A DNA stretch of 64,000 nucleotides from Streptosporangium sp. NBC_01495 (GTDB lineage Bacteria; Actinomycetota; Actinomycetes; Streptosporangiales; Streptosporangiaceae). Within the stretch, counting starts at the first letter, position 1. Each line of letters opens with the position of its first letter. This document shows positions 1 to 64,000 of the stretch, piece by piece. The stretch is from the NCBI RefSeq assembly GCF_036250735.1, contig NZ_CP109430.1, forward strand, positions 3,224,001 to 3,288,000. Direction: 5' to 3'. A program made the translations under genes and the position numbers. The notes below the pieces were generated by a model. The model was not told where the DNA came from and did no database searches. It saw nothing but the letters and a program-made list of their open reading frames with translations.

Positions 1-1
1 C

Positions 2-952
2 GACCTGGATCCGGGGTCCTGGCGCCTGACCGTGGACGGCCTGGTCGAGCGCCCGCTGACGCTGTCCCTGGAGGACCTGCGTTCCGGGTTCCCCGAGCGG
101 ACCCTGGTGGCGACCCTGCAGTGCGCGGGCAACCGCCGTGCCGGTCTGATCGAGGTGCGCGACATTCCCGGTGAGGATCCCTGGGGGCCCGGCGCCACCT
201 CCACCGCCCGTTGGAGCGGCGTCGGCCTGGCCGACGTCCTCGCCCGCGCCGGACTGCTCCCCGAGGCCGCGCACATCGCCTTCGCCGCTCCGGACGTCTC
301 CGAGCTCGCCGATCCGGCCCAGCCCTACGGCGGCTCCGTGCCCGTGGCCAAGGCCGTCGGCGGGCAGGTGCTGCTGGCCTGGGCCATGAACGACCGGCCG
401 CTGCCCCGGGCCCACGGCGCCCCGCTCCGCGTCGTGGTCCCCGGCTGGATCGGCGCCCGCAGCGTCAAATGGCTCCAGCGCGTCACCGCGCGGAGGGAAC
501 CGTCGGACAACTACTTCCAGGCCACGGCCTACCGCCTCCTGCCTCCCGAGGCCGACCCCGCCAAGGCGGGGCCCGGTGACGGCATCTCCCTGGGACCTGT
601 CGTCCTCAACACCGCCATCCTGAGCCCCGGCGACGGCGCCCGCCTTCGGCCCGGCCTCACCCGGATCACCGGCTACGCCTACGCCGGAGACGGACGTACC
701 GTCGCCCGCGTCGACGTCTCCCTCGACAGGGGCGACAGCTGGATCCAGGCGGACCTCGGCGAGCAGGTGGGCCCCTGGGCCTGGCGGCACTGGCACGCCA
801 CCGCCGACCTGGGGAAGGGCGAGACCGTGATCGTCGCCCGCGCCTGGGACAGTGGCGGGGCCACCCAGCCGGAATCGCCCCGGCACGTGTGGAATCCCAA
901 GGGGTACGCCAACACCTCCTGGTCTCGCGTCCGCGTCACCTGCGTCCCTTGA
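2..952 (+). CDS. Sulfite-oxidase-family molybdopterin enzyme, 5' truncated by window edge
   Basis: The frame is open from the first bases (reads DLDPGSWRLTVDGLV) to a TGA at 950, so the true start lies outside the window; about 316 residues are visible. Seen: the TLQCAGNRR block, whose Cys is the usual molybdenum ligand of the sulfite oxidase fold, the HGAPLRVVVPGWIGARSVKW block typical of this family's cofactor domain, and a C-terminal beta-rich part (about residues 195-310) that fits the Mo-co dimerisation domain. Family role: oxidation of sulfite or related oxyanion/sulfoxide chemistry using a molybdenum cofactor, often exported. No haem domain is visible. The substrate cannot be named from sequence, and the N-terminal targeting region is missing. 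Confidence 0.9.
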   Translation, partial: DLDPGSWRLTVDGLVERPLTLSLEDLRSGFPERTLVATLQCAGNRRAGLIEVRDIPGEDPWGPGATSTARWSGVGLADVLARAGLLPEAAHIAFAAPDVSELADPAQPYGGSVPVAKAVGGQVLLAWAMNDRPLPRAHGAPLRVVVPGWIGARSVKWLQRVTARREPSDNYFQATAYRLLPPEADPAKAGPGDGISLGPVVLNTAILSPGDGARLRPGLTRITGYAYAGDGRTVARVDVSLDRGDSWIQADLGEQVGPWAWRHWHATADLGKGETVIVARAWDSGGATQPESPRHVWNPKGYANTSWSRVRVTCVP

Positions 953-1094
953 TGGGCACTGGGGCGCCGGGGGAGCTGAGGAGACGCTGAGGGGACACGC
1001 CGCGGGCGCCGCACGTCGCGGGGAGGGTTCCGCGAGGTTCCGGTTCGGATGACGCCCGCCTCGGACGTCGCCATGGCCGGACGCGCCAGAACCC

Positions 1095-1287
1095 GTCTGA
1101 CAATTCGGCCTGGCGGAGCCAGAGCATCAAGGACGCGATGACGGCGCCTGCGCGACAACGGCCGGCAAGCCTGTTGAAACGGGTGGTCGCGACCCGCCGC
1201 TGTTTGAGCTTGCAGAAACACCCTTCGACCAGGTTGCGCCCCCCGGGGCGGACCGCATGTGCGCCGAAGACACAATCCGCAGGTCCG
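1095..1287 (-). pseudogene. IS5-type transposase C-terminal remnant
   Basis: On the minus strand this stretch reads GAHAVRPGGRNLVEGCFCKL followed by KQRRVATTRFNRLAG and IASLMLWLRQAEL. That is the characteristic C-terminal block of IS5-family DDE transposases (R-N-x-V-E-x-C-F-x-x-L-K-Q, with the catalytic Glu in NLVE). There is no upstream half: the frame closes with stops about 30 codons before the motif, and no start, terminal repeats or partner ORF are present. It is therefore a decayed relic. Its presence beside another remnant marks the 953-1700 gap as a former insertion or deletion hot spot. Confidence 0.65.
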
Positions 1288-1468
1288 ACATCTCATCAGA
1301 GATCAACCCTCCCGGTCACCAGCCAGGGGCACGGTCTGACCCTGGGGCTCGACGGCCCAGAGGCAGTCAGCGCTCACCTGGCGGCGGCTTACCGAATCGA
1401 GTCTGCCTGACCAGGCAAAACACTCTCGATTCACCCCCATCAGAGGGGGTCGCGGTGCTGTCTTTCGC

Positions 1469-1704
1469 TCACCTTCCGGCGGTGGCCAGGTGGTCGCGCC
1501 AGGCGGTCATCTCACGGACGGTGACCGCCCGCGAGCGGTCGTGCCGAGCCGGTCGGTGATCCGGGCGGAAAACCGCTCCGGGTGCCGGGCGATCTCGCCG
1601 ACGACCTCCGGCGAGCGGACTCCGCGGACCGCTGGATCGAGACAGTACTCGATCCAGGTGGTGAGGCGGTCGCCGACCGGGGTGAGCTGCCCCCGAGTGC
1701 TTTC
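1469..1704 (-). pseudogene. Unidentified coding remnant, frameshifted
   Basis: The minus-strand frame reads LTPVGDRLTTWIEYCLDPAV then VVGEIARHPERFSARITDRL, with protein-like composition, but it begins directly after a TAA with no usable start codon. A shift of frame near 1520 is needed to continue into DRSRAVTVREMTAWRDHLAT before a stop at 1469. The text looks like a once-functional helical protein of about 75 residues. I do not recognise the family. It ends immediately upstream of the promoter of the GntR operon. Confidence 0.35.
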
Positions 1705-1732
1705 TTAACAAGTTCCATACATGTAATAATCT
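1705..1732 (+). promoter_or_regulatory. Putative promoter of the GntR-ABC operon
   Basis: A locally AT-rich island in very GC-rich DNA contains TTAACA (1705-1710), a 16-bp spacer and TAATCT (1727-1732), which fit a housekeeping -35/-10 pair. Two short perfect palindromes lie here: ACATGT (1719-1724) inside the spacer and AGTACT (1735-1740) at the expected transcript start. These are plausible operator positions for autoregulation by the adjacent GntR-type repressor. Confidence 0.5.
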
Positions 1733-1766
1733 AAAGTACTAGGACAGTAGATAAATGGAGGAACCG

Positions 1767-2159
1767 GTGATCGAGTTCCATCTGGACGCGAAGTCCGGCG
1801 TCTCGCCGTACATGCAGCTGGTCCAGCAGGTACGGCATGCGCTACGACTCGGCCTCCTGCGCGAGGGCGACCAGCTGCCGACCGTCAAGGAGGCCGTGGC
1901 GCAATTGGCGATCAACCCCAACACCGTCCTCAAGGCCTACCGGGAGCTCGAGCACGAGGGCCTGGTCGCCGCCAGGCCGGGGGTGGGGACGTTCGTGACG
2001 GCGACCCTCACCAACACCTCGCTGGCCGCGCACGGCCCGCTGCGGCTGGAGCTACAGCGTTGGCTGGCCAAGGCCCGCCGGGCCGGCCTCGACGACGAGA
2101 GCATCGAGGCCCTCTTCACGACCACCTTTCGGACCACCGCTCAGGAGGAAATAGCGTGA
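1767..2159 (+). CDS. GntR-family transcriptional regulator, YtrA subfamily
   Basis: Small regulator of 130 residues: an N-terminal winged helix (PYMQLVQQVRHALRLG, then LPTVKEAVAQLAINPNTVLKAYRELE, the GntR recognition-helix pattern) and a short C-terminal helical tail, the YtrA arrangement without a large effector domain. I prefer the GTG at 1767 because GGAGG lies at 1757-1761 with a 5-nt gap; an ATG at 1755 overlaps that site. Its TGA overlaps the GTG of the ABC ATPase. YtrA regulators usually repress their own ABC-exporter operon, which fits the gene order here. Confidence 0.92.
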   Translation: MIEFHLDAKSGVSPYMQLVQQVRHALRLGLLREGDQLPTVKEAVAQLAINPNTVLKAYRELEHEGLVAARPGVGTFVTATLTNTSLAAHGPLRLELQRWLAKARRAGLDDESIEALFTTTFRTTAQEEIA

Positions 2160-3043
2160 CCGCTGTCTTAGAAGCCCAGGGACTGGGCAAGCGGTACGGC
2201 AAGCGCTGGGCGCTGCGCGAGTGCACCGTCGACATCCCGGCAGGCCACGTCGTCGGACTGGTGGGCCCCAACGGAGCCGGCAAGACCACGCTGCTGAAGC
2301 TGGCCAGCGGCCAGCTCGAACCGACGTCGGGCGGCATCACCGTGCTGGGCGGCCGTCCCGTCAGCGGTCGCGCACAACTGGCCAAGGTCGGCTTCGTCGC
2401 TCAGGACACCCCCGTCTACACGGGGCTGACCATCGCGGATCACCTGCGGCTGGGTGCCCGGCTCAACCCTCGCTGGGACGCCGCGATGGCACGGGAGCGC
2501 ATCGCACGGCTCGGCCTCGTCCCCACCCAACGGGCGGGCAAGCTCTCGGGCGGCGAGCGTGCCCAGCTCGCCCTCACCCTGGGCCTGGCCAAGCGGCCCG
2601 AGCTGCTGATCCTGGACGAGCCGGTGGCCTCGCTGGACCCGCTGGCCCGCCGCGAGTTCCTGCAGGGGCTGATGGAGGCCACCGTCGAGCACGAGTTCAG
2701 CGTCGTGCTCTCCTCCCACCTGGTCTCCGACCTGGAACGGACCTGCGACTTCCTGATCGTGCTGGTCGACTCCCGTGTCCAGGTCGCCGGAGAGGTCGAC
2801 AGGCTGCTGGCCACCCATCACCGGCTCACCGGCCCGCGCCGCGACCCCGACCGGCTTCCCGCCGATCAGCACGTGGTCTTCGCACGCCACACCGACCGGC
2901 AGAGCACGTACGTGGTCCGTACCGACGCCCCGATCCTCGACCCCGCCTGGACGGTCACCCAGCTCGGCCTGGAGGACCTCGTCCTGGCCTACATGGAGAA
3001 GCGCACCGCCGAGAACCGGCGAGCCGCCCTGGAGGTGCGGTGA
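2156..3043 (+). CDS. ABC transporter ATP-binding protein
   Basis: ATPase of 295 residues. Walker A GPNGAGKT (about residues 37-44), signature LSGGE (about 130) and Walker B LLILDEP followed by the D-loop are all present. The GTG at 2156 follows AGGAGGAAATAGC and overlaps the regulator's stop as GTGA. The C-terminal 70 residues are a non-catalytic extension often seen in exporters of this type. It pairs with the permease that starts at its stop codon. The substrate is unknown; YtrA-linked exporters in Gram-positive bacteria are often induced by cell-envelope-active compounds. Confidence 0.95.
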   Translation: MTAVLEAQGLGKRYGKRWALRECTVDIPAGHVVGLVGPNGAGKTTLLKLASGQLEPTSGGITVLGGRPVSGRAQLAKVGFVAQDTPVYTGLTIADHLRLGARLNPRWDAAMARERIARLGLVPTQRAGKLSGGERAQLALTLGLAKRPELLILDEPVASLDPLARREFLQGLMEATVEHEFSVVLSSHLVSDLERTCDFLIVLVDSRVQVAGEVDRLLATHHRLTGPRRDPDRLPADQHVVFARHTDRQSTYVVRTDAPILDPAWTVTQLGLEDLVLAYMEKRTAENRRAALEVR

Positions 3044-4098
3044 TGATCTGGCTGACCTGGCGCCAGTTCCGCGGCTCGGCCGCGATGATGGCCGCCCTGC
3101 TCGTCGCACTCATCGCCGTCCTGGCCTTGACCGGCCCGGACCTGGCCTCCCAATACTCCACCGGGATCGCCACCTGTACGCAGGACAGTACCTGCGACCG
3201 CTTCTACGACCGCTTCTTCGACGAGTACCAGCTGCCCTTCACGGCCGTCAGCCTCGTCGCGCTGCTCCTGCCGGCGCTGGTCGGGCTCTTCTGGGGAGCA
3301 CCGATGATCACCCGCGAGCTGGAGGCGAACACGCATCTTCTGGTGTGGAACCAGAGCATCACCCGCGGCCGCTGGCTGGCGGTCAAGCTCACGCTCACCG
3401 GCCTGGTCGCCATGGCCACCGCCGGCGTGTGCGGCCTCGCGGTGACCTGGTGGTCCGATCCCCTGGACAAGTCGGCCGTTCCGGAGCTGGCCCTGATGGC
3501 TCCTCTGGTGTTCGGTGCGCGCGGCATCGCCCCGATGGGGTACGCGGCCTTCGCTTTCGTCCTCGGGGTGACCGTGGGCATGCTCGCCCGCCGCACGTTG
3601 GCCGCCATGGCCCTCACCCTGGCGCTCTTCACCGTGATCCAGATCGCCATGCCACTGCTGGTCCGGCCCCACCTGATGCCCCCGGTCACGTCGGCCTTCG
3701 AACTCAGCAAGGCGAACGTGGACGGCATCGGCGTGAACCGGGACGAAACCCAGCTCGTGCACATCATGCTGGAGTTGGCCGTCCCCGGCCACGCCGGCGC
3801 CTGGGTCCTGTCCAGCGAGTTCGTCGATCCGTTCGGGCGCCCGAGCGGCACGGAAGCCGCCGTCAAGCTCTCCACCACGTCGGGACCCTGCGCACCGCCG
3901 GGGGCGGGAGCGGGAGCGGGACAGGGCATGGACACGTGCGTGGCCGAGATCAACCGGCTCGGCTACCGGCAGCAGGCGACCTACCAGCCCCTTGAGCGCT
4001 TCTGGCCCTTCCAGTGGATCGAGACCGGGATCTACGCCCTGCTCACCGCCGGCCTCACCTGGTTCTGCTTCTGGTGGGTCCGAAGGCGCCTGTCATGA
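3043..4098 (+). CDS. ABC-2 type transporter permease
   Basis: Membrane protein of 351 residues that begins MIWLTWRQFRGSAAMMAALL. A first hydrophobic segment (about residues 17-32) is followed by an extracytoplasmic loop with two Cys (IATCTQDSTCDRF), then several membrane spans. The segment ITRELEANTHLLVWNQSITR is a common cytoplasmic coupling segment of actinobacterial ABC-2 permeases. The ATG overlaps the ATPase stop (ATGA-type overlap); a GTG three bases earlier is an alternative start. Partner of the preceding ATPase. The last TGA overlaps the start of the S41 lipoprotein. Confidence 0.9.
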   Translation: MIWLTWRQFRGSAAMMAALLVALIAVLALTGPDLASQYSTGIATCTQDSTCDRFYDRFFDEYQLPFTAVSLVALLLPALVGLFWGAPMITRELEANTHLLVWNQSITRGRWLAVKLTLTGLVAMATAGVCGLAVTWWSDPLDKSAVPELALMAPLVFGARGIAPMGYAAFAFVLGVTVGMLARRTLAAMALTLALFTVIQIAMPLLVRPHLMPPVTSAFELSKANVDGIGVNRDETQLVHIMLELAVPGHAGAWVLSSEFVDPFGRPSGTEAAVKLSTTSGPCAPPGAGAGAGQGMDTCVAEINRLGYRQQATYQPLERFWPFQWIETGIYALLTAGLTWFCFWWVRRRLS

Positions 4099-5513
4099 CC
4101 GCCGTCAGGACCGCGGCCGCCGGGCTCGCCCTCCTGCTGGCGACGGCCTGCACCGCGCCGGCGCCGCCGCGCATCCAGGCGAGCACGGCGGGCGCGACGG
4201 TCTGCGCGCGCCCCCAAGGCCCCCCGGCAGTGGAGACGGCCACCACGATCGAGGTCATCGAGCAGGCGTACTTCTGCATTCTGGGCACCTACTACAGCGG
4301 CGCCACCCTGGACGCCCGCTCACTGCTGATGGCCGGGTTCGTCGCCCTGACCCAGGAGCTCAACCGCGACGGGCGCGACGTGCCCGAGGCGACCATGCCC
4401 GCGCTGACCGGCGACCGCAAAGCCGACTGGGCCGCCTTCGAGACCATCTTCCGGAAGATCACCGACCAGGTCCCCGACCTGCGCGACCGGTTGGCCGTCG
4501 TCACCCTGGAGGCCGTCGTGGCCGCCCTCGGCGACAACCACGCCCGTTGGGCGCACGACGTCAAGCGCCACCCCGATCACTACGACGGCGACGGCTACGG
4601 CCTGGGCCTGGCCGCGAACGTCAACGGCCCGCAGGCGGACGCCAACCTCGGCGTCGCCCTCCCCCCGCTGTTCGTCACCACGGTGCAGGGCGGCGCCGCC
4701 CAGGCCGCCCGCCTGCGCCCGGGCGACATCATCGAAGCGGTCAACGAATCGGCGCCCTTCATCGACGGCAAGGCCACCCCCGCGATCGCCGCCCTCTACC
4801 CGCAGTACCCCGACGCGCGGCCGGTGCGGCTGCGGCTGCTGCGGCAGGCCACCGGCCGCCGCTGGAGCGTCACGCTCAAGCCCGGCCTCTACCAGCGGGA
4901 CCTGGCCACCCTGCAGGTGGTGAGATCGGAGCTGCTGGAAGACGACATCGCCTACGTACGGATGACCGCCTTCGCTCCCGACTCCGCGAACCGGGTGCTC
5001 AAGGCCGTCTCCCGGCTGCGCACCGGCCGGACCCTGTCCGGTGTCGTGCTGGACCTGCGCGGCAACGGCGGCGGCAGCCCCGTGGAGGCGACCCGGCTGG
5101 TGAGCGCGTTCGTCCACGGCAAGGTCACCGCCTACCAGTGCACCGTGGACGCCAGGTGCGAGGCGTCGCGGACCGACGACACCGTCGAGTTGCTCGGCCT
5201 GCCGCTGGTGGTGCTCGTCGACCGCGGCTGCGCCTCGGCGTGCGAGCACTTCAGCTCCGCGGTCAAGGACCTGCGCATCGGCCGGCTGGTCGGCACCAGG
5301 ACCGCCGGCGTCATCTCCGGCCCGGCGCAGCCGTACCTGCTCGGCGACAACACCCTCCTGAGCTTCCCCGACAGACACCACCTGGGGCCCAACCGCGAGG
5401 TGATCGACAAGATCGGCGTGCCGCCCGACCACTACGTACCCCTGACCCCCAAGGACGCGGCCGCCGGGCGCGACCCCGCGCTGGCCAAGGCCCTGACCTT
5501 GCTGCACATGTGA
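4095..5513 (+). CDS. Lipoprotein S41-family (tail-specific-protease-like) peptidase with PDZ domain
   Basis: 472 residues. The N terminus is a signal peptide ending in a lipobox-like LLATAC, predicting a lipid-anchored extracytoplasmic protein. A PDZ-like segment follows (about residues 170-240, with AAQAARLRPGDIIEAVN). The S41 catalytic part (about 290-440) contains VVLDLRGNGGGSPVEA and GCASACEHFSSAVKDL, which supply the Ser and Lys expected for the catalytic dyad. The ATG at 4095 overlaps the permease stop. Its place behind an exporter suggests an envelope processing or quality-control role for the exported substrate; that is inference. Confidence 0.88.
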   Translation: MTAVRTAAAGLALLLATACTAPAPPRIQASTAGATVCARPQGPPAVETATTIEVIEQAYFCILGTYYSGATLDARSLLMAGFVALTQELNRDGRDVPEATMPALTGDRKADWAAFETIFRKITDQVPDLRDRLAVVTLEAVVAALGDNHARWAHDVKRHPDHYDGDGYGLGLAANVNGPQADANLGVALPPLFVTTVQGGAAQAARLRPGDIIEAVNESAPFIDGKATPAIAALYPQYPDARPVRLRLLRQATGRRWSVTLKPGLYQRDLATLQVVRSELLEDDIAYVRMTAFAPDSANRVLKAVSRLRTGRTLSGVVLDLRGNGGGSPVEATRLVSAFVHGKVTAYQCTVDARCEASRTDDTVELLGLPLVVLVDRGCASACEHFSSAVKDLRIGRLVGTRTAGVISGPAQPYLLGDNTLLSFPDRHHLGPNREVIDKIGVPPDHYVPLTPKDAAAGRDPALAKALTLLHM

Positions 5514-6680
5514 ATGGACCTCTCCATGAGACAGCTCCTGGCGGTGGCCGCGGGATTGGTCGTCCTGGCCGCGTCCGCCTGCTCCGCGCCCACGCCGCCC
5601 CGGGCCGCAGCCCCGTCGGCCACACCGACCGGCCCCGCCACCCTGCCCGCCCCCACCGGCCCCCGGCCGGTCGGCACCACCACCCTGTATCTGACGGACA
5701 CCTCCCGCCCCGATCCCTGGGACCTCGACGTCGACACCAGGGAGCTCAAGGTCACCCTGTGGTATCCGGCCAAGCGGCGCGACGGGGAGCGCGCGCCGTA
5801 CATGACGCCGAAGGAATCGGAACTCCTCCTGAAGGGCTCCAGGGTCACCGGCGCACCGTACGACACACTGAGCAAGACACGCACGAACGCCGTCAAAGAC
5901 GCCGACCCGGCAGGGCGCGGGCTCCCGCTCGTGGTGCTCTCTCCTGGCTTCACCAAGCCGGTGAGCACCCTCACGTCCCTGGCCGAGGATCTGGCCAGCC
6001 GAGGGTACGTCGTGGCCGGGATCGACCACACCCACGAGAGCTACGCCACCACCTTCCCCGACGGGCGGGTCGCCGAGTGCCTCGCCTGCGACAGCGACAC
6101 CGACCCGGGATTCGGCCCGAGAGTGGTCCAGGGCCGGGCGGCCGACGTCTCCTTCGTGCTCGATCGGCTGCCGTCGGAGTGGGACGGTTCCGGCCTGATC
6201 GACCGCTCCCGAATCGCGATGGCAGGCCAGTCGATCGGCGGGGCCGCCGCCATGGCGGCCATGCTGAAGGACTCCCGCGTGCGCGCCGGGGTCGACATGG
6301 ACGGCACCACCTATGCCCGGATTCCCAAGAGCGGGTTCTCCCGGCCGTTCATGTTCATCGGTGCGCCGCAGCACGTCCCCGGGGGCCGCGACACCTCCTG
6401 GGACCGCGATTGGAAACGGCTGACCGGGTGGAAGCGCTGGCTCGTGCTGTCGGACACGGACCACCAGTCCTTCACCGACCTGCCACTGCTGGCGGGCGCA
6501 CTCGGCATCAGGCCCGCCCCCGGCGCCCTGTCCGGGGCGCGTTCCGCCGAGCTCACCCGCACGTACGTGGCGGCCTTCCTCGACCGGCACCTGAAGTCGC
6601 GGCCGCAGCCCCTGCTGGAGGGGCCGTCGTCGCGCTCCCCGGAGGTGAAGTTCTGCCCCGCGACGTGCGGCACCCCCTGA
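5514..6680 (+). CDS. Lipoprotein alpha/beta hydrolase, PAF-acetylhydrolase-like
   Basis: About 388 residues with a second lipoprotein signal peptide (LLAVAAGLVVLAASAC). The hydrolase core shows VVLSPGFTKPVSTLTSLAED (oxyanion strand and loop), GIDHTHES and the nucleophile elbow AMAGQSIGGAAAM, a pattern typical of the platelet-activating-factor acetylhydrolase/dienelactone-type esterases. A late DTDHQSF can supply the His. It starts one base after the S41 stop. An in-frame ATG at 5526 is an equally good start for the signal peptide. It is the fifth gene of the operon; the substrate is unknown. Confidence 0.85.
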   Translation: MDLSMRQLLAVAAGLVVLAASACSAPTPPRAAAPSATPTGPATLPAPTGPRPVGTTTLYLTDTSRPDPWDLDVDTRELKVTLWYPAKRRDGERAPYMTPKESELLLKGSRVTGAPYDTLSKTRTNAVKDADPAGRGLPLVVLSPGFTKPVSTLTSLAEDLASRGYVVAGIDHTHESYATTFPDGRVAECLACDSDTDPGFGPRVVQGRAADVSFVLDRLPSEWDGSGLIDRSRIAMAGQSIGGAAAMAAMLKDSRVRAGVDMDGTTYARIPKSGFSRPFMFIGAPQHVPGGRDTSWDRDWKRLTGWKRWLVLSDTDHQSFTDLPLLAGALGIRPAPGALSGARSAELTRTYVAAFLDRHLKSRPQPLLEGPSSRSPEVKFCPATCGTP

Positions 6681-6755
6681 AGCCGTACGGCGGGGTGTTC
6701 GCCGTCCGACCGGTGGCGACATCGTGGACCGCACCGTTGAATCGTCGGACAGGCC

Positions 6756-7226
6756 TCAGTCGCGGGCCAGGTCGCGGCGGAGGTGTTCGGCGGTGAAGGA
6801 GTCCCGCTCGTCGAGGAGGTGCGACGGCGTGCCCTCGAAGATCACGGCGCCGCCCCGGTCGCCGCCGTCGGGGCCGAGGTCGACGATCCAGTCGGCGATC
6901 TCGATGACGTCGCGGTCGTGCTCGACGACGAGCACGGTGTTGCCCTTGTCCTGCAGCTCGCGCAGCAACTCGTTCATGCGCGTCACGTCGCGCGGATGCA
7001 GCCCGATGGTCGGCTCGTCGAAGATGTACGTCATGTCGGTCAGGCTGCTGCCCAGGTGCCTGACCATCTTGATCCGCTGTGACTCCCCGCCGGAGAGGGT
7101 GGGCGTCGGCCGGTCCAGGCTGAGATACCCCAGGCCGATGGTGACCAGGTGCCGCAGCCGGTTCACGATCGCCGGGACCATCGTCGCCGCGACCGGGGCG
7201 TCGATCCCGGCGACCACGTCGACAGC
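6756..7226 (-). pseudogene. UvrA-like ABC ATPase, C-terminal fragment only
   Basis: About 155 residues matching the end of UvrA-type (UvrA2/drug-resistance paralogue) proteins: IGLGYLSLDRPTPTLSGGES (signature motif), MTYIFDEPTIGLHPRDVTRM (Walker B and D-loop) and NTVLVVEHDRDVIEIADWIV. The normal protein exceeds 700 residues; both P-loops, zinc modules and the first ATPase are absent. Homology stops abruptly at about 7226, the same point where an oppositely directed regulator remnant begins. It is not expected to be functional, although the frame is open and could be translated from an internal GTG at 7217. Confidence 0.85.
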
Positions 7227-7330
7227 TCGGCCTGGACTTCACCGTATGGGAGCCGCCCGAGCTGATCGACCACCTCCGGACGCTGGCCGCCCGCCTTCAG
7301 GCCTCGACGGAGCCGCCGCTGCGCCAGTAG
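7220..7330 (+). pseudogene. WYL-domain regulator C-terminal remnant
   Basis: A plus-strand frame reads LGLDFTVWEPPELIDHLRTL then AARLQAS before a TAG at 7328. The pattern VxEPPELxxxLRxLAxRL is the usual ending of YafY/WYL-type transcriptional regulators. Nothing upstream encodes the rest. The remnant starts at the point where the UvrA-like fragment (other strand) loses its 5' part, and its 3' end runs into the DUF2087 gene end. Confidence 0.45.
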
Positions 7331-7815
7331 ACGTTGCTCGCCCGGCTGAGCATGCCCTCCTCGACCAGATAGCGGCGCAGCGCCGCGTAGTCGTCGTGGA
7401 AGGCGCGCAGCGCGACGTTGACCTCCTTCTCCGGGTAGCGGACCCCCGGTTCGAAGACCTGGACCACGTAGTCGAGCACGACGAGCTGCTTGTCACGCTT
7501 GGTGGGGATCGCCCGCAGCCGTCCCTCGACGAGGAAGGACTGCAGAACCCTCTCCTCGGGGGAGGCCGGGGTGGCGGGCCTGGCCGTGGCGTGCAGCAGC
7601 TCACGGAAACGCTCGCGCCGCGCCTCCCACTCGCCGCCCTCTCCCCGTACGGCCAGCCCGCCGCGTTCCAGGCGGTCCAGCGCGCGCCTGACCGCCTCCC
7701 CGTCGAGGCCTGGCTCCTCCTCCGGTTTGCCGCCCAGCACCAGGGCGGCCAGCACCTTCAATGTGTCCTCCTGGTACAGCAGACCCAGCACCTGCCTGAT
7801 CGCGTCGTCGCTCAT
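7297..7815 (-). CDS. DUF2087-domain protein
   Basis: 172 residues, start MSDDAIRQVLGLL. The N-terminal half is helical and resembles a winged-helix module (about residues 1-75). The C-terminal half (about 85-165) is the DUF2087 block: RAIPTKRDKQLVVLDYVVQV, FEPGVRYPEKEVNVALRAFH and the ending YLVEEGMLSRASNVYWR. Proteins of this type are probable DNA-binding regulators; the target is not known. It lies 173 bp downstream of the helicase gene on the same strand, so cotranscription is possible. The final residues overlap the regulator remnant on the other strand. Confidence 0.8.
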   Translation of the reverse strand: MSDDAIRQVLGLLYQEDTLKVLAALVLGGKPEEEPGLDGEAVRRALDRLERGGLAVRGEGGEWEARRERFRELLHATARPATPASPEERVLQSFLVEGRLRAIPTKRDKQLVVLDYVVQVFEPGVRYPEKEVNVALRAFHDDYAALRRYLVEEGMLSRASNVYWRSGGSVEA

Positions 7816-7988
7816 CCCGCCATTCTTGCCGGTCCCGCCTGATATTTCTGCGCCCGCGGACAGCCGGGACGAGCCCTTGGCCGTCGTCTCCGGCGCCGGG
7901 TGTGGCGGGGAGGGCGGGGGAGCCGGGTGGCCGGAGCCGGTTCGGGCCGTGAACCGGCCGCCTCTCCCGCCGAAGGCGCCAGGGGGTG

Positions 7989-10481
7989 TCAGAGGCGGTT
8001 CAGGCCGATGACGTGGACCACCGCGCGGCCCTCCTCGTCGGAGGCGGCCAGATCCACCTGGGCGTCGATGCCCCAGTCGCCGTCGCCCGCGGGGTCGGAG
8101 ACGACCTGGCGGACGCGCCAGAACTCCTTCTCCTCCTCGATGCGGAGCAGGCCGGGGCCGCGGGCGTCCGGGCCGGTGCCGATCTCCTCGTGGTCGTCGT
8201 AGTAGGCGTCGAGCGCGGCGCCCCAGTCGACGTCGGGGGCGAGCTGCTCCAGCTCCTGCTCGTTCTCCAGGGAGGCCAGCTCGATCAGGCGGAACATCGC
8301 GTTGCGGACCAGCACCCGGAACGCGCGGGTGTTGGCGGTGACCGGCTTGGTGCTCTCCTCCAGCGAGGGTGCCTCCAGCTCCCCGGTCGGGTTCTGCAGC
8401 TGCTCCCACTCGTCCAGGAGGCTGGAGTCGACCTGGCGGACCAGCTCGCCGAGCCACTCGATGAGGTCGACCAGGTCCTCGGTCTTGAGGTGCTCGGGGA
8501 TGGTCCGCGACAGGGTGCGGTAGGCGTCGGCGAGGTAGCGCAGCACGGTGCCCTCGGAGCGGGTCAGCTCGTAGAACTGCACGTAGTCGGCGAAGGTCAT
8601 CGCCCGCTCGTACATGTCGCGGACGACGCTCTTGGGGCTGACCGTGTAGTCGCCCACCCAGGGGTGACCGCGCCGGTAGGTCTCGTACGCGCCCAGCAGC
8701 ATGTCGGCCAGCGGCATCGGGTAGGTGACGTCGGCCAGGAGCTCCATCCGCTCCTCGTACTCGATGCCGTCGGCCTTCATCAGCGCCACCGCCTCGCCGC
8801 GCGCCTTGTTGAGCTGCGCCGACAGGATCTGGCGGGGGTCGTCGAGGATGGACTCGATGATCGAGACCATGTCCAGGGCGTAGTTCGGCGACTCCATGTC
8901 GAGCAGTTCGAGGGTGGCCAGCGCGAAGGTGGACAGCGCCTGGTTCAGCGCGAAGTCCTCTTGCAGGTTGATGGTGAGGCGGGCCATCCGGCCGTGGTCG
9001 TCGGGCTCGCTCAGCTTCTCCACCACGCCTCCGGCCAGCAGCGACCGGTAGATCGCGATGGCCTGGGTGATGTGCCGCCGCTGCCACTTGCGGTCCTCGT
9101 GGTTGTCGGTGAGCAGGTGGCGCATGGCCGCGTAGCAGTCGCCGGGACGGTTGATCACCGCCAGGAGCATGGCGTTGCTCACCTTGAACCGGGAGTTCAG
9201 CGGCTCGGGCTCGGCGGTCTGCAGCTTCTCGAAGGTCTCCTCGCTCCAGCCGACGAAGCCCTCCGGCGGCTTCTTGCGGGCGAACCCGCGCCGCCTCTTG
9301 GGATCGTCGCCGATCTTGGCCAGGGCCTTCTCGTTCTCCACGACGTGGTCGGGGGCCTGGCAGACGACGTAGCCGATGGTGTCGAATCCGGCCCGTCCGG
9401 CCCGCCCGGCGATCTGGTGGAACTCGCGGGCGCGCAGCCGCCGCACCTTGTTGCCGTCGTACTTCGACAGCGCGGTGAACAGCACGGTCCTGATCGGGAC
9501 GTTGACGCCGACGCCGAGCGTGTCGGTGCCGCAGATGACCTTCAGCAGGCCCGCCTGGGCGAGGCGTTCCACCAGGCGGCGGTACTTCGGGAGCATCCCG
9601 GCGTGGTGCACGCCGATGCCGTGTCGCACCAGCCGGGAGAGCGCCTTGCCGAACCGGGTGGTGAACCGGAAGTGGCCGATCATGGAGGCGATCGCCTCCT
9701 TCTCGGCCTTGGTCGACATGTTGATGCTCATCAGCGCCTGCGCCCGCTCCATGGCCGAGGCCTGGGTGAAGTGGACGACGTAGACGGGGTACTGGTTGGT
9801 GGTGAGCATCTCCTCCAGCGTCTCGTGGAGGGGGGTGAGCCGGTAGGAGTAGACCAGCGGGACCGGGCGCTCGGCGTTCTTCACCACCGCGGTGGACCTG
9901 CCGGTGCGCCGGGTCAGGTCCTCCTCGAACCTGGTGACGTCCCCCAGGGTCGCCGACATCAGGATGAACTGGACGTTCGGCAGCTCCAGGAGCGGCACCT
10001 GCCAGGCCCAGCCGCGGTCGGGCTCGGAGTAGAAGTGGAACTCGTCCATCACCACCTGGCCGATGTCGGCCTTGGCCCCGTCGCGCAGCGCGACGTTGGC
10101 GAGGATCTCCGCGGTGCAGCAGATGATCGGCGCCCCGGGGTTCACGCTCGCGTCGCCGGTCATCATCCCGACGTTCTCGGTGCCGAACACCGCGCACAGG
10201 TCGAAGAACTTCTCCGACACCAGCGCCTTGATCGGCGCGGTGTAGAAGGTGCGCACGTCCCTGGTCAGCGCGGTGAAATGGGCTCCGGCGGCGACCAGGC
10301 TCTTGCCCGAGCCGGTCGGGGTGGCCAGGATCAGGTTGTTTCCCGACACCACCTCGATAAGAGCCTCCTCCTGCGCCGGGTAGAGGGTCAGCCCCCGCTC
10401 GGAGTTCCACTCGACGAAGGCGTCGAAGATGGCATCGGGGTCGGCGTCGATCTCTTCTGGCAGGCGGTCTACGAGGCTCAC
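7989..10481 (-). CDS. DEAD/DEAH-box RNA helicase with C-terminal DUF3516
   Basis: 830 residues. Superfamily 2 helicase motifs are in order: ATPTGSGKS (Walker A, residues 53-61), a DEFH box (about 145), SATLGD (motif III, about 175) and QIAGRAGRAGFD (motif VI, about 365). The remaining 450 residues are the DUF3516 region typical of long actinobacterial and some proteobacterial Ski2/Mtr4-like helicases. Expected role: ATP-driven remodelling of RNA or RNA-protein complexes in the cytoplasm. The ATG lies close to a locally AT-rich leader (10490-10610). The length is normal for the family. Confidence 0.93.
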   Translation of the reverse strand: MSLVDRLPEEIDADPDAIFDAFVEWNSERGLTLYPAQEEALIEVVSGNNLILATPTGSGKSLVAAGAHFTALTRDVRTFYTAPIKALVSEKFFDLCAVFGTENVGMMTGDASVNPGAPIICCTAEILANVALRDGAKADIGQVVMDEFHFYSEPDRGWAWQVPLLELPNVQFILMSATLGDVTRFEEDLTRRTGRSTAVVKNAERPVPLVYSYRLTPLHETLEEMLTTNQYPVYVVHFTQASAMERAQALMSINMSTKAEKEAIASMIGHFRFTTRFGKALSRLVRHGIGVHHAGMLPKYRRLVERLAQAGLLKVICGTDTLGVGVNVPIRTVLFTALSKYDGNKVRRLRAREFHQIAGRAGRAGFDTIGYVVCQAPDHVVENEKALAKIGDDPKRRRGFARKKPPEGFVGWSEETFEKLQTAEPEPLNSRFKVSNAMLLAVINRPGDCYAAMRHLLTDNHEDRKWQRRHITQAIAIYRSLLAGGVVEKLSEPDDHGRMARLTINLQEDFALNQALSTFALATLELLDMESPNYALDMVSIIESILDDPRQILSAQLNKARGEAVALMKADGIEYEERMELLADVTYPMPLADMLLGAYETYRRGHPWVGDYTVSPKSVVRDMYERAMTFADYVQFYELTRSEGTVLRYLADAYRTLSRTIPEHLKTEDLVDLIEWLGELVRQVDSSLLDEWEQLQNPTGELEAPSLEESTKPVTANTRAFRVLVRNAMFRLIELASLENEQELEQLAPDVDWGAALDAYYDDHEEIGTGPDARGPGLLRIEEEKEFWRVRQVVSDPAGDGDWGIDAQVDLAASDEEGRAVVHVIGLNRL

Positions 10482-10608
10482 GGTTCAATACTGCCGAAGA
10501 ACTTGAGGTGGTCGGACCGGCGGCGGCTGTGGATCACCTTACATTCCAGGTAAAGTGCGTGACTTTGTGTAGTTATGGCTGCTTTTTTCGGCATAAATGA
10601 TGATCAAA

Positions 10609-10714
10609 TTAGATGATTCCGCCGTTGACGCGAAGTACCTGTCCGTTGACCCAGCGGGCGGGGCCGGCCAGGAACGCCACGGCCTCGGCGATGTCCGAGG
10701 GCTGGCTGGGCTTT
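10609..10714 (-). pseudogene. SDR oxidoreductase, C-terminal part displaced by an IS element
   Basis: The minus-strand frame reads GKPSQPSDIAEAVAFLAGPA then RWVNGQVLRVNGGII and a TAA at 10609. This is the C-terminal end of classical short-chain dehydrogenases (the W-V-N-G-Q-x-L-x-V-x-G-G pattern). The missing first 218 residues are found 1.6 kb away at 12284-12937 on the same strand, separated by an IS3-family element. No start codon is present, so this piece is not translated on its own. Confidence 0.85.
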
Positions 10715-10755
10715 CCCTCGTAACGTAGAGACATCGCCTTAAAGGGGGAACGGCG

Positions 10756-11052
10756 ATGTCTGAGACACGACGGAGGTTCGATCAGGACTTCAAAGACGGT
10801 GCGGTCCGGATCGTTGAGGAGACCGGTAGGCCGATCGTGCGGGTGGCCCAGGATCTGGGGGTCAATGCGGGCACTCTGGCCAACTGGGTGAACATGGCCC
10901 GGCAGCGGCGGCGAGCCGGAAACGGCGGCCTGGGCGAGGACGAGCGGGCCGAGTTGGTCCGGCTGCGTCGGGAGGTCGCCGAGCTGGCGATGGAGCGTGA
11001 TGTGCTCAAGCGCTCGGTGGCCCTCTGGGTCAAGGACGCGATGGGCCGGTGA
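10756..11052 (+). CDS. IS3-family transposase OrfA
   Basis: 98 residues. The N-terminal helix-turn-helix (RRRFDQDFKDGAVRIVEETG, then VAQDLGVNAGTLANWVN) is followed by a heptad-like helical region ELVRLRREVAELAMERDVLK, the leucine-zipper typical of OrfA. It binds the terminal repeats in this family. Its TGA overlaps the GTG of orfB by four bases. In IS3 elements the two frames are often fused by a -1 ribosomal frameshift; no obvious slippery A-run is seen here, so translational coupling may be used instead. Confidence 0.95.
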   Translation: MSETRRRFDQDFKDGAVRIVEETGRPIVRVAQDLGVNAGTLANWVNMARQRRRAGNGGLGEDERAELVRLRREVAELAMERDVLKRSVALWVKDAMGR

Positions 11053-12020
11053 GCATGGCCGGCTTCATCGCCGCTCAGAGGGCCGAGCACGGTGTTGCGC
11101 ACGCGGTTGCGTGCCGGGCGCTGGGGGTGTCGCAGTCCTGGTTTTATAAGTGGTCGCGGCGGGGGCGCGAGGGTCCTGGCGAGCGCGAACGCCGTCGGGC
11201 TGGTCTGATCGAGGCCGTCGTCTCGGCGTTTCATCAGCGCAAAGGCACTGAGGGATCACCGCGGATCACCGCCCGGCTGCGTCGGGCCGGTTGGCGAGTG
11301 AGTAAGAACACGGTGGCGAAGGTCATGGCTGAGCGCGCTTTGGCGGCCCGGCCCAAGACCAAGCGCAAGAACACCACCCGGCCGGGCCGGGGCCGGTGGC
11401 GGGCCGAGGACCATCTGCGGCGGGACTTCACCGCACCCGGGCCGGACGTGACCTGGTGCGGGGACGGCACCGAGATCCCCACCGCTGAAGGAGCGCTGTA
11501 TCTGGCGGCCACCGAGGACTTGTTCTCCCGCCGAGTGCTCGGGTTCGCGATGAGCGCGCACAAGGGAGCCGCGCTGGCCACCGCGTCGCTGCAGATGGCG
11601 GTCGCCCTGCGGGGCGGTGGCGTCGCGGGTGTGAGGTTTCACAGTGATCAAGGGTCGGAGTACACCGCGGCCGACTTCCGGCGGGCCTGTGAGCGGATGG
11701 GCATCGTGCAGTCGATGGGGCGGGTCGGCTCGGCGCTGGACAATGCCGCGGCCGAGTCGTTCTTCTCCAGTTTGGAGTTCGAGTTGTTGCGCCGTGAGCC
11801 GTTCGCCACCCATGATCAGGCCCGTCGTGCGATCGCCGCCTGGATCGACGACTTCAACACGATGCGGCTGCATTCGACGAACGCGATGTTTTCGCCGGTG
11901 GAGTTCGAGCGGTTGGATCCGTCGGTTCAGCAGCGGTTGCGGGCCGCGGCACGGCAGCGCAAGGAGGACAAGAGGAAACGCAAGGCCGCTGCGCGGCACG
12001 AACGGAAGGAGGCGGCATGA
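11049..12020 (+). CDS. IS3-family transposase OrfB (DDE integrase)
   Basis: 323 residues from GTG 11049 (ATG at 11055 is an alternative). The HTH_21 segment is at about residues 60-105 and the integrase core at about 125-290. Catalytic residues are visible as D139 (VTWCGDGTEI), D200 (FHSDQGSEY) and E236 (NAAAESFF), giving the expected D-60-D-35-E spacing. The C terminus is rich in Lys and Arg. All key residues are intact, consistent with a recent arrival. Confidence 0.95.
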   Translation: MSMAGFIAAQRAEHGVAHAVACRALGVSQSWFYKWSRRGREGPGERERRRAGLIEAVVSAFHQRKGTEGSPRITARLRRAGWRVSKNTVAKVMAERALAARPKTKRKNTTRPGRGRWRAEDHLRRDFTAPGPDVTWCGDGTEIPTAEGALYLAATEDLFSRRVLGFAMSAHKGAALATASLQMAVALRGGGVAGVRFHSDQGSEYTAADFRRACERMGIVQSMGRVGSALDNAAAESFFSSLEFELLRREPFATHDQARRAIAAWIDDFNTMRLHSTNAMFSPVEFERLDPSVQQRLRAAARQRKEDKRKRKAAARHERKEAA

Positions 12021-12283
12021 GCCGCCGCGTTCTCCTGATCGAACACCTCGTGCGGGCCGGGGGATGCGCCGCGCAGTGTCCGGGGCCGCCTGCTCCGGCC
12101 TCAAGGGTCGCTGACGCGATCGCTGCGCGACGGCCTTCGGCCGCCCTTGACCCCGGAGACCTCTACGGCCCCTGGCGGCAGGAGTACGGGCAGGCCAGGG
12201 CCTGCCCCAGCGAGGACGCGCAGCGCACCAGCAAGATCCTAAAAGCGAAGATCACCACAACAGAAGTCTCTACGGTTCGAGGG

Positions 12284-12937
12284 GATTGCCAGGCCCAGCC
12301 GCTCCAGCGGTGGCTGGGCGGCCATCCTGGCGACGGTCTCCTCGTCCTTGCCGTCCAGGAAGAGCGCGGTGGCGGTGGGCCCGGGGGCGACGGTGTTGAC
12401 GGTGACGTCCCTGCCGCGCAGCTCGCGGGCGAGGATGAGGGTGAGGCCCTCGACGGCGCCCTTGGAGGCCACGTAGGCGCCGTAGCCGGGAAGGGCGAGC
12501 CCGATGACCGAGGTGGAGAAGGTGATCAGGGCGCCACCCCGGCGCAGCCTCCTGGCGGCCTGCTGGGCGACGGCGAAGGTGCCGCGTACGTTGACGCGCA
12601 GGACGCGGTCCAGCGCCTCGAAGTCGAGGTCGGCGACCGGGACGGGCGGGCTCATGATCCCGGCGGCGTGGACGACGACGTCGACGCCGCCGAAGGTCTC
12701 CTCGGCCGTGTCGAAGAGCGCGGAGACCGCGGCGGGGTCGCTGACGTCGGCTCGTACGGCGAGGCCCCTGCCTCCGGCCGAGGAGGCCTCCTTGGCCGCG
12801 GCCTGGCCCTCGGCGTCGTTGGTCGCGTAGTTGACCACGACGGCGTGACCGTCGGCGGCGAGCCGCTCCACGACCTGGCGGCCGATGCCTCGGGAACCTC
12901 CGGTGACGATGGCGACGCGAGCCGGTGCGGTGCTCAT
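12284..12937 (-). pseudogene. SDR oxidoreductase, N-terminal part interrupted by IS3 element
   Basis: 218 residues of a classical short-chain dehydrogenase before the insertion: the NAD(P)-binding TGGSRGIGRQVVERLAADG, NAG-loop variant VVVHAAGIM, and the active-site Y-x-x-x-K in YVASKGAVEG preceded by the Ser of STSVIG. The reading frame continues beyond PPLERLG into IS sequence for 14 foreign residues and stops at 12239. The lost 35-residue end lies at 10609-10714. The joined protein would be about 254 residues, normal for the family. Catalytic residues remain, but the substrate-pocket and tetramer-forming C terminus is gone. Confidence 0.9.
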
Positions 12938-12960
12938 GATCGATCTCCCTCCGCAAACTT

Positions 12961-13003
12961 GTGTACACCATGTACATATACACGTTTATGAACACACTGT
13001 CCA
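12961..13003 (-). promoter_or_regulatory. Promoter and operator-like dyad upstream of the SDR gene
   Basis: Reading leftwards, TGGACA (complement of 12998-13003), a 17-bp spacer and TATATG (complement of 12975-12980) make a good -35/-10 pair for the SDR gene. Positions 12961-12983 contain an imperfect dyad with outer arms GTGTA/TACAC and the inner palindrome TGTACA, the size expected of a TetR- or PadR-type operator. No such regulator is adjacent, so it may have been lost or lie elsewhere. Confidence 0.5.
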
Positions 13004-13009
13004 TATATT

Positions 13010-14362
13010 TTACAGGGGGGACGGGGCGCGGAGCCGTCCGGCGGGCTCGCCCGCACGCGAGACGGGCGAGGTACGGCGGGAGGAGCCGGTGAGCGCCAGG
13101 CCCGCCACGATCGCGCCCGCCCCGAGCAGGGGCGCCGTCCCCGGGACGAAGCCGGCCACCGTGAGCGTGAGCAGGCCCAGCCCCACCAGCGCGCAGGCCG
13201 TGAGCGCCCTGGCCGTCCCGCCGGTGTACGGCCCGGTCGCGGGAGGCGTCTCGAACCGGGCGAACCCCCGCAGCAGCGGCCACATCGCGAGAGCGAGCAT
13301 GAGCAGCCAGTGCGGCCAGCCGGACAGCCAGGCCGAGGTGCCCGGCTCGGGGGTGGAGATGCCCAGGCCCACCACGACCACCGAGACGATGACGAACAGC
13401 GCGCTCATGTGCCACAGGTAGAGGGTCATCATCCGGCCGCCGGCCCAGCCCAGCGCCCGCGAGACGCCCGGCCACCCCGCGAGGGAGACGATCCACCGGC
13501 GCAGCGCCAGCGCCAGCCCGATCTGGCCCACCCCGACCGAGAGCAGCGCGACCGTGGGCGGCGCCATGTTGGAGACGGCCCCCGGCATCCCGATCATGCT
13601 GAGCGGGTAGGGGCCGAAGGCCGTCAGCGCCGCGCCCAGGCCGTACCCGGCCAGGGCCAGGACCAGGGGACGGCCCAGCCGGCCGTCGGCGTACAGGAAG
13701 CCGAGCTGGTGCACCGCCAGCCAGACCAGCACGATGTTGGGGAAACCGGCGATGTCCAGGCCGCTGGTGAAGCGCAGGACGTCCACCGCCACGGCCCCCG
13801 CCGCCAGCACGGCCGGCACCCGCCAGCCGTACAGCATGTTGAGCCTGAGCATCGGCGTGGTCACCGCCACCGCGACAAGATAGATCGCCAGGAACCAGAG
13901 CAGCTGTCCGGCCAGCCGCGAGGCGGTCATGACCGGCTGCTCCGGCACGCCGAGCGCGAGGAGCAGGTGGGGGAGGGGTAGCCAGACGGCGGCCAGCGGG
14001 ATCACCGGCCAGGCCAGGCGGCGCAGGCGCCCCACGAGCCAGGCGGGGGTCGTGTCGCCGCGCCGCGCCGCGCTCCGCCGGCTGATCGCGTTGGCCGCGC
14101 CCCCCGCGAAGAACACCAGCGGCATCACCTGGCTGATCCACGTGATCATCCACCCGTTCCCGGTGGCCAGCGCGTTGCCGGTGGAGATCCGGCCGTCGGC
14201 GAAGGAGAGCAGCGGCATGCTCCAGTGCTGGAGCACCACCAGGGCCATGCCGAACACGCGAAGCACGTCGATGAACAGGTCGCGCCCGGCGGGCGCTGCC
14301 GTACGAGGTCTCGGAGTCGCTGCCGGACGCACTGCCGGGCGGGAGGTGATCACGGTGGTCAA
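13010..14362 (-). CDS. Acyltransferase-3 family integral membrane protein
   Basis: About 450 residues, mostly hydrophobic, with roughly ten membrane spans. The N-terminal signature RDLFIDVLRVFGMALVVLQH (R...D..R...xxxVxxxH) is that of the acyltransferase-3 family, whose members O-acylate cell-surface sugars, antibiotics or lipids. The second motif region around MPLVFFAGGAANAISRRSA is also typical. The start is uncertain: TTG 14362 or GTG 14353. It is divergent from the histidine kinase gene. The acceptor substrate is unknown. Confidence 0.85.
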   Translation of the reverse strand: MTTVITSRPAVRPAATPRPRTAAPAGRDLFIDVLRVFGMALVVLQHWSMPLLSFADGRISTGNALATGNGWMITWISQVMPLVFFAGGAANAISRRSAARRGDTTPAWLVGRLRRLAWPVIPLAAVWLPLPHLLLALGVPEQPVMTASRLAGQLLWFLAIYLVAVAVTTPMLRLNMLYGWRVPAVLAAGAVAVDVLRFTSGLDIAGFPNIVLVWLAVHQLGFLYADGRLGRPLVLALAGYGLGAALTAFGPYPLSMIGMPGAVSNMAPPTVALLSVGVGQIGLALALRRWIVSLAGWPGVSRALGWAGGRMMTLYLWHMSALFVIVSVVVVGLGISTPEPGTSAWLSGWPHWLLMLALAMWPLLRGFARFETPPATGPYTGGTARALTACALVGLGLLTLTVAGFVPGTAPLLGAGAIVAGLALTGSSRRTSPVSRAGEPAGRLRAPSPL

Positions 14363-14566
14363 GGGGGTCTCGATTCTCAGGGAGGGAGAGCGAAGATCTC
14401 AGGTGTGGTGATGTGAGAAGCCTCCCTCCGGGAGCCCGGCGGCACAGTGACGCGTGCAGCAGTCTTCTCGCCCGATCCCCCCACCGGCCGGGGTAGTGCT
14501 GGCCCCACCCCGGTATGCGGGCACGCAGGGTCGATCAACGGGTCCGGTCCTCGTAGCGTTGGCGGC

Positions 14567-15817
14567 ATGAGAACCCTCCTCAGCCGCATCGGCACCGACA
14601 CCCGCTACCTGGTCGTGGGCTTTCCGCTCTCCATCATCTGGTTCGCCCTGATGGTGGCCGGTTTCGCCGCGGGGGTCGGCTCGGCAGTCGCGTTCGTGGG
14701 GCTGCCCATCCTCGCGACGACCCTCCTGGTCGCCCGGGGCTTCGCGGACATCGAGCGCCGCTGGCTGCCCGAGGTGCTCGGCCGCCCCGTCGCCCGGCCG
14801 AGATACCGGCCCGCTCCGGAGAACGCCGGATGGTTTCGCAGGATGATCAACCCGTTCACCAACGGCCAGTCGTGGCTCGACCTGCTCTACGGCATCGTGG
14901 CCTTCCCGATCTCCATCGTCACCTTCGTGCTGGCGGTGGTCTGGTGGGCCGGGACGATCACCGGCCTCACCTACCCGCTCTACGGGTGGATCGTCTACGC
15001 CATCCCCGGCAACGACGGGGGACTCGGCAGGCTCCTCGGCCTGGGCAACGGCCTGTGGGCCGAGGTGATCATCAACACCACCGTCGGCGTGCTCTTCGCC
15101 CTCACCCTCCCGGTGATCGTGCGGGGCGCCGCGCTCGTCCAGGCCGGGCTCGGTAGGGCGATGCTGACCGGGGTGGCCGAGCTGCACGACCGCATCGACG
15201 ACCTGGCCGAGGGCCGGGCCGCCGCGGTGTCGGCCGAGGCCAACGCGCTGCGCCGGCTGGAGCGCGACATCCACGACGGGCCGCAGCAGCGCCTGGTCTC
15301 CCTGGCCATGGACCTGTCGCGGGCCCAGCGCCAGCTCAAGCGAGACCCGGGGGCCGTCGAGCAGATGCTCGGCGAGGCGATCACCTCCACCCGCGAGACC
15401 CTGGACGAGCTGCGCGCCCTCTCGCGCGGCATCGCCCCGCCGATCCTCAGCGATCGCGGCCTGGCCCCGGCGCTCGCCGCGCTCGCCGGCCGCTGCACCA
15501 TCCCCGTCGAGCTGGACGTCCAGGTCGTGGGGCGCTTCCCCGCCGCCGTGGAGAACACCGTCTACTTCGTCGTCGCCGAATCCCTCACCAACGTCGCCAA
15601 GCACAGCCAGGCCACGATCTGTACCGTGACGCTGAGCAGGACGGGGGACTTTCTTATGCTGACGATCGGGGATGATGGGGTCGGCGGCGCCCATGTCGCC
15701 AAGGGGCATGGCCTGTCGGGTCTCGGCGACCGCCTGAAGGCGGTGGACGGCGAGCTGGCGGTCGATTCACCCGTCGGAGGGCCGACGGTCATAGTGGCGG
15801 AGGTTCCGTGCGGGTAG
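14567..15817 (+). CDS. Sensor histidine kinase, HisKA_3/NarL-system type
   Basis: 416 residues. The N-terminal half contains two pairs of membrane spans and the conserved sensor domain of actinobacterial kinases (VARPRYRPAPENAGWFRR, then SWLDLLYGIVAFPISIVTF). The dimerisation domain has the phospho-acceptor His in RRLERDIHDGPQQRLVSLAM, and the ATPase domain shows VAESLTNVAKHSQA and IGDDGVGGA. The ATG at 14567 lies 205 bp from the divergent acyltransferase gene. It overlaps the response-regulator gene by 10 bp, so the two form a coupled pair. The signal is unknown; kinases of this class often sense envelope stress. Confidence 0.92.
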   Translation: MRTLLSRIGTDTRYLVVGFPLSIIWFALMVAGFAAGVGSAVAFVGLPILATTLLVARGFADIERRWLPEVLGRPVARPRYRPAPENAGWFRRMINPFTNGQSWLDLLYGIVAFPISIVTFVLAVVWWAGTITGLTYPLYGWIVYAIPGNDGGLGRLLGLGNGLWAEVIINTTVGVLFALTLPVIVRGAALVQAGLGRAMLTGVAELHDRIDDLAEGRAAAVSAEANALRRLERDIHDGPQQRLVSLAMDLSRAQRQLKRDPGAVEQMLGEAITSTRETLDELRALSRGIAPPILSDRGLAPALAALAGRCTIPVELDVQVVGRFPAAVENTVYFVVAESLTNVAKHSQATICTVTLSRTGDFLMLTIGDDGVGGAHVAKGHGLSGLGDRLKAVDGELAVDSPVGGPTVIVAEVPCG

Positions 15818-16455
15818 TTGTGGCCGACGACGCGGTGCTCATCAGGGAAGGCCTGATCAGGCTCCTGGAGGAGTTCGGCTGCCAGGTGGTCGCGGCGGTG
15901 GGGGACGGCGACCGGCTGGTGGCGGCCGTCGCCGAGCACCGGCCCGACGTCTCGGTGGTGGACGTGCGGATGCCGCCCGGCTTCACCGACGAGGGGCTGC
16001 GGGCGGCGGTGGAGGCGCGCCGGAGGGTTCCGGGCACGCCGGTGCTGATCCTGTCCCAGTACGTGGAGGTGTCCTATGCCGACGACCTGCTCGCCGACGC
16101 CAGGGGCGCGGTGGGATACCTGCTCAAGGACCGTGTCGTGGACGTGGACGACTTCATGGGGGGCCTGCGCACGGTCGCGGCCGGGGGTACGATCTTCGAC
16201 CCCCAGGTGGTGGCACAGCTGATGGTGCGACGCCGCCGCGACGATCCCCTCGCCCAGCTCACCCCGCGAGAGCGCGAGGTGCTCGGCCTGATGGCCGAGG
16301 GCAGGTCCAACCCGGCCATCGGCCGCCAGCTGGTGGTCAGCGACGGGGCCGTGGAGAAGCACATCCGCAGCATCTTCGCCAAACTCGGCCTGTACGCCGA
16401 GGACGGCGACCAGCACCGCCGCGTCCTCGCGGTCCTGGCCTACCTGCGCTCCTGA
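15808..16455 (+). CDS. NarL/LuxR-family response regulator
   Basis: 215 residues from a GTG inside the kinase gene's end. The receiver domain (1-120) has the acidic pair in VVADDAVLIREG, the phospho-acceptor Asp in VSVVDVRMPP and the Lys in YLLKDRV. The C-terminal LuxR helix-turn-helix is LTPREREVLGLMAEGRSNPA then VEKHIRSIFAKLGL. It is the cognate regulator of the upstream kinase by overlap and type. Targets are unknown. Confidence 0.95.
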   Translation: MRVVVADDAVLIREGLIRLLEEFGCQVVAAVGDGDRLVAAVAEHRPDVSVVDVRMPPGFTDEGLRAAVEARRRVPGTPVLILSQYVEVSYADDLLADARGAVGYLLKDRVVDVDDFMGGLRTVAAGGTIFDPQVVAQLMVRRRRDDPLAQLTPREREVLGLMAEGRSNPAIGRQLVVSDGAVEKHIRSIFAKLGLYAEDGDQHRRVLAVLAYLRS

Positions 16456-16536
16456 CCCGCGCTGCCACGCGCGTTCCCGCACCCGCTTTCCCGTATCGGC
16501 GCTCTCACGCCCCGTTCCCGACCGCGAGGAGGAACA

Positions 16537-17433
16537 GTGATCTCGGTCTTCGGCAGTGCCAACATGGATCTCGTGGCCTACGTCGACGTCGCCCCCGCGC
16601 TCGGCGAGACCGTGACCGGCCGCGCCTTCGGCACGGTCCCCGGTGGCAAGGGCGCCAACCAGGCCATCGCCGCCGCGCGGGCGGGAGCCAGGGTCGCCTT
16701 TCTCGGGGCGGTGGGCGACGACGACTTCGGGACCGAGATGCGGCGTACGCTCACCGAGGCGGGGGTCGACGTGACGCACCTGCGCACGGTCCCCGGCCCC
16801 TCCGGTATCGCCCAGATCGTGGTGGACGGCGACGGCGGCAACTCGATCGTCGTGGTCCCCGGTGCCAACGGGACCGTGACCGCCCCCTCCGAGGCCGAGA
16901 TCGAGGTCATCTCCCGCTCCGACATGCTGCTGTTGCAGCTGGAGCTCCCCATCGAGGCCGTCACCGCCGCGGCCAGGGCCGCCCGCGCGGCCGGGACCAC
17001 CGTGGTCCTCACTCCCGCGCCCGTCCAGCCGCTCCCCGCGGAGCTGCTGGAGGCCGTGGACATCCTGGTGGCCAACGAGCACGAGGCCGCCGCGATCACC
17101 GGACTGGCCGATCACGAGCGCGCCCTGGAGGAGCTGAGGGGCGCGGTCGGCTGGGTGATCATCACCCTGGGGTCGCGCGGCGCGCTCACCGCCTCGGGCG
17201 ATGGGCCCGCCGTGCGCGTCGAGGCCCCCGGGGTGCCCGTGGTGGACACCACGGCCGCGGGGGACACCTTCGTGGGCGCCCTCGCCGCGGCCCGCGTCGA
17301 GCGGCAGCCCGCCGACCGGGCCGTCCGCTTCGCCACCGCGGCCGCGGGGCTCTCCGTCCAGCGCGCGGGTGCCAGCACCTCGATGCCGACCCGCGCCGAG
17401 ATCGACCGGAGCCTCGCCGGAGCCGACGCCTGA
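16537..17433 (+). CDS. rbsK: Ribokinase
   Basis: 298 residues, the usual ribokinase length. It carries the PfkB-family N-terminal signature GGKGANQAIAAARAGA and the C-terminal VVDTTAAGDTFVGALAA with the catalytic Asp. The substrate-end motif MDLVAYVDVAPALGETVTGR is ribokinase-like. It phosphorylates D-ribose (or a similar sugar) with ATP in the cytoplasm. The GTG start follows a strong GAGGAGG. No ribose transporter is next to it, so it stands alone 81 bp after the response regulator. Confidence 0.9.
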   Translation: MISVFGSANMDLVAYVDVAPALGETVTGRAFGTVPGGKGANQAIAAARAGARVAFLGAVGDDDFGTEMRRTLTEAGVDVTHLRTVPGPSGIAQIVVDGDGGNSIVVVPGANGTVTAPSEAEIEVISRSDMLLLQLELPIEAVTAAARAARAAGTTVVLTPAPVQPLPAELLEAVDILVANEHEAAAITGLADHERALEELRGAVGWVIITLGSRGALTASGDGPAVRVEAPGVPVVDTTAAGDTFVGALAAARVERQPADRAVRFATAAAGLSVQRAGASTSMPTRAEIDRSLAGADA

Positions 17434-17452
17434 GACCGGCGCGTCGGCGGGT

Positions 17453-17517
17453 CTCTCCGGCCGCGTCCCGGTGAGTTCCTCTCCGGCCGCGTCCCGGGCG
17501 CGACGCCCCGCGGCCGG
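17453..17517. repeat. 19-bp direct repeat overlapping a GC-rich hairpin after rbsK
   Basis: A 19-bp word starting CTCTCCGGCCGCG occurs twice (17453-17471 and 17479-17497). The second copy also forms a perfect 9-bp inverted repeat, CCGGCCGCG (17483-17491) with CGCGGCCGG (17509-17517). There is no T-run, but it could help end rbsK transcription. The rest of 17434-17628 shows no gene. Confidence 0.5.
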
Positions 17518-17628
17518 GACCTCGGCGCGCCGGTGGCTCGAAGGCCCGCTCACGGGCGGTCGCGATGCCCCGGTGAGCGGGACGTGGACGCGCCGGGGGA
17601 CGGAGGATCGCCTGGCCGTTGATATCGC

Positions 17629-17772
17629 CTAGCCGTTGATGAGGGACGTCTCCGACAGCGTGAGCAGGAACGCCCCCGCGGCGAGCAGCGCGATCGGCCA
17701 GGACCGGCTGATGGCGGACCAGATCGTGGCGGCCAGGAAACAGACCAGGGCGAGCAGCACGAGAACGTCCAC
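17629..17772 (-). CDS. Small membrane protein, 47 residues
   Basis: A short gene with GTG at 17772 placed 6 nt after GGAGG (17779-17783 on the plus strand, read in reverse). The product begins with VDVLVLLALVCFLAATIW, has a short polar turn SAISRSW, then a second hydrophobic stretch PIALLAAGAFLLTL and ends SETSLING. That gives two membrane spans in a hairpin topology. It matches no family I can name, but similar small two-span proteins are common in actinomycetes. The strong ribosome site, clean hydrophobic pattern and normal stop support a real gene. Confidence 0.65.
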   Translation of the reverse strand: MDVLVLLALVCFLAATIWSAISRSWPIALLAAGAFLLTLSETSLING

Positions 17773-17874
17773 GAGAATCCTCCAAGGGGGTCATCCCCAG
17801 ACGATCATCGTCCGGGGCAAGCCCTCACTGCCCCGCGGTCGGCGGAGGTAACACGCCGCGCTTCTGTTTCACGG

Positions 17875-17903
17875 GAGGGGCGATTTCCATCGCCCCTCTT
17901 TTT
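17875..17903 (+). terminator. Intrinsic terminator, plus-strand orientation
   Basis: A perfect 10-bp stem, GAGGGGCGAT (17875-17884) and ATCGCCCCTC (17889-17898), closes a TTCC loop and is followed by TTTTT (17899-17903). This is the clearest rho-independent terminator in the window. The T-run serves plus-strand transcription, although both neighbouring genes are on the minus strand. Confidence 0.75.
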
Positions 17904-17917
17904 GTCGATATATCCGT

Positions 17918-18337
17918 CTATGCGCCTTCCCAGACGGCTGCGGCGGCCTCGGCGCAGGCGATGTCCTGGGAAACGGTGCCGCCGCTGACGCCGACCGCGC
18001 CCACCACCCGGCTCACCCCGCTCACCCCGCGCCCGTCGCCGGACTCCCCGAGCGGTACGCCGCCGCCGAAGCACACGTACCGGTCACCGGCCAGGCCGTA
18101 CAGCTCGCCTCCTGGCAGGACCAACGGCGCGAGGTCGGCGGTCGCCATGCGGTGGGCCACCGCGGTGTAGGCCTTGCCGGGGGCGAGGACGGGCCCGGTG
18201 ATCCGTGCGCCGTCCATCCGCTGGAACGCGACCAGGTGCCCGCCCGCGTCGACCACGGCGACCGAGATGAGGGCACCCTCCCGCGCGGCCTGCTTCACCG
18301 CGGCCTCGCACATGCGCAGCGCGAGTTCCAGGTTCAC
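17918..18337 (-). CDS. HbpS/GlcG-family (DUF336) protein
   Basis: About 139 residues from the GTG at 18337, which is preceded by GGGGAG with a 4-nt gap; a longer frame reaches 18430 but lacks a ribosome site and adds a low-complexity leader. The family core is NLELALRMCEAAVKQA, then ISVAVVDAGGHLVAFQRMDG and AYTAVAHRMATADLAP, and the late VGAVGVSGGTVSQDIACAEA. Members bind haem or small ligands (HbpS) or sit beside glycolate oxidase (GlcG). No redox partner is adjacent. The function here is unassigned. Confidence 0.85.
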   Translation of the reverse strand: MNLELALRMCEAAVKQAAREGALISVAVVDAGGHLVAFQRMDGARITGPVLAPGKAYTAVAHRMATADLAPLVLPGGELYGLAGDRYVCFGGGVPLGESGDGRGVSGVSRVVGAVGVSGGTVSQDIACAEAAAAVWEGA

Positions 18338-18615
18338 CGGTCTCCCCACCGTTTCGAAACCGTTCCGAAGGTCGTCGGCGTGGACGGCCGGATGCGCGTG
18401 CGCCGCCGTTCGGGTGCTGCGAGGTGTCATAACGATGCGACGCCCGCGCGGGCCCTCCGGAGGACCGGCGCGAGCCGGGACCGTCGTCCCGCGAGGAAAG
18501 TGGCACCGCGAGGCGACATTCCGACGATCCTCGCCAAGAGTGATGTTTCCGTCGCTCCGGGCTACGATCTCGTCTGGCGGGATCGTCGAGGTGTCGTCCC
18601 GACGTGGGGAGAGGC

Positions 18616-19551
18616 ATGCACAGTCACAACCGCGCGAGCGTCGTTCACCAGATCAGGTACGCCCTCGGCCATCCCGGGCGGGTGCCCCGGCACCTGAGAC
18701 GGCTGACCAGGGACACCTGGCTGCGTCTGGGCAACCGCGGCCACGTCGCGTACTACCGGGCCGTCATGAGGTCCGACACCGCGCGCAACCCGCACGCGGC
18801 CGTGGGCAGCAGGTCGTACCGGCGCTGGGCCGCCCTGGGGAAGATGCAGTTCGACTATCTGGTGCGGCACGGGCTGAAGCCCGAGCACCGCATGCTGGAG
18901 ATCGGCTGCGGCAACCTGCGGGCCGGACGCCTGTTCATCGGCTACCTCGACCCCGGAAACTACTACGGCATCGACATCTCCCCGGACATCCTGATCGCCG
19001 CCCAGGAGACCCTGGTCACCTACGACCTGCGCGGCAGGTTCCCCCACCTCCTGCCGGTCGAGGACCTGCGCTTCGCCGCCCTGCCGGACCAGGCGTTCGA
19101 CGTCGTCCACGCCCACAGTGTCTTCTCCCACTCCCCGCTCCACGTGATCGAGGAGTGCCTCCGGAGCGTCGGCCGGATCGTGAGGCCGGGAGGCTGGTTC
19201 GACTTCACCTTCGACCGCACCGAGGGCAGGGAGCACCACGTCCTGCGCGAGGACTTCTACTACCGTGCCGAGACCCTGCTCGACCTGGCCGCCGAGTGCG
19301 GGCTCCGGGCGACCCTCATGGACGACTGGGAGCGGCTTCCGCACCGGCAGTCCAAGATCCGCATCACCTTCCCGGGGCCGGAGACCTCCGGGGAGCAGGC
19401 CGTACGGGAGCTTGACCGGCCCGGCGAGGCCGTACGGGACCCCGCCCCCTCCGGAGCGCGGCATCGGGGAGACCCCGGCCGCGAGGCCGGGCGGGCGGCG
19501 CCGGATCCCGCGCGGGAATCTCGGATAGGATCTGGCGCCTCGCGCGACTGA
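18616..19551 (+). CDS. Class I SAM-dependent methyltransferase
   Basis: About 311 residues from the ATG at 18616, just after GGGGAGAGG. The SAM-binding motif I is HRMLEIGCGNLRAGRLFIGY with YYGIDISPDIL as motif II, DVVHAHSVFSHSP as motif IV and VGRIVRPGGWFDFTF as the following strand. The N-terminal 80 residues are basic and helical. The C-terminal 50 residues are charged and look disordered. It ends 13 bp before the kinase-fold gene and is probably cotranscribed with it. The substrate is not evident. Confidence 0.82.
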   Translation: MHSHNRASVVHQIRYALGHPGRVPRHLRRLTRDTWLRLGNRGHVAYYRAVMRSDTARNPHAAVGSRSYRRWAALGKMQFDYLVRHGLKPEHRMLEIGCGNLRAGRLFIGYLDPGNYYGIDISPDILIAAQETLVTYDLRGRFPHLLPVEDLRFAALPDQAFDVVHAHSVFSHSPLHVIEECLRSVGRIVRPGGWFDFTFDRTEGREHHVLREDFYYRAETLLDLAAECGLRATLMDDWERLPHRQSKIRITFPGPETSGEQAVRELDRPGEAVRDPAPSGARHRGDPGREAGRAAPDPARESRIGSGASRD

Positions 19552-19564
19552 TCTGGAGGAACCG

Positions 19565-20566
19565 ATGCGGGTCCACGACCTGTCCGCCGGGGGCGACGTG
19601 CTGGCCCGCGTGCACGACGTGGCCCGCGCGGCGACGCGGATCCACGGCCTGCCCGACGCCGAGGTCACCCTGGTCAACATCTCTGAGAACGCCACCTACC
19701 GAGTGGACGACCCGGCCGCGGGGACGCGGTCCATCCTGCGGGTGCACCGGCTCGGCTACCACTCCACCCCGGCGATCCTGTCCGAGCTGGCCTGGCTGGA
19801 GGCGCTCCGCGAGCAGGCCGGGATCCGCACCCCCAGGGTGATCCCGGCTCCCGGCGGCTCCCGGGTGCTGACCGTCCCCGGCCCCGAGCCGCGCGACTGC
19901 GTGATGTTCGAGTTTCTGCCCGGAGCCGAGCCGTCCCAGGACGACCCGGTGCCCGGCTTCGAGCGGCTCGGTGCTCTCACGGCGCGGATGCATCGCCACG
20001 CGCGCGGGTGGTCCCCGCCCGAGGGTTTCACCCGCTTCCACTGGGACCACGAGGCAGCTCTCGGCGCCGAGTCGCGCTGGGGCCGCTGGCAGGACGGCCT
20101 GGGGATGGACACCGAGGCGCGGGCCGTGCTGGGGCGGCTGGACAAGGAGCTGCGCGAGCGGCTCCACCGCTTCGGCCGCGGTCCCGGACGCTACGGCCTG
20201 ATCCACGCCGACCTGCGCGCCGCCAACCTCCTCGTGGAGGACGAGAACCCGCCCGCGGTCATCGACTTCGACGACTGCGGCTTCGGCTGGCACCTCTACG
20301 ACCTGGCCGCGGCGGTCAGCTTCGTCGAGCACCGCCCCGAGGTCCCCGAGCTGGTCGACGCGTGGGTGCGGGGCTACCGCACGGTCCTGGACCTCCCGGC
20401 CGGGGACGAGGCCGAGATCTGGACGTTCGTCATGTTCCGCCGCCTGCTGCTGGTCGCCTGGATCGGCACCCACACCGGCGCCGACATCGCCGCGGAACTC
20501 GGCTCCGGCTACACCGAGGGCACCTGCGAGCTGGCCGAACGCTATCTCGGCGGCTCGCTCCGCTGA
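19565..20566 (+). CDS. Phosphotransferase of the APH/choline-kinase fold (SrkA/homoserine-kinase-II-like)
   Basis: 333 residues. It has the fold's catalytic loop YGLIHADLRAANLLVEDE (Brenner motif HxDLxxxNxL) and the metal-binding VIDFDDCGFGWHLYDLAAA. The N-terminal lobe has SENATYRVDDPAAG with LRVHRLGYHS for nucleotide binding. The GFGWHLYDLA ending resembles stress-response kinase and homoserine kinase type II relatives. It phosphorylates a small molecule or protein using ATP. It follows the methyltransferase gene by 13 bp with GGAGG before the ATG. Confidence 0.82.
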   Translation: MRVHDLSAGGDVLARVHDVARAATRIHGLPDAEVTLVNISENATYRVDDPAAGTRSILRVHRLGYHSTPAILSELAWLEALREQAGIRTPRVIPAPGGSRVLTVPGPEPRDCVMFEFLPGAEPSQDDPVPGFERLGALTARMHRHARGWSPPEGFTRFHWDHEAALGAESRWGRWQDGLGMDTEARAVLGRLDKELRERLHRFGRGPGRYGLIHADLRAANLLVEDENPPAVIDFDDCGFGWHLYDLAAAVSFVEHRPEVPELVDAWVRGYRTVLDLPAGDEAEIWTFVMFRRLLLVAWIGTHTGADIAAELGSGYTEGTCELAERYLGGSLR

Positions 20567-20577
20567 CCCTGCTTGTT

Positions 20578-20611
20578 GGCTGCCCGTCGGCTGCCCGTCG
20601 GCTGCCCCGTC
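20578..20611. repeat. Tandem 11-bp repeat, three copies
   Basis: GGCTGCCCGTC occurs at 20578-20588 and 20589-20599, and with one inserted C at 20600-20611, just after the kinase-fold gene. A simple short tandem repeat with no sign of function. Confidence 0.7.
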
Positions 20612-20644
20612 GGTTGGCCGCCGCCCGTCGCACGTCACTCTCCG

Positions 20645-20682
20645 CGTACGCGAATCCCGCGTGGGCGCGGCATTCGCGTACG
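20645..20682. terminator. Hairpin between convergent genes
   Basis: Perfect 11-bp inverted repeat CGTACGCGAAT (20645-20655) and ATTCGCGTACG (20672-20682) with a 16-nt loop, lying between the plus-strand kinase gene and the minus-strand TPR gene. There is no T-run. A bidirectional, T-less terminator is likely. The rest of 20683-20934 shows no gene. Confidence 0.45.
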
Positions 20683-20934
20683 GGGTGTCCGGCGGCGTGG
20701 CACACGGTGACCGGACATCGGGAAATCGCTCCTACCCGCCCCCGATCCCGGGGATACCGGAGGGCGAATACGAAACAGCACGCGCGCATCACCGTGTGTA
20801 TGACGGATATTCGGATAACAGGATTTTCCCGGACGGGCACGCCGCCTTACCGTGCGTGACTTTCCCGTTCCCGGCTCCGAATCCGGAATGTTTTCCCGCG
20901 CCTTCGCCGCCGCTCCGGCCGGGGCCGTACGGGG

Positions 20935-22773
20935 TCAGGACTTCAGCTCGCGCCTGATGTCCTCGTCGTCCGGGGCCAGTGCCAGCGCGCGGGTGAGATC
21001 GGCGACCGCCTCCTCGTCGCGTCCGGCGGCACGCAGCGCCATCGCCCGGTTGAACAGCAGGGCGGGGTCCTCCCCGATGTCGAGGGCCCGGGTGAAGTCC
21101 GCGACGGCTCCCTCGGGATCGCCGGTCTCGAACGCCAGCAGCCCCCGGTTCGCCCAGGCCGCCGCCAGCGAGGGGGCGAGCTCCAGGGCCCGGTCGAAGG
21201 CGGTGCGCGCCCTGTCGTGGCGGCCCTCGGCGGTCTCCACCTGGCCCAGCGCGCACAGCAGGTACGGGTTGGCGGGATCGATGGCCAGCCCGGTCTCCGC
21301 GTCCGCCCTGGCCGCGGCGTACTCGCCGAGCGCGGCCAGCAGCCCCGCCCGGTTGGCCAGGCCGTCCACGAACTCCGGGTCCAGCTCCAGCGCGTGGTTC
21401 AGGTCGGCGAGCGCGCCCCGGTGGTCACCCGCGGAGAAGCGGATCTCGGCCCGGTTGTAGTAGGGCTCGGGGAAGGGCGGGCCGACCCGCATGGCCGTCT
21501 CGTAGTCGGCGACCGCCGCGTCCATCCGGCCCAGCCGATGCAGCAGGTTGCCCCGGTCGATGTAGTAGTCGGGATAGCCGGGGTCGGCCGCGATCACCGC
21601 GTCCAGGTCCTCCAGCGCCTCCTCGGGACGGCCCAGCATCACGGCGAGCTGCGCCCTGTTGGCCAGCAGCACCAGCCGGTGTATCGGGTGCTCGCCGGGC
21701 CGCAGGTCGCGGTCGGCGAGGGCGACGGCCTCCTGGACCAGCTCCAGCGCCTTGGCGGGACGGCCCCGCCGCACCTCCACCAGCGCCCGGCCGTTGAGGT
21801 CGAACCCCAGCTTGAACGCCCGCTCGCGCGGGTCGGGCAGCAGCGAGGAGATGGCGATCGCCTGGTTCACCAGCGCGAGCGCGGCCTCGGGGTCGCGCCG
21901 GGCCCGGTCGCGGTGGCGGACCTTCAGCATCCCGGTGGCGTAGGCGGCCGAGGCATGGACGGTGGGGGAGACGCTCTCGCGCCTGGCCAGGTCGAACAGG
22001 GCCTCCGACTCGTCCTCGCGGCCCAGCGCGGCCAGCGCGGTCGCGGTGCTGTGCAGGAGCCGCCACCACGTTCCGGGGTCGTCGTCGGGGCCGGCGAGGC
22101 GCAGGGCACGCTCGCCGAGATCCACCACGGCGTCGTGGTAGCCCTCGTCCAGGCACCACTGCACCGCGAACAGGAACGCCTCCACCGCCTTCGACGGGTC
22201 GCCGCCGCGCTCGCGGTGGTACGGGATCGCTCCAATTCGCGCGCCGACCGTCCCCTCCCTCTCCAGCTCGTCGGCGAGGGCGTCGTGCCGTTCCGCGCCG
22301 AGTGTCTCCTCGTGGGCGCCCCGCTCGTGGGTCACCACGGTCAGCAGCTCCCCGGGGACGCGGCGCCGCAGCACCGTCAGGAGCTCCAGATCGGTGGGGT
22401 CGGCCAGGTCGACGTTCTCGACGATGAGCGTGCGGGGGCCGGTTTCGGACAGGTGCTCATGGACGAACTCGGCCAGGCCGTTAGCCAGGCGCAGCGTGCG
22501 ACGCGGCGCGTGCACCAGGATACGTTCCGCACCGGGCAGGCTCGCGGCCACCGACCGGCGCCGGGCGGGGATCAGATCGCGCAGGTCAGGTGCGACGGCG
22601 CGCAGCTCGATGTCGTAGCGGGCGACGAGCTCGGGCCGGGCCGCGGGCAGCAGGGCGGAGACGATCGCGCCCCCCGCGGTGTACGGCCCGCGCAGGCGCC
22701 GGTCCGCGTCCACCGCGGGCAGCGGCGGTGCGGGAAGAGACGGGCTTTCCTGCGGGTGTGATCCCCGGCTCAC
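20935..22773 (-). CDS. TPR-repeat protein with degenerate STAND-like ATPase N terminus
   Basis: 612 residues from GTG 22773 behind AAAGGAG. The first 180 residues resemble the ATPase part of STAND regulators: RRLRGPYTAGGAIVSALLPA and a Walker B-like RTLIVENVDLADPTDLELLT, but no P-loop is present, so ATP hydrolysis is unlikely. From about residue 200 to the end are roughly ten tetratricopeptide units (for example PDYYIDRGNLLHRLGRMDAA). No helix-turn-helix and no membrane span are visible, so it is cytosolic and likely a protein- or peptide-binding scaffold. A 24-residue peptide gene lies 93 bp upstream on the same strand. Confidence 0.85.
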   Translation of the reverse strand: MSRGSHPQESPSLPAPPLPAVDADRRLRGPYTAGGAIVSALLPAARPELVARYDIELRAVAPDLRDLIPARRRSVAASLPGAERILVHAPRRTLRLANGLAEFVHEHLSETGPRTLIVENVDLADPTDLELLTVLRRRVPGELLTVVTHERGAHEETLGAERHDALADELEREGTVGARIGAIPYHRERGGDPSKAVEAFLFAVQWCLDEGYHDAVVDLGERALRLAGPDDDPGTWWRLLHSTATALAALGREDESEALFDLARRESVSPTVHASAAYATGMLKVRHRDRARRDPEAALALVNQAIAISSLLPDPRERAFKLGFDLNGRALVEVRRGRPAKALELVQEAVALADRDLRPGEHPIHRLVLLANRAQLAVMLGRPEEALEDLDAVIAADPGYPDYYIDRGNLLHRLGRMDAAVADYETAMRVGPPFPEPYYNRAEIRFSAGDHRGALADLNHALELDPEFVDGLANRAGLLAALGEYAAARADAETGLAIDPANPYLLCALGQVETAEGRHDRARTAFDRALELAPSLAAAWANRGLLAFETGDPEGAVADFTRALDIGEDPALLFNRAMALRAAGRDEEAVADLTRALALAPDDEDIRRELKS

Positions 22774-22825
22774 CGGACTCCTTTAACTCGATTAGTCGAT
22801 ATTTGATGATATGGCTCTGCCGGGC

Positions 22826-22853
22826 AACCGGCGCCCATCGCTGGACGCCGGTT
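22826..22853 (-). other. Intercistronic hairpin between peptide and TPR genes
   Basis: Perfect 8-bp inverted repeat AACCGGCG / CGCCGGTT with a 12-nt loop, in the 93-bp gap between the 24-residue peptide gene and the TPR gene. No T-run follows on either strand. The placement suits partial attenuation or RNA processing that would give more peptide than TPR message; that is inference. Confidence 0.5.
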
Positions 22854-22866
22854 CTGCGATTCTGTG

Positions 22867-22941
22867 TCAGCCGACGTGCTTAGGGCTGGCGGTGCCGCTG
22901 AGTGCGATGGTGCCGGGCTTGTGAACAATGACGCGCTTCAT
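22867..22941 (-). CDS. 24-residue peptide gene upstream of the TPR gene
   Basis: A very short gene with an unusually good ribosome site: GAGGAAGG (22948-22955, read in reverse), 6-nt gap, then ATG. The product starts MKRVIVHKPG, continues TIALSGT and ends ASPKHVG. The N terminus is basic (pI clearly high), the middle has Ser/Thr/Gly, and there is no Cys. It has no signal peptide of ordinary length and matches no precursor class I can name with certainty. Same strand as, and 93 bp before, the STAND/TPR gene, with its own promoter-like sequence upstream. Likely a signalling or precursor peptide, but this is inference. Confidence 0.6.
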   Translation of the reverse strand: MKRVIVHKPGTIALSGTASPKHVG

Positions 22942-22975
22942 TATCGGCCTTCCTCGCGAATAAGAACAAATTGCA

Positions 22976-23005
22976 AGTATTCGCAGCAGTCGCCCATACT
23001 GACAA
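22976..23005 (-). promoter_or_regulatory. Putative promoter of the peptide-TPR operon
   Basis: Read on the minus strand: TTGTCA (complement of 23000-23005), an 18-bp spacer and AATACT (complement of 22976-22981), followed 20-30 bp later by the AT-rich leader of the peptide gene. It is one of the few AT-rich patches in the area. No other gene starts here; 23006-23219 holds only an 11-bp GTCGCGACGGC tandem pair at 23175-23196. Confidence 0.5.
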
Positions 23006-23219
23006 GATCTATTTCTTATCGTGGCCGGATCCGGACAAGCCTCTGGACAGGCGCCGCGCGGTGGTGTTGTCCAAACCGGCGCGTCCCGCCCGGGATCCGT
23101 GCCCGCCCGGAGCCGGTACCGTCACGTACCCACGCTGTCCGCCGTGCCGCGCCGTCCGCCCGCGTCGTGGCGGTGTCGCGACGGCGTCGCGACGGCGTCG
23201 TACGCGCGGTGGGGAGGTG

Positions 23220-24182
23220 TCAGGGGGCGACCCGCAGGACGATTTTTCCCTTGGCGCGGCCGCCGCCGAGCCGCTCGTGGGCCGCGGCGGCCTCGTCGAG
23301 CGGGAACACCTCCTCGACCTCGGGGGCGATCCCCCCGCCGTCGATCAGCTCGGCGATCCGGGCCAGGGCCGATCCGTCCGGCTCCACCAGGAACGCGCGG
23401 GCCCTAAGCCCCCGCGCCCCGGCGGCGCGCAGCAGGTCGGGGGAGGCGCCCGAGGGCACGGGGACGAGCAGCCCGCCGGGGCGGAGGACGTCGAGGGAGC
23501 GCGTGCTCGTCGCGTCGTGCTCGTCCCCGACCAGGTCGACGACCACGTCCACGTCGCGCACCACGTCCTCGAAGCGGACGGCCGTGTAGTCGACGAGCTC
23601 GTCGGCCCCCAGCCCGCGCAGCCAGTCGTGCCTGCCGGCGCGGGCGGTGCCGATCACGTAAGCGCCGAGGTGCTTGGCGATCTGGACGGCGAGGTGCCCG
23701 ACGCCGCCCGCGGCGGCGTGGACGAGGACGCGCTGTCCCGGGGCGACCTTCGCGGTGTCCACCAGGACCTGCCACGCGGTCAGCGAGGCGAGCGGCACGG
23801 CGCCGGCCTGGTCGTGCCCCAGGGAGCGCGGCTTACGGGTGAACTGCCGCGACGGCGCGGTCACGAACTCGGCGTAGGCACCGGCCTGGCGCGGGAACCA
23901 CGGCATGCCGTACACCTCGTCCCCCACCTCCAGGGAGCTCACCCCGAAGCCGGTCTCCTCGACGACACCGGAGACGTCCCAGCCCAGGACGAAGGGCGGG
24001 TCCCCCAGGACGCCGGCCATGCCCGCGCCCGCCCTGGTCTTGAGGTCCACCGGGTTCACCCCCGCCGAGACGACCCGTACCAGCACCTCGGTGGGCAGCG
24101 GCTCCGGGCGCTCCACACGGACCCGGCGCAGCACCTCGGGGCCGCCGAAGGTGTCCTGGCTGATCGCTCGCATAAGGGTCAC
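23220..24182 (-). CDS. NADP-dependent quinone oxidoreductase-like MDR enzyme
   Basis: 320 residues. Medium-chain dehydrogenase/reductase fold without catalytic zinc ligands: the N-terminal PTEVLVRVVSAGVNPVDLKT block, GWDVSGVVEE, and the nucleotide-binding VLVHAAAGGVGHLAVQIAK followed by IGTARAGRHDWLRGLGADEL. The C-terminal ending HERLGGGRAKGKIVLRV is typical of quinone oxidoreductases. GTG start at 24182 behind GGGGAG; ATG 24173 is an alternative. Stand-alone gene, divergent from the methyltransferase at 24350. Confidence 0.9.
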   Translation of the reverse strand: MTLMRAISQDTFGGPEVLRRVRVERPEPLPTEVLVRVVSAGVNPVDLKTRAGAGMAGVLGDPPFVLGWDVSGVVEETGFGVSSLEVGDEVYGMPWFPRQAGAYAEFVTAPSRQFTRKPRSLGHDQAGAVPLASLTAWQVLVDTAKVAPGQRVLVHAAAGGVGHLAVQIAKHLGAYVIGTARAGRHDWLRGLGADELVDYTAVRFEDVVRDVDVVVDLVGDEHDATSTRSLDVLRPGGLLVPVPSGASPDLLRAAGARGLRARAFLVEPDGSALARIAELIDGGGIAPEVEEVFPLDEAAAAHERLGGGRAKGKIVLRVAP

Positions 24183-24349
24183 GATGGCTCTCCCCGGTCT
24201 CCTGCCGTTCTTCCCTCAGGTGTCGCCGCCCGCGAGGGGCGGCGCGGATCACGCTACCTTTCCGGCCCCCGGCGACCCGGTTGCCCTGCCGCGTACCGTG
24301 CCGGACGCCCTCGCATCCGGCTGTCGCGGAGGGATGAGACCCTGGTGCG

Positions 24350-25075
24350 ATGAGAGAGCCGAGGAGCCGCTGGGCGGACATCGCGGGGGGCGACGCCGGG
24401 GAGCGGTACGCGGAGAGGTTCGCCCGGCTGGCCGAGTCGGGGGCGGACATGCACGGCGAGGCGCGGCTGTGCGCGGAGCTGCTGCCGCCGGGCGCGCGGG
24501 TGCTGGACGCCGGGTGCGGCACCGGGCGGGTGGCGATCCGGCTCGCCGAGCTGGGATACGACTGCGTGGGCGTCGATCTCGACGCGTCCATGCTCGACGT
24601 CGCCCGGCGGGCCGCGCCGCGACTGCCCTGGATCCTGGCCGACCTCAGCGACCTCAGCGACCTCGGCGGGCTCGGCGGGCTCGGCGGGCTCGGCGATTCC
24701 ACGGAGCTCGCCGGTCGGGCGGATCAGGCCGTGCGGGACGGCCGGGGCGACGCCGGCCGGAAGGGGGAGAAGGGCGGGGGCTTCGACATGGTCGTCGCCG
24801 CGGGCAACGTCATCCCCCTGCTCGCCCCCGGGACCGAGGCGCGGACCGTCGCGGGGCTCGCGGCGCTGCTGCGGCCCGGCGGGCTGCTGGTGAGCGGGTT
24901 CGGGCTGGACGCCGCGCATCTCCCGCTCGCCTCGGCGACGGTCACCCTGGCGGACTACGACGACTGGTGCCGGAGGTCGGGCCTCTCCCCGCTGCGGCGC
25001 CTGGCCACGTGGGACGGCGCGCCCTACGACGGCGGCGGATACGCGGTGAGCGTCCACACGCGGACCCCGGGCTGA
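24350..25075 (+). CDS. Class I SAM-dependent methyltransferase with in-frame minisatellite
   Basis: 241 residues. Motif I is ARVLDAGCGTGRVAIRLAEL, followed by CVGVDLDASMLDVARR and the late LLRPGGLLVSGFGLD. Between motifs II and IV is an inserted low-complexity segment, LSDLSDLGGLGGLGGLGD, encoded by six 9-bp units at 24641-24694, and then a charged stretch. It probably loops out of the core. The C-terminal end (YDDWCRRSGLSPLRRLATWD) is typical of small-molecule methyltransferases. The substrate is unknown. Confidence 0.85.
   Translation: MREPRSRWADIAGGDAGERYAERFARLAESGADMHGEARLCAELLPPGARVLDAGCGTGRVAIRLAELGYDCVGVDLDASMLDVARRAAPRLPWILADLSDLSDLGGLGGLGGLGDSTELAGRADQAVRDGRGDAGRKGEKGGGFDMVVAAGNVIPLLAPGTEARTVAGLAALLRPGGLLVSGFGLDAAHLPLASATVTLADYDDWCRRSGLSPLRRLATWDGAPYDGGGYAVSVHTRTPG
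24641..24694 (+). repeat. 9-bp in-frame minisatellite, six units
   Basis: Two GACCTCAGC, one GACCTCGGC and three GGGCTCGGC units in tandem, all in frame with the methyltransferase gene, so length changes would not break the protein. Confidence 0.85.
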
Positions 25076-25105
25076 CGGGGCTCGCGGGAGTAGTAACTTC
25101 ATCCC

Positions 25106-26038
25106 ATGCGACTGGGCGTTCTCGACATCGGTTCCAACACGGTCCATCTGCTGGTGATGGACGCGCACCGGGGGGCCCGGCCGCTGCCAGCGTACTCCCA
25201 CAAGGAGGACCTGAGGCTTTCCGAGCACATGGACGAGGGCAACCGCCTGTCCGCGCGGGGCGCCGCGCGGCTGCGGGGGTTCGTCGAGGAGGCGCTGCGG
25301 CTCGCCGAGGACAAGGGCGTCGAGGACCTCATGGCCTTCGCGACGTCCGCGGTCAGGGAGTCGGTGAACGGCGAGGAGGTCCTCGCCAGGATCAAGGCCG
25401 ACACGCAGGTCGACATCGAGGTGCTGTCCGGCCAGGACGAGGCGATACTGACATTCCTGGCCGTGCGCCGCTGGTTCGGGTGGTCGTCCGGGCGGCTGCT
25501 GGTGCTGGACATCGGCGGGGGGTCGCTGGAGGTCGCCTCGGGCATCGACGAGCAGCCCGACGCGGCGGTGTCGCTCCCGCTGGGGGCGGGCCGGCTCACC
25601 CGCGACTGCTTCACCGCCGACCCGCCGCCCGCCGACGAGGTGCGGGCGCTGCGCAGGCACGTACGGGCCGAGATCGCCCGCACGGTGGGCAACGTGTCCC
25701 GGTACGGCCAGGCCGACCACGCGGTGGCGACGTCCAAGACGTTCCGGCAGCTCGCCAGGATCGCCGGGGCGGCGCCCTCGCACGAGGGGCCGTCCGTGCG
25801 CCGGGTGCTCAGGCACGCGGACCTGGTCGGCTGGACCGACCGCCTGATCAGGATGAACACGCGGGAGCGGGCCGAGCTGCCCGGGGTCTCCGATGGGCGG
25901 GCGCCGCAGCTGCCGGCCGGGGCGATCGTCGCCGACGCCGCGATGGACCTGTTCGGGGTGACCCAGCTGGAGGTGTGCCCCTGGGCGCTGCGCGAGGGAG
26001 TGATCCTGCGGCGGCTGGACGCGATGCCCGAACGGTGA
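25106..26038 (+). CDS. Ppx/GppA-family phosphatase
   Basis: 310 residues, the short actinobacterial form. Actin-like ATPase-fold signatures: [19 protein letters not shown] (phosphate 1), [38 protein letters not shown] (the E-x-x-x-x motif of exopolyphosphatases) and [16 protein letters not shown] (phosphate 2). It hydrolyses polyphosphate or guanosine pentaphosphate in this family; which one is not decidable here. The C-terminal HD-type domain of longer forms is absent. Next gene 37 bp downstream. Confidence 0.92.
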
Positions 26039-26041
26039 GGT

Positions 26042-26063
26042 TTACCTGGGTGTTCACAGGTAA
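26042..26063. promoter_or_regulatory. Dyad symmetry upstream of the DUF1206 gene
   Basis: Perfect 7-bp inverted repeat TTACCTG / CAGGTAA with an 8-nt centre, just 12 bp before the DUF1206 start codon. It is a likely operator or small hairpin. A related dyad lies after the gene at 26955-26975. Confidence 0.5.
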
Positions 26064-26075
26064 GAGCGGGTAGTT

Positions 26076-26894
26076 ATGAACAGCCCTCAGGCTCACGTGG
26101 AAGGTGCCGCTCGCAGAGCGGCCAACAGTCAGACGCTCGACAGGCTGGCGCGGGTCGGCTTGGCCTGCCGGGGTGTCCTCTACGGTTTGATCGGGTTCCT
26201 CGCCCTGCAGATCGCCTTCGGCGGGGGAAGCGGCGGCAAGGAGGCCGACAAGACCGGCGCGATCGAGACGGTGGCCGAGCAGCCGTTCGGCACGTTCCTG
26301 CTCTGGCTCATGGTCGTCGGGTTCGCCGCGCTGGTCGTCTGGCAGCTGTCGGAGGCCGTCATCGGCCGGGGACGGACCAAGGACCGGGTGGAGTCGGGTG
26401 CGCGGGTGGCGGTCTACGCGCTGATCGTGGCCACGCTGCTCGGCGTGCTGCTGCGCGGCGACTCCGGCGCCTCGATGGATGCCCAGTCGAAGGACATCAC
26501 GGCCACGCTGATGGACCTGCCCGCCGGGCAGTTCATCGTGGGCCTGGTGGGCCTGGGCCTGATCGGCCTGGGAGCCTACTGGATCCGCCAGGGCTGGAAG
26601 AAGGAGTTCCTCAAGGACCTGCGCACCGGGGAGATGCCCGCGAAGGCGCGGCAGCTCGCCGAGAAGCTCGGCATGGCCGGTTACATCGCCCGAGGCGTGA
26701 TCGCCGCGGTCGCCGGTGTCTTCGTCATCCAGGCCGCGGTCACCTACGACCCCGACAAGGCCAAGGGCATCGACTCGACGCTGCGCTCGCTGGCCGAGAC
26801 CCCGGCCGGTCCGTGGCTGCTCGGTGTCGTCGCGATCGGTCTGCTGCTGTTCGCGGTCTACTGTTTCTTCGAGGCTCGCTGGCACCGCGTGTGA
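26076..26894 (+). CDS. DUF1206-domain integral membrane protein
   Basis: 272 residues with six probable membrane spans arranged as three two-span repeats: RVGLACRGVLYGLIGFLALQ, ARVAVYALIVATLLGVLLRG and GYIARGVIAAVAGVFVIQAA. Each repeat starts with a small-residue/Arg-Gly pattern, which defines DUF1206. The function of the family is not established. The leader contains the TTACC/GGTAA dyad, and no good ribosome site is visible. Confidence 0.9.
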   Translation: MNSPQAHVEGAARRAANSQTLDRLARVGLACRGVLYGLIGFLALQIAFGGGSGGKEADKTGAIETVAEQPFGTFLLWLMVVGFAALVVWQLSEAVIGRGRTKDRVESGARVAVYALIVATLLGVLLRGDSGASMDAQSKDITATLMDLPAGQFIVGLVGLGLIGLGAYWIRQGWKKEFLKDLRTGEMPAKARQLAEKLGMAGYIARGVIAAVAGVFVIQAAVTYDPDKAKGIDSTLRSLAETPAGPWLLGVVAIGLLLFAVYCFFEARWHRV

Positions 26895-26954
26895 CGGATG
26901 GAACCGCACGGTACGGCAGGTGCGGACACGCAGGTGAAGGGTCCTCTGGCAAGC

Positions 26955-26975
26955 CTTACCTGTCTATCCGGTAAG
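26955..26975. promoter_or_regulatory. Second TTACC/GGTAA dyad
   Basis: Perfect 6-bp inverted repeat CTTACC (26955-26960) and GGTAAG (26970-26975) with a 9-nt centre, in the gap between the DUF1206 and HATPase genes. It resembles the dyad before DUF1206. It could be an operator for the HATPase gene 85 bp downstream. Confidence 0.45.
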
Positions 26976-27059
26976 TGATCGCATTCCTACTTTTCCGCGA
27001 CATCTTCTCCGCCGAGCTCCGCGTCTTCCCATCAGTGAAACGGTATCGGAGGGGGCGGT

Positions 27060-27500
27060 ATGGACTCGTCGGAGTACGACGGCAGTGAATGGGTTCTCCG
27101 CCTGGCGGGTTCCCCGGACCAGGTGGTCAGAGCCCGCCGCCTGGTCTCGATGACCCTGGGGCGAGACCACCCCCTCCACGACGACTGCGTCCTGCTGACC
27201 AGTGAGATCGCCACCAACGCGGTGGTCCACTCCAGGTCGGGGGACGGCGGGGCGTTCACTGTCACGGTGGCCTACTCGGCGACGGGTGTGCGCGTCTCCG
27301 TTCAGGACGAGGGTTCCTCCGAGGCCCCCTGTGTGTGCCGCGCCTCGGCCGACGCGACAGGGGGCCGGGGTCTGCCCCTGCTGGAGGCGCTGTCCCATCG
27401 CTGGGGCATGGTCAGGGAGGCGGGCTCCAACAAGGTCTGGTTCGAGCTGGTGCTGGAGATGGCGGGGATGCGCGCGGGCAGCCTGGCCGGTGCCCGCTGA
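27060..27500 (+). CDS. HATPase (RsbW/SpoIIAB-like) ATP-binding protein
   Basis: 146 residues. GHKL ATPase fold of the anti-sigma-factor type: HDDCVLLTSEIATNAVVHSR (N-box), VRVSVQDEGSSEAP (G1 box) and GGRGLPLLEALSHRWGM (G2 box), typical of the many stand-alone actinomycete relatives of RsbW. Members phosphorylate anti-anti-sigma proteins or act as modulators. No partner is adjacent. The ATG follows GGAGGGGG. Confidence 0.88.
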   Translation: MDSSEYDGSEWVLRLAGSPDQVVRARRLVSMTLGRDHPLHDDCVLLTSEIATNAVVHSRSGDGGAFTVTVAYSATGVRVSVQDEGSSEAPCVCRASADATGGRGLPLLEALSHRWGMVREAGSNKVWFELVLEMAGMRAGSLAGAR

Positions 27501-27629
27501 GTCCCGGCCCCGCCCGGGGCGGCGGGAGTCCGCCACCGGCGCGGATACCGCGACTGATACCGGCGCCGGCCGGGAAAGCCGGCGGGCCCGATGCGGGGAC
27601 GACCGCACCGGGCCATGGAGGAGGGGCCG

Positions 27630-28955
27630 TCAGTCCCGCGGGTTCCAGCTCCGGGTGTCCACGTCGAGGCCGAGCCGGTCGGCGACGTCTCCCCACCCGA
27701 CGAACTTGAAGTTGGTGTTCTCCCTGGTCTCGCCGTTCTCGTCGAGTGCCTTCGGGGTGTTCTCACCGTCGTGCGTCACGAGCAGGCCCCGGTCGAAGCG
27801 GCCCAGCGGGACGTTGACCACCATCGAGCCGTCGCTGTGCTCGACGCCGTCCAGCCCGTTGCCGGCGCCGACCTTGAACCGGCCGACGTAACCGTTGCGC
27901 CTGCGGTCGTAGACGACGAAGGTGTTGTCCCCCTGGCCGGAGGCGAGCAGGTAGCCGTCGCCGCCGTCACCGTGGTAGATCGTCAGGCCCTCGGCGTCGG
28001 CCGCCAGGTGCCTGCCGCCGTAGCCGGGGTCCGCGCCCGGCGCGCACTCCTCTGTCTCGGGGTCGTAGACGCCCGGCCTGCCGTACTCGCGGACCCTGTC
28101 GACCAGCGCCGGGGCGCCGGTGAGGTCGGCCCGCATCCGCCAGATGCCCACGTCCTCCTGGGCGGCGTAGAGAACGTCCCGCTCGCCGTCGACGACCATG
28201 CCCTCGACCTGCGGCAGCTCGCCGGGCTCCAGGCACGGCGTCCAGGTCGTGCCGTTCGGCAGCCGGAACGAGGAGGGCAGGTCCAGGGTGCGGACGACCC
28301 GGTAGCCGACCTTCCCGTGCGCGGTGGCGGTCAGCTTCAGCAGCGCGACGCGCGTCCGGTGCCGCTGGCTGACCAGGAGGTAGGTGCCGCTTTCGTCCTG
28401 CCAGGTGGCCAGGCCGTACGCGGTCCGCGCCTCGTTGACCTGCTCCTGGCCGGTGTTGAACACATGCGGCACGGCGGGGTCGGTCAGGTCGGTGAGCGGT
28501 GCCCGGTCGCGTCCCGCCCGGTCCCTGTCGACGGCGTAGAAGCGGATCTGGTCGCGGCCCCGGTCGGAGACCACGGCCAGGTCGGCCCTGGCGCCGCCGG
28601 ACAGGCGCAGGCCGTACACCAGGTCGACGTTGTTGAACCGGCCGGGCTCGTCGTCCTCGCCGGGGGCGGCGGGGGCGGGGACGTGCTGGAGCTGCCTGCC
28701 GCTCAGGTCGTAGGCGTACAGGCCGCCCTCCTTGGCGGTCGTCATCACCACGCTCCTCGCCGAGCGGGTGGGGTGCACCCAGATCGCGGGGTCGTCGCCG
28801 TTGGCGTTGCCGCCGGCGCCGTCGTCGAACAGCGCGGGGGTCTCGACCCGGGGCTTGACCGTGGGGATCCCGTCGGCCTGCGCGGCGGGCACGATCGCCG
28901 GTCCGGCCAGGCAGAGCACCAGCGTCGCCAGGCAGAAGCGAGTTCGTGAACGCAT
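27630..28955 (-). CDS. Secreted beta-propeller phytase
   Basis: 441 residues from ATG 28955, which follows AAGGAGG by 4 nt. Signal peptide of about 28 residues (FCLATLVLCLAGPAIVPAAQA). The mature part is the whole-length beta-propeller phytase: NANGDDPAIWVHPTRSARS and RFNNVDLVYGL (calcium and phosphate site regions), PQVEGMVVDGERDVLYAAQE, and LASGQGDNTFVVYDRR. It releases phosphate from extracellular inositol hexakisphosphate. Likely induced by phosphate starvation, though no PHO box was found. Length is normal. Confidence 0.92.
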   Translation of the reverse strand: MRSRTRFCLATLVLCLAGPAIVPAAQADGIPTVKPRVETPALFDDGAGGNANGDDPAIWVHPTRSARSVVMTTAKEGGLYAYDLSGRQLQHVPAPAAPGEDDEPGRFNNVDLVYGLRLSGGARADLAVVSDRGRDQIRFYAVDRDRAGRDRAPLTDLTDPAVPHVFNTGQEQVNEARTAYGLATWQDESGTYLLVSQRHRTRVALLKLTATAHGKVGYRVVRTLDLPSSFRLPNGTTWTPCLEPGELPQVEGMVVDGERDVLYAAQEDVGIWRMRADLTGAPALVDRVREYGRPGVYDPETEECAPGADPGYGGRHLAADAEGLTIYHGDGGDGYLLASGQGDNTFVVYDRRRNGYVGRFKVGAGNGLDGVEHSDGSMVVNVPLGRFDRGLLVTHDGENTPKALDENGETRENTNFKFVGWGDVADRLGLDVDTRSWNPRD

Positions 28956-29038
28956 GGCGCCTCCTTGCGTGTGAGGTATGTGAAGAAATGTCCTTTTGAT
29001 CGTTGTGGAATCGGCGCAACGGGGAGTTGACGGGAGGA

Positions 29039-29077
29039 GAACGCGACGGCCGCATGTCGTGAAGGGTTCGCGCACGG
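29039..29077 (+). repeat. Left copy of the 39-bp direct repeat bounding the STM4011-4015 block
   Basis: This 39-bp stretch and 35992-36030 match at 33 positions in the same orientation; the first 14 bases GAACGCGACGGCCG and GAAGGGTTCG are identical. It lies 97 bp upstream of the first gene of the operon. Either a shared promoter element (the GAAC at the left resembles an ECF -35 box) or the flank of a mobilised block. Confidence 0.55.
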
Positions 29078-29173
29078 GCTCGCGTCACCCGATCGGCGGC
29101 GGTGCCGCCGGGTCCATATCTGTCGGCGCCGGCTGCTAGAACTTGACCTCCTGCCCGTACCGAGGAGTCCCCC

Positions 29174-30091
29174 GTGATCCATCAGCATCTCACCGAGTTC
29201 CACGGCCTTCCCGTCCGCTTCCTCGACGCCGACGACACGCCCGCGTCGCAGGCCGCGTGGCGCCTCAGCGGTGATCCCTCCGGCGGTGAGGCGCCCATCG
29301 GCGACGCCATCCGGGAGCTGCTCGACGAGGCCGACTGCGCCGCCGTGCGGGCGCTGGTCGTGGGCACGTGGGGATGGGCGCACGACAACGACCGGGCCGA
29401 CGAGCCGATCCGGTTGCTCGTCGAGGCCGCGCCCCGCCTTCCCGCGCTGGAGGCGATCTTCCTCGGCGACTACGTCAGCGAGGAGTCCGAGATCTCCTGG
29501 ATCGGGCAGTCCGACGTGACCCCGCTCCTGACCGCGTATCCCCGGCTGAGACGACTCGACGTGCGCGGCGGCGACGGCCTCGAACTCCGGCCCGTCGTGC
29601 ACGCCGCGCTGAAGACCCTCCGTTTCGAGTCGGGCGGGTTGCCCGCCGGGGTGGTCAGGGCGGTCGGCGCGTCCACGTTGCCCGCGCTGCGGCACCTGGA
29701 GATGTGGCTGGGTACGGAGGGTTACTCGGGCGACTCCGGCCCGGACGACTGGGCGGCGATCCTCGCGGGCGGCGGCCTGCCCGCGCTGAGGCATCTCGGC
29801 CTGCAGAACAGCGCGCGACAGGACGAGGTGGCCGCCGCCGTCGCCACCGCGCCGATCGTGGCGCGGCTGGAGTCGCTCGACCTGTCCATGGGCGTCCTGT
29901 CCGACGAGGGGGCCGAGGCGTTGCTGTCCGGGCAGCCGCTCACCCACCTCAATCGGCTCAACCTGCGGCATCACTCCCTGAGCGGCGAGATGGCCGAGAA
30001 GGTCGTGGCCGCCCTGAGTGGTGTCGAGGTCGACGTGTCCGAGCAGCGGGGGATCGACGGCGACTGGCGCTTCATCGAGGTGTCCGAGTGA
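29174..30091 (+). CDS. STM4015-family leucine-rich-repeat-like protein
   Basis: 305 residues from a GTG with GAGGAG 6 nt upstream. After an N-terminal domain of about 110 residues (VGTWGWAHDNDRADEPIRLL) come leucine-rich-repeat-like units such as YPRLRRLDVRGGDGLEL, LPALRHLEMWLGTEGY, LPALRHLGLQNSARQDE and LESLDLSMGVLSDEGAEALL. The order and content match the STM4015 component of the STM4011-STM4015 gene set first seen in Salmonella. It is likely a protein-interaction scaffold; no enzymatic residues are evident. It overlaps the next gene by GTGA. Confidence 0.85.
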   Translation: MIHQHLTEFHGLPVRFLDADDTPASQAAWRLSGDPSGGEAPIGDAIRELLDEADCAAVRALVVGTWGWAHDNDRADEPIRLLVEAAPRLPALEAIFLGDYVSEESEISWIGQSDVTPLLTAYPRLRRLDVRGGDGLELRPVVHAALKTLRFESGGLPAGVVRAVGASTLPALRHLEMWLGTEGYSGDSGPDDWAAILAGGGLPALRHLGLQNSARQDEVAAAVATAPIVARLESLDLSMGVLSDEGAEALLSGQPLTHLNRLNLRHHSLSGEMAEKVVAALSGVEVDVSEQRGIDGDWRFIEVSE

Positions 30092-31260
30092 CCGTGCTCG
30101 GCACCGCGCCGGAAAGACCCGCGTCCACCGACGATCGCCGCACGCGGGCGGCGCCCTTCGTGGTCGTCGGCACGCCCGGCGACCGGCGGGTGACCCTGTT
30201 CGGGGACGCCCTGCGCGCGCACGGCCTGCCCGAGCCCCTCGTCGTCCCCTGGCGTGACGTGCTCGCCGGGGCCGGGTTCGGCATCCCGGAGCGGGCACGC
30301 GTCCGCGTCGACTCCCCCGGCGAGGACCCCGTGGCCGACGGGTTGCTGCGTGGCCCCGGCGCGCCCACCCGGGTCGGCGGCGGAGCGTCCTGGCACGCCA
30401 CGTTCGTGCGTGGCCTTGAGCGGGTACGTCGGGCGGTGGCCCGGACACCGGGTGCCCGGCTGCTCGGCGACGTCGACGAGATCGCGGTGATGTTCGACAA
30501 GCGGCGCTCGCACGCCCGGCTGCTGGCCGCCGGCGTGCCCGTGCCGCCCGCCCTGCCCGAACCGGTCACCGGCTACTCCCACCTGCGCGACCTCATGGCC
30601 CGATCGGGCTGGGGCCGGGTGTTCGTCAAACCGGCGCACAGCTCGTCCGCCTCGGGAATCGTGGCGCTCCAGGTCCGGGCCGCGCGGATCCACGCGATCA
30701 GTTCCGTCGAGCTCGTCCGCCCCCGGCCGGAGGCCGCCGGGCGGATCGGCCCGGAGCTGCACAACTCGCTGCGCGTGCGCGCCTACACCGACGAGGCCGA
30801 CGTGGCCATGATCATCGACACGCTCGCGCCCGACGGGCTGCACGTGGAGCGCTGGTTCCCCAAGGCGTCGGTGGACGGGCGCGTGTTCGACCTCCGCGTC
30901 GTCGTGGTCGGCGGACGGCCCACGCACGCCGTCGTCCGTGCCAGCCGTGGCCCGATGACGAACCTGCACCTGGGCGGCACCCGCGGTGATCTCGATCAGG
31001 TCCGGGCCCGGCTCGGGGCGGCCGGGTGGGAGCGGGCCATGCGGACATGCGCGCGGGCGGCCGCCTGCTTCCCCGGCTCCGTCATGGTCGGGGTCGACCT
31101 CATGGTGGGCATCGGCTGGCGTCGCTTCGCCGTGGCGGAGGTGAACGCGTTCGGCGACCTGCTGCCCAGGCTCACCGGTCTGCCCGAGGGCGGGGCCGCC
31201 GGCCTCGACTGCCACGCCGCGCAGGTGGCCCACATCCTCGCGCTCCGGAGCGCGGCATGA
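30088..31260 (+). CDS. STM4014-family ATP-grasp-like protein
   Basis: 390 residues. Hallmarks of the ATP-grasp fold: a conserved VMFDKRRSHARLLAAGVPVP (start of ATP-grasp B domain), VFVKPAHSSSASGIVALQV (ATP-binding Lys), HVERWFPKASVDGRVFDLRV and the metal-ligand pattern VGVDLMVG with FAVAEVNAFGDL (D...E-x-N). Such enzymes ligate a carboxylate to an amine or thiol with ATP. Second gene of the operon, starting in the stop codon of the LRR-like gene. Substrates unknown. Confidence 0.85.
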   Translation: MTVLGTAPERPASTDDRRTRAAPFVVVGTPGDRRVTLFGDALRAHGLPEPLVVPWRDVLAGAGFGIPERARVRVDSPGEDPVADGLLRGPGAPTRVGGGASWHATFVRGLERVRRAVARTPGARLLGDVDEIAVMFDKRRSHARLLAAGVPVPPALPEPVTGYSHLRDLMARSGWGRVFVKPAHSSSASGIVALQVRAARIHAISSVELVRPRPEAAGRIGPELHNSLRVRAYTDEADVAMIIDTLAPDGLHVERWFPKASVDGRVFDLRVVVVGGRPTHAVVRASRGPMTNLHLGGTRGDLDQVRARLGAAGWERAMRTCARAAACFPGSVMVGVDLMVGIGWRRFAVAEVNAFGDLLPRLTGLPEGGAAGLDCHAAQVAHILALRSAA

Positions 31261-32063
31261 GAGACATGGGCGCGATCATCGGCACGCACGACGTGCTGCT
31301 GCTCACCCTCGACACCCTGCGCTACGACGTTGCGGCCGAGCTGCTGGCGCAGGGGCGGCTCCCCACGCTCGCGGGCGTGCTGCCGGGTGGCGGGTGGGAG
31401 CGGCGGCACTCGCCGGGCAGCTTCACCTACGCCGCGCACGCGGCGATCCTGGCCGGTTTCCTGCCCACCCCGATTGCTCCGGGCCCGCATCCCCGGCTGT
31501 TCGCCGCCGCCTTCCCCGGCAGCGAGACCACCGCCGAGGGCACCTGGGTCTTCGACGCCGCCGACCTGCCGGGCGGGCTGGCCAAGGCGGGCTATCACAC
31601 GGTGTGCGTCGGCGGTGTCGGGTTCTTCAACAAGCTGACACCGCTGGGTGCGGCACTGCCCTCGCTGTTCGCCGAGTCGCACTGGCGGCCGGCGTTCGGG
31701 GTCACCTCGCCGACCTCGTTCGAGGAACAGATCAGGTGTGCCGAGCGGTCGGTCGGCGACCGTGCGGAGCCGGTGTTCCTGCTCGTCAACGTGTCGGCAC
31801 TGCATCAGCCGAACCACTTCTACCTGCCCGGGGCGGCCGGAGACACCCGCGCGACGCACGCCGCCGCCCTCGAGTACGTCGACCGGCACGTCGGCCGTCT
31901 CTTCGCGCTGATGAGCGCGCGACGGCCATGCCTGGTCATCATCTGCTCCGACCACGGCACCGCGTACGGTGAAGACGGATATGTCGGTCACCGCATCGGT
32001 CACGAGGTGGTGTGGACGGTTCCCTACGGCGAGTTCGTCCTCCAGCCGGGAGAGTGGTCGTGA
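31257..32063 (+). CDS. STM4013/SEN3800-family hydrolase, alkaline-phosphatase fold
   Basis: 268 residues. The start VLLLTLDTLRYDVA gives the conserved metal-binding Asp, with GSFTYAAHAAILAGFLP in the place of the nucleophile region of sulfatases/phosphatases and CLVIICSDHGTAYGEDGYVG with HRIGHE supplying the second metal site (D-H...H). It is a phosphatase/sulfatase-like hydrolase or phosphotransferase. Cytosolic: no signal peptide is seen. The ATG overlaps the ATP-grasp stop, and its own stop overlaps the next GTG. Confidence 0.85.
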   Translation: MRDMGAIIGTHDVLLLTLDTLRYDVAAELLAQGRLPTLAGVLPGGGWERRHSPGSFTYAAHAAILAGFLPTPIAPGPHPRLFAAAFPGSETTAEGTWVFDAADLPGGLAKAGYHTVCVGGVGFFNKLTPLGAALPSLFAESHWRPAFGVTSPTSFEEQIRCAERSVGDRAEPVFLLVNVSALHQPNHFYLPGAAGDTRATHAAALEYVDRHVGRLFALMSARRPCLVIICSDHGTAYGEDGYVGHRIGHEVVWTVPYGEFVLQPGEWS

Positions 32064-33346
32064 GGCCCTACGAAGGGTACGTCTACGCCTACCCGCACAA
32101 GACGGCCTACCGCCCGCTCGACCCGCGGCCCCCGCTACGCGAGGTCTGGGCGCAGGAGCGCACCAACGCGCTCTCCCTCTACCTGCACGTGCCCTTCTGC
32201 GAGATGCGGTGCGGCTTCTGCAACCTGTTCACCAGGACCGGCGCCCCCGCGGAGCTGGTGACCTCCTACCTCGACGCGCTCCGGCGCCAGGCGGAGGCCG
32301 TCCGGCAGGCGCTGCCGGACGACGCGCGTTTCGTCACCACGGCGATCGGCGGCGGCACCCCCACCTATCTGGAGGCGGCCGAGCTGGCCAGGCTGCTCGA
32401 CCTGGCCGAGCAGACCATGGGGGCCGACTTCTCCGCCACTCCGCTCGGGATCGAGACCTCTCCGGCCACCGCCACGCCTGATCGTCTGGCCGTGCTCGCC
32501 GAACGCGGCACCACCCGGATCTCGATCGGGGTGCAGAGCTTCATCGACACCGAGGCCAGAGCCGCCCTGCGACCGCAGCGCCGCACCGAGGTCGAGACCG
32601 CGCTGACCGCCATCCGCGAGGTCGCGTTCCGCACGCTCAACATCGATCTGATCTACGGCATCGACGGCCAGACGCCGGACACCTGGCGCCACTCCCTCGA
32701 CGCCACCCTCGCCTGGCACCCGGAGGAGATCTATCTCTACCCGCTGTACGTCCGGCCTCTCACCGGGCTGGGCGTCCTCGGCCGTGCCTGGGACGACCAG
32801 CGGCTCGGCCTCTACCGCCAGGGCCGCGACCACCTCCTGGCCGCCGGGTACGAGCAGGTGTCCATGCGGATGTTCCGGCTGCCCGGCACGGACTCTGGCA
32901 GCGAGTACTGCTGCCAGAGCGACGGCATGGTCGGTCTCGGCTGCGGCGCCCGTTCCTACACGTCGCGGCTGCACTACTCCTTCGAGTACGCCGTGGGTGT
33001 GCGGCACGTGCGCGCGATCATCGACGACTTCGTCCGGCTGCCGCGCACCGCGTTCGGCGTCGCCAACGTCGGCTTCGCGCTCGACGACCTCGAACAGCGC
33101 CGGCGCCACCTCATCCAGTCCCTGCTGCAGGCCGAGGGGCTCGACCGAGCCGCCTACCGGACGCGTTTCGGCGGCGACGTCCTCGACGACTTCGCCCTCG
33201 ACGCGTTCGCGGAGCGCGGCTGGGTGACGGACGACTCCACCCGCGTACGGCTGACGCCCGAAGGACTGGCCCGTTCCGACGCCATCGGGCCGGCCCTGTT
33301 CTCCAGCCGGGCCCGCGACCTCATGGACTCCTATGATCTCCGCTGA
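32060..33346 (+). CDS. STM4012-family radical SAM protein (HemN-like)
   Basis: 428 residues. Cluster motif YLHVPFCEMRCGFCNLFT (C-x3-C-x2-C), SAM-binding AIGGGTPTYLEAAEL, ISIGVQSFIDTEARAALR and LNIDLIYGIDGQTPDTWRHS are all present, as in coproporphyrinogen oxidase-like (HemN/HemW) radical SAM enzymes. A winged C-terminal domain (about 330-428) follows. HemN-like folds do radical chemistry on porphyrins or small molecules. GTG start inside the previous stop. Overlaps the last gene by 14 bp. Confidence 0.88.
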   Translation: MRPYEGYVYAYPHKTAYRPLDPRPPLREVWAQERTNALSLYLHVPFCEMRCGFCNLFTRTGAPAELVTSYLDALRRQAEAVRQALPDDARFVTTAIGGGTPTYLEAAELARLLDLAEQTMGADFSATPLGIETSPATATPDRLAVLAERGTTRISIGVQSFIDTEARAALRPQRRTEVETALTAIREVAFRTLNIDLIYGIDGQTPDTWRHSLDATLAWHPEEIYLYPLYVRPLTGLGVLGRAWDDQRLGLYRQGRDHLLAAGYEQVSMRMFRLPGTDSGSEYCCQSDGMVGLGCGARSYTSRLHYSFEYAVGVRHVRAIIDDFVRLPRTAFGVANVGFALDDLEQRRRHLIQSLLQAEGLDRAAYRTRFGGDVLDDFALDAFAERGWVTDDSTRVRLTPEGLARSDAIGPALFSSRARDLMDSYDLR

Positions 33347-34301
33347 CCCTCCGGACGGGCCGGTGACCGGCTCCGGGCGGGCGCCGCTGTCGATCTGGGA
33401 CATCACACCGCGGCACGTGGACGCGTCCCCGGCGGGCGACGTCCCGAAGCCCGAGGAGCTGACCATCCTCTACCGGGGCCCGCTGGCCAGCTGCGACTAC
33501 GACTGCGCGTACTGCCCCTTCGCGAAGCGGCGCGACAGCCCGGACCGGCTGCGCGCCGACCGGGAGGCGCTGGCCCGCTTCACCGCCTGGGTCGCGGCGC
33601 GCGACTTCCCCGTCTCGGTGCTGTTCACGCCGTGGGGCGAGGGGCTCGTCAGATCGTGGTATCGCACCGCGATGGTGGAGCTGAGCCACCTGGCCCACAT
33701 CCGCAGGGTGGCCATCCAGACCAACCTGAGCACCCGGCTGAGGTGGCTCGCCGAAGCCGACCTGGACACGCTCGCCCTCTGGGCCACCTACCATCCGGGC
33801 CAGGTGACGCACGACCGGTTCCTGGCCCGATGCCGGGAGCTGCTCGCCTACGGGGTGCGCTTCAGCGTCGGCGTGGTCGGCGTCCCCGACCACGCCGAGC
33901 CGGCCAGGCGACTGCGGGCGGAGCTCCCCGACGACGTGTATCTGTGGATCAACGCCGCCGAAGGGCGTGCCTACACCGAGCGGGAGGCGGCCGCCTGGAC
34001 CGGGATCGACCCGTTGTTCGACTACAGCAGGAGGCCGCACCGCAGCCTCGGACTGCCCTGCCGTACCGGCCGGAGCGTGGTGTCGGTCGACGGCGAGGGC
34101 ACGGTGCGGCGGTGTCACTTCGTCGAGCGGCCGATCGGCAACCTCTACGACGGGTCGGCTCTGCGCGCGCTCGCCCCACGCCCGTGCCCGCTTCCCGTGT
34201 GCGACTGCCACATCGGATACGTGCATCTCGAACCGCTCGATCTCCACCGCGTCTTCGCGGGCGGCCTGCTCGAACGCATCCCGGCCGGCTGGCCGCGCTG
34301 A
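33333..34301 (+). CDS. STM4011-family radical SAM protein
   Basis: 322 residues. Cluster motif LASCDYDCAYCPFAKRRD (C-x3-C-x2-C), then VLFTPWGEGLV and IQTNLSTRLRWLAEADLDTL. Near the C terminus are further Cys (GLPCRTGRSVVSVDGEG, RRCHFVE, PCPLPVCDCHIGY), the pattern of a SPASM-like auxiliary cluster domain. That domain type is known from peptide- and protein-modifying radical enzymes. Last gene of the operon; its TGA abuts the stop of the opposite-strand gene. No precursor-like small gene is adjacent. Confidence 0.88.
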   Translation: MISADPPDGPVTGSGRAPLSIWDITPRHVDASPAGDVPKPEELTILYRGPLASCDYDCAYCPFAKRRDSPDRLRADREALARFTAWVAARDFPVSVLFTPWGEGLVRSWYRTAMVELSHLAHIRRVAIQTNLSTRLRWLAEADLDTLALWATYHPGQVTHDRFLARCRELLAYGVRFSVGVVGVPDHAEPARRLRAELPDDVYLWINAAEGRAYTEREAAAWTGIDPLFDYSRRPHRSLGLPCRTGRSVVSVDGEGTVRRCHFVERPIGNLYDGSALRALAPRPCPLPVCDCHIGYVHLEPLDLHRVFAGGLLERIPAGWPR

Positions 34302-35492
34302 TCAGGTCTGTTTCCGCGGTTCGTACTGCTCGGCGGACAGGCCGAAGGTCCACGCGACCCCCTGACGGGCGGTGGTGACGTAGGGCGGCACCCGGAGGAA
34401 GTAGGTGCGGCTGGTGCCGTCGGGCTCCGGTGTCGAGTTGACCACCTCGACCATGACGAGGGACTCGTCGTCGGGGAACCTGGCCTGCCAGAGCACTCCG
34501 GTGTCGTCCCGTTGGACGACCTCGGCGCCGGATTCCTTCAGGTAGCGGTCGAACCCGTAGTGTTCGAGCATCACCCTGCGCAGCTCGGCGTTGGGCTCCT
34601 GCCCGATGCGCGGCGCCGACAGGTCGGCCATCACGGCGCCGAACTCCGCGGGGACGGGCATGCCGTGCCAGGCGTGCAGGGCGAAGCCGTCGGGGAAGGC
34701 CAGCGCCGGCCCCACCGCGCGATGCAGGCGGCCCAGGTCGTCGCGGTGCAGCTCGGCCGGGCGTTCGCAGATCAGGACGACGTGTTCGAACGGCCACCAC
34801 CAGCCGGCCTCCCTCGACACGCGCATCACGCCGCCGAGCGGGGTGAGATCGACCTCGGTGCTCTCCCCGAGGGCGTCGAAGAACGCGAGCCAGGGGGCGT
34901 CGTGCTGGCCGAGGACCGCGTCAAGGGCCGCGCGGCGCAGCAGCGCCTCGACCCCGTCACTCCCGCCGGGCCCGTCACTCTCGCCGGCACGGCCGGCGGC
35001 GGGCGGGCCGGTCACCTCGGGCGCGGCCGCCGACCGGCCGATGCCGTGGCGGATCTCGCGCGCCAGCCGGTTGACCCTCGGCCAGAGGCCGTCGCCGACG
35101 AACTCCCAGGCCGCCGCCCACCCGGCGGGCGGGAGGAGGGAGAGGGCCTGGGCGCGGACGTGCTCCCACGGCCTGGTCCTGACGAGATCGCGGACGGGCG
35201 ACCCGGGATCGAGCCCGAGGAGCGCCGGCGGGAGACCCCCGGCCTCTCGGGCGGCTTCGCGGTCCTCCGCGGAGCCGGTGAGGACGGCGGCGGCCACCGC
35301 GCCCTGGGCCGGCGAGGCGAACCAGACGATCCGCTCGGGCTCCGGGAGCCCGGCGCCGCGGTAGGCGGCACGGACCCCTTCCTCGGCGGCGGGCCGATCC
35401 GCCGGACCGGTGGCATGGGCGACAGGATCCCACCTGGTCACGGCGTCGGCGAGGGACGCGGCCAGCTCGGGGGAGAGGGCAGGGGTGCGCAT
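34302..35492 (-). CDS. DUF6745-like protein
   Basis: 396 residues starting MRTPALSPELAASLADAVTR. The C-terminal part matches my memory of DUF6745: SRTYFLRVPPYVTTARQGVA then WTFGLSAEQYEPRKQT. The middle holds WWWPFEHVVLICERPAEL and FALHAWHGMPVPAEFGAVMA, with DEAD-like catalysis absent. No signal peptide or membrane span. The function is unknown. Its stop touches that of STM4011, and it is preceded by the 106-residue gene on the same strand, so the two are probably one unit. Confidence 0.7.
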   Translation of the reverse strand: MRTPALSPELAASLADAVTRWDPVAHATGPADRPAAEEGVRAAYRGAGLPEPERIVWFASPAQGAVAAAVLTGSAEDREAAREAGGLPPALLGLDPGSPVRDLVRTRPWEHVRAQALSLLPPAGWAAAWEFVGDGLWPRVNRLAREIRHGIGRSAAAPEVTGPPAAGRAGESDGPGGSDGVEALLRRAALDAVLGQHDAPWLAFFDALGESTEVDLTPLGGVMRVSREAGWWWPFEHVVLICERPAELHRDDLGRLHRAVGPALAFPDGFALHAWHGMPVPAEFGAVMADLSAPRIGQEPNAELRRVMLEHYGFDRYLKESGAEVVQRDDTGVLWQARFPDDESLVMVEVVNSTPEPDGTSRTYFLRVPPYVTTARQGVAWTFGLSAEQYEPRKQT

Positions 35493-35539
35493 GGGCTTCC
35501 TTGGCTGTCTGGGGAGGGTTGCGGGGCGAGACCGGCCGG

Positions 35540-35860
35540 TCAGTCGGCGACGTACCGGGCGTAGGAGCCGGGCACGTACTCGCGCTGCCGTACGACCCGG
35601 AACCATCCCTTGGGCAGGGAGATGGTGGCGTGCTCCTCGTGCACCAGCCGACCGCCCTGGGGCAGGTGAAGGAACTCGGGCGCACCGGAGCCGCGCCCCA
35701 CGAGCAGGGTGCCCGCTCCCGGTACGGCGTGCGCGTGCCCCGTCGCCTCGCCGAGCGCCAGCACCAGCCGGCCACGCTCGTCGCGGGGCGCGGCCACCAG
35801 GTGCGCGGGCACGGACTCGCCGACGACCGGCATGATCAGGATGTCTCCCTGACGGAACAC
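35540..35860 (-). CDS. 106-residue hypothetical protein paired with the DUF6745-like gene
   Basis: Short beta-rich protein starting MFRQGDILIMPVVGESVPAH and ending VVRQREYVPGSYARYVAD, with the conserved-looking ALGEATGHAHAVPGAGTLLV and LVHEEHATISLPKGWFRVVR. There are no Cys and no membrane span. The His-rich ATGHAHAV and HEEHATI stretches look like a cupin- or metal-site pattern. It starts 47 bp before the DUF6745-like gene, on the same strand. I cannot assign a function. Confidence 0.7.
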   Translation of the reverse strand: MFRQGDILIMPVVGESVPAHLVAAPRDERGRLVLALGEATGHAHAVPGAGTLLVGRGSGAPEFLHLPQGGRLVHEEHATISLPKGWFRVVRQREYVPGSYARYVAD

Positions 35861-35991
35861 TGGAACCTCCTCGTCGTTGCTCGAAAGGTAGGGGACGCGA
35901 CCGACAGTTCCGCCGCGCCCGTCGATCCGCTCGCGCGACAGGCCGGCGTGACCCCCGCGGCGGGCACACTCCCGATCACCGGTGCGGTCCG

Positions 35992-36030
35992 GAACGCGAC
36001 GGCCGTATCTCGCGAAGGGTTCGTGCGTGG
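35992..36030 (+). repeat. Right copy of the 39-bp direct repeat
   Basis: Matches 29039-29077 at 33 of 39 bases, same orientation, 6.95 kb away. It lies between the 106-residue gene and the ABC pseudogene, 84 bp before the latter's GTG. Confidence 0.55.
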
Positions 36031-36113
36031 AGCGTCGCGGGTGACAGCGATATGTGCGCCGTCTGACAGCGGCCCGGGGGAGTGTGCACGGGTCATCACC
36101 ATTGGAGGAACCA

Positions 36114-36545
36114 GTGCTTCACGCTTTCGAGGCCGAGGGGCTCGTCAAACGCTTCGGCGGGACCACCGCGCTCGCCGGGATCGACCTGGCCGCCCGGCCG
36201 GGCACCGTGCTCGGGGTCCTCGGGCCGAACGGGGCCGGAAAGAAGACCGCCGTGAGCGTCCTGGCCACGTTGCTGCGCCCGGACGAGGGCAACGCCCGCG
36301 TCCGGGCTCGACGTCGTACGGGACGCCGCCAAGGTCCGCCGGTTGATCGGGCTCACCGGCCAGTACGCCTCGGTCGACGAGGACCTCACCGGCACCGAGA
36401 ACCTTGTCCTGATCGGGCGGTTGCTCGGCCTGCGTCGGGCCGAGGCCGGGAGCCGCGCCTGCTGGAGGAGTTCGGCCTCGCGGAGGCCGCAGGGCGCTCC
36501 CGGGCGCCGCGGGGCACGGCCAGGGGCGGCGAGGTGCTACCCGCT
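36114..36545 (+). pseudogene. DrrA-type ABC ATPase pseudogene with two frameshifts
   Basis: It begins at GTG 36114 behind GGAGG and reads [20 protein letters not shown] and [20 protein letters not shown], so the Walker A Thr/Ser is replaced by Lys (GAGKK). Near 36300 the frame shifts by one, and the family text continues as [16 protein letters not shown] and [20 protein letters not shown]. Near 36450 it shifts back: [19 protein letters not shown]. The signature motif, Walker B and C-terminal half are absent. Relatives are daunorubicin-resistance type exporter ATPases. It runs straight into the 3' end of the next cluster. Confidence 0.85.
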
Positions 36546-37768
36546 CAGCCGGGCCGCCGCGACGCCGTGAACGGGCGGGTGGCCGGGCGGACGTCCAGCT
36601 CGGTCAGCAGCCCGGCCATGCGGGCGGCGCGGAGCGGGTCGACGGGCAGGACGTGGCCGGTCCACCAGCGGGCGATCTCCGGGGTCGGCCCCGCGGGGAC
36701 CAGCTCCAGGTAGTCGTCCAGCGGCGGATCATAGATGAAACCGGGCACCACGCCCCGGCTTTCCAGCCGGGCGACGACCTCGTCGCGGTCCTCGACCAGC
36801 AGCGGCACCCGCAGCAGTGGCTGCGGCGCCGCGTCGCGGACGCCCTCGGCCGCCCAGGGCAGGGCGCGCAGCAGCTCGACCCCGGCCACCCGGCGCTCCC
36901 GCTCGCGATCGATCACCCGGAACCGGGAGCGGTGGTAGCCGCGAAGCAGCGGCCCCTGGCGCATCCGCCAGTCGTCGAGGTCGATCCGTAGCCAGTGGTC
37001 CATGGCGCGCGGGTCGACCGGGTCGGCGGCGACGACCGCGCGCAGCTCCTCCTCGCGGGGCGGGCAGCGGTGACCGGTCCAGCTCACGAGCCCCAGCGCC
37101 TTGAGGGCGTGCCACATCGGCCTGACCAGCCCGGTGCGGTAGATCGTCTCGCGCAGCACGGGCCGCAGCGTGCCGAGCAGCTGGGCACGCGCCCCTCCGG
37201 GGAGCAGCAGCTCGTCCCTGGCCCGCGCCAGCTCGGGCAGCGCGGCCGGGTCCTCCGCGGTGAGGAACCCGCCGGACATCGCCCGCCCGTGCTTGGCGAG
37301 GCTGAACACCCCGGCCGTGCCGAACGTGCCCGCGGGGCGGCCGTCCACGGTCGTCTGCATGGCGTGCGCGGCGTCGTCGAGGAGGATCACGCCGCGCCGG
37401 TCGCACTCGGCCCGCAGCTCGGTCACCCGGTCGGGCTGGCCGTACAGGTGCGTGGTGACGACACCGGCGAGGCCGGTCCAGTCGACGGCGGGGACGTCGA
37501 TGTTGCCGTCGCGCCAGGAGACCGGCGCCATCACCGGCTCCAGCCCGGCGGCCAGCACGACGAACAGCACCGTCTCGCAGTTCGTCGGCGAGATCAGCAC
37601 CCTGTCGCCGCGCCTGAACCAGTGGCGCAGTGCCAGGAGCAGGCCGAACCGGGCGGACGGGACGTGGAGGCACTCCCGGCCGATCCGGTCGCGCATGGCC
37701 GCCTCGAGCACGCGGCGGCCGTCCGCGCGGTCCTCCGTGCGGCCGGAAGTGGCGGGGCGCCCGCTCAT
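36545..37768 (-). CDS. DegT/DnrJ/EryC1/StrS-type PLP-fold enzyme, paralogue A
   Basis: 407 residues from ATG 37768, which follows GGAGG by 5 nt (ATG 37792, overlapping the previous stop, is the alternative). DegT-fold signatures: [57 protein letters not shown] (PLP Asp) and [19 protein letters not shown], where the Lys holds the cofactor. The C-terminal [11 protein letters not shown] with [11 protein letters not shown] is shared with the paralogue at 39167. Probably a sugar aminotransferase for a surface polymer. Confidence 0.85.
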
Positions 37769-37788
37769 CGGGCCCTCCTTCGGTCGGC

Positions 37789-38880
37789 TCATCGGCTCTT
37801 CCCCCGGGTGCGCAGCCGACCGTACCGCTTCATGGCCCTGTCGGCGGCGCCGTACAGGACCGGGCTGTCGAGGATGAACCGCCGCGCCCGGCGGACCGGC
37901 TCGGTGCGCAGCCAGTGCGCCGCCGCGCCCGCCGACCGGCGGCGCACGATGCCCTCGGTGACTGGAACGGTCCTGCTGCACAGCGCGTCCTTGTACTCCG
38001 AGCCGTTGCTGATGCCCAGGTCCAGCGAGGTGATCCCGAGCTTCGCGGCGGCCTCGACCATGTGCAGGTGCTGGATCAGGCCGGGGGAGTACTTGGCGTA
38101 CTCGGGATCGTAGGCGGGGAACCAGCCGATCATCGTCGTGCCGGTGCGCAGCCCGAAGTGGCCCGCGACGGGCCTGCCGCCGACGTACAGCATCGACAGC
38201 GGCCCGGCGAAGTCGTCGGTGTCGACGGCGTACAGGCGCTCGGCCAGCTCCACGACCCACGTCTTGCCGAAGCGGTCGGGGCGGCCCATCCGCCGGTACT
38301 GGGCGGACTTCCACTCGCGCAGCAGCCGGAACCGCTCCGGGTCGCCCACCGCGAACTCGGAGGTGACCTCGCCCACGTCGCGGCCCAGCTTCCGCTCCTT
38401 GTACAGGGTGGACTTGAGGAACTTCGGGGAGCGTGCACGCAGCTCGTCGAGGAAGGCGTGGTAGCCGTCGGCGAAGTCGAGGACCACGGCCTCCTGCCTG
38501 AGCGTCTCGAACGGCTGGAACCACGGCTGACGGTCGACCATGCAGCCGAACTCCCACACGCTCAGCCCGCACGCCTTGAGCAGGGCGTCAGAGTCGAACT
38601 CGGCGCCGGGCCGGTGGACGACCCCCTGGGAGAGCGAGACCCACCCGCCCAGGGCGGCACTCACCCCGCCACCGTGCAGCTCGAAGGGGAAGAACCCCAC
38701 GGGCCCGTCCGACTCGGTGATCACCGCCACCCGCGCCTCCGCGCGGACCTCGCCCATCGCGATCGTGAAGTCCGGGCTGAGGAAGGGGTTGTCCAGGTGC
38801 GGGCTGGAGCGTTGCATCCCCCGCCACGCCGCGATCTCGGCCGGACCCAGCTCCGCGGGCCGGATGACGCTGACTCTCAT
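37789..38880 (-). CDS. GNAT/FemAB-like acyltransferase (CelD/BcsL type)
   Basis: 363 residues, start MRVSVIRPAELGPAEIAAWR. Two GNAT-like halves: residues 1-170 include WVSLSQGVVHRPGAEFD and FKLSPKFLKSTLYKERKLGR-type basic loop, and residues 170-330 include MLYVGGRPVAGHFGLRTGTT and SLDLGISNGSEYKDALCSRT, as in the Acetyltransf_6/FemAB-like family that transfers acyl or aminoacyl groups in surface-glycan and peptidoglycan pathways. It overlaps the next gene's upstream ATG. The acyl donor is unknown. Confidence 0.8.
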   Translation of the reverse strand: MRVSVIRPAELGPAEIAAWRGMQRSSPHLDNPFLSPDFTIAMGEVRAEARVAVITESDGPVGFFPFELHGGGVSAALGGWVSLSQGVVHRPGAEFDSDALLKACGLSVWEFGCMVDRQPWFQPFETLRQEAVVLDFADGYHAFLDELRARSPKFLKSTLYKERKLGRDVGEVTSEFAVGDPERFRLLREWKSAQYRRMGRPDRFGKTWVVELAERLYAVDTDDFAGPLSMLYVGGRPVAGHFGLRTGTTMIGWFPAYDPEYAKYSPGLIQHLHMVEAAAKLGITSLDLGISNGSEYKDALCSRTVPVTEGIVRRRSAGAAAHWLRTEPVRRARRFILDSPVLYGAADRAMKRYGRLRTRGKSR

Positions 38881-39124
38881 GCGCAGCCCCCCGCGCCGGG
38901 GCGACCGGCGGTGTGCGCAAACCTACCGTTCACGAGACGGTGGTCCTTTCTCGAAGCCTGGCCCCCCAGGCTGGACATCGTCGGAGCAGGGGAGAGATCC
39001 AGTCGACGGGCACAAGGTGTTGTGCGTCACGGCACGTGGAAACCATCCCAGAACCGGGTGGCGACCGATCCCCCGATCCCCCAAAGCGCCACCCGATACG
39101 CCGAATCTATCGGGGTATTGTCCT

Positions 39125-39180
39125 ATTCGCTTAGTTACGCGATAGATTCGCTATGCGACGGATTCGCTACGCGACGTCGA
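39125..39180. repeat. Short direct repeats at the 3' end of paralogue B
   Basis: ATTCGCT recurs at 39125, 39146 and 39162, with the following GCGA word also repeated (TTACGCGATAG, TATGCGACGG, TACGCGACG). They straddle the stop codon of the DegT paralogue at 39167. The remainder of 38881-39124 shows no gene. Confidence 0.45.
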
Positions 39181-40339
39181 AGGACGCGGGCCCCGGGGGC
39201 ACCCTGGGCGGCATCGGGGGAACCGCGGGGATGAGCCGCTCGATGACCGGCAGGGCGCGGTGGGCGTACAGCGGGTCGACCGGCAGCACGTGCCGGGCCC
39301 ACCAGCGCGCCACCTCGGGCTCCGGCGAGGGATCGGTGAACTCGGGCAGGTAGCCGTCGTACGGCGGGTCGTAGAGGTATCCGGTGGCCACCCCGTGCCG
39401 CTCCAGCTCGGCGATGGCCCCGTCCCGGCCGTAGACCAGCAGCGGGACCCGGAACAGCGGCTGGTCCAGGTGGCGGCGGACGGCCGGCGCCACGGTGGGC
39501 AGCGCGGCCAGCGCCGAGACGCCGGCGATCCGCCGCGACCGCTGCCGGGGCAGCGCGTGCAGGCGCCTCGACTGGTACCAGCGGGAGAGGTGGCCCCGCC
39601 TGGCCCGGTAGTCGTGCAGGTCGGCCTGGACCCAGGAGTCGAACGCCGGCAGCTGCTGCGGTGCGTACTCCATCGCCCTGAGCAGGTCCGCCGGGCGCGG
39701 GGCGATGCGGTATCCCTCGCGCTCCTCCTCCATGCCGAGCGCACGCATGGCCCGCAGCGCCGGGCGGACCATGTTCAGGCGCAGCGCGGCGTGCCGGCCC
39801 GCGGAGGTCAGCACGCTGTGGATCTCCTTCCTGAAGACGCCGGGCTGCAGCAACCGGTCACGGTCGCGTTCCAGGGCGCGCAGGTCCGAGAGGTGCTCGA
39901 CCGCGATCACCCCGCCGGAGCCCGCTCCCGCGTGCTTGGACAGGCTGAACACGCCGGCCACTCCGAAGGTGCCGATCGGCCTGCCGTTCACGCTCGTCTC
40001 GATCGCGTGCGCGACGTCCTCGATCAGGATCTTGCCGCCGAACGCGGCCACCCGGTCCGGCAGGCCGTACAGGTTGGTGGTCAGCACCGCGTCGACCGTG
40101 TCGAGATCGACGGCGTCGACGTCGATGTTGCCGTCGTCGAGGGAGAGCGGGGCGATGACCGGCCGCAGCCCGGCCGCGAGCACGAGGAAGAGGATCTCGT
40201 CCGCCGACAGCGGTGACATCAGCAGCCGCTGGCCGGGACTGCACCAGTGCCGCAGGGCCAGATACAGGCCCAGACGGTTGGAGGGCAGCGGAAGGCAGAG
40301 GCGATGTGTCCGCTTCGCCACAATGTGCTCAGGAGTCAC
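39167..40339 (-). CDS. DegT/DnrJ/EryC1/StrS-type PLP-fold enzyme, paralogue B
   Basis: 390 residues from a GTG at 40339. The same family and the same order of landmarks as paralogue A: LPSNRLGLYLALRHWCSPGQ, MSPLSADEILFLVLAAGLRP, ILIEDVAHAIETSVNGRPIG (PLP Asp), FSLSKHAGAGSGGVIAVEH (PLP Lys) and YDPPYDGYLPE with [15 protein letters not shown]. The identity is visibly higher than to generic DegT proteins, so the two arose by duplication. Probably acts in the same surface-glycan pathway on a different sugar nucleotide. Confidence 0.85.
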   Translation of the reverse strand: MTPEHIVAKRTHRLCLPLPSNRLGLYLALRHWCSPGQRLLMSPLSADEILFLVLAAGLRPVIAPLSLDDGNIDVDAVDLDTVDAVLTTNLYGLPDRVAAFGGKILIEDVAHAIETSVNGRPIGTFGVAGVFSLSKHAGAGSGGVIAVEHLSDLRALERDRDRLLQPGVFRKEIHSVLTSAGRHAALRLNMVRPALRAMRALGMEEEREGYRIAPRPADLLRAMEYAPQQLPAFDSWVQADLHDYRARRGHLSRWYQSRRLHALPRQRSRRIAGVSALAALPTVAPAVRRHLDQPLFRVPLLVYGRDGAIAELERHGVATGYLYDPPYDGYLPEFTDPSPEPEVARWWARHVLPVDPLYAHRALPVIERLIPAVPPMPPRVPPGPASFDVA

Positions 40340-40396
40340 TGGAGACCGTCTATCACGTACGACATGATGACCGCAAACCCGGAAGCGCGTGTCGTC

Positions 40397-41923
40397 CTAA
40401 CCGGCGGCCACCTGCGATGATTTGCCATGGTTGATCACCCTGCGCATATTCGGGAAGATCAGCAGCGCCACCAGGAGCTGGCTGCCGAGCATGGCGTAGC
40501 CCACCGCGGCGATCCCGAAGTGGGGGAAGAGCACCGCTATCGAGGTGAGGACCAGGATGGCCATCCCGATCTGGACGAGGGCGAGCTTGCGCGCCTCGCT
40601 CTGGGCGCGCAGCATGCTGAGGCAGATCTCGATCACCGTCTGGGGGAGCACGGCGATCGCCATCAGGCGCAGCAGCGGTGAGCCCGCCTCGGCGAACCCC
40701 GGGCCGAACACACCCAGGATCAGCGGCGCGCCGATCACGACCACCGCGATGACCGGCCCGACGATCAGGAAGGTGCGCCGCAGCGCGTTGCGCACGCTCT
40801 GGGCCAGCTGGGCGGCGTTGAAGGATCCCTCGACGGTCAGCGAGACCGCCATGTTGGCCGCCAGCAGCCCGACCATGGAGCCCAGTGTGTGGGCTATCGA
40901 GAAATAGCCGAACGTCGGCGCGTCGTCGAGCCAGCCCGCGACGATGACCGGGACGAGGTAGAGGATCAGCAGGATGGAGAACGCGCCGGGGAAGTCTCCG
41001 GCGAGGAAGCGCCCCACCTCGCGCAGGCGCGGCGGGTTCGCGGCGCTCACCTCGGTGTTCTTGACGTGCTTGGGGATGATGACACCGAAGATGAGCCAGC
41101 TGATCGGGATCAGCGCTATGGCCGTCGGCAGGATCCATGAGACGAAGATCCCGCCGAAGACGCCGCCCTGCGGCAGCGCGTACGCCAGTGCGACGAGCAG
41201 GCCCATCTTGACCAGGCCGAACGCCAGGCTGTTGACCGGCACCCAGACGGCGTTGCGCAGCCCGGCCAGCGTCACGTCCTGGAGGGTGAAGATCGTCCAC
41301 ACGAGCACCGAGGCGAGGAAGAACAGTCCCGGGCCGAGCCCGCCGAGGTCGGCGTAGACCGATCCCCACAGCGGCAACGTCAGCAGGAACCCCAGCGCCG
41401 CCACCAGGCCGGTGGCCCCGGCGACCGCGTAGCCGCGCAGGACGAACTCGGCGGTGCGGCGCCCGGCCACCGGGATGAACCTGGCCAGGGCGCCCGCGAA
41501 GGCGAGCCCGGTCAGGGAGGAGAACAGCCGCATCGCGCTGATCTGGGCCTGGCCCTCACCGAACGCGGCGGCGGTGTACAGGTGCGTGGCGAGGAACCAG
41601 TAGCCGAGGCCCAGCACGGCGGTGATCCCCGTATTGATCATCAGCGCGTAGCCCTGCAGGAACAGGGGGTTTCTCAGGTCCTTGCGCAGGCGGTCCATCA
41701 GGCCGGTCCCGCGCTCCTCGGTCGCCGTCCGGCCCGTCGCCTGGTCGCTCCCGTCGCGCGTCACGCCGTCATCGTCGGCCGGACCGCTTGCAGCGACCTT
41801 GCCGTCGGCTGTACGGAGACCGGTGGCCGTGTTCACCGGGGACCCGGGAACGTCCGGCCGGGTGCCCGGCGCGGGGATGCCGCTGCCGGGCCTGGCGTGC
41901 CGTCCGGTGCCGTGCTCACTCAC
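40397..41923 (-). CDS. Polysaccharide/oligosaccharide flippase (MATE/Wzx-like)
   Basis: 508 residues. The first about 75 are disordered (GSGIPAPGTRPDVPGSP); the membrane part starts near MDRLRKDLRNPLFLQGYALM and has about 12-14 spans, with GYWFLATHLYTAAAFGEGQA and VALAYALPQGGVFGGIFVSW typical of polysaccharide exporters. It moves lipid-linked glycan to the outer face of the membrane. The ATG overlaps the end of the truncated deacetylase by 8 bp, so it was once coupled to it. First flippase of the cassette. Confidence 0.85.
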   Translation of the reverse strand: MSEHGTGRHARPGSGIPAPGTRPDVPGSPVNTATGLRTADGKVAASGPADDDGVTRDGSDQATGRTATEERGTGLMDRLRKDLRNPLFLQGYALMINTGITAVLGLGYWFLATHLYTAAAFGEGQAQISAMRLFSSLTGLAFAGALARFIPVAGRRTAEFVLRGYAVAGATGLVAALGFLLTLPLWGSVYADLGGLGPGLFFLASVLVWTIFTLQDVTLAGLRNAVWVPVNSLAFGLVKMGLLVALAYALPQGGVFGGIFVSWILPTAIALIPISWLIFGVIIPKHVKNTEVSAANPPRLREVGRFLAGDFPGAFSILLILYLVPVIVAGWLDDAPTFGYFSIAHTLGSMVGLLAANMAVSLTVEGSFNAAQLAQSVRNALRRTFLIVGPVIAVVVIGAPLILGVFGPGFAEAGSPLLRLMAIAVLPQTVIEICLSMLRAQSEARKLALVQIGMAILVLTSIAVLFPHFGIAAVGYAMLGSQLLVALLIFPNMRRVINHGKSSQVAAG

Positions 41924-42101
41924 CCCGGTGCTCCCGGTCCGCGCCGATCCCGGAGGCGGTGCGGGAGTGCCGCGGATCGCTCGGGCGGGATGGAACGATG
42001 GCCTCGCCGGTGGGCCCCGAAGGGCGTGTCACCGGCGTTCGCGTCTCGTCACGAGACCTGCCGGTCACCGAGGGGTACATGAGAATCGGCACGTGAGTCA
42101 T
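41916..42101 (-). pseudogene. Truncated polysaccharide deacetylase N terminus
   Basis: 61-residue frame starting MTHVPILMYPSVTGRSRDET. V-P-I-L-M-Y-x-S-V is the hallmark start of NodB-type polysaccharide deacetylases (usually MYHSV; here Pro replaces His). The catalytic core does not follow; the frame runs into composition-biased sequence and stops at 41916, overlapping the flippase start. It is probably the relic of the cassette's deacetylase after a deletion. Otherwise the gap 42102-42220 shows no gene. Confidence 0.45.
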
Positions 42102-42220
42102 GATGCCCCAGTTTCAGGCGGGCCGTGTCCGGCATGTATCCGGAAGTCCCCGGCAGGGCCTGATTGTGATGGAGAGTGCCCTGTTTTCGGGGGGTCGGGG
42201 CTGGAGTGGTGGGAGGGCGT

Positions 42221-43501
42221 TCAGGGCGCGGTACGGGAGGAGGTGAGGAGGCGGTTCAGGACGCGGACGCCGAACTCCAGGCCCTCGACGGGGACGCGCT
42301 CGTCCACGCCGTGGAACATGCCGAAGTAGTCGAGGTCCGGGGTGAGCATCAGCGGGGCGAAGCCGTAGCCCCTGATGCCGAGCCCCGCGAAGGACTTCGC
42401 GTCCGTGCCGCCCGACATCACGTACGGCACCGGTCGCGCCGCCGGGTCCTCGGCCACCAGGGCTGTACGAAGCCGGTCGAAGAACGGCGAGTCCATCGGG
42501 GCGGAGGGGGCGTCCTCGATGTTGACGAACTCCCGGGTCACCCGGGGGCCGAGCAGGCGGTCGATCGTCTCCAGGAACTCCTCCCGGTGTCCCGGCAGGA
42601 ACCGCCCGTCAACGTGGCCCTCGGCGGTGCCGGGGACCACGTTGACCTTGTAGCCCGCCTGGAGCATCGTCGGGTTCGCCGAGTTGCGGATCTGCGCCCC
42701 GAACAGGTCGCCGATCCGGCCGAGCCGCCGCGCCTCCTCCTCCAGCCGGTCGAGGTCGATGCGCTCGCCGAGGATGGCCGACAGGTCCTCGATCAGCGCC
42801 GCCACCCCGGGCGTCAGCCGCACCGGCCAGCGGTGAGAGGCGATCCTGGACATGGCGTGGCAGAGCTCGGCCACCGCGTTGTCCACCGGCGGGCGGGAGC
42901 CGTGGCCCGCGACGCCGGTCGCGGTGAGCCGCATCCAGGCGGTGCCGCGCTCGCCCACCGCGACCGGGTAGATCCGCGCGCCCCCGGCCTCGACGCTGTA
43001 GCCGCCGGACTCGCTGATCGCGTCGGTGCAGCCGTCGAACAGCTCGCGGTGGTGCCGCACCGCGTATCGCGCGCCGTACTCGCCGGTGGCCTCCTCGTCG
43101 GCGAGGAAGGCCAGCACGACGTCCCGGTCCGGCCGCACCCCGCGCCGGGCCCAGTCGCGGACCAGGGCGAGCGTCATCGCGAGGGTGCCCTTCATGTCGA
43201 CCGCGCCCCGGCCCCAGACGCATCCGCCGGAGACCTCGCCGGAGAACGGGTGGATCCGCCAGTCGGAGGGCTGGGCGGGGACCACGTCGAGGTGGCCGTG
43301 GATCAGCAGGGCCTCGGGTGAGTCGCCCTGGATCCTGGCGACCACGCTGGTCCTGCGGCTGGCCGACTCGAACACCACCGGCTCGATCCCGGCGTCGGAC
43401 AGCAGGGCGGCGACGTGCTCGGCCGCCGGGCGCTCGCCGGGGCCGGGGTTGGTGGTATCGAACCTGATCAGATCCGAACAGATCTGCGCGACCTCACTCA
43501 T
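42221..43501 (-). CDS. M20-family metallopeptidase (ArgE/DapE/carboxypeptidase type)
   Basis: 426 residues from ATG 43501. Two-zinc site: HGHLDVVPAQPSDWRIHPFS (His, Asp), WGRGAVDMKGTLAM (bridging Asp), FLADEEATGEYGARY (Glu base and ligand) and a late ending PYVMSGGTDAKSFAGLGIRG with GMFHGVDERVPVEG (His). The dimerisation domain is about residues 190-300. It cleaves amide bonds of acylated amino acids or dipeptides. Stand-alone gene. Confidence 0.9.
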   Translation of the reverse strand: MSEVAQICSDLIRFDTTNPGPGERPAAEHVAALLSDAGIEPVVFESASRRTSVVARIQGDSPEALLIHGHLDVVPAQPSDWRIHPFSGEVSGGCVWGRGAVDMKGTLAMTLALVRDWARRGVRPDRDVVLAFLADEEATGEYGARYAVRHHRELFDGCTDAISESGGYSVEAGGARIYPVAVGERGTAWMRLTATGVAGHGSRPPVDNAVAELCHAMSRIASHRWPVRLTPGVAALIEDLSAILGERIDLDRLEEEARRLGRIGDLFGAQIRNSANPTMLQAGYKVNVVPGTAEGHVDGRFLPGHREEFLETIDRLLGPRVTREFVNIEDAPSAPMDSPFFDRLRTALVAEDPAARPVPYVMSGGTDAKSFAGLGIRGYGFAPLMLTPDLDYFGMFHGVDERVPVEGLEFGVRVLNRLLTSSRTAP

Positions 43502-43647
43502 CGACGAACGCCCCCCGGAGCCAAGAACCCAAATCTTGATCAAAGGTGCATACCCCTCCGGGTTGGAAAAAGCACCTCGGGTGTTCGTTTCGAGCACTCC
43601 CGGCCGGCTACGACGCCGCTACCCCTCCAAGGGCCCGGGAGCTTGTC

Positions 43648-44031
43648 TCACTCGCTGAGCGCGGCCTGCGGGGTCTTTTTGGTCGAGCCCTTGGCCACGC
43701 TGGGGTCGCCCGCGGCGAACGCCTCGGCGACCTTTCCCCCGATGCGCCCGCGCTCGCTCACCTCGATCCCGTGGGACTTCGCCCACGCCCGGATCTCGGC
43801 GCTCCGCTCGCGGTTGCCACCGGAACCCTTCGTCCTGCCCTTGCGGCCCAGGGAGGTGCTCGCCTTGCGGGCGGCGGACTGGAACGGTTTGAGGGCCTCG
43901 CGAAGTTTCGTGGCGTTCTTCGAGCTCAGATCGATCTCGTAGGCGGTGCCGTCGAGGCCGAACGAGACGGTCTCGTCCGCCTTCTTGCCGGTGATGTCAT
44001 CGGTGAACGTGACGACTTGCTGACGTGCCAT
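43648..44031 (-). CDS. lsr2: Lsr2-family nucleoid-associated protein
   Basis: 127 residues from ATG 44031, behind AAGGAG. The N-terminal dimerisation domain has VVTFTDDITGKKADETVSFG and LDGTAYEIDLSSKNATKLRE; the C-terminal DNA-binding domain has IRAWAKSHGIEVSERGRIGG, with the R-G-R AT-hook-like motif. It silences and bridges AT-rich, often acquired DNA, like H-NS. The adjacent 1-kb non-coding stretch is the poorest in genes of the window. Confidence 0.93.
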   Translation of the reverse strand: MARQQVVTFTDDITGKKADETVSFGLDGTAYEIDLSSKNATKLREALKPFQSAARKASTSLGRKGRTKGSGGNRERSAEIRAWAKSHGIEVSERGRIGGKVAEAFAAGDPSVAKGSTKKTPQAALSE

Positions 44032-44737
44032 TGTGTGACTCCTTAATCTTGGCGCCGGAGCGCGCGGCTGTGAACCCGGCCGACGATGGTTCCCGCGTCT
44101 CTTCCCCGCGCGCAAAACTCTAGTCCCTCCTTTCGCCGTCGCGCTCGGGAAACCCCTGTCCGCCGGAGATCCACCCTCTCAGGTTAATTACTCAAGACCG
44201 AACTCCGGCGTCTCCACGTCATTGGGAAATGCTTCCCGTTCGCGGGGGATTAAAAACGACGGCGGTGCCGGGCCCCTTGGTGTCTTGTATGCCGAGATCT
44301 GTCGGTCACCCCCGGCGGGTTTTCCTGAAGGGGCGGCGGAGCGCTTTGAAGTTTCATGACCTCCGGGTGGTTTCCGTGTCGGCCGCCCCGAAAAAAAACG
44401 ACTTCCGCCACTTGGGGCCACTCCGGTCCGTCGGTCCACTGCCGTTCGTTTCCCCGGCGCCGCCGTGTCGGGTGCGCCGGCCTCCCTCCGCTGCCCCTCT
44501 TGGCCGCCAACTGGGTTCTTCGTCCCCTTTTTACTGTTCACAATACTCGCAGGGGCGAGATGGTACGAAGGGAACGGGCGACCGGGCCGGGTTCGGGGCG
44601 GGGCGGGGCGGAGAGGTTCCGCGCGCGTCGTCCAGGGATGCCCGGTGGACAATTCACGCACGCCGGATGTCCGTAACCGAACGCGTTCCGGGATTCTGGA
44701 GGACAAATGACTTCTCCGCGCCCGGAATGTGCGCGGC

Positions 44738-44795
44738 CCGCCCGTGTACCGGCATCCGGCACCTTCGAAGGCGCCGGATGCCGGTACACGGGCGG
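44738..44795. repeat. 58-bp near-perfect palindrome
   Basis: Left arm 44738-44760 and right arm 44773-44795 are perfect 23-bp reverse complements (outer CCGCCCGTGT, inner CATCCGGC). The 12-nt centre contains the palindrome CCTTCGAAGG, so only one pair in the whole 58 bp is mismatched. No T-run follows. Such a stable cruciform or RNA hairpin is rare in non-coding actinomycete DNA. Confidence 0.9.
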
Positions 44796-45028
44796 TCACA
44801 TTGGGGTGCGGTCTCGATACTCTCAGGTAAGGCAAGACTCGCCTTGCGGACCGTATGATTCCGGGCGTCTCGCATTGTGGGGGAGGGCGGACGGGAGGCG
44901 TCGTTTGCTCCTTGGCGGTCATTGGCCCGTTCCATCGTCCGTCCGGATCAATCAACCGGCGTTCCACGAATTGTTCGAGAGCCTGCGGGAGATCGGATAG
45001 GGGCATTGACCGGATCCGGCGCCCCGGG

Positions 45029-45065
45029 CCCGGACACCCACCCCGGACACCCACCCCGGACACCC
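45029..45065 (+). repeat. 13-bp tandem repeat, 2.9 copies
   Basis: CCCGGACACCCAC at 45029-45041 and 45042-45054, and the first 11 bases again at 45055-45065, without variation. Confidence 0.85.
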
Positions 45066-45147
45066 GGACTCGGGGGTCCGAGATCCGACGACCGGGCGGT
45101 CAGGGGCCGGGCGGCCTCGGACCTCAGGCGCCCCCGGCTCGGCCGAG

Positions 45148-45324
45148 GTGACCACCGACGGCGGCGTCCGCCTGGTGCGGACGGCGGAGGGGGCGCGCAC
45201 CTGCCCGTGGCGGTACGACCACCGGGGCTCGCGCGGCCCCCGCGAGCACGTGCTCGCCGCCCGGATGGCCGCCGCTTCCCCATCGGGGGCCGGCCGCCCG
45301 CACGACTATCTCGTACGGCCCTGA
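45148..45324 (+). CDS. Possible small hypothetical protein
   Basis: 58-residue frame from GTG 45148 with natural codon use: it reads TTDGGVRLVRTAEGARTCPW then RYDHRGSRGPREHVLAARMA and ends PHDYLVRP at a TGA. Strong GC bias in codon position three supports coding. No clear ribosome site is seen and I recognise no family, so it may be a remnant. It overlaps the convergent membrane-protein gene end by a few bases. Confidence 0.35.
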   Translation: MTTDGGVRLVRTAEGARTCPWRYDHRGSRGPREHVLAARMAAASPSGAGRPHDYLVRP

Positions 45325-45617
45325 TCCCGCCCGCTCGGGGTGGGGGCGGTGGGACGGCGGCCGGGTGGCCGCCGTCTCGCCGTGTGCGCGGAGAACCCGG
45401 CGACGGCGAGCTTGCGGACCAGCACCGTGAGCGCCGCCGTGATGATCGCCGCCCAGGTCTGGGCCTGGGAGAGGCGGAGGAGCCCGGCCGCGAGGAGGAA
45501 GTCGAGCAGCACCGCCAGGGCGCCGCCGGCACCGCCGCCGGAGAGCAGGACGGCGAGCGCGGCGGCCAGCCCCATGACGACCATCAGGGGGACGAGCGTC
45601 CGGACCAGGTCAGCCAT
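45306..45617 (-). CDS. Small hypothetical membrane protein
   Basis: 103 residues: two or three hydrophobic segments (LVPLMVVMGLAAALAVLLSG, GALAVLLDFLLAAGLLRLSQ, TWAAIITAALTVLVRKLAVA) and a basic disordered C-terminal tail. ATG 45617 overlaps the end of the DUF1622 gene, so the two are coupled. The pair may form a membrane complex. No family is recognised with confidence. Confidence 0.6.
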   Translation of the reverse strand: MADLVRTLVPLMVVMGLAAALAVLLSGGGAGGALAVLLDFLLAAGLLRLSQAQTWAAIITAALTVLVRKLAVAGFSAHTARRRPPGRRPTAPTPSGRDQGRTR

Positions 45618-46053
45618 TCCCGGTACCGGGCGGGACGCGCCCGCCGGGGTCGTCCGGCGAGTCGTGCCCGCCCGGGGCGTCCAGCGATCCGCGCCCGCGC
45701 GCGTCGTTCACCGTGCGTCCCTCCCGCTCGATCTCCCTGTTCAGGAAGAAGTTCAAGGCGGTGCGGATGGCCGCGATCGCCGCGAGCTGCCCGATCTGCG
45801 GGAAACTCGGCGCGATGGCCGTCCGCAGCACGTCGCCGGCCAGCTGGAACTCCAGGCCGAGCGCGAGGAACCGTCCCAGGAACAGCCGCACCGCGATGAA
45901 CCCGTCGTCGTGCCGCCGTGCGGCCACCAGCACGAACCGCACGAACGCGATCGCGGCGCCGACGAAGATGACGACGGCCCCGGCCGCCTCGACGAGGCGG
46001 ACCAGGAGGTTGACGAGCTGCCGGAGGGTCTCCTCCGGTAGGAGATCAAGCAT
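45610..46053 (-). CDS. DUF1622-domain membrane protein
   Basis: 147 residues. One long hydrophobic segment near the N terminus (VEAAGAVVIFVGAAIAFVRF), then VRLFLGRFLALGLEFQLAGD and LRTAIAPSFPQIGQLAAIAA and IRTALNFFLNREIE, the DUF1622 pattern of three membrane helices. The last 30 residues are a disordered Gly/Pro tail. Function unknown. It overlaps the next small membrane-protein gene by 8 bp. Confidence 0.85.
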   Translation of the reverse strand: MLDLLPEETLRQLVNLLVRLVEAAGAVVIFVGAAIAFVRFVLVAARRHDDGFIAVRLFLGRFLALGLEFQLAGDVLRTAIAPSFPQIGQLAAIAAIRTALNFFLNREIEREGRTVNDARGRGSLDAPGGHDSPDDPGGRVPPGTGNG

Positions 46054-46116
46054 GCGCTGCTGTTACCCGGTGGCCTCCCGCCCATGCGCCCGCGGTCGCC
46101 GTCCTGTCCGCGGGGC

Positions 46117-47235
46117 TCAGAGATAGAGGCCGGTGTTCTCCGGGGCGGCCGACGTGCGGTTGAGGACGCCGTCGCGCAGGGCGAAGAGCTCGGCGAGGGT
46201 CGCGCCGGAGGGGGAGAGCCCCTCGGCGGTGCCGAGCCAGCGGGCGGCCTCGTCGTAGGGGAAGGCGCCGACCTCGACCTGGGCGAGGCAGCGCCCGGGA
46301 CGGGTGACGGCGGGGTGCAGGTGGGCCAGGTCCTCGTTGGTGGTGATGGCCACCAGGACGTCACGGCCCTGGCCGAGGAGCCCGTCGGTCAGGTTGAGGA
46401 GGCGCGACAGGCCCTGCCCGGTGGCCTCCTTGGCGCCGGACCTGATCAGCTCGTCGCAGTCCTCCAGCACCAGGAGCCGCCACCGGTCACCGTCGCCGTC
46501 ATCGTCGTCGTCGAAGCCGACCGCGACCTCCATGAGGTAGCCGGGGGAGTGGAACAGCTGCTCCGGATCCAGCACGCAGTCGACCTGGCACCACGACCGC
46601 CACTCGTGGGCGAGCGTACGCAGCAGCGTCGTCTTGCCGGTGCCCGGCGGGCCGTGCAGCAGGATCAGCCGGCCGTGCGCCTCGGAGGGGGTGACCGACA
46701 TCAGCCGCGACAGCGGCTCGCTGACCGACCTGGCGTAGTTTCCGGAGACCTCCGACCAGGGGGAGGCGGTGATCGGCTTCTCCGAGCGGCGGCTGCCCCG
46801 GGGACCCTGCCACCAGAAGCCCATCTTGACGTGGTCGCTCTCGGGGGCGGGCTCCTCGGCGTCCCTGGTGACCTCCTCGATCACCGAGCGGGCCAACCCC
46901 TCGTCGACCGCGGTCACGCTGACCGTGGCGGCGCGGTTGCGGTAGCGGACCACGCGCAGCGTCCAGCCCTCCCCGCACAGCAGCCGCGAGTCGCGGCCGT
47001 CCTTCTCCGAGGCCGCCCGGACGAGCGTTCCCGAGGCGGGGGCGAGGGAGGCGTCGGGACGGACCCGCTCCAGGCTCGCGGTGCACGACCAGGGCTGGGC
47101 CCCGGTGGCGAACGGCGACAGCGCGAGCGCGTCGATCACGTCCACCGCCGCGTCGCCGTCGTCGAGCCAGATCTTCATCGGAAGCTCCACCGGGCGCGGC
47201 TCCGGCTGGAAGTTGACCTCCTTGAGTACGGACAT
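46117..47235 (-). CDS. DUF5925-domain AAA-type ATPase
   Basis: 372 residues. The N-terminal half (about 1-170) is the DUF5925 part (MKIWLDDGDAAVDVIDALAL); the AAA core shows Walker A LLHGPPGTGKTTLLRTLAHE (about residues 205-215), Walker B LLVLEDCDELI, sensor-1 VAITTNED and the Arg-finger-like RPGRCLAQVE. An acidic run DDDDDGDGD precedes Walker B. It remodels an unknown substrate. Stand-alone, short intergenic spaces on both sides. Confidence 0.85.
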   Translation of the reverse strand: MSVLKEVNFQPEPRPVELPMKIWLDDGDAAVDVIDALALSPFATGAQPWSCTASLERVRPDASLAPASGTLVRAASEKDGRDSRLLCGEGWTLRVVRYRNRAATVSVTAVDEGLARSVIEEVTRDAEEPAPESDHVKMGFWWQGPRGSRRSEKPITASPWSEVSGNYARSVSEPLSRLMSVTPSEAHGRLILLHGPPGTGKTTLLRTLAHEWRSWCQVDCVLDPEQLFHSPGYLMEVAVGFDDDDDGDGDRWRLLVLEDCDELIRSGAKEATGQGLSRLLNLTDGLLGQGRDVLVAITTNEDLAHLHPAVTRPGRCLAQVEVGAFPYDEAARWLGTAEGLSPSGATLAELFALRDGVLNRTSAAPENTGLYL

Positions 47236-47311
47236 GGCGCCAATGATCCTCGCGGGGCGCCCGCCGGTCGAAGGGTTTTAGCTCGCCTCGCCCTGCCCGC
47301 CCCGGCCGGGC

Positions 47312-48196
47312 TCAGGGGAGCGGGGGCGGTGCGGGGACCTCGGGGGCGACGCGGAGCAGGGCGTCGACCAGCGGGCTCGGCGGGCGGGTCAGCGGGCCGG
47401 TGAGGACCAGGGCGCGTTCCAGGGACGGCTTCAGCGGGACCATCACGAGCCCCGGGGGCAGGAGGCCGCGGCCGAGGTCGGGAACCGTGGAGACGCCGAT
47501 GCCCGCGGCGATCATGCCGATGAGCGTGCCGAGTTCGCGTACGTGCTGGGCGGGTGTGTAGGGGACGCCCGCCATGGAGCACAGGGCGCGGGTCTGGGGC
47601 TCGCAGCCCCCCTTGGAGACCAGTAGCGGATCCTCCACCAGCTCGGCCATCGTGATGTGTTCCTGCCCGGCCAGGGGATGGTCGGCGCGGACCACCGCGT
47701 GGAAGGCGTCGCGGCCCACCACCACGTGCGCGGGCGGCGGCGGCACCGGGTCGACGAGGATCGCGGCGTCGACGACGCCGGTCTCCAGCCAGGGGGACAG
47801 CTCGTCGTCGTCGCCCTCGAAGACCTGCACCTCGACGCCGGGGAGCTCCGCGCGCCACGTCCGCATGAGCTGCGGCAGCAGCCCGCAGCAGACCGTGGGC
47901 GGGGCGGCGACGCGGACGGTCCCCGCGTACTGTCCCAGGTGCGAGGAGACGACCTCGTCGATGGCGGTGACCGAGGCGAGCGCGGCCTGGGCGTGCGGCA
48001 GGATCGCCGCGCCCAGCGCGGTGGGGCGTGCGCTCCCGTGCCGCAGCACCAGCGGGGCGCCGAGGGCGCGCTCCAGGGCGGCGAGCGCGTGGGAGACCGC
48101 CGACTGGGACATGCCCAGCTCCTCGGCGGCCACGCCGAAGCCGCCGTTCGCGATCACGGCGGTGAAGACGCGGAGTTGCGCGACCGTCGCACTCAT
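47312..48196 (-). CDS. LysR-family transcriptional regulator
   Basis: 294 residues. N-terminal winged helix: AQLRVFTAVIANGGFGVAAE then LGMSQSAVSHALAALERALG; C-terminal effector-binding domain from about residue 90 with VRVAAPPTVCCGLLPQLMRT. It is divergent from the EamA transporter, 70 bp apart, the classic LysR arrangement, so it likely activates the transporter in response to a small ligand and represses itself. Confidence 0.93.
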   Translation of the reverse strand: MSATVAQLRVFTAVIANGGFGVAAEELGMSQSAVSHALAALERALGAPLVLRHGSARPTALGAAILPHAQAALASVTAIDEVVSSHLGQYAGTVRVAAPPTVCCGLLPQLMRTWRAELPGVEVQVFEGDDDELSPWLETGVVDAAILVDPVPPPPAHVVVGRDAFHAVVRADHPLAGQEHITMAELVEDPLLVSKGGCEPQTRALCSMAGVPYTPAQHVRELGTLIGMIAAGIGVSTVPDLGRGLLPPGLVMVPLKPSLERALVLTGPLTRPPSPLVDALLRVAPEVPAPPPLP

Positions 48197-48209
48197 GAGG
48201 ACATCTCAT
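48192..48209. promoter_or_regulatory. LysR-type operator candidate
   Basis: ATGAG (48195-48199), 5 bp, CTCAT (48205-48209) forms a dyad, and CTCATGAG (48192-48199) overlaps it, at the LysR start codon between the divergent genes. Placement and size (15 bp, T-N11-A-like) fit a LysR binding site. Confidence 0.45.
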
Positions 48210-48266
48210 CACACCTCGGAGACAACTCATTGGACACATGATCCGGGCGGTGGCGAGACTGCTCCC

Positions 48267-49232
48267 GTGACCCGTGAAGGAACCGTCTCAACGCCCCCAC
48301 CTGCGCCGACGACGGACACCGCGCCGCCTTCCGCGGGCCGGTCCGTGCTCGCCCAGTATCTGGCCCTCGCCCTGACGTGGGGGGCCAGTTTCCTGTTCAT
48401 CAAGGTGGCCCTCACCGGCCTCTCTCCCGCCCAGACGGTGCTGGGGCGCCTCGCGCTGGGGGCGCTCGCCCTCAACGTGATCATGCTGGTCACCCGCCGG
48501 AGGTGGCCGAGGCGGCCGGTGTTCTGGGCGCACATGGGAGTGGTCGCCCTGATGCTGTGCGTGGTGCCGTTCCTGCTGTTCGCCTGGGCGGGGCAGTACA
48601 TCCCCTCGGGGCTCTCCAGCATCTACAACGCCACGACGCCCCTGATGACGATGCTCGTGACCCTGGCCGCGCTCCGGCAGGAGCGCCTCGGCGCGGCCGG
48701 GGTGCTCGGCCTGCTGCTGGGCGCCGCCGGGGTCGTCGTCGTACTGGCCCCGTGGAACCTGGACGCGGAGACCGGTCCCTGGTGGGCGCAGGCCGCCTGC
48801 CTGGGGGCGACGTTCTGCTACGGCCTCTCCTTCGCCTACACGCGGCGCTTCGTCCTCGCGTACGGCCACGACGCCCCCACCATCGCCGCCGCCCAGGTCA
48901 GCCTGGCCACCCTGATCATGCTCGCGCTGAGCCCGCTGCTGGCCACCGGTCCCGTACGCCTGGACCTCCCTGTCGTGGCGAGCCTGGCAGCCCTGGGCGT
49001 CCTGGGCACGGGTCTCGCCTACGTGTGGAACACCTCGGTCATCGCCAGCTGGGGGGCGACGACCGCCTCGACGGTGACCTACCTGACCCCGCTGGTGGGC
49101 GTCGTCCTCGGGGTGCTCGTCCTGGGCGAGACGCTGACGTGGAACCAGCCCGTGGGGGCGGTGATCGTCGTCGCCGGCATCATGACCGGCCAGGGCGTCA
49201 TCGGTTCCTGGTCAGGTCGCCGGTCTCCGTGA
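48267..49232 (+). CDS. EamA/DMT-family transporter (RhaT-like permease)
   Basis: 321 residues, ten membrane spans in two EamA repeats: LALALTWGASFLFIKVALTG and LSPAQTVLGRLALGALALNV in the first, and LGATFCYGLSFAYTRRFVL and GVVLGVLVLGETLTWNQPVG in the second. It exports or imports a small metabolite; the substrate is not evident. The GTG at 48267 is weakly placed; a later start near AGRSVLAQYLAL is possible. Its end overlaps the kinase gene on the other strand by 35 bp. Confidence 0.88.
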   Translation: MTREGTVSTPPPAPTTDTAPPSAGRSVLAQYLALALTWGASFLFIKVALTGLSPAQTVLGRLALGALALNVIMLVTRRRWPRRPVFWAHMGVVALMLCVVPFLLFAWAGQYIPSGLSSIYNATTPLMTMLVTLAALRQERLGAAGVLGLLLGAAGVVVVLAPWNLDAETGPWWAQAACLGATFCYGLSFAYTRRFVLAYGHDAPTIAAAQVSLATLIMLALSPLLATGPVRLDLPVVASLAALGVLGTGLAYVWNTSVIASWGATTASTVTYLTPLVGVVLGVLVLGETLTWNQPVGAVIVVAGIMTGQGVIGSWSGRRSP

Positions 49233-50697
49233 CCAGTTCGGGGCCGGGGACGTCCTTCCAGGTGTAGGTCAGGGCGTCGCCCTTGCGCCTGAGCCACACG
49301 GTGCCGGGTATGCAGCCGGTGCCGGAGCCGAGGGTGAAGGTCAGCTCGTCGGAGGTGACCTTGGTCAGGGTGATCCGCCCCCTGCAGTTGTTGACCGGTT
49401 CCGCCCACTCGGCTCCGTCGTCGCCCTCCCTGAGTGTGACTTCGATCCGTTTCTTCCCGGAGGAGAACGGGTTGGTGGAGGTGACGCCGTCGCCGGCCCA
49501 CGCTCCGGCGAAGGAGGCGGGGACCTCGCCCCCGTTCCCCGGCGGGGCCGACCTCTTCGCGCCGGAGGGCTCCGGAGTGGACGGGACGTCGATCCCGGAC
49601 GCGGACGGCGAGGGCGGCGCGGACGAAGGTGACGAGGGCGAAGGTGACGAGGGCGAAGACGTCGCCCGATCGGTGTCCCCGACGACGGTCTCGGGGGCGC
49701 CCAGAACGAGCCAGGCGGCGATCCCCGCAGCGATCAGCAGTGACACCGTGACGAGGACCGCGCCGGTGACGATCCCCCGCGGGCCACGGCGGGACTCCTG
49801 GGTCGTGAGCGCCGACCGCCTCGGAGCCGACTGTCCCGGAGGGGCGGCGATCCGGCTGCCGATCCTGGCTAGATTTTCGATGGACTCGGTGGACGGGTTG
49901 GCCGCGCCCGGGTCGACGAGGCCGACCATCAGCGCGCGGGCCGTCGGGCGGCGGGCGGGATCCTTGTCCAGGCAGGAGGCGATCAGTCCCGCGAAGGCGG
50001 GGGGCAGGACCGACAGGTCCGGGTGGTGGTTGATGATCCGGTTCAGCACGGCCGGTACGGTGTCGGCGCCGAAGGGAGGTCTGCCGCTCGCCGCGCAGAG
50101 CATGGTGGCCGCCCAGCCGAACACGTCGGAGGCGGGCGAGGCGGGCGCCCCGTGGATCTGCTCCGGGGACAGGTAGGCGGGGGTGCCGATCAGCCCGGAG
50201 GCGGTGGTGGCCGCGCCCTCCGCCCTGGCGATGCCGAAGTCGACCACCCGGGGGCCGTCGGGGCCGAGCAGCACGTTGGCGGGTTTGAAATCGCGGTGCA
50301 CCACCCCGGCGGCGTGGATGGCCGCCAGCGCGGTCGCCGTACCGACCACCAGGCGCTCCAGCTCGCCGCCGCGCAGCGGGCCCCGCTCGCGGATCCGCTC
50401 CTCCAGGGAGGGGCCGTCGACGAACTCGCTGACCACGTACGGGAGGGGGCCGTCCACGGAGGCGGTCAGCACGCGCGCCGTGCAGAAGGGCGCGACGTTC
50501 TCCAGGGCGGACAGTTCGCGGGCGAGCCGCGCCCGCGACGTGGTGTCGCCGCGGAACAGCACCTTCACCGCGACCCGCTCGCCGCTGGGCGCGTGCGCGA
50601 GGTAGACGACGCCCTGGCCGCCCTCGCCGAGCCTTCCGGCCAGCTGGAACACGCCGAGGCGGACCGGGTCGTCAGGGGTGAGGGGGGTCGCGACCAT
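49198..50697 (-). CDS. Transmembrane Ser/Thr protein kinase (PASTA-less)
   Basis: 499 residues. N-terminal kinase domain: GRLGEGGQGVVYLAHAPSGE (glycine loop), AVKVLF (Lys), VVHRDFKPANVLL (catalytic loop HRD), VVDFGIARAEG (DFG) and GTPAYLSPEQIHG (activation-segment end). A single membrane span GAVLVTVSLLIAAGIAAWLV (about 315-335) is followed by a Ser/Pro-rich linker (SPSSPSPSSPSSAPPSPSAS) and an extracytoplasmic domain of about 110 residues with two Cys. It phosphorylates cytosolic partners in response to an external signal. Confidence 0.92.
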   Translation of the reverse strand: MVATPLTPDDPVRLGVFQLAGRLGEGGQGVVYLAHAPSGERVAVKVLFRGDTTSRARLARELSALENVAPFCTARVLTASVDGPLPYVVSEFVDGPSLEERIRERGPLRGGELERLVVGTATALAAIHAAGVVHRDFKPANVLLGPDGPRVVDFGIARAEGAATTASGLIGTPAYLSPEQIHGAPASPASDVFGWAATMLCAASGRPPFGADTVPAVLNRIINHHPDLSVLPPAFAGLIASCLDKDPARRPTARALMVGLVDPGAANPSTESIENLARIGSRIAAPPGQSAPRRSALTTQESRRGPRGIVTGAVLVTVSLLIAAGIAAWLVLGAPETVVGDTDRATSSPSSPSPSSPSSAPPSPSASGIDVPSTPEPSGAKRSAPPGNGGEVPASFAGAWAGDGVTSTNPFSSGKKRIEVTLREGDDGAEWAEPVNNCRGRITLTKVTSDELTFTLGSGTGCIPGTVWLRRKGDALTYTWKDVPGPELVTETGDLTRNR

Positions 50698-50969
50698 GGG
50701 GGCAAGGCTATCCGTCCCGTCCGCGATGGGGGGTGTCGTGGGTGAACGCGTGGTATGGCAGGGGCGCGAACGGGTCCAGGCCCGGGTGTGACCGAGGGTT
50801 TAGGGCGTCCGGCCGTGGTCAGAGGGACTGCTTCGCTGCCCGACGACTATCCGGAGTGCTTCCACATCACGCTGTGACAAGGGATCAGTTGGTCTAACGG
50901 CCCCATATGGTGCCGAGCCAACCATTACGCTCCGGTAGGGCAACATCACTCAGACAGTGGAGACGTTCC

Positions 50970-51740
50970 GTGGCCATCGATCTCGTTACTCGCCGTGAGT
51001 GGGGCGCCCGCCAGCCGCGCGGTTCCTACAGCAAGCTCAGCTCCACCAAGGGAGTGAAGGTCCATTACACGGGTGGCCAGGTCAGCCCGGACATCGTGAA
51101 CGACCATGCCAAGTGCGTCGCGTTGGTGAAGTCCATCCAGAGCCACCACATGGACGGCAACGGCTGGATTGATGTCGGCTATTCCATGCTGGTTTGTCCG
51201 CATCGGAAGGTCTTCGAGGGCCGCGGCCCGCGCAACGTCCCGGCCGCCAACGGCGCCGGGCTCAACAGCGACCACTACGCGGTGCTCGGCCTGGTCGGCT
51301 CCTCGGGGTTCACCAAGCCGACCGACAACGTCCTGCACGGCATCCTCGACGCCATTGAGTACCTCAGGGACAAGGGCGGCGCGGGCAAGGAGATCAAGGG
51401 CCACCGCGACGGCTACTCGACCAGCTGCCCCGGCGAACCTCTGTACGCGTGGGTCAAGCGGGGCGCCCCCCGCCCCGGCGGAGGTCCCGCCGAGCCGCCG
51501 GAGCCGCACCCCTCCTTCCCCGGCCGCACGCTCAAGCAGCCGCCGGTGATGAAGGGCGAGGACGTCCGCACCTGGCAGCGGCAGATGCGCGACCGGGGAT
51601 GGGCGATCGACGTCGACGGCCTGTACGGCCCCGGCTCCGGCGACGTCTGCGGGAAGTTCCAGAAGGAGAAGGGCCTGCCCGTCACCGGTGCCGTCGACCG
51701 CGCCACCTGGGACGCCGCCTGGCAGGAGCCCGTCACCTGA
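50970..51740 (+). CDS. N-acetylmuramoyl-L-alanine amidase with peptidoglycan-binding domain
   Basis: 256 residues from GTG 50970. PGRP/amidase_2 domain (about 1-165): VTRREWGARQPR, KVHYTGGQVSPD (zinc His), NGWIDVGYSMLVCPHRKVFE, and KGHRDGYSTSCPGEPLYAWV (second His and Cys zinc ligands). The C-terminal domain (about 180-256) is PG_binding_1: VRTWQRQMRDRGWAIDVDGLYG. It cleaves the stem peptide from muramic acid. No signal peptide is visible, so export is uncertain: possibly prophage-like or cytosolic. The gap 50698-50969 shows no gene. Confidence 0.9.
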   Translation: MAIDLVTRREWGARQPRGSYSKLSSTKGVKVHYTGGQVSPDIVNDHAKCVALVKSIQSHHMDGNGWIDVGYSMLVCPHRKVFEGRGPRNVPAANGAGLNSDHYAVLGLVGSSGFTKPTDNVLHGILDAIEYLRDKGGAGKEIKGHRDGYSTSCPGEPLYAWVKRGAPRPGGGPAEPPEPHPSFPGRTLKQPPVMKGEDVRTWQRQMRDRGWAIDVDGLYGPGSGDVCGKFQKEKGLPVTGAVDRATWDAAWQEPVT

Positions 51741-51851
51741 CCGCCCTTCCCTCCTCGAACTCCCCCGTCGACCCCCCTATTGACCCCAGTGTTGGTATCC
51801 GTCCGGAACCCGGGGGGAGTTCCCGGCGGGGCGGAGCTTAGGATCCGGTGC

Positions 51852-53696
51852 ATGACCGTGCCGCCTGAGGAGTCTCGATCGGCCGCCGAGTTCCCACCGG
51901 TCACCCGTGACCGGTGGCGGGAGCTGGCGCTCGGGGTGCTGCGCAAGTCCGGGGTCGAGACCGGCTCTCCGGAGGAGGCGCTGGCCTCCACCACCTACGA
52001 CGGCGTGACGATCGCGCCGATCTACGACGCGTCCGACCTGCCCGGCGATCCCGGCCTTCCCGGAGCCGCCCCCTACCTCCGCGGTTCCCGTCCCGAGGGC
52101 GGCTGGGAGGTGCGGCAGCGCCACGAGGTGCCCGATCCCGAGGCGATCCTCGCGGACCTGGAGAACGGCGTGAACTCGCTGTGGCTCGCCCTCGACCCCG
52201 AGGACCTGCCCCGCGCCCTGGAGCGGGTCCACCTCAACCTGATCTCGGTCACGCTCGACGCGGGCAAGCGGACCCGCGAGGCGGCCGAGGTGCTTCTCAC
52301 GCTGGCCGGGGAACGGGGATCCGCGGCGCCCGGCGGGTCCGGGGCCTCCGGGGGGCTCGGCGGGTCCGGGACACTCGGCGGGTCCGGGACGCTCACCGGG
52401 AACCTGGGCGCCGACGTCCTCGCCGACGAGCGGACCGCGATCGAGCTGGCCCGCCGCTGCGTCGGGGACCACCCGGGGCTCAGGGCGGTCGTCGTGGACG
52501 CCACGCCGTACCACGACGCGGGCGGTGGAGACGCGGAGGAGCTCGGCTGCTCCGTCGCCGCCGGGGTCGCCGCGCTGCGGACCCTGACCGGCGCGGGCCT
52601 CGCGATGGAGCAGGCGTTCGGGCAGCTGGAGTTCCGGTACGCCGCCACCGCCGACCAGTTCCTCACCGTCGCCAAGCTCAGGGCCGCCCGCAGGCTCTGG
52701 GCGCGCGTCGCCGAGGTGTGCGGCGTTCCCGGCGTTCCCGGCGTTCCCGGCGTTCCCGGCGCGGCGCAGCGGCAGCACGCGGTGACCAGCTCGGCGATGA
52801 TGACCGCCCGCGACCCGTGGGTGAACATGCTCCGTACCACGCTCGCCTGCTTCGCGGCCGGGGCCGGTGGGGCCGACGCGGTGACCGTGCAGCCCTTCGA
52901 CGCCCGCCTCGGCCTGCCGGACGCCTTCGCCCGCCGCATCGCGCGCAACACCCAGTCGCTGCTGGTGGAGGAGGCCGGTGTGGCCCGGGTGATCGACCCG
53001 GCCGGAGGCTCCTTCTACGTGGAGCGGCTCACCGAGGACCTGGCGGTCAAGGCCTGGGAGTGGTTTCAGGAGATCGAGCGCGCCGGGGGCATGGCCGACG
53101 CCCTCGCCTCCGGGTTCGTCGCGGGACGGCTCGCCGCCACCTGGGAGCGGCACTCGGAGGGGATCGCCAGGCGCCGCGACCCGATCACCGGCGTCAGCGA
53201 GTTCCCCGACCTGGCCGAGAGGCCGCTCAGCAGGCGGGCCAGGCCCGCGGGGAGCACCGCGGGGAGCACCGGGGTGCACTACGCGCAGGAGTTCGAGGCG
53301 CTGCGCGACCTGGCCGACGCCCAGGAGACCCGGCCCAGGGTCTTCCTGGCGACCATCGGCCCGGTGGCCTCGCACACCGCCAGGGCGTCGTTCGCGGCCA
53401 ACCTGTTCCAGGCGGGTGGCATCGCCACCGTGACCGGCGGCGCCGTCACGGATCCCGGCGAGATCGCCGCCGCGTTCGCCGCCGGCGGGGCGAGGATCGC
53501 CTGCCTGTGCTCCAGCGACCGGCTGTACGCCGGGCACGCCGAGGCGGTGGCCGCCGCGCTGAGAGGCGCGGGGGCGATAAAGGTGTGGCTGGCGGGGAAG
53601 GGAGACTTCGAGGGCGTGGACGCCAACCTTTACGTGGGATGCGACGCGCTCGCCGTGCTCCGGACGACCTTCGACGACCTGGGGGTGGCTCGATGA
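51852..53696 (+). CDS. mutA: Methylmalonyl-CoA mutase small (beta) subunit
   Basis: 614 residues. The TIM-barrel part shows [58 protein letters not shown] and [20 protein letters not shown], typical of the non-catalytic subunit. The C-terminal cobalamin-type domain lacks the D-x-H-x-x-G motif of the large subunit, as expected. Two low-complexity inserts are present: [20 protein letters not shown] (about residue 160) and [12 protein letters not shown] (about 292). Its TGA overlaps the mutB ATG, so the subunits are coupled. Confidence 0.95.
52722..52757 (+). repeat. 9-bp in-frame minisatellite in mutA, four units
   Basis: Four perfect GGCGTTCCC units, encoding Gly-Val-Pro repeats in the small subunit, inserted between two otherwise conserved barrel helices ([10 protein letters not shown] and AVTSSAMM). 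Confidence 0.9.
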
Positions 53697-55876
53697 TTCC
53701 CGACTTCTCCGACATCGAGCTCGGCACGCGACCGGCGGCTCCCGGCCCCGGCCTGGCGGGCTGGGCGCGATCCGTGCGGGAGGCCACCGGGAGCGATCCC
53801 GGGGACCTGGTGTGGGAGACACCCGAGGGGATCGGCGTCAAGCCGCTCTACACCGCCGCCGACCTGGCCGGGCTCGACTTCCTGGAGACCTACCCCGGTG
53901 CGGCCCCCTACCTGCGCGGCCCGTACCCGACCATGTACGTCAACCAGCCCTGGACCATCCGCCAGTACGCCGGATTCTCCACCGCGGCCGAGTCCAACGC
54001 CTTCTACCGGCGCAACCTGGCCGCCGGGCAGAAGGGCCTTTCCGTCGCCTTCGACCTGGCCACCCACCGGGGCTACGACTCCGACCACCCGCGCGTGGCC
54101 GGGGACGTCGGCATGGCGGGCGTGGCCATCGACTCCATCTACGACATGCGGCAGCTGTTCGACGGGATCCCCCTCGACAGGATGAGCGTGTCGATGACCA
54201 TGAACGGCGCGGTGCTCCCGGTGCTCGCGCTCTACGTCGTGGCCGCCGAGGAGCAGGGGGTGGCCCCCGAGCAGCTCGCAGGGACCATCCAGAACGACAT
54301 CCTCAAGGAGTTCATGGTCCGCAACACCTACATCTACCCGCCGGGCCCCTCGATGCGGATCATCTCCGACATCTTCGCGTACACCAGCGAGAGGATGCCG
54401 AAGTTCAACTCGATCTCGATCTCCGGTTACCACATCCAGGAGGCCGGGGCCACGTGCGACCTGGAGCTCGCCTACACCCTCGCCGACGGGGTGGAGTACC
54501 TGCGGGCGGGGGTCGAGACGGGCCTGGACGTCGACAGGTTCGCGCCGCGCCTGTCGTTCTTCTGGTGCATCGGTATGAACTTCTTCATGGAGGTCGCCAA
54601 GCTGCGGGCGGCACGGCTGCTCTGGGCGCGGCTGGTGGCCGGGTTCGGGGCGAGGAATCCCAAGTCGCTCTCGCTGCGGACCCACTCGCAGACCTCCGGC
54701 TGGTCGCTGACCGCCCAGGACGTCTACAACAACGTCGTCCGCACCTGCGTCGAGGCGATGGCCGCGACCCAGGGCCACACCCAGTCGCTGCACACCAACG
54801 CCCTCGACGAGGCCCTGGCCCTGCCCAGCGACTTCTCCGCGCGGATCGCCCGCAACACCCAGCTGCTGCTGCAGCAGGAGTCGGGCACCTGCCGGGTGAT
54901 CGACCCCTGGGGCGGCTCCTACTACGTCGAGCGGCTCACCCACGAGCTGGCCACCAGGGCCTGGGGTCACATCGAGGAGGTCGAGGCCGCCGGGGGCATG
55001 GCCAGGGCGATCGACCAGGGGCTGCCGAAGCTGCGCATCGAGGAGGCCGCCGCCCGCACCCAGGCGCGCATCGACTCCGGGCGCCAGCCGGTCATCGGCG
55101 TCAACAAGTACCGGCCGGACGCCGACGAGCCCATCGACGTGCTCAAGGTCGACAACACCTCCGTACGCGCCCAGCAGCTCGACAAGCTGCGCCGCCTGCG
55201 CGAGGAACGCGATCCCGGCCGGGTGGAGGAGGCGCTCACGGCCCTCACCAAGGGCGCCGCGGGCGACGGGAACCTCCTCGCGCTGTCGATCGAGGCGGCC
55301 CGTGCGATGGCCACGGTCGGGGAGATCTCCGACGCGCTGGAGCGGGTGTTCGGGCGGCACGCGGCGCAGATCCGTACGATCACCGGGGTCTATCGCGAGG
55401 AGGTGGGATCCGGCGTGGACGGAGTCCGCGCGGCCTGCGCCGAGTTCGAGCGCCTGGAGGGCCGCCGCCCCCGCATCCTGGTGGCGAAGATGGGCCAGGA
55501 CGGCCACGACCGGGGCCAGAAGGTGATCGCCACGGCCTTCGCCGACCTCGGCTTCGACGTGGACGTCGGCCCGCTGTTCCAGACGCCCGACGAGGTCGCC
55601 CGCCAGGCGGTCGAGGCCGACGTGCACGTGATCGGCGTGAACTCGCTGGCCGCCGGGCACCTCACGCTCGTACCCGCCCTCCGCGAGGCGCTGGCCGCGC
55701 TGGGCGCCGACGACATCATGATCGTGGTCGGCGGGGTCATCCCGCCGGGCGACTTCGACGCGCTGCGCGCGGCGGGCGCGAGCGCGATCTTCCCGCCCGG
55801 CACCGTGATCGCCGACGCCGCCCGGGGACTGCTGGCGGACCTGCTCACCCGGCTGGGCCATGACGCGGACGCTTGA
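53693..55876 (+). CDS. mutB: Methylmalonyl-CoA mutase large (alpha) subunit
   Basis: 727 residues, full length. Catalytic barrel: [80 protein letters not shown] and [20 protein letters not shown]. The C-terminal cobalamin domain has [20 protein letters not shown] (D-x-H-x-x-G) and [17 protein letters not shown]. It isomerises methylmalonyl-CoA to succinyl-CoA, linking propionyl-CoA and polyketide extender metabolism to the TCA cycle. Coupled to mutA (ATGA) and overlapping meaB by 17 bp. Confidence 0.97.
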
Positions 55877-56846
55877 CGACTACGTCCAGGGGGTGAAGGA
55901 GGGGTCCAGGGCGTGGATCGCGCGGGCGATCACGCTGGTGGAGTCGTCCAGGGCCGACCACAGGGACCTGGCCCAGCGGCTGCTCGTCGAGCTGACCCCG
56001 CTCGGCGGCGCGGCGCGCAGGGTCGGCATCACCGGCGTGCCCGGTGTAGGCAAGTCCACGTTCATCGACGCGCTCGGCACCCGGCTGACGGGGGAGGGGC
56101 ACCGGGTGGCGGTGCTCGCCGTCGACCCGTCCTCGACGCGTACGGGCGGGAGCATCCTGGGCGACAAGACGCGGATGTCCCGCCTGGCGGTCGATCCGGC
56201 CGCCTTCATCCGCCCCTCGCCCACCTCGGGCACCCTGGGCGGGGTCACCAGGGCGACCCGCGAGGCGATGGTCGTGGTGGAGGCGGCCGGATACGACGTC
56301 GTCCTCGTGGAGACCGTCGGCGTCGGGCAGTCCGAGACCGCCGTGGCCGACATGGTCGACACCTTCCTGCTGCTCACCCTGGCCAGGACGGGCGACCAGC
56401 TCCAGGGCATCAAGAAGGGGGTGCTGGAGCTGGCCGACGTGATCGCGATCAACAAGGCCGACGGCTCCGAGGGCAGCTCCCACGAACTGGACGCGCGCAA
56501 GGCCGCCAGGGAGCTCGCGGGAGCGCTCCGCCTGCTGGGCGCGGAGCGGACGCCCCCGGTGCTCACCTGTAGCGGGCTGACCGGCAGCGGGCTGGACGAG
56601 CTCTGGCGGCAGGTCGTCCGGCACCGCGACGCCCTGGAGGCCTCGGGGGAGCTCGCCGAGCGCCGCCGCCACCAGCAGGTCCGCTGGACCTGGGCCCTGA
56701 TCACCGACAGGCTGCTCACCCGGCTCCGCGAGCACCCCGAGGTCGCGGCGATCGTCGGCGAGGTCGAACGCGAGGTCCAGGAGGGTGCCCTCACCCCGTC
56801 GCTGGCCGCCGACCGCATCCTCGCGGCCTTCACCAAGGGTGGCTGA
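55860..56846 (+). CDS. meaB: MeaB/ArgK-type GTPase chaperone of methylmalonyl-CoA mutase
   Basis: 328 residues. Walker [81 protein letters not shown] (switch region) and [11 protein letters not shown] (NKxD). It protects and reactivates the B12 mutase. The start lies within the last bases of mutB. The 32 bp surrounding its stop are duplicated in tandem immediately downstream. Confidence 0.95.
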
Positions 56847-56881
56847 CGGTCCTCGTGGCCTTCACCAGGGGCGGCTGACGG
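56818..56881. repeat. 32-bp tandem duplication at the meaB stop
   Basis: 56818-56849 and 56850-56881 match at 29 of 32 bases; both include CTTCACCA and end GGCTGACGG, so a second out-of-gene copy of the end of meaB, including its stop, sits just past the gene. Confidence 0.85.
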
Positions 56882-57317
56882 ATCCGGGCGCGAGCCCTCC
56901 GTCACTCTGGGTCACTCCAGGTCATCGCACGATTAGCGGCTGATCCGCCATTTAAGCGCTCATGTTAAGCACATGTTAACGAGACTCGTGTCCGGAAGTG
57001 GCAAGATTTATATTCTATACGCGCTTGATCACTTCTATCGGGTCATGTGATACTTCGTGCGAAGATTAACTAATCTTGTGATGTGATGCGCTTTAGCGTG
57101 TAAAACGCAGAATGAGACAGGCGAGGAGGCCCGGAGCGTCCCAGGGGATTGTCGGCCGATCGGTCCTGATCTGTTGGTTGACCAGTCCTGATCCACGCCC
57201 CGGGTGGGAGCGGGACATGTGGGATGTCCCGTTTTCGAACACCGCCGCGCTCACCCGCGCGGGCGGTTGTCTCGTGCTGCGTGAATTCACGTCACACGAG
57301 GTGGGAGACGTTTACCT
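56882..57317 (+). promoter_or_regulatory. Promoter/leader region of the terpene operon
   Basis: 435 bp, AT-rich between 56935 and 57110. A promoter candidate is TTGATC (57025-57030), 17-bp spacer, TGATAC (57048-57053). A 16-bp palindrome, AAGATTA-AC-TAATCTT, lies at 57062-57077, at about the +1 site. CATGTTAA occurs twice near 56962-56981. Further down, GTCCTGATC is repeated (57164 and 57185 areas) and the dyad GGGACAT-N5-ATGTCCC (57212-57230) is followed by the P450 start. A long leader of about 260 nt is implied. No tRNA or riboswitch seen. Confidence 0.55.
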
Positions 57318-58712
57318 ATGTCTATGGACGTGCACGCCCGTCCCGGCCGTCGGGTGAGATCCATTCCGCTGCACCGGGCCCTGCCGAAGCTCCTCCGCGA
57401 ACCGGCGGGCGCGCTCGCCGAGTTCGCGCGGGAGGCGCGGGGAGAGGTCCTCCGACTGGAACTGGGACCCTTCCGTCCATACCTGATCACCCATCCCGAC
57501 CACGTCCAGAAGGTAATGCGTCTCGAATGGACGAAGCACCAGCGCCTGGGGATGTTCTGGCGGCCCCTGGAGCGGCTCTTCGGGCACAGCATCATGAGCG
57601 ACGGCGAACACTGGCAGAACAGCAGGAAGGTCCTGCAGCCCCTGTTCACCGCGCGGTACGTCGCCACGATCGCCGACGAGGTGTCCAGACGCGTCGCCGG
57701 GCGCGTCGAGGAATGGGACGAGTACGTGCGGTCGGGGCGGGACTTCGACGCGGCCACGGAGATGTCCAGGATCCTCAGCTACATCGTCAATCGGGTGCTG
57801 TTCGGGGACAAGCTGAGCCGGGAGGACGGGGAACGCATTATCCCCGCTTTCGAACAGGCGTCCTATTCGCTCGTCTATCGAATTCTCATGCCGTTCATGC
57901 CGTATTTCATGCGGATACCCGGCGACCGGACCTTTCTGAAGGCCGTCCAGTCGATCGACGACGTGGTGTTCCCCGTCGTGAGAAAGGCGATGGCCGAACC
58001 CGACGACAACGTCGACGTCATCTCCGTGCTCTGCCGGTCCGTCGACGAGAACGGTGAGAAGCTCACCGAGAAGCAGATCCGCGACGCGCTGGTCAGCGTG
58101 TACGCCGCGTCGTCGGAGACCACCGCGATGGTCCTCACCTGGCTGTGGCTGCTGCTCGAGCAGCACCCGGACGTGGCGGCCAGGCTCCAGGCGGAGATCG
58201 ACGAGGTGGTCGGCGACGGGCCGGCCGTGCCCGAGGACATTCCCCGCCTCGTCTACACGCGCATGGTCCTGCAGGAGACCCTCCGCCTGTACCCGGCGGG
58301 CTGGTTTCTCCCCCGCAGGGTCGTGGAGGACGCGGAGATCGGCGGCGTACAGATCAAGGCCGGATCGTCGGTGCTGGTCACCCCGTACGCCACGCAGCGG
58401 CTGGGGGAGTTCTGGGAGCGCCCGGACGAGTTCGACCCCGAGCGGTTCGCGCCGGAGAAGTCCGAGGGCGAGGAGCGCAGGCACAGATACTCCTACTTCC
58501 CCTTCGGGGGCGGCCCGCACAGGTGCCTGGGCGAGCCCCTGTTCTACGTCGAGGCGCCGCTCGTGGTCGCGAGCATCCTCAGCCGGTTCCGGATGTCGGT
58601 GCGCACCCCGGGGCCGTTCGACACGGGCTGGGCCGCCTCGCTGCGTCCCCGGCAGAAGGTCGCGCTGGGCGTGTCCTTCAACGGACGTGACCGGAGCGGG
58701 GCCCTGCGATGA
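57318..58712 (+). CDS. Cytochrome P450
   Basis: 464 residues. I-helix YAASSETTAMVLTWLWLLLE (the A/G-x-x-T site), K-helix QETLRLYPAGWFLPRR (E-x-x-R), and heme-binding YFPFGGGPHRCLGEPLFYVE (F-x-x-G-x-x-x-C-x-G). Class I bacterial type, with ferredoxin partner not in the window. It probably oxidises the terpene skeleton made by the next two gene products. The ATG overlap (ATGA) with the class I gene shows tight coupling. Confidence 0.93.
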   Translation: MSMDVHARPGRRVRSIPLHRALPKLLREPAGALAEFAREARGEVLRLELGPFRPYLITHPDHVQKVMRLEWTKHQRLGMFWRPLERLFGHSIMSDGEHWQNSRKVLQPLFTARYVATIADEVSRRVAGRVEEWDEYVRSGRDFDAATEMSRILSYIVNRVLFGDKLSREDGERIIPAFEQASYSLVYRILMPFMPYFMRIPGDRTFLKAVQSIDDVVFPVVRKAMAEPDDNVDVISVLCRSVDENGEKLTEKQIRDALVSVYAASSETTAMVLTWLWLLLEQHPDVAARLQAEIDEVVGDGPAVPEDIPRLVYTRMVLQETLRLYPAGWFLPRRVVEDAEIGGVQIKAGSSVLVTPYATQRLGEFWERPDEFDPERFAPEKSEGEERRHRYSYFPFGGGPHRCLGEPLFYVEAPLVVASILSRFRMSVRTPGPFDTGWAASLRPRQKVALGVSFNGRDRSGALR

Positions 58713-59679
58713 CAATCCAGCCCGATCCCGGCGTCCGGTCCGGTTCGGATGCCCGGTCCGATTCCGACGCCCCGTCCGATCCCGGCCTCCGGTCCGGTTC
58801 GGATGCCCGGCTCGATCCCGGTGTCCGGTCGGACGCCAGGGAGGCCGGGGCGATCTGCGCCCGCGCCGGGCGGTCCCAGCGGGACATGCGCGAGTGGGCG
58901 GAGACCTATCCCGGCCTGTTCTCCGCCAAGCCGTTCGACGCGGCCCTGTACAGCACGCTCTCGCTGGCCATGGCGTTCGGCGGCCCCTGGTTCGGCGCCG
59001 AGCAGTTGCGGATGGCGAACAAGGTCTCCCTCTGGGCGTTCGGCCTGGACTGGCTCGTCGACTACGTCGCGACCTCGCTGCCCGAGGTGGAGGACATCGC
59101 CCGGCGGTGCCTGGACGTGGCCAGCGGGGCCCCGCCGGTCCCCGGTGACGACCTCACCCGCATGCTCGGCGACATCCGCGACGAGCTCGCGGCCTCGCCC
59201 GCGTTCCCCGAGCTCGGGCCGGTCTGGCGCGACGAGCTGGAGCGCATGCTGGGCGGGATGCTCACGGAGTGGCGCTGGAAGACCGACAAGGTCACGCCGA
59301 CCTACGAGGAGTATCTCGGCAACGCCGACAACCTCGGCTTCTCCTACGCGTTCGCCGCCCACTGGATTCATGTCACGGGCCCCGGCGCGGTCGCGGACGT
59401 CGACGCGCTGCGCGAGGCCGGCTGGGCCGTGCAACGGGTGATCCGCCTTCTCAACGACCTGGGCACCTACGAGCGGGACGTCGCCTGGGGAGATCTCAAC
59501 GTCCTGCTGCTCGGCGTGGACCGCGCGGAGGTGGAGCGGCGGATCGCCGGGCTCGCGGCCCGGAGCCGGGAGCTGGTCGCCCCGCTGCGAACCGCCCACC
59601 CGGAGCTGGCGGGCTACATGGAACGGCAGATGGACTTCTGCGCTGGTTTCTACCAGTTCGGTGACTACTGGGGGACGTT

Positions 59680-59683
<4 letters not shown>
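58709..59683 (+). CDS. Class I terpene synthase (diterpene-type), variant motifs
   Basis: 324 residues. The fold reads SLWAFGLDWLVDYVATSLPE: in place of DDxxD there is D-W-L-V-D, and the second metal motif is VIRLLNDLGTYERDVAWGDL, N-D-x-x-T-x-x-x-D instead of N-D-x-x-S-x-x-x-E. Both are close variants of the Mg-binding triads. The first about 45 residues are Ser/Asp/Gly-rich, encoded by a 33-bp direct repeat (58724-58756 and 58778-58810, 32 of 33 bases). It would ionise the diphosphate formed by the class II enzyme next to it. Coupled on both sides by ATGA overlaps. Confidence 0.8.
58724..58810 (+). repeat. 33-bp direct repeat in the N terminus of the class I terpene synthase
   Basis: Copies at 58724-58756 and 58778-58810 differ in one base; a third partial copy begins at 58814. 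In-frame, 54-bp period, encoding a disordered leader only. Confidence 0.85.
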
Positions 59684-61353
<1,670 letters not shown>

Positions 61354-61447
61354 AAATTGACCGTGAATTCAAAACAGGACACAAGGGCGCATCTACTCTA
61401 TCCGCCTTGAGGGTTTTTAGTGACATTGCTAGGGTTCGGCGGGTGTG

Positions 61448-61506
61448 ATGTGGGATGTCCTGCTGATCCCAGCGATGTGGCGACCGTTTGACCTGTTTGA
61501 CCAGTC
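61448..61506 (+). promoter_or_regulatory. Putative operator region upstream of the sensor kinase
   Basis: Contains ATGTGGGATGTCC (61448-61460) and TTGACCAGTC (61497-61506), both also present in the leader of the terpene operon (57217-57229 and 57178-57187, order reversed). GTTTGACC occurs twice here (61486 and 61496 areas). See findings. Confidence 0.45.
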
Positions 61507-61565
61507 TGTGTCAACCGCCACGAAAAATGCCGTCTATTTTCTTTCTGCTTCCCGGGGTGGATACC

Positions 61566-64000
61566 ATGCGCTTGCGTAACGCGAGCTTGCGGACCAAGGT
61601 CACGGCACTTCTGGTGTCGCTCACCGCGCTCTGGGCGTTCACAGCATGGGTAACGGTCCGTGATGGTCTGAACATGCTGGGCGTGGCGACCCTCAACACC
61701 GAGGTGGCCAACCCGAGCGAGCGGCTCATCGTCGAGCTGCAGGCCGAGCGGCGGCTGACCGCGATCACCCTGGGCTCGATCGGCGGGGAACGCCAGCGGC
61801 GCGAGGCGATGGCCTCCCAGCGGAAGCGCACCGACGCCGCCGACGCGAACTTCCGGGAACTCACCGGCGGCGGCGGCGTGGAACTGCTGGGAAGTCCCGC
61901 CCTGGAGCGCCGCATCGGCGAGACCCGCCGGTTGATGGACAGTCTGCCCGCCGCGCGCAAGGCGATCGACGCCGGCCGGGTCAACCGGACCTGGACGGCC
62001 ACGGAGTTCACCGACATCGTTGACTCGATCTTCCGCGTCTACGACTCGCTGGCGACGCTGGACGACGAGGAACTCGCCAAGGACACCCGCACGCTCATCG
62101 CGATGAACCGGGCCAGGGACATGCTGTCCCAGGAGGACGCCCTGGTGATGGGCGCCCTGACGGCGGGCCGGTTCGCCGAGGGGGAGCAGGTCAGGTTCAC
62201 GCAGATGGTCGGCACGCGGCGCTTCCTCACCGACCAGGCGGTGGCCGAGCTGCCCGTCGCCGACCAGGAGGCCCACCGGCGGATGGTCGCCGGCGAGCAG
62301 TTCACCCGGCTGCGCGTCATGGAGAACCAGCTGATCGAGGACCCGAACGTGGTGTCGGCCGGAGTGATCGACGTCACGCGGTGGAGCTCCGACGCCCAGC
62401 CTGCGCAGACCAGGTTCACCGAGGCCGTGCTCACGGCCGGTAGCGGAGTGGTCGAGCGGTCGGGCCCGGTCGCCGTCGGCGTCATCGTGCGGCTCGCGCT
62501 GGCCGGCGGCCTGGGCCTCGTGGCCGTCATCGCCTCGGTCGTCCTGGCCATCACCACGGCCCGCGCCCTGGTCCAGCAGCTGGAGAAGCTGCGGGCCGCC
62601 GCCTGGGAACTCGCCAACGAGCGGCTGCCCGCCGTGGTCGAGCGGATCGGCCACGGCCAGGTGGTGGACGTCGCGGCGGAGGCCCCTCCCCTCAAGTTCG
62701 GAGACGACCAGATCGGGCAGGTCGGCCAGGCGTTCAACGCCGTGCAGCGGACCGCCATCAAGGTCGCCGTGGAGCAGGCCCAGCTGCGCCGCGACATCGC
62801 CGACATCCTGCGCAACCTCGCCCGTCGCACCCAGTCGCTGGTGCACCGCCAGCTGAGCGTGCTCGACGTCATGGAGCGGCGCGAGAACGATCCGCAGGAG
62901 CTGCGCGACCTGTTCCGGCTCGACCACCTGGCGACCCGCATGCGCCGCTACGCGGAGAACCTCCTCGTGCTCTCCGGCGCGGCGCCGGGCCGCGCCTGGC
63001 GCGACGCGGTCCCGATGATCGACGTGGTCCGCGGCTCCCTCGCCGAGATCGAGGACTACACCCGGGTCGACGTGATGCCCCTGGGAGAGGTCTCGCTGGA
63101 CGGCAGGGCCGTGAGCGACGTCATCCACCTGATCGCCGAGCTCGTCGAGAACGCGGCCTCCTTCTCCCCGCCCTACACGACGGTGCAGGTCGGCGGATAC
63201 CTCGTGGCCCACGGCTACGCGCTGGAGATCGAGGACCGGGGCCTGGGCATGAGCCCCGCGGACATCGCGGAGGCCAACGAGCGGATCGCCAACCCGCCGG
63301 AGCTCAAGCTCTCCGGCAACGCCCGCCTGGGCCTGTACGTCGTCAGCCGCCTGGCCGAACGGCACGACATCCGGGTGACCTTCAAGTCCTCCCCGTACGG
63401 CGGCACGACCGTCGTCGTCCTCATCCCGCAGGAACTGGTCAGCGAGGAGGAGCAGGGGACCTCCATCGGCGTCGGCGTGCCGCAGGCGCGCCCGGCGAGT
63501 ACCACCGAGATGAACGGCACCACCTCCGCGGTCGCCGCGGTCCGCGGCCGGGTGGGTGACCCGCTGGGTATCACCGGTGGCCCCGTCCGGGCCGTCGAGG
63601 CGGAGGGAGAGATCATCAGCGAGCACGTTCCCGGCGCCAGGCCCGAGGCGTGGGAGCCCGAGCAGCCCGCCAACGGCCGGTCGCACCCCTCGGGACCCCC
63701 CTCATCCGGCGGCTCCGCCGACCCCGGGCATCTCTTCACCCCGCCGCCCGGCCGTTCCACGGATCCGGGCCTCGCCGGAGGCCGCGCCGACCAGGCACCC
63801 TCCGGACGGCACTCGGCGGATTCCACGCCCGCGGAGGGCTACGCCGACCCGACGTTCCCCGGCCGCTTCGCCGATCCCGCGGCACTCAGGCAGATGCCCG
63901 AGACCGGGGCGCCCGGCCGCCTGCCCGACTTCACGAACCCCGGATCTCCCGCCTCGCAGGGCGTTCCCGGCGGTGGGGACCTCGACGCGCGTCTTGGCGG
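61566..64000 (+). CDS. Conservon-type sensor histidine kinase with NIT domain (CvnA-like), 3' truncated
   Basis: The frame runs from ATG 61566 off the window: 811 residues visible. N-terminal membrane span (VTALLVSLTALWAFTAWVTV), a nitrate/nitrite-sensing-type extracellular domain (about 40-290), a second span near 305-325 (LALAGGLGLVAVIASVVLAI), a HAMP-like linker and a divergent histidine-kinase core: LARRTQSLVHRQLSVLDVME, IAELVENAASFSPPYTTVQV (N-box), IEDRGLGMSPADIAEANERI (G1) and ARLGLYVVSRLAERHDIRVT (G2). The tail is a long Pro/Gly-rich disordered region. In actinomycetes this is CvnA of a conservon with roadblock, DUF742 and GTPase genes following. Confidence 0.85.
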   Translation, partial: MRLRNASLRTKVTALLVSLTALWAFTAWVTVRDGLNMLGVATLNTEVANPSERLIVELQAERRLTAITLGSIGGERQRREAMASQRKRTDAADANFRELTGGGGVELLGSPALERRIGETRRLMDSLPAARKAIDAGRVNRTWTATEFTDIVDSIFRVYDSLATLDDEELAKDTRTLIAMNRARDMLSQEDALVMGALTAGRFAEGEQVRFTQMVGTRRFLTDQAVAELPVADQEAHRRMVAGEQFTRLRVMENQLIEDPNVVSAGVIDVTRWSSDAQPAQTRFTEAVLTAGSGVVERSGPVAVGVIVRLALAGGLGLVAVIASVVLAITTARALVQQLEKLRAAAWELANERLPAVVERIGHGQVVDVAAEAPPLKFGDDQIGQVGQAFNAVQRTAIKVAVEQAQLRRDIADILRNLARRTQSLVHRQLSVLDVMERRENDPQELRDLFRLDHLATRMRRYAENLLVLSGAAPGRAWRDAVPMIDVVRGSLAEIEDYTRVDVMPLGEVSLDGRAVSDVIHLIAELVENAASFSPPYTTVQVGGYLVAHGYALEIEDRGLGMSPADIAEANERIANPPELKLSGNARLGLYVVSRLAERHDIRVTFKSSPYGGTTVVVLIPQELVSEEEQGTSIGVGVPQARPASTTEMNGTTSAVAAVRGRVGDPLGITGGPVRAVEAEGEIISEHVPGARPEAWEPEQPANGRSHPSGPPSSGGSADPGHLFTPPPGRSTDPGLAGGRADQAPSGRHSADSTPAEGYADPTFPGRFADPAALRQMPETGAPGRLPDFTNPGSPASQGVPGGGDLDARLG

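Follow-up and report, generated by a model that had tools for sequence, protein, structure and literature searches.

The short gene at positions 22867–22941 of the window, the 64,000-nucleotide stretch of Streptosporangium sp. NBC_01495 DNA analysed here, encodes what is, on balance, probably a leader–core peptide that acts in trans as the dedicated ligand or substrate of a degenerate STAND/TPR protein. Together, peptide and partner point to a family of pairs so far undescribed. The parts (TPR partner, leader peptide and RRE-like protein) have known relatives; their combination was not found in the literature searched, and searches by leader strings or topic terms, covering few subscription papers, returned no published description of this pair.

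A 24-codon peptide gene upstream of a TPR gene

The peptide gene (class A, 24 aa, MKRVIVHKPGTIALSGTASPKHVG) lies on the minus strand, with its ATG at 22941 and a TGA that ends at 22867. By sequence reading, the Shine–Dalgarno sequence GAGGAAGG occupies 22948–22955 (minus strand), 6 nt 5′ of the ATG. A purine-rich ribosome site also precedes the peptide homologues in 16 of 16 genus genomes, which bears out the strong ribosome site and 24-codon gene of the original prediction. The promoter-like hexamers described there correspond to one sigma-70-like site (TTGTCA-18-AATACT, 23005–22976, minus strand), a consensus match only, with 9 of 12 matches and a spacer of 18; shuffles give 0.1. The peptide stop is separated by 93 nt from the GTG of the TPR gene (22773) on the same strand.

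A TPR orthologue was found in all 16 genus genomes searched, the window's genome included, and each has a 24-codon peptide homologue upstream of it. The peptide codons compared within the genus give a dN/dS of 0.155 (dS 0.56, dN 0.087; 120 pairs), and 65% of the differences fall at third codon positions, a proportion that none of 20,000 column permutations reaches. Because the homologue is present in 16 of 16 genomes, dN/dS is low and third positions are in excess, the ORF is, as judged from these comparisons of sequence, a genuine peptide gene under protein-level selection. Short ORF homologues upstream of TPR homologues, with changes of the synonymous type, had been proposed as the check on this gene, and both were observed, the former in the genus and in 77 of the 80 wider loci described below.

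Neither Pfam nor NCBIfam holds a family for the peptides tried (P0001, one of class E and one of class B). As had been claimed, the peptide carries no Sec-type signal by sequence reading, the longest plainly hydrophobic run being three residues. The four neighbours that flank the pair in the window are, by Pfam, a phosphotransferase, a zinc dehydrogenase and two methyltransferases; none of these four is an RRE or protease, and no MFS gene lies beside the window TPR gene.

The TPR partner and its predicted groove

The partner (612 aa, 20935–22773, minus strand; Shine–Dalgarno AAGGAG at 22778–22783 by sequence reading, same strand) comprises a putative, P-loop-less STAND-like N-terminal remnant (~residues 20–150) followed by an all-helical TPR superhelix. 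Repeated Pfam TPR matches in the 612-codon ORF agree with the predicted same-strand TPR gene 93 nt downstream of the peptide, and the AF2 model (pLDDT 94) is a TPR superhelix. The P-loop motif G-x4-GK[ST], said to be missing from the N terminus, is absent from the partner (P0002) and from the first 250 residues of 94 of 94 relatives. The top Foldseek row for the N-terminal model is chain C of 8bob, a maltose-system entry that we take to be MalT; the match is weak (E 0.051), with Z 5.2 and an rmsd of 3.8 over 102 residues. Barstar-like matches of the same domain (Z ~7) lie inside the comparison tool's stated noise and were set aside. The partner resembles STAND ATPase–TPR regulators such as MalT in having an N-terminal model weakly similar to part of the ATPase region and then TPRs, whereas it differs from them in lacking the P-loop and in having no HTH or other DNA-binding domain among the Pfam matches listed (25 of 30). 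PADLOC gave no match for the TPR protein or for the membrane protein described below.

The superhelix resembles many TPR proteins, including LGN in peptide complexes (Z 23.6, rmsd 5.6, 303 aligned) and the quorum sensor NprR (Z 19.7, rmsd 4.4, 277 aligned). The TPR fold is generic, and in these model comparisons the resemblance is one of fold, not of function. Asn440 and Asn474, which are invariant in A3, and the nearly invariant Asn575 are each located at position 6 of their own helix. Asparagines at such helix positions can form a peptide-binding Asn ladder, and we read these three as a predicted ladder of this kind. The leader strand of the peptide and/or its C-terminal motif (ASxKHxx in class A, SSVIHKG in class B) would bind the inner groove of the superhelix.

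Co-occurrence of the peptide and the TPR protein

A scan for TPR relatives yielded 249, of which 80 were retained, including loci of Streptosporangium, Planomonospora, Planobispora, Nonomuraea, Microbispora and Actinomadura. With a peptide pattern composed after peptides had been inspected, a homologue was found within 1 kb upstream at 77 of the 80 loci, as against none of 80 on the reverse strand, none of 80 further upstream, none of 80 inside the TPR gene and 8 of 1600 shuffled sequences. In these 77 loci the peptide starts 95–460 nt before the first matched TPR codon and is 24 residues long in 75 cases and 25 in two.

A survey of 200 genomes of the family, with cut-offs chosen after the lists had been inspected (peptide profile E ≤ 0.005, 85 genomes; TPR protein E ≤ 1e-110, 92 genomes), placed 84 genomes with both, 1 with the peptide only, 8 with the TPR protein only and 107 with neither; some assemblies occur both here and among the 80 loci, so the two sets of counts are not independent. 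When the TPR loci were read individually, all eight TPR-only genomes (G023, G112, G163, G027, G026, G133, G127 and G053) had a peptide beside the TPR gene, which belongs to class D (see below) in G163 and G027, and the peptide is thus present in all 92 TPR-positive genomes. Three further genomes reached at TPR E ≤ 1e-60 (G025, G046 and G162) also have class D peptides. Relaxing the peptide profile to E ≤ 1 brings the list to 142 family genomes, and matches weaker than E 0.005 are mostly attributable to chance; the peptide-only genome (G174), with its match inside a 164-aa frame, is probably a chance case as well.

The reverse comparison started from 80 peptide places, a selection from the profile list with four above E 0.03, and a TPR homologue follows downstream in 69, counting L142, where the TPR ORF opens 1283 nt after a weak peptide. 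The other 11 are orphans (L084–L089, L093, L095, L098, L132 and L143), some without visible decay. When 394 genomes of the class, with the family represented among them, were searched, the strongest peptide match outside the family was in G213 (E 9.9e-6), with another in G460 (E 5.7e-4); the TPR profile at E ≤ 1e-60 reaches three genomes outside the family (G213, G294 and G432). As far as sequence searches can tell, peptide and TPR protein have stayed together in almost every relative examined.

Peptide classes follow TPR clades

Class A peptides end in ASxKHxx and class B peptides in SSVIHKG, with S19, I21, H22, K23 and G24 invariant in 33 distinct class B peptides. Leader and tail are conserved to about the same degree, and the tails of both classes are nearly Cys-free, a few class A tails holding one Cys. 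A tree of 68 TPR proteins, with its root not known and 44 of the 80 retained loci taken in, separates each of the classes A, B, C and E from all other rows by a single branch, with class D spread. Branch support is 100/100 for class A (33 rows), 100/99 for class B (11 rows) and 99/92 for A and B grouped with one D row, which is itself a long branch; long branches join C and E, and that join is unsafe. In these proteins the C-terminal class of the peptide (A or B) follows the TPR clade, and only these two labels are independent of the TPR protein, being taken from the peptide tail, whereas C, D and E were assigned by locus group.

Pairs of two classes are often present in one genome. In other genera, smc and ftsY (named by sequence reading) precede many of the class A pairs, which may be linked to nsdA, a TPR gene near ftsY in Streptomyces. 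Six of these class A loci, all among the 80, have an MFS frame that begins where the TPR gene ends. The class B site often has the order XRE-like/TPR gene–GNAT–peptide–TPR–purU, the neighbours being named by sequence reading, with GNAT and weak TPR matches from Pfam. A second, partly decayed peptide, MKKIIVHKVGVSRLGGVASAIHKG, is located at the class B site of the window's genome (L084, G000:C1:1956826-1956897), and no TPR homologue was found in the surrounding 15 kb.

Class C tails read LW[IF]EWCW at 7 of 7 loci (L169–L175); a class C pattern matched 6 of the 7, and the peptide of L174 is MKKMPIRRKSALRLMSGARRLWIEWCW. These ends, WIEWCW or WFEWCW, are very unlike those of A and B, and the peptides precede a diverged TPR paralogue.

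A leader shared with RRE-like/HExxH cassettes

At all 17 D/E loci read (L164–L168, L234–L242, L176, L348 and L349; three outside the family, and with ten further strong membrane-protein matches left out of the count), the genes come in the order peptide, membrane protein (~430 aa) and TPR gene, whereas classes A, B and C have no membrane protein between peptide and TPR gene. HExxH occurs in the membrane protein at 16 of 16 loci that the check could place; L237, with a GTG start in its first copy, escaped it. A profile of the N-terminal region searched against the PDB found TbiB1 (5v1u, E 0.0047), which we take to be a leader-binding RRE. TfuB1 ranked sixth in that search (E 0.48), below unrelated chains, so that the RRE assignment is weak; a PqqD match is likewise weak and present in 5 of 17 members, and the protein has no convincing Pfam or NCBIfam family. 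These features point to an RRE-like/HExxH protein in a cassette arranged as in RiPP clusters. D/E-type cassettes occur in several actinomycete families and would be candidates for an uncharacterised RiPP-like class.

The D/E peptides carry an MKKIxVRKxGxVRLT leader and tails that hold Tyr and often Cys. An N-terminal half of the form MKKIxVRKPGxVxLxG is common to these and to the A/B peptides; MKKIVVRKPGTVRLTA (class D, G213) and MKKIIVRKPGTVRLTG (class B, L111) are identical at all but 2 of 16 positions. This link, invisible from the window alone, speaks for a leader of RiPP type and against a classical pheromone. The pair in the window looks like a D/E cassette from which the membrane protein has gone: A/B pairs, the window pair among them, would descend from a RiPP-like cassette that lost this protein, and the remaining pair would act inside the cell, accompanied at six class A loci by an MFS transporter gene downstream of the TPR gene. 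The proposed direction of loss, from D to A/B, is read from an unrooted tree in which a long D branch lies beside A/B. A fuller history, which we put forward tentatively as possible, is that of a domesticated RiPP cassette in which RRE and protease were lost and the precursor and TPR companion became a vertically kept, duplicated peptide–receptor system of independent origin at fixed sites (smc–ftsY; XRE-like–GNAT–purU) in Streptosporangiaceae. If true, it would be an actinomycete counterpart of RRNPP signalling.

The same leader homology bears on a rather unlikely alternative, in which the peptide is a RiPP precursor still modified and exported by enzymes encoded elsewhere and the TPR protein is a maturation or immunity factor. 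The peptides resemble the precursors of PqqD-like-RRE RiPPs in their conserved N-terminal leader and variable, predicted C-terminal core, D/E cassettes have an RRE-like domain fused to an HExxH membrane protein after the peptide, and the window's genome has a distant membrane-protein homologue with a PqqD match near C1:5.25 Mb. That site, however, has its own, different candidate peptide. Five genomes of the genus with a class A pair (G001, G002, G003, G014 and G015) have no membrane-protein match at E ≤ 1e-10, and the A/B tails are almost free of Cys. Classes A, B and C, unlike known RiPP systems, have no RRE-like protein between the genes and no modifying enzyme identified, and the TPR protein is a constant companion.

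The C1:5.25 Mb site (L227, G000:C1:5244000-5260000) lies 2 Mb from the window pair. It encodes a protein with the genome's only PqqD match, the distant membrane-protein homologue and a candidate 37-aa peptide ending KKIKLEVRRLEKVETTVWREGSG, and is RiPP-like.

Comparison with RRNPP signalling

The original prediction had seen in the pair the pattern of bacterial peptide signalling. The pairing itself stands (16 of 16 genus genomes, 77 of 80 loci), whereas the RRNPP signature, as given in PMC10075063, is not found. RRNPP systems (Rap/Phr, NprR and others) likewise have a short peptide gene adjoining a TPR protein gene, paralogous pairs and a class-specific peptide end, and NprR is among the fold matches of the partner. 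In contrast to them, the peptide here has no Sec signal and shares its leader with RRE-like cassettes, and the partner has 612 aa, as against receptors of about 250–500 aa in PMC10075063, with no HTH among the Pfam matches listed (25 of 30). The same source describes peptide quorum sensing for Firmicutes and, in Actinobacteria, signals that are typically small molecules; the hosts here are actinomycetes. Classical RRNPP membership fails.

An exported RRNPP-like pheromone, whose C-terminal hexa- or heptapeptide would be cleaved off, leave the cell by a non-Sec route (an MFS transporter or other) and, once re-imported, be bound by the TPR protein, is unlikely. The five invariant class B tail residues, the MFS frame at six class A loci and the superhelical partner speak for it, but the peptide has no signal peptide and only a three-residue hydrophobic run, its leader is about as conserved as its tail, the 25 of 30 Pfam matches listed hold no HTH, and the window TPR gene has no neighbouring MFS gene. 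Whether intracellular or intercellular, a peptide/TPR pair across many Streptosporangiaceae genera would make peptide control in antibiotic-producing actinomycetes directly testable.

Evidence for action in trans

In three pairs the two genes are not linked or not on the same strand. Planomonospora parontospora (L278) encodes the peptide on the strand opposite to its TPR gene, 2.65 kb away, and in G030 and G065 the two genes are on separate contigs, each at least 36 kb from the nearest contig end, with no peptide found in the 14 kb surrounding either TPR gene. These cases argue for action in trans, and a leader acting in cis would not suffice alone. Among class B peptides that have lost their TPR gene, 4 of 7 have an altered IHKG end, as against 0 of 39 that retain the gene (Fisher 2e-4, which overstates independence because six of the seven orphans come from one genus).

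A cis-acting leader peptide that controls the TPR gene by ribosome arrest or attenuation is accordingly very unlikely. It would account for the near-constant 24 codons (75 of 77), the close spacing and a conserved hairpin 3′ of the stop in many class A loci, but the peptide is kept when unlinked or on the opposite strand, the D/E homologues precede the membrane protein gene instead, and a comparable stem is absent from most class B loci, L289 being one that has it. A chance ORF or non-coding conserved element can be dismissed, short ORFs in GC-rich DNA notwithstanding, given the dN/dS of 0.155, the 0-of-80 positional controls and the absence of any Rfam match at E ≤ 1 in 22000–24300. The reading that we favour remains that of a leader–core peptide acting in trans on its TPR partner.

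Further features of the loci

The hairpin itself (AACCGGCGTCC..GGGCGCCGGTT, 22826–22853, minus strand) lies between the peptide stop and the TPR gene and has a z of −4.2. Its 9-pair stem is unbroken and mostly invariant in 14 of 14 aligned loci (the window and 13 others of class A), among which one stem pair shows a compensatory change. This GC hairpin is strongly conserved 3′ of class A peptides and may have a role in the peptide:TPR ratio.

At L229, three short peptides of the form MDIEVREVE..KAT.... precede a single membrane protein gene, 171–504 nt before the membrane-protein match, and represent a possible second precursor family. In one E and one D cassette, the gene directly after the TPR gene, or overlapping it, is by eye flavin-reductase-like, at 9213–9744 in the reverse strand's count in L167 and 3442–4024 after the start of the membrane-protein match in L239.
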